Shown here piece after piece: positions 1 to 10,956 of a DNA stretch of 10,956 nucleotides (positions within the stretch are counted from its first letter, which is position 1; every line of letters starts with the position of its first letter). The position numbers and the translations under genes are program-made. Source of the DNA: Candidatus Latescibacterota bacterium (GTDB lineage Bacteria; JAAXHH01; JACQVL01); the NCBI GenBank assembly GCA_016209865.1, contig JACQVL010000208.1, positions 1 through 10,956 of the forward strand. Reading direction: 5' to 3'. The notes under the pieces were generated by a model that did no database searches, was not told where the DNA came from, and was given only the letters and a program-made list of their open reading frames with translations.

Positions 1-1
1 C

Positions 2-565
2 GACGGGTACTGCATCCCGCGTCGCAGCCGGTTCCTGGGCCGGACGATCCGGCATGCCGGCTGGGGAGACGACCGGCCGCTCCGGTTGTTCAGACGGTCG
101 AAGACGCGGGTCACCGACACGCAGGTGCACGAAGGGTTCCTCGTCGACGGGCCGGTCGGGACGCTGACCGCCCACTTCGAGCACGACGCCTACAAGAGCC
201 TGTACCAGTATATCGAGAAGCTGAACGAGTACACCTCGATCGAGGTGCGGAACCGGCTTCGCGCCCATCCCGACCGCTGGATCGGCTGGCCGCATCTGGT
301 GCTGGCGCCCTTAGGAGTCTTCTGGAAGATGTACGTCGTCAAGCGGGGATTCCTGGACGGACTCCACGGTCTCCTGCTGTGTCTGCTCTCGTCTCTGTCC
401 GTCATGATCGGCTACGCGAAGGTCTGGGAGTACCAGATGCGCCATCGCCAGGGTCACGGGATGTTCCCGCCCATCCGCACGGAAGAGGTGTGCAGCAGAC
501 AGCCGGGGTACAATCGGCTGCGCGTCGGCGGGGACGATGAGTTTGAGTGGGGTGACAAAAAATAG
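2..565 (+). CDS. GT2 glycosyltransferase, WaaE/KdtX-like, 5'-truncated
   Basis: This is the C-terminal ~187 residues of a family 2 glycosyltransferase. The frame is open from base 2, so the start codon and the nucleotide-binding half with its DxD motif lie outside the window; an internal TTG at 86 is not the real start. The visible part carries family hallmarks: FLGRTIRHAGW, then RLFRR, a VHEGF acceptor/base motif, and the C-terminal block KMYVVKRGFLDGL followed by a hydrophobic stretch (LLLCLLSSLSVMIGY) that probably associates with the membrane. It aligns by eye with the two other WaaE-like genes here (6664-7491 and 7512-8345), and the VKRGFLDGL block is nearly identical to that of 6664-7491. 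The family adds a sugar (for example glucose) to LPS inner-core heptose or Kdo; the donor and acceptor here are unknown. The last ~40 residues are hydrophilic and differ from the paralogs. Confidence 0.88.
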   Translation, partial: DGYCIPRRSRFLGRTIRHAGWGDDRPLRLFRRSKTRVTDTQVHEGFLVDGPVGTLTAHFEHDAYKSLYQYIEKLNEYTSIEVRNRLRAHPDRWIGWPHLVLAPLGVFWKMYVVKRGFLDGLHGLLLCLLSSLSVMIGYAKVWEYQMRHRQGHGMFPPIRTEEVCSRQPGYNRLRVGGDDEFEWGDKK

Positions 566-572
566 CGGGGGA

Positions 573-643
573 GCAGAGGAGCAAGGGGGCAGAGGGGAAA
601 AGGATTCCATCCCCTCTGCCCCTCCACCCCTCTGCGATTTTTT
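573..643 (+). terminator. Two-tier hairpin followed by T6, terminator-like repeat
   Basis: An outer 7-bp stem (GCAGAGG 573-579 with CCTCTGC 629-635) encloses a perfect 13-bp stem (586-598 with 610-622, GGGGCAGAGGGGA and its complement) with an 11-nt loop. Six T residues follow at 638-643. It has the shape of an intrinsic terminator between the GT2 gene and the radical SAM gene. The purine-rich/pyrimidine-rich arms also look like a dispersed palindromic repeat, so it could be a repeat that happens to end in Ts. The next gene starts only 10 bases after the T-run, which makes attenuation another possibility. Confidence 0.5.
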
Positions 644-653
644 CGAGGTGCCC

Positions 654-1655
654 ATGGGCCTGAAGCGCTCACTGTTTAAAGCTCTCTCCCATCATCGCCC
701 CTTGCAACGGCTCGTCCGTGACGCCGTCATCCGCCGGAAACTGGGCTTCCCGGAGGTCATCAGCATCGAGTCGTCCAGCTACTGTAACGCGGACTGTATC
801 ATGTGCCCGCGTGAGAAACTGACCCGGACGAAGGGGAACATGACACTCGACCTGTACCGGAAGATCATCGACGAGTGCGCCCGGCACCGTCGGCAGGTCC
901 GGCTCATCCAGCCGTTCATGTTCGGCGAGCCGTTCATCAACAAACGGCTCGTTGAGATGATCCAGTATACGAAGCATAAGATGCCATCCACCCCCGTCAA
1001 CGTGAGCACGAACGGCTCCCTCATCAGCCCGGAGCGGGCGCAGGACATCCTGGACAGCGGGCTGGACAAGATCAACATCGACATCGATGGCGCCTCGAAG
1101 GAGACGTTCGAGAGCGTCCGGGTCGGGCTGAATTACGATGACGTGGTCGAGAACGCCCGGTCTCTCATGGCGCTCAAACGGCGGACGGGACGGAAGAAGC
1201 CGGAGATCACCGTGACGATCATCAACATGGACCGGACGGCCGGCGAGATCGAAGCGTTCAAGGGACTGTGGGGCCCGATCGCCGACCACGTCGTTGTCCA
1301 GAGCTACACGACGTGGACGGGCAGCGTCGAAGACCGGAACGTCGGAGACTCCGCCGCCGCGTCCCAGGCTGGCCGGTTTACCTTCCCCTGCAAGCACCCG
1401 TGGGAGGAGTTCGTCATCGCCCACGACGGCCGGGTGTCCATCTGCTGCCTCGATTTCGACTTCACGGTGGTCGTGGGCGATGTCTCGGCACAGTCGATCC
1501 AGGACATCTGGAACGGTGAAGCCCTCTCCCGCGTGCGCCAGACGATGATCGAGAACCGGTACGAGGAACTCGACCTCTGCCGCCACTGCAACAACTACAT
1601 CTTCCAGACGGACTGTTCCTGGCATGATCTATGGAAGGACGGTCATCCTGGATGA
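654..1655 (+). CDS. Radical SAM protein with SPASM domain
   Basis: A 333-residue enzyme. The radical SAM [4Fe-4S] motif CNADCIMC (CxxxCxxC) is at C44, C48 and C51, followed by a GEP-type SAM-contact motif at 91-93. The C-terminal SPASM-like region has cysteines at 246, 264, 265, 309, 312 and 321, with the typical GDV...I.DIWN segment around 275-287, and so would hold at least one auxiliary cluster. Such proteins are common in polysaccharide and LPS gene clusters, where they do sugar or peptide radical chemistry; the substrate here is unknown. I chose ATG 654 because the alternative in-frame ATG 537 adds 39 low-complexity residues read through the hairpin repeat and overlaps the upstream gene. 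A GTG at 648, two codons upstream, is also possible. The purine run GAGGTG at 645-650 is close to the start. The gene ends 23 bases before the GT4 gene. Confidence 0.88.
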   Translation: MGLKRSLFKALSHHRPLQRLVRDAVIRRKLGFPEVISIESSSYCNADCIMCPREKLTRTKGNMTLDLYRKIIDECARHRRQVRLIQPFMFGEPFINKRLVEMIQYTKHKMPSTPVNVSTNGSLISPERAQDILDSGLDKINIDIDGASKETFESVRVGLNYDDVVENARSLMALKRRTGRKKPEITVTIINMDRTAGEIEAFKGLWGPIADHVVVQSYTTWTGSVEDRNVGDSAAASQAGRFTFPCKHPWEEFVIAHDGRVSICCLDFDFTVVVGDVSAQSIQDIWNGEALSRVRQTMIENRYEELDLCRHCNNYIFQTDCSWHDLWKDGHPG

Positions 1656-1678
1656 TCGAACTGTAGCCCCGTTCACCG

Positions 1679-2815
1679 ATGACTCGCCCCCTGCGCATCT
1701 TCCAGGTCTGCTCTTCCTTAGCGTGGGGCGGGACCGAGATGCACCTCCCGATCCTGGCCTCCAAGCTCGTCGAACGCGGCCATACGGTACTGGCCGTCTG
1801 TCATCCTGACGGCAAGATCGTGCGGGAGACGGAGGCCCGGCGCATCCCGACGGCCACCCTCCGGCTGGGCGCCTACCTGAGTCCGGTGACGACCGCGCAA
1901 CTCGTCCGCCTGATCCGTCGAGACCGCCCGGACATTCTCCACCTCCATCTGTCCCGCGACCTCTGGCAGGCCGTCCCGGCAGCCCGATTGGCGGGCTGCG
2001 GGCGGGTGGTTCTGACGAAGCACGTGGGGTCGTTCGTACGGAAGCATGATGTCCTGCACCGCTGGCTCTACCGTCGTGTTGACCGCGTGCTGACCGTCTC
2101 CGACGTCCTCCGCCAGAACGTCATCGAGACCTGCCCGATCCCCCCCGAGCGCGTCCTGACCGTCCACCATGCCCTCGACATCCGGAAATACGACCCGTCC
2201 CGGTGCCAACCGGACGCGGTGCGACGGGAGCTCGGCCTCGCGCCCGACGACCTGGTGATCGGGACGGTCGGGCGGATTACTCCGGGCAAGGGCTACGAGG
2301 AGTTCCTGCAGGCCGGCCGATTGATCCGGGATGCGCAGATGCGCGACGGAACAGGACGCGGGGTGAAATTCCTCATCGTCGGGAACGCCAGCTACGGAGA
2401 AGAGGCATATTACGACCGGATTGTCTCGCTCGCCCGTGACCTCGGTCTCGGGCAGGACGTGATCTTCGCGGGCTACCGGCGCGACATCCCGGAGGTGTTG
2501 AGCGCGATGGACGTGTTTCTCTTCCCTTCCCGCGCCGAGGGACTGGGCGCGACGCTCATCGAGGCGATGGCGATGCAGCGCGCGTGTGTCTCGACGAATT
2601 CAGACGGGACGGCCGATATCATCGAACACGGAGTGACCGGCCTGACCGTCCCGCCGGGGGACGCCGAAGCGTTCGCCCGTGCGACGCTCACCATCCTCCG
2701 CGATCACGCGCTCCAGCGCCGGATGGCGGCCGCCGCCCGTCGATGCGTTGAGAAGAAATTCGATCTTGAGGCGATGACATCGAAGATCGAATCGGTGTAT
2801 GAGAGTGTGGCATGA
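1679..2815 (+). CDS. Family 4 glycosyltransferase (GT-B fold)
   Basis: A 378-residue GT4 enzyme, normal length. The N-terminal Rossmann domain starts with RIFQVCSSLAWGGTE (glycine-rich loop at 17-18). The C-terminal donor-binding domain has GRITPGKG (R199, K204, the usual phosphate-contacting Arg/Lys) and the E-x7-E motif in PSRAEGLGATLIEAMA (E287 and E295). It is a retaining, nucleotide-sugar-dependent enzyme expected at the cytoplasmic face of the inner membrane; sugar and linkage cannot be read from sequence. No clear Shine-Dalgarno sequence precedes ATG 1679. The stop overlaps the ATG of the exporter gene (ATGA, 2812-2815), so the two are probably translationally coupled and the glycan may be the flippase cargo. 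Confidence 0.93.
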   Translation: MTRPLRIFQVCSSLAWGGTEMHLPILASKLVERGHTVLAVCHPDGKIVRETEARRIPTATLRLGAYLSPVTTAQLVRLIRRDRPDILHLHLSRDLWQAVPAARLAGCGRVVLTKHVGSFVRKHDVLHRWLYRRVDRVLTVSDVLRQNVIETCPIPPERVLTVHHALDIRKYDPSRCQPDAVRRELGLAPDDLVIGTVGRITPGKGYEEFLQAGRLIRDAQMRDGTGRGVKFLIVGNASYGEEAYYDRIVSLARDLGLGQDVIFAGYRRDIPEVLSAMDVFLFPSRAEGLGATLIEAMAMQRACVSTNSDGTADIIEHGVTGLTVPPGDAEAFARATLTILRDHALQRRMAAAARRCVEKKFDLEAMTSKIESVYESVA

Positions 2816-4749
2816 ACCTCTACCTTCGCGTCGTCTCCTACGTCAAGCCGTACTGGCACTACATGGCCGGGGCGATTCTGTGCATGGTGTGCTTCGCCGC
2901 CCTGAGCAGCGCGACGGTGTGGATCGCCCTGCCGCTCCTGCAAACGCTGTTCGGGAAGGAGGCTCCGCACGAGAGCGTGATCCTGAGAGAAGCGGCCCCG
3001 GCCGCACGGCTCGACGAGGCCGCCACCCTCGTCCGCTGGCGGGAGACGCTGAAAGAACGGACGAACAGGCTCATCGCCGGGCGGACGAACGCGGACACCC
3101 TGAAACGGCTCTGCGTGATCGTCTTCATCGTCGTGCTCCTCAAGAACCTGTGCAGTTACTTCCAGGCGTACCTGATGGCGTACGCGGAACTCGGCGTCAT
3201 CCGGGACCTCCGCAACGCCCTGTACACCCATCTCCACCGGCTGTCCCTCTCGTACTTCCATCAGGAGCGCACCGGCGAGCTGATCTCCCGGATCACGTAC
3301 GACGTGAACCTCGTCAACGGGACGATCTCCGCCGCGTTCGGGACGATGGTCAAAGAGCCCCTCCTCGTCCTCGTCCACCTGGCCCTCCTCGTCCTCCTGA
3401 GCTGGCAGCTCACGTTGGCGGCCTTCCTGTTCCTGCCGTTGAGCGTCCTGGTCATCACGAAGGCCGGCCAGAAACTCCGGCGCAGCAGCACCGCCTCGCA
3501 GGAGACGATGGCCGACCTGACCTCCACCATCCAGGAGACGGTCGCTGGAATTCGTGTCGTGAAGGCGTTCGGGATGGAGGGGTTCGAGACGACGAAATTC
3601 ATCCGGCAGACGGGTTCGTATTTCAGAACCCTGCTCCGGCTCACCCGGACTCGCAACTTAGCCGGGCCGGTCACCGAGGTCTTGGGCGGCCTGGTCGGCC
3701 TGGCCATCCTCTGGTACGGCGGGAGCCGGGTGATGGCGGGCGACTTGCTGGCCCCGGAAGATTTTTTGACGTTTCTGCTCGCCCTCTTCTCGATGCTCAA
3801 ACCCCTCAAGGAACTGGGCCAGGTGAATAACCGGATTCAGGAAGGGATCGCCGCCGCCGAGCGGGTGTTCGCCATCCTCGACACCCCGCCCAGCATCGTG
3901 GACGCGCCAGGGGCGATCCAGGTGACCGGCTTTCGTGAGTCGATCCGTTTCCGGGATGTGTCGTTCGGATACGACGGGAACCGGGAGGTGCTGCAGCACA
4001 TCGACCTCACCGTCAGGGCGGGGGAGATTCTGGCGATCGTCGGGCCGAGCGGCGGGGGCAAATCCACCCTCGTCGACCTGGTCGCCCGGTTCTACGACCC
4101 GACAGATGGAACGATCCAGATCGACGGGGTCGACCTTCACCGCATCCGCCTCGACTCCCTCCGCGGGCTGATGGGCATCGTCACGCAGGAGGTCATCCTG
4201 TTCAACGATACCGTGCGGAACAACATCGCGTACGGGCTGGCGGACATCCCACTCGACCGGGTGATCGAGGCAGCGGTGGCGGCCAACGCGGATGAGTTCA
4301 TTCGGAAGCTCCCCGACGGGTACGACACGTGGATCGGGGAGCGGGGCGTCCGGCTGTCCGGCGGCCAGCGGCAGCGGTTAGCCATCGCGCGCGCGATCCT
4401 GAAAGACCCGCACATCCTGATCTTCGATGAAGCGACGTCCGCCTTAGACACCGAGTCCGAACTGCTCGTCCAGGAGGCGATCGACCGGCTGATGCGCGGC
4501 CGGACGGCGTTCGTCATCGCGCATCGCCTGTCCACCATCCAGCACGCGGATCGGGTGATCGTCATCGACGACGGACGGATCGTCCAGACGGGCACGCATG
4601 CGACGCTCGTCCAGGCGGACGGGCTGTACCGGAAGCTGTATGCGCTGCAGTTCAGGCAGGGGTCAGGGGTCAGGGGACAGGGTCAGGGGTCAGGGATTCC
4701 GTATGAAGTGCCAGAAGACAAGCCTGGATTCCCGCTTTCGCGGGAATGA
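2812..4749 (+). CDS. msbA: MsbA-like ABC exporter (lipid A / lipid-linked glycan flippase)
   Basis: A 645-residue half-transporter with an N-terminal six-helix membrane domain (about 1-330) and a C-terminal ATPase. The ATPase motifs are complete: A-loop tyrosine in SFGYDG (Y387), Walker A GPSGGGKST 411-419, signature LSGGQ 515-519, Walker B ILIFDE 535-540 (catalytic E540), and switch histidine H571 in AHRLST. It would dimerise and move lipid A-core or another lipid-linked oligosaccharide across the inner membrane. A hydrophilic segment of ~50 residues (48-98) lies between the first two membrane helices, longer than in E. coli MsbA. The last ~29 residues (from about 617, GSGVRGQGQGSG...) are encoded by heptamer and palindromic repeat DNA and are unlike the family; the stop codon itself is in the palindrome. 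The start overlaps the GT4 stop by 4 bp, with GAGAG at 2801-2805 as a possible ribosome site. The gene symbol is by family; the cargo is inferred. Confidence 0.93.
   Translation: MNLYLRVVSYVKPYWHYMAGAILCMVCFAALSSATVWIALPLLQTLFGKEAPHESVILREAAPAARLDEAATLVRWRETLKERTNRLIAGRTNADTLKRLCVIVFIVVLLKNLCSYFQAYLMAYAELGVIRDLRNALYTHLHRLSLSYFHQERTGELISRITYDVNLVNGTISAAFGTMVKEPLLVLVHLALLVLLSWQLTLAAFLFLPLSVLVITKAGQKLRRSSTASQETMADLTSTIQETVAGIRVVKAFGMEGFETTKFIRQTGSYFRTLLRLTRTRNLAGPVTEVLGGLVGLAILWYGGSRVMAGDLLAPEDFLTFLLALFSMLKPLKELGQVNNRIQEGIAAAERVFAILDTPPSIVDAPGAIQVTGFRESIRFRDVSFGYDGNREVLQHIDLTVRAGEILAIVGPSGGGKSTLVDLVARFYDPTDGTIQIDGVDLHRIRLDSLRGLMGIVTQEVILFNDTVRNNIAYGLADIPLDRVIEAAVAANADEFIRKLPDGYDTWIGERGVRLSGGQRQRLAIARAILKDPHILIFDEATSALDTESELLVQEAIDRLMRGRTAFVIAHRLSTIQHADRVIVIDDGRIVQTGTHATLVQADGLYRKLYALQFRQGSGVRGQGQGSGIPYEVPEDKPGFPLSRE
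4658..4695 (+). repeat. GGGGTCA heptamer repeats inside the 3' end of the exporter gene
   Basis: AGGGGTCAGGGGTCAG at 4658-4673 is followed after a short interruption by GGGTCAGGGGTCAGGG at 4680-4695. The unit is a 7-mer (GGGGTCA), so successive copies shift the reading frame. It encodes the Gly/Gln/Ser-rich start of the exporter's aberrant tail. Confidence 0.85.
4728..4747 (+). repeat. Palindrome ATTCCCGC-TTTC-GCGGGAAT
   Basis: A perfect 8-bp stem with a 4-nt loop: arms 4728-4735 and 4740-4747. The ATTCCC...GGGAAT ends are like those of dispersed short palindromes such as the neisserial dRS3 repeat, and similar elements occur between genes in other bacteria. The TGA stop of the exporter (4747-4749) begins on its last base. 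No T-run follows, so it is not a standard terminator. Confidence 0.75.
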
Positions 4750-4792
4750 CAACAGATTCTTCTCGTCCCTTGTCGCTCATCATTGAATTTCT

Positions 4793-4808
4793 CTGACCCC
4801 TGACCCCT
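4793..4808 (-). repeat. Inverted copy of the GGGGTCA heptamer repeat
   Basis: CTGACCCCTGACCCCT is the exact reverse complement of 4658-4673 (16 bp), separated by 119 bases. The pair therefore brackets the palindrome at 4728-4747, giving a nested inverted-repeat unit of about 150 bp between the exporter and the GT9 gene. It ends 9 bases before the GT9 start codon. Confidence 0.85.
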
Positions 4809-4817
4809 AAATTTACC

Positions 4818-5954
4818 ATGTGGTACTCCATCGAGAAGACCATCAAGACCTGGGCGCTCCATCGGCTTGAACGGCGCATGCCGCGCCGGGAGGTCTCGCC
4901 GGAGGCGGTCGATTGGGGGCGCGTCCGCCGGGTGCTGATCGTCCGGCAGCACGACCAGTTCGGGGATTTCCTCCTCACGACCCCGGCCATCCGGGCGCTG
5001 CGGCAGCGGTTTCCAGACGCCTACCTCGCGCTGGTCGTCCGGGAGTACCTGAAGCCCGTCGCGCAGGGGAACCCGGATGTCGATGAACTGCTCGTCTTCC
5101 CTCAGCCGGTGGGACGATGGACGCCCAGGGACAGCCTGCGCCTCGTCAGCCGGCTCCGGGACGGGTTCAACTTAGCGGTCGTGTTCAACACCGTCTCGCA
5201 TTCCCTCTCCAGCGACCTGATCGCGTACAGCTCCGGCGCGCCGCTCATCCTGGGACCGGCACTCCCGACGTTCGACCACTGCGAACGCAACCCGTTCTAC
5301 ACCCTCGTCGCCCCCTACGACCCGGCCCCGAAGCACCAGGCCGACCGGAACCTCGACGTCGTGCGGCACATCGGCGCGGACACGGATGACCTGACCTACA
5401 GGTTCGGGTTGAGCCACGCGGAGGAGCAGGCGGGCCAAGCGTTGCTGCGGAGCCTGTGCGGCACGAACAGCCGCCGGACCGTGGGGGTGCACTTCGGCAC
5501 GAAGGACACCGGGAAGCGGTTTCCGATCCCGAGGCTGGCGGAGTTGTGCGACCGTCTTGTCGAGCGAGGAGAGACGGAGATCATCGTCATCAGAGCTCCG
5601 GATGAAGACGCCCTGTTAGCGGCGTTGATGAGCCAGATGCGTCACTACGTCGCGGTCGCGCCTCTTCTCCGCCTGCGCGAGGTCGCCGGGCTGCTCGCGT
5701 CGCTCGGCCTGCTCGTCTGCAACGACACCGGCGTCCTCCACCTGGCCGCCGCGGTCGGGACGCCGACCGTCTCGTTCCACGCGAAGAGCGACCCGGCGTT
5801 CTGGAAACCGATCGGGGACCGGCACGTGGCCGTGTACGCGGCGAACGGGGATATCACGACGGTGACCGTCGATCAGGCGATGGGGGCGGTCGACCGGGCG
5901 CTGGGGACAGTCCGCCCTCACACGCCACGCCCCCCATCCCTGCCGTCCCCTTGA
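4818..5954 (+). CDS. GT9 heptosyltransferase-like protein (WaaF/WaaC/RfaQ type)
   Basis: A 378-residue GT-B protein of family 9, which transfers L-glycero-D-manno-heptose (or a related sugar) from an ADP-activated donor during LPS core synthesis. The N-terminal domain has the family block VLIVRQHDQFGDFLLTTP (39-56; acidic D46 and D50) and ALRQRFPDA. The C-terminal donor domain has the CNDTGVLHLAAAVGTPTVSF block (301-320). A basic N-terminal stretch of ~35 residues precedes the first strand, and a proline-rich tail (PHTPRPPSLPSP) follows the fold. The C-terminal cysteine cluster seen in the GT9 module at 8342-10354 is absent. The start ATG 4818 has no evident Shine-Dalgarno sequence and sits just after repeat DNA; a second in-frame ATG at 4878 is possible. 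The stop overlaps the -35 box of the following promoter. Confidence 0.88.
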   Translation: MWYSIEKTIKTWALHRLERRMPRREVSPEAVDWGRVRRVLIVRQHDQFGDFLLTTPAIRALRQRFPDAYLALVVREYLKPVAQGNPDVDELLVFPQPVGRWTPRDSLRLVSRLRDGFNLAVVFNTVSHSLSSDLIAYSSGAPLILGPALPTFDHCERNPFYTLVAPYDPAPKHQADRNLDVVRHIGADTDDLTYRFGLSHAEEQAGQALLRSLCGTNSRRTVGVHFGTKDTGKRFPIPRLAELCDRLVERGETEIIVIRAPDEDALLAALMSQMRHYVAVAPLLRLREVAGLLASLGLLVCNDTGVLHLAAAVGTPTVSFHAKSDPAFWKPIGDRHVAVYAANGDITTVTVDQAMGAVDRALGTVRPHTPRPPSLPSP

Positions 5955-5979
5955 CATCCATCCGCTCCGTGTGTACACT
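5951..5979 (+). promoter_or_regulatory. Sigma70-type promoter TTGACA-N17-TACACT
   Basis: A perfect -35 hexamer TTGACA (5951-5956), optimal 17-bp spacing, and a -10 TACACT (5974-5979; 4 of 6 consensus bases). It overlaps the stop codon of the GT9 gene and precedes a 5' leader of about 147 bases ahead of the methyltransferase gene. Transcription would start near 5986. It would make 6133 onward a separately expressed unit. Confidence 0.6.
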
Positions 5980-5989
5980 GCAAGTAGAT

Positions 5990-6002
5990 CGGGATGATCC
6001 CG
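5990..6002. promoter_or_regulatory. Operator-like palindrome CGGGATgATCCCG
   Basis: A perfect 6-bp-arm palindrome around one central base, only about 4 to 16 bases past the predicted transcription start. The one-base loop makes an RNA hairpin unlikely, so a dimeric repressor site is the more natural reading, but this is a guess from symmetry and position alone. Confidence 0.3.
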
Positions 6003-6018
6003 GCGGCCCTCACCCCCG

Positions 6019-6045
6019 TCCCCTCTCCCACGAGGGGAGAGGGGA
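6019..6045 (+). repeat. Leader hairpin 1, GC-rich palindromic repeat
   Basis: An 11-bp perfect stem (6019-6029 TCCCCTCTCCC with 6035-6045 GGGAGAGGGGA) and a 5-nt loop. It is preceded by CCTCACCCCC, resembling the start of the repeat at 8268-8324, so the two are probably the same dispersed family. No T-run follows. Confidence 0.75.
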
Positions 6046-6068
6046 GACAACCATTCCTTCGGGAGACA

Positions 6069-6103
6069 CCCTCTTTCTCTCCCCCTGTGGGAGAGAAAGA
6101 GGG
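6069..6103 (+). repeat. Leader hairpin 2, 15-bp perfect stem
   Basis: CCCTCTTTCTCTCCC (6069-6083) pairs perfectly with 6089-6103 around the 5-nt loop CCTGT. It is separated from hairpin 1 by 23 bases, so the methyltransferase mRNA leader would carry two strong consecutive hairpins. No T-run follows, so termination is unlikely; mRNA stabilisation or a repeat origin is more plausible. Confidence 0.8.
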
Positions 6104-6132
6104 CTGGGGGATAGAGAGGGGGCAGCTCCACC

Positions 6133-6636
6133 ATGCGCGCCATCCTCGACCTCGGCTGCGGGCCGTACCGGAAGATCGACGGAGCGGTCGGCGTGGACAT
6201 CCGTCCGGCCCCGCACGTGGACGTGGTGCACGACCTGAATCAGTACCCGTACCCGTTCGATGAGAACCAGTTCGACCATATCGAGATGTCCCATATCCTC
6301 GAACACGTCTATCATCCCGCCCGGACGATGGAGGAAGTCCACCGGATCGCCCGGCCCGGCGCGACCGTGCGGGTCGTGACCCCGCATTACACGTCCCAGC
6401 TCTCGTACGGGGACCTGACTCACTACCATCACTACGGCTATGTGACGTTTACCACCCTCTGCAACAGCGGCCAGTTCCGGCTGGAGCGGAGCCGGCTGAT
6501 CTTCACCGACCTCTACCGGACGCTGGGCATCAGTCTCCTGGCCAACCTGTTCCCCCGGCGGTGGGAGAAGTACGTCGCGTTTCTCTTCCCGGCGTTGTAT
6601 GTCGAGGTGGTCTTGAGGGTCGTGAAGGATCAGTGA
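6133..6636 (+). CDS. Class I SAM-dependent methyltransferase
   Basis: A 167-residue, single-domain methyltransferase of the Methyltransf_11 type. SAM-binding motif I is LDLGCG (5-10), the acidic end of strand 2 is VGVDI (D22), and the post-motif region is FDHIEMSHILEHV (47-59) followed by the EEVHRIARPGATVRVVTPH strand. A histidine/tyrosine-rich segment (HYTSQLSYGD, THYHHYGY; 85-103) may form the acceptor site. A hydrophobic C-terminus (FLFPALYVEVVLRVV, ~150-164) suggests peripheral membrane contact. In this setting it may methylate a sugar or a glycan end, but the substrate is unknown. GAGAGGGGG at 6114-6122 is a credible ribosome site for ATG 6133. The stop codon lies inside the first unit of the heptamer array at 6632. 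Confidence 0.88.
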   Translation: MRAILDLGCGPYRKIDGAVGVDIRPAPHVDVVHDLNQYPYPFDENQFDHIEMSHILEHVYHPARTMEEVHRIARPGATVRVVTPHYTSQLSYGDLTHYHHYGYVTFTTLCNSGQFRLERSRLIFTDLYRTLGISLLANLFPRRWEKYVAFLFPALYVEVVLRVVKDQ

Positions 6637-6666
6637 CGAGTGACCAGTGACGAGTGACGAGTCATG
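6632..6666 (+). repeat. AGTGACG heptamer tandem array (5 units)
   Basis: The units are AGTGACG, AGTGACC, AGTGACG, AGTGACG, AGTCATG at 7-base steps from 6632. The first contains the methyltransferase stop (TGA 6634-6636) and the last, degenerate one contains the ATG (6664) of the next GT2 gene. The array therefore makes up the whole intergenic junction. Confidence 0.9.
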
Positions 6667-7491
6667 AGAGAAGAGCATTCTATCCCGTCTTCCGTTCCCG
6701 AACCCCGAATCCCGAATCCCGAACCCCGGCCTTGCCGCCTCTCCGCCATCATCATCGCGCGCAACGAAGAGGCGCAGATCGGCGCCTGCCTGGATAGTGT
6801 GCAGTGGGTGGATGAGGTTGTCGTCGTCGATTCTGGGAGCACCGACCGGACGGTCGAGTGGGCCCGCGCACGGGCGACCAAGGTCATCCAGACGACATGG
6901 GAGGGGTACGTCAACACGAAAGTCCGGGCGGTGGACGAAACGTCGGGCGACTGGGTGCTGTGGGTGGACGCGGACGAGCGGGTGACCCCGGAACTGGCGG
7001 CGGAGATTCAGGCGGTCTTGCGGCACGCCGGGGACGAGTACCGGGGCTTCTACATCGCCCGGAAAGCGATCTTCCTCGGCCGGTGGATGAAGCATTGCGG
7101 CTGGTACCCCGGCTATGTCTGCCGGCTGTTCCGGAAGGACGCCGCCCGGTTCGACGGCGCGCTCGTCCATGAGTCGGTCGTCGTGGACGGGCGTATTGGT
7201 TACCTCAAAGAACCACTGATTCATTATACGGACACGACGTTGGAACATTATGTGGAAAAGTTCAACACCTACACCACCCTGGCCGCGCAGCAACTGTATC
7301 AGGACGGGTTCCGGTTCCGGCTGATCGACCTGCTCGTCCGTCCGCCGTTTGCGTTTGTGAAAATGTATGTGATCAAACGGGGCTTCCTCGACGGTCTGCA
7401 GGGCCTCATCCTGTGCGTCCTGTCGAGCTGTTACGTCTTCACGAAGTACGCGAAGTTGTGGCATCTGTGGCATGGTAAGGGCGATTCATAA
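6664..7491 (+). CDS. GT2 glycosyltransferase, WaaE/KdtX-like
   Basis: A 275-residue GT-A enzyme. The catalytic domain starts at CRLSAIIIARNEE (24-36), with VVVDSGST (53-60), the metal/nucleotide-binding DAD at 102-104, HCGWYPGY (144-151), RLF, and the VHE motif (168-170). The C-terminal block KMYVIKRGFLDGLQGLILCVLSS (233-255) is nearly shared with the truncated gene at the window start. The family glycosylates the LPS inner core (for example beta-1,4-glucosyl to heptose); the exact donor is not readable. The first 23 residues (SIPSSVPEPRIPNPEPRP) do not belong to the fold: they are encoded by CCCGAAY heptamers, and ATG 6664 sits in the preceding array. A stop at 6655-6657 in the same frame prevents a longer start, and I see no good internal start. 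The stop codon is in the loop of a palindrome (7479-7498). Confidence 0.92.
   Translation: MREEHSIPSSVPEPRIPNPEPRPCRLSAIIIARNEEAQIGACLDSVQWVDEVVVVDSGSTDRTVEWARARATKVIQTTWEGYVNTKVRAVDETSGDWVLWVDADERVTPELAAEIQAVLRHAGDEYRGFYIARKAIFLGRWMKHCGWYPGYVCRLFRKDAARFDGALVHESVVVDGRIGYLKEPLIHYTDTTLEHYVEKFNTYTTLAAQQLYQDGFRFRLIDLLVRPPFAFVKMYVIKRGFLDGLQGLILCVLSSCYVFTKYAKLWHLWHGKGDS
6697..6724 (+). repeat. CCCGAAY heptamer tandem array (4 units)
   Basis: CCCGAAC, CCCGAAT, CCCGAAT, CCCGAAC in perfect 7-base register, followed by CCCGG. It lies inside the coding sequence and encodes the Pro/Glu/Asn/Arg-rich leader (about residues 12-22) of the GT2 protein. Confidence 0.9.
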
Positions 7492-7502
7492 ATCGCCCCT
7501 AC
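7475..7502 (+). repeat. Palindrome GGGCGATT-CATA-AATCGCCC spanning a stop codon
   Basis: A perfect 8-bp stem (7479-7486 with 7491-7498) and 4-nt loop, extended past one mismatch by GTA (7475-7477) and TAC (7500-7502). The TAA stop of the upstream GT2 gene (7489-7491) sits at the loop and first base of the right arm. It looks like a dispersed short palindrome, with no T-run after it. Confidence 0.75.
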
Positions 7503-7511
7503 GATCAATCA

Positions 7512-8345
7512 ATGAACCCATCCGCCATGTCCCGTCTCTCTATCGTCGTGATCACCTACAACGAAGAACACAAGCTCAGGCGGTGCCTCGACCCGGTCCG
7601 CTGGGCGGACGAGATCATCGTCGTCGACAGCTACAGCACCGACCGGACGGTGGACATTGCCCGCGAGTACACGGAGCGGGTGTACCAGAACCCGTGGGCC
7701 GGGTTCGCCGCTCAGCGGACGTTCGGGATGGAACGGGCGACGGGCGACTGGGTGCTGTTTCTCGACGCGGATGAGTACGTGACGGACGAGTTGAACGCGC
7801 GGCTCCGGTCGATCCTCACGGACGGGACGCCAGACGATGGGTTCAAGATCCACCGGGTCGAGCATTTTCTCGGCTACCCCATCCGGTACGGGACGTTCAA
7901 CCCGAGCTACCAGCCCCGCCTGCTGCGGCGCGGGAAGGGCTACTGGACGGGCGGCGCGCACGCGCATTTCGAGGTCGACGGGACGATGGGCATCATCGAA
8001 GAAGACCTCTACCACGATTCTCACAACACCATCGCCGAGTTCATCACGAGGATCAACGCCTACACGACGATCGACGCACAAGAACGGTTCGAACGCGGAC
8101 AGCGCGTCGGACGGGCCAGGGTCGTGCTTTCTCCCATCGGGATGTGGTGGAAGTGCCTGATCGTGAAACAGGGGTACCGGGACGGTTTTCCTGGTTTCCT
8201 GCTGAGTATCGGGATGGGGATTTACTCGTTCCTGCGTCTGGTCAAGGTGTGGCAGTTGAATCAGGAACCTCACCCTTACCCCCTGACCCCCTTCCCCTCT
8301 CCGCGAGCAGAGAGGGGAAGGGGGAGTGATTTGAGAGTCTCATGA
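7512..8345 (+). CDS. GT2 glycosyltransferase, WaaE/KdtX-like, divergent paralog
   Basis: A 277-residue GT-A enzyme beginning MSRLSIVVITYNEE; VVDSYSTDRT (38-47) and the DAD motif (85-87) mark the nucleotide-sugar site. It is the third WaaE-like gene of the window but has diverged: GWYP is replaced by GTFNPSY (127-133) and the VHE acceptor motif by AHAHFE (149-154), suggesting a different acceptor. The membrane-associated C-terminal block is present (CLIVKQGYRDGFPGFLLS, 215-232). The natural protein probably ends near VKVWQLNQE (residue 252); the remaining 25 residues (PHPYPLTPFPSPRAERGRG...) are read from a hairpin repeat. The start may be ATG 7512 or ATG 7527; neither has a clear ribosome site. 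The stop overlaps the ATG of the fusion gene (8342-8345). Confidence 0.9.
   Translation: MNPSAMSRLSIVVITYNEEHKLRRCLDPVRWADEIIVVDSYSTDRTVDIAREYTERVYQNPWAGFAAQRTFGMERATGDWVLFLDADEYVTDELNARLRSILTDGTPDDGFKIHRVEHFLGYPIRYGTFNPSYQPRLLRRGKGYWTGGAHAHFEVDGTMGIIEEDLYHDSHNTIAEFITRINAYTTIDAQERFERGQRVGRARVVLSPIGMWWKCLIVKQGYRDGFPGFLLSIGMGIYSFLRLVKVWQLNQEPHPYPLTPFPSPRAERGRGSDLRVS
8287..8324 (+). repeat. GC-rich palindromic repeat inside the GT2 3' end
   Basis: A perfect 15-bp stem (8287-8301 with 8310-8324, arms of the CCCCCTTCCCCTCTC type) and 8-nt loop. It is preceded by CCTCACCC at 8268-8275, as in leader hairpin 1. It is translated as the last ~25 residues of the GT2 protein. Confidence 0.8.
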
Positions 8346-10354
8346 GTCACACCCCTTCTTCCGCCTGCAGCCTCATCATCCCGACATGGAACGGCCGCGC
8401 CCTCCTGGAACGCTGCCTCCGGTCGGTGCTCGACGCGGTGGACGTCGGCCGGCACGAGGTGATCGTCGTCGACGACGGGAGCACGGACGGGACGGCCGCG
8501 TTCGTCCGTTCGACATTCCCAGAGGTGATCGTCGAGGAGATGGGCGGCAATCGGGGGTTCGGGGAGGCGTGCAACGCGGGCGTCGCGCGCAGCGTCGGGC
8601 CGGTCGTCGTCCTGCTGAACAACGACCTCGTCGTCGAGACCTGGTTTCTTCCGCCCCTGCTGGAGCATTTTCAGGACGAGCGCGTGTTCGCCGTCAACCC
8701 CTGCGTCTACCAGGCGGACGGCAGGACGCCGGGCGGCGGGCTGGTGCGCGGGTACTTCCACTTCGGGTTGCTCCGGCTGCGCTGGTCGGAATCGGCTGAA
8801 GAACGGGGACGCGGCGGGCTGACGCTGTACGCGAACGGGGCCGCGACGGCCATCCATCGGAGAAAGTTTCTTGAACTCGGCGGGTTTGACGCATTATATT
8901 CTCCATTCTATTCGGAGGATCTCGACCTGTCGTACCGGGCGTACCAGCGCGGGTGGGAAGTCCGGTACGAGCCGCGGAGCGTGGTGCGCCACGATCACAG
9001 CCGGACGATCACGGCGGCGTTCGACCCGGCGTTCGTCGCGCGCATCAGCCGGCGCAACCGGATGCTGTTCGTCTGGCGCAACGTCCGGGACCCGTGGCTG
9101 CTCGTCCAGCACGGGACGTGTCTGGTCTTGCGGACGTGCGGAGGCCTGTTGAGCGGGGACGTGACGTTCCTCCGCGCGCTGACTGACGCGCTCCGCCGCG
9201 TTCAGGAGGTGGGACGGCGGCGCCGGCAGGACCCTCCGGGTCTGGTTCCGGACCGGGACATCTTAGAGCGGACGTCGCGCTGGGCGCTGAAGAAAGGACG
9301 AGGGACGCCCCGCCGGATTCTCGTCACCCGGCTGCGATTTATCGGGGATGTGGTGCTGACCACCCCGGTCGTCCGCGCGCTCCGGGCGCAGTACCCGGAG
9401 GCGGAGATCGTCTACCTGGCTGAACGCGGCCCGGCCGAGGCACTCGACGGCCATCCGGACGTGGACGAGGTCATCCCGTTCGACCGGGAGAGCCTCAGCC
9501 GGCTCCCGCTCGGACGGCGTCTCCGCGAGTACGGCCGGTTTTTAGCCGGCCTGCGGACGCGGCGGTTTGATGTGGTGATCGACCTGTTCAGCAACCCGCG
9601 GAGCGCCCTGCTGACGTTGGCGACCGGAGCGCCGCTCCGGGTGGGGTACGACGTGCGCGGACGGGGGATCGTCTATAACGTCAAAATCCGCCGGTCGTCG
9701 TCGTTGAGTGTCGTCGATGCCTACCTGGACGCGGTGCGGACGCTCGGCCTCCCGGTGATGGATTCGCAGCCCCGCCTGGCGCTCACCGAGGAAGACGTGC
9801 AGTGGGCGGATGAGTGGCTCAACGAGCGGGGCATCGGACACGAAGGCGCCGTCATCGGCCTGAACCCCGGCGCGAGCTGGCCGGCCAAGATGTGGGGGAC
9901 GGAGCGGTTCGCGGAACTCGGCGATCGATTGGTCGAGCGCCATCAGGCCGTCGTCATCCTCGTCCACGGGCCGGGTCAGCGATCCCTTGTCGAGGCCGTC
10001 GAGGCAGGCATGCGGCACCGGCCGGTCATCGCCGGCCTGATGCCCCTCAAGCGTCTGGCCGCGCTCATCCATCGGTTCGACGTGTTCGTCACGAACGACT
10101 GCGGTCCGATGCACATCGCGGCCGCGGTCGGGACGCCGACGGTCGGCCTGTTCGGGCCGAGCCGGCCGGATATCTGGTTTCCGTACGCCGAGGTGGACGG
10201 GCATACCGCGCTCACTCCACGCGTCCCGTCCTGCTGCGGCCGTGACGTCTGCACCGCCCCGACTCCGTGCATCGCCACGATCCCGGTCGATGACGTCTGC
10301 GCGGCGGTGGAACGGGCGTTGAGCGTGAGGAAGCAAGTTGGGGGTGTGATATGA
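8342..10354 (+). CDS. Bifunctional GT2-GT9 fusion: glycosyltransferase plus heptosyltransferase-like domain
   Basis: A 670-residue protein joining two glycosyltransferases. Residues ~9-270 are a GT2 of the rhamnosyltransferase (WbbL-like) type: CSLIIPTWNGR, VVDDGSTDGT (42-51), NRGFGEACNAG, NND metal site (93-95) and the catalytic-base region YSEDLDLSYR (E192, D193). A basic linker (~285-322, RRVQEVGRRRRQDPPG...) leads to a GT9 module (~323-670): RILVTRLRFIGDVVLTTP (325-342), NPGASWPAKMWG (508-519, K516), and TNDCGPMHIAAAVGTPTVGLFGP (583-605). The end carries C631, C632, C637 and C643, matching the cysteine-rich C-terminus typical of many GT9 enzymes. Both modules look intact, so two consecutive sugar additions by one protein is the natural inference. 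GT9 enzymes usually use ADP-heptose; the GT2 donor is unknown. The start overlaps the upstream stop and the end overlaps the next start, both as ATGA. Confidence 0.92.
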   Translation: MSHTPSSACSLIIPTWNGRALLERCLRSVLDAVDVGRHEVIVVDDGSTDGTAAFVRSTFPEVIVEEMGGNRGFGEACNAGVARSVGPVVVLLNNDLVVETWFLPPLLEHFQDERVFAVNPCVYQADGRTPGGGLVRGYFHFGLLRLRWSESAEERGRGGLTLYANGAATAIHRRKFLELGGFDALYSPFYSEDLDLSYRAYQRGWEVRYEPRSVVRHDHSRTITAAFDPAFVARISRRNRMLFVWRNVRDPWLLVQHGTCLVLRTCGGLLSGDVTFLRALTDALRRVQEVGRRRRQDPPGLVPDRDILERTSRWALKKGRGTPRRILVTRLRFIGDVVLTTPVVRALRAQYPEAEIVYLAERGPAEALDGHPDVDEVIPFDRESLSRLPLGRRLREYGRFLAGLRTRRFDVVIDLFSNPRSALLTLATGAPLRVGYDVRGRGIVYNVKIRRSSSLSVVDAYLDAVRTLGLPVMDSQPRLALTEEDVQWADEWLNERGIGHEGAVIGLNPGASWPAKMWGTERFAELGDRLVERHQAVVILVHGPGQRSLVEAVEAGMRHRPVIAGLMPLKRLAALIHRFDVFVTNDCGPMHIAAAVGTPTVGLFGPSRPDIWFPYAEVDGHTALTPRVPSCCGRDVCTAPTPCIATIPVDDVCAAVERALSVRKQVGGVI

Positions 10355-10557
10355 GCACATCGCAGAAGATGGATGCACCACAGCACAGGAAGCCACGAGC
10401 GGATGTCGCTAACCCATCGCAACCCGTCGCGCAGCCTGACGGAAGCCCGGCGTCACAGCAGCCGCCCGGCACTAAGGATGACGCGAAGGATGACGTGTAT
10501 TCCGCCGAAGAAGAGGAGGCGGTGATGCAGCGGCTACGCGACCTGGGGTACGTGTGA
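10351..10557 (+). CDS. Small disordered protein with acidic helix and LGY-type C-terminus
   Basis: A 68-residue protein I cannot assign to a named family. Residues 1-47 are polar and rich in Pro, Gln, Asp and Ser, with no signal peptide or membrane segment, and are probably disordered. Residues 50-68 (YSAEEEEAVMQRLRDLGYV) look like a short amphipathic helix. This ending resembles the extreme C-terminal tail often seen on alkaline-phosphatase/sulfatase-superfamily proteins (acidic run, then RL..LGY), and the next gene encodes such an enzyme, although its own C-terminus is not visible. It is probably a real gene: ATG overlaps the fusion stop (ATGA 10351-10354), GGGGGTG at 10340-10346 can serve as ribosome site, and its stop is 5 bases before the next start. 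A role as partner or detached tail of the hydrolase is a guess. Confidence 0.72.
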   Translation: MSTSQKMDAPQHRKPRADVANPSQPVAQPDGSPASQQPPGTKDDAKDDVYSAEEEEAVMQRLRDLGYV

Positions 10558-10562
10558 GATCA

Positions 10563-10956
10563 ATGCCTGCATCGAAATTGTTCGTCATCGGACTGGACTG
10601 CGTGCCCCCGGAACTGGTCCTCCACCGGTGGCGGCAGGACTTACCGCATCTGAACCGGCTGATCGGCCACGGGGTGTCTGGCAGCCTGACCAGTTGCATC
10701 CCGTGCATCACCGTCCCGGCGTGGAGCGTGATGACCTCCGGCAAGGACCCGGGGGTGCTGGGCATCTACGGGTTTCGGAACCGTGTGGACTACTCATACG
10801 ACCGGATGACGATCGCCACCGGGGCGGCCGTCCAGGAGTCGCGCGTGTGGGATCTGTTGAGTCAGGCGGGCAAGAGGGTGGTCACGATCGGCATTCCCGG
10901 CACGTACCCGCCGCGACCGGTGAACGGCGCGCAGGTCGGCTGTTTTCTCACTCCGC
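10563..10956 (+). CDS. Alkaline-phosphatase-superfamily hydrolase (type I phosphodiesterase/nucleotide pyrophosphatase), 3'-truncated
   Basis: The first 131 residues of a protein that runs off the window. It begins MPASKLFVIGLDCVPPELV, where D12 is the expected first metal ligand, continues with LPHLNRLIGHGVSGSLTSC, and has CITVPAWSVMTSGKDPG (48-64), where T50 is the expected nucleophile of the phosphodiesterase/pyrophosphatase branch. HGIY.F-type sequence (LGIYGFRNR, 67-74) follows, then VWDLLSQAGKRVVTIGIPGTYPP. The later metal-binding Asp/His residues are outside the window. Family members cleave or transfer phosphodiester, phosphomonoester or sulfate groups. No signal peptide is visible, so the visible part looks cytoplasmic. 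It lies 5 bases downstream of the small protein, in the same probable operon. Substrate is unknown; trimming or modifying a glycan phosphate is possible. Confidence 0.87.
   Translation, partial: MPASKLFVIGLDCVPPELVLHRWRQDLPHLNRLIGHGVSGSLTSCIPCITVPAWSVMTSGKDPGVLGIYGFRNRVDYSYDRMTIATGAAVQESRVWDLLSQAGKRVVTIGIPGTYPPRPVNGAQVGCFLTP

Follow-up and report, generated by a model that had tools for sequence, protein, structure and literature searches.

A stand-alone 68-residue protein bearing a C-terminal tail shared with sulfate-activating enzymes and alkaline-phosphatase-superfamily hydrolases: a candidate docking tag acting in cis or in trans

Encapsulin cargo-loading peptides are C-terminal tags on cargo enzymes. 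The tail described here likewise sits at enzyme C-termini, and the sequence pattern of the encapsulin peptides differs from it. Sulfate-activating enzymes can also be physically joined, as in the bifunctional PAPS synthetases (ATP sulfurylase-APS kinase fusions), which are found among the solved relatives of APS kinase (2gks, 3cr8 and PAPSS1). Finally, the encapsulation peptides of bacterial microcompartments (BMCs) consist of a short helix with a disordered linker, and occur on several unrelated enzymes of one pathway, which they gather together (PMC12339742, PMC11157265). Our tail resembles them in being a short helix that follows a disordered linker and in recurring on several enzymes of one pathway. 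Unlike them, it is strictly C-terminal, ends in LGY and also occurs as separate mini-proteins. Neither kind of compartment serves as a general explanation: among 12 tail-bearing genomes tested, 8 have no BMC shell gene (PF00936) and none has encapsulin (PF04454). The genome studied here (G000) does have three BMC shell-protein domains on other contigs (C232:8934-9474 and C80:14234-14461).

The window, i.e. the whole stretch of 10,956 nucleotides that was analysed, is an entire contig (C157) of a Candidatus Latescibacterota genome of 3.75 Mb that is 83% complete. The initial annotation had drawn attention to a small protein near its 3' end. The relevant features are:

8342..10354, forward strand: upstream glycosyltransferase, a GT2 domain (residues 10-176, PF00535) fused to a GT9 heptosyltransferase-type domain (residues 399-624, PF01075), both by Pfam
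10340-10344, forward strand: GGGGG run, a possible ribosome-binding site for P0001
10351..10354, forward strand: ATGA overlap in the sequence, combining the P0001 start with the glycosyltransferase stop
10351..10557, forward strand: P0001, the small tail ORF, a stand-alone tail protein of 68 aa
10483..10554, forward strand: the shared C-terminal tail in P0001, residues 45-68, AKDDVYSAEEEEAVMQRLRDLGYV
10563..10956, forward strand: N-terminal part of AP-A, an AP-superfamily (NPP/type I phosphodiesterase-like) hydrolase (PF01663), the gene being cut by the contig end
L003:1358-1900, next gene after AP-A, on contig C39: APS kinase (PF01583) without the tail

The P0001 ORF is a real gene. Its codon-position GC (0.72/0.46/0.71) is coding-like, a pattern that vanishes in the two other frames, and this speaks for translation. 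The arrangement first reported, with the small ORF coupled to the upstream glycosyltransferase and 5 bases ahead of a hydrolase, is borne out by the ATGA overlap and by the AP-A ATG at 10563, 5 nt past the P0001 stop. The GT2-GT9 fusion is itself part of an exopolysaccharide/LPS-type cluster with an ABC exporter (2812-4749). The remainder of AP-A lies on contig C39 (L003:2-1357); the two contigs (10643-10956 and L003:1-314) overlap over 314 nt at 97% identity, probably because variation between strains interrupted the assembly. Followed onto this contig, AP-A has no tail and ends in ...PPDMQGRVIRFEEHI (also given as ...MQGRVIRFEEHI). The earlier suggestion that P0001 is a detached version of an AP-enzyme tail is supported. 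The APS kinase stops at ...TERGLIEEEG, the point where tailed kinases run on into linker and tail. We found no second APS kinase in this genome.

P0001 ends in EEEEAVMQRLRDLGYV. Its residues 1-44 are of low complexity, rich in P, Q, S, D and K, and probably disordered; our analysis found no relative of this segment, which is not homologous to the core of the kinase. The protein as a whole has no above-cut-off match in Pfam and none in NCBIfam. Because the genome-wide tail profile contained P0001 among its members, the fair test for it is the leave-one-out score, which amounts to 30.2 bits against a profile of 20 other tails, while 20,000 shuffles of its last 24 residues reached at most 11.2. 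This shuffle test and the clear score gap rule out a chance resemblance and confirm that the 68-residue protein ends in the tail recognised by the initial annotation. P0001 passes the 22-bit profile threshold with a match within 2 residues of the C-terminus, the tail ending at the last residue, and it is encoded beside AP-superfamily and APS kinase genes (AP-A 5 nt downstream, then APS kinase). The tails nearest to its own are found on APS kinases (36.5 bits) and AP hydrolases (37.7 bits). We also considered P0001 as a ribbon-helix-helix-like (RHH-like) small protein and rejected this, as it contains neither of the RHH-like segments (types a and b) and RHH-type tail profiles give it about 11 bits. 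A profile search of its own genome, 83% complete, detected no tail besides that of P0001.

The tail is a 24-residue module with the pattern [YF][ST]xEEExxIxxRLxxLGY[ILV]. Its position is strictly C-terminal: across all fetched loci (15,586 distinct ORFs), which were chosen by tail or AP-A matches and not by where the tail sits in a protein, 93 of 94 matches of at least 22 bits end no more than 2 residues from the C-terminus. The tail-bearing ORFs in these loci fall into small ones (32), ORFs of 160-300 aa (31) and ORFs of 400-700 aa (28), and the genome-wide profile searches likewise gave small proteins, proteins of 200-250 aa and proteins of 500-600 aa. In the loci read, most of the middle-sized carriers are APS kinases, and the large ones are AP-superfamily hydrolases. 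From its sequence, the tail would be a short capped amphipathic helix, with an S/T-x-E-E N-cap, an I/V-L-L face and an L-G-Y-[ILV] C-cap. AlphaFold2 models of a tailed AP-A and of a tailed APS kinase each show a separate helix of 13-14 residues after a low-confidence linker. The confidence of this helix is fair to good, and the models, being monomers without inter-domain error values, do not distinguish a docked from a free tail. No such tail was found in Pfam, NCBIfam or the sequences of the PDB, and open-licence papers, searched for the cluster, for its small proteins and for DUF2061 together with APS kinase, contained nothing relevant. To the extent of these sources the tail is previously undescribed. 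The initial interpretation holds in large part, for a system that is larger than first thought.

The tail is similar to the last helix of APS kinase itself: in tail-less kinases (L148, L168, L224) this helix scores 15-18 bits, up to 17.9, against a tail model from which kinase tails were left out, and for which the 99.9th percentile of shuffles is 8.2. Because of this likeness the tail may have been copied from the last helix of APS kinase; a common helix-capping pattern could also explain the resemblance.

The proteins that carry the tail are otherwise unrelated. They include APS kinases, CysD, AP-superfamily hydrolases (AP-A among them), RHH-like small proteins, a DUF2061 protein and disordered mini-proteins. 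The pattern was first recognised as a feature of AP-enzyme C-termini, and it is indeed found there, the 28 ORFs of 400-700 aa ending in it; it is not specific to hydrolases, being equally present on APS kinases of the same operons. Since its carriers also include CysD, RHH-like and DUF2061 proteins, the linkage is to a sulfate-activation/AP-hydrolase cluster; the link to glycan machinery that had also been proposed has the neighbouring glycosyltransferases as its only basis. APS kinase is the carrier in most tail-bearing clusters, and among these kinases are ones encoded directly 3' of AP-A orthologues. Elsewhere the carrier is AP-A, CysD or a separate small protein. AP-A itself is tailed in L167, L207, L208 and G199, and in a triple fusion of ATP sulfurylase, AP-A and tail (L188). 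In G183, a DUF2061 small membrane protein and CysD both carry the tail. The row at L116:6891-10614 comprises the tailed DUF2061 small membrane protein, an AP hydrolase, the tailed CysD and a CysN-looking gene.

Just downstream of AP-A, L221:8332-8832 encodes a pseudo-kinase without P-loop, which still scores 42 bits to the kinase core and keeps its tail intact. Two further ORFs downstream of AP-A (L165:8461-8751 and L201:1360-1632) are possible shorter kinase remnants, a weak assignment, with intact tails. In a Methylomirabilis locus (L209), APS kinase is apparently fused to an RHH-like segment plus tail. Mini-proteins of about 42 aa occur beside AP-A in L199 and L219. The one in L199 (42 aa, disordered), MTATPKRPEDPAEPPPNPDATEGYSPEEEEEVQKRLEDLGYI, belongs to an AP-A operon, is ATGA-coupled to its upstream neighbour, a CobW-like gene 3' of AP-A, and is the nearest analogue of P0001. 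More than one tail protein can share a cluster, RHH-like ones, which are probably dimeric, among them (G016, G057, G202, G286). A second, tail-guided genome search yielded many further tailed kinases and hydrolases and no new disordered mini-protein; the single short frame in it (G292, 80 aa) extends past a contig end.

Small tail ORFs recur next to AP-superfamily genes, as had been proposed for checking. In 31 of 32 distinct cases a same-strand AP-superfamily gene lies within 1.3 kb, the exception being near a contig end. Part of the 32 came via AP-A-guided searches; in the tail-guided subset, 17 of 18 have an AP-superfamily neighbour. The initial annotation had made its proposal depend on conservation of the small ORF and on the presence of the tail in AP-superfamily proteins. 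The latter holds. As for the former, it is the type of ORF that recurs, and P0001 itself was seen in one genome only. The tail profiles were run over 288 and 386 genomes, in partly overlapping sets. AP-A (E < 1e-110) is present in 24 of the 288 genomes, and the tail (E <= 1e-4) occurs in 21 of these 24 against 18 of the 264 others (Fisher p = 2.5e-18; the genomes, almost all from different genera, are not entirely independent of one another). At the level of loci, the carrier among the 80 named AP-A loci is APS kinase in 18, AP-A in 3, a triple fusion in one more and a small ORF in 11. Roughly half of the 80 lack a tail in the stretch that was fetched; these are mostly from Chloroflexota and include the closest relatives of the window's AP-A. 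Thus, hydrolase and kinase can do without the tail.

One gene order that recurs places ATP sulfurylase first, then AP-A, the tailed APS kinase and a second AP hydrolase, with a type a RHH-like tail protein nearby. In several Chloroflexota, ATP sulfurylase and AP-A are fused (L157:5723-8314 and L188:5480-8392, the latter also tailed), which ties AP-A to sulfate activation. The AP-A orthologues of the set share 47-55% identity; invariant among them are the residues that we take to be the nucleophile Thr and the metal ligands, as expected for such an enzyme. A model of AP-A shows the NPP fold and matches ENPP6, NPP1/3 and Xac NPP, while a sequence search at E 1e-5 gave no solved relative. Unlike the nucleotide pyrophosphatase/phosphodiesterase (NPP) branch of the AP superfamily, AP-A has no apparent signal peptide, is only 11-15% identical to that branch and is often encoded with sulfate-activation genes. 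A second group of clusters combines a type b small tail protein with a membrane protein that weakly matches the EMC3/TMCO1-YidC type and with large AP-superfamily enzymes (some 700 aa). This type b block, with a 63-66-aa RHH-like tail protein and one or two of the large AP enzymes, is seen in L065:6014-7045, L107:5155-6174 and L110:5515-6551, and also in L113, L119, L120, L122, L124 and L126; no description of it was found.

The same tail ends unrelated enzymes of one cluster, and it is therefore probably a docking tag. That it occurs almost only at free C-termini, that its unrelated carriers belong to one cluster, that carriers are swapped and that a kinase without P-loop keeps it make a docking tag, in cis or in trans, the best reading of the data. 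The cluster using it comprises ATP sulfurylase, AP-A, APS kinase, further AP-superfamily enzymes and small tail proteins. In these the tag would be a helix that ends the chain after a flexible linker, and it would most likely bind a surface shared within the cluster. As the most frequent neighbours, AP-superfamily enzymes are the first candidates for the receptor, and one of them is a good candidate for offering this surface. Once bound, the tag would gather the sulfate-activating enzymes and the hydrolase into one complex. Such joining would be similar to that in bifunctional PAPS synthetases, and would differ from it in using a swappable tail and in taking in an NPP-like hydrolase; the fusions in this cluster are instead those of ATP sulfurylase with AP-A. 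P0001, encoded just upstream of AP-A, would supply the tag in trans to a tail-less AP-A and a tail-less APS kinase. We give roughly even credence to P0001 being a free-standing copy of the C-terminal docking tag of a widespread uncharacterised cluster, which assembles sulfate-activating enzymes and hydrolase, here in trans. More tentatively, and at somewhat less than even credence, the tail could be a hitherto undescribed C-terminal address code on unrelated enzymes (APS kinase, CysD, NPP-like hydrolases), on RHH-like and membrane small proteins and on free mini-proteins, defining a widespread bacterial multi-enzyme assembly that couples sulfate activation to AP chemistry in cis or in trans.

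Other readings draw on some of the same evidence. P0001 might be a functionless remnant of a decayed APS kinase, hydrolase or RHH-like small gene of which the C-terminus alone is left, given that apparently decaying kinases with an intact tail stand at the same position elsewhere (clearly in L221, weakly in L165 and L201), that P0001 is known from a single genome and that its N-terminus lacks homology to the kinase core. We regard this as unlikely. With an intact APS kinase encoded two genes downstream, the ORF is not simply a decayed kinase, and a tail of about 30 bits when left out of the profile, a coding-like GC pattern with ATGA coupling and an independent disordered mini-protein of the same design in another lineage (L199) all argue against decay.

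The function of the tail could also be a different one. A signal for another cellular machine (a C-terminal degron, or a chaperone or protease adaptor signal) would co-regulate the protein levels of the cluster, with the free peptide as decoy or competitor; the free C-terminal position on unrelated proteins (93 of 94) is like that of C-terminal degrons, and an acidic disordered linker precedes the tail. Known bacterial C-degrons, however, are far shorter than some 20 patterned residues with a helix-capping signature, and the concentration of the tail in one functional cluster, with a partner that varies by lineage, fits assembly better than proteolysis, which makes such a signal quite improbable. 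Self-association, e.g. in tail-tail bundles that P0001 would cap or bridge, accords with the coexistence of more than one tail protein in a cluster, including the probably dimeric RHH-like ones. Yet P0001 carries the only tail found in its genome (83% complete), which leaves it no other tail to pair with, and we consider an oligomerisation helix very improbable.

As a docking tag, the tail would show which proteins cooperate in a large and widespread cluster that is so far uncharacterised, and the 24-residue peptide would offer a handle for fishing out the receptor. It would also help to explain why, in many phyla, AP-superfamily hydrolases are found beside ATP sulfurylase and APS kinase, an association that may indicate an undescribed use of APS or PAPS. 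Moreover, the swapping of the tag among an enzyme, a pseudo-enzyme and a free mini-protein amounts to a natural experiment of unusual clarity on modular docking.
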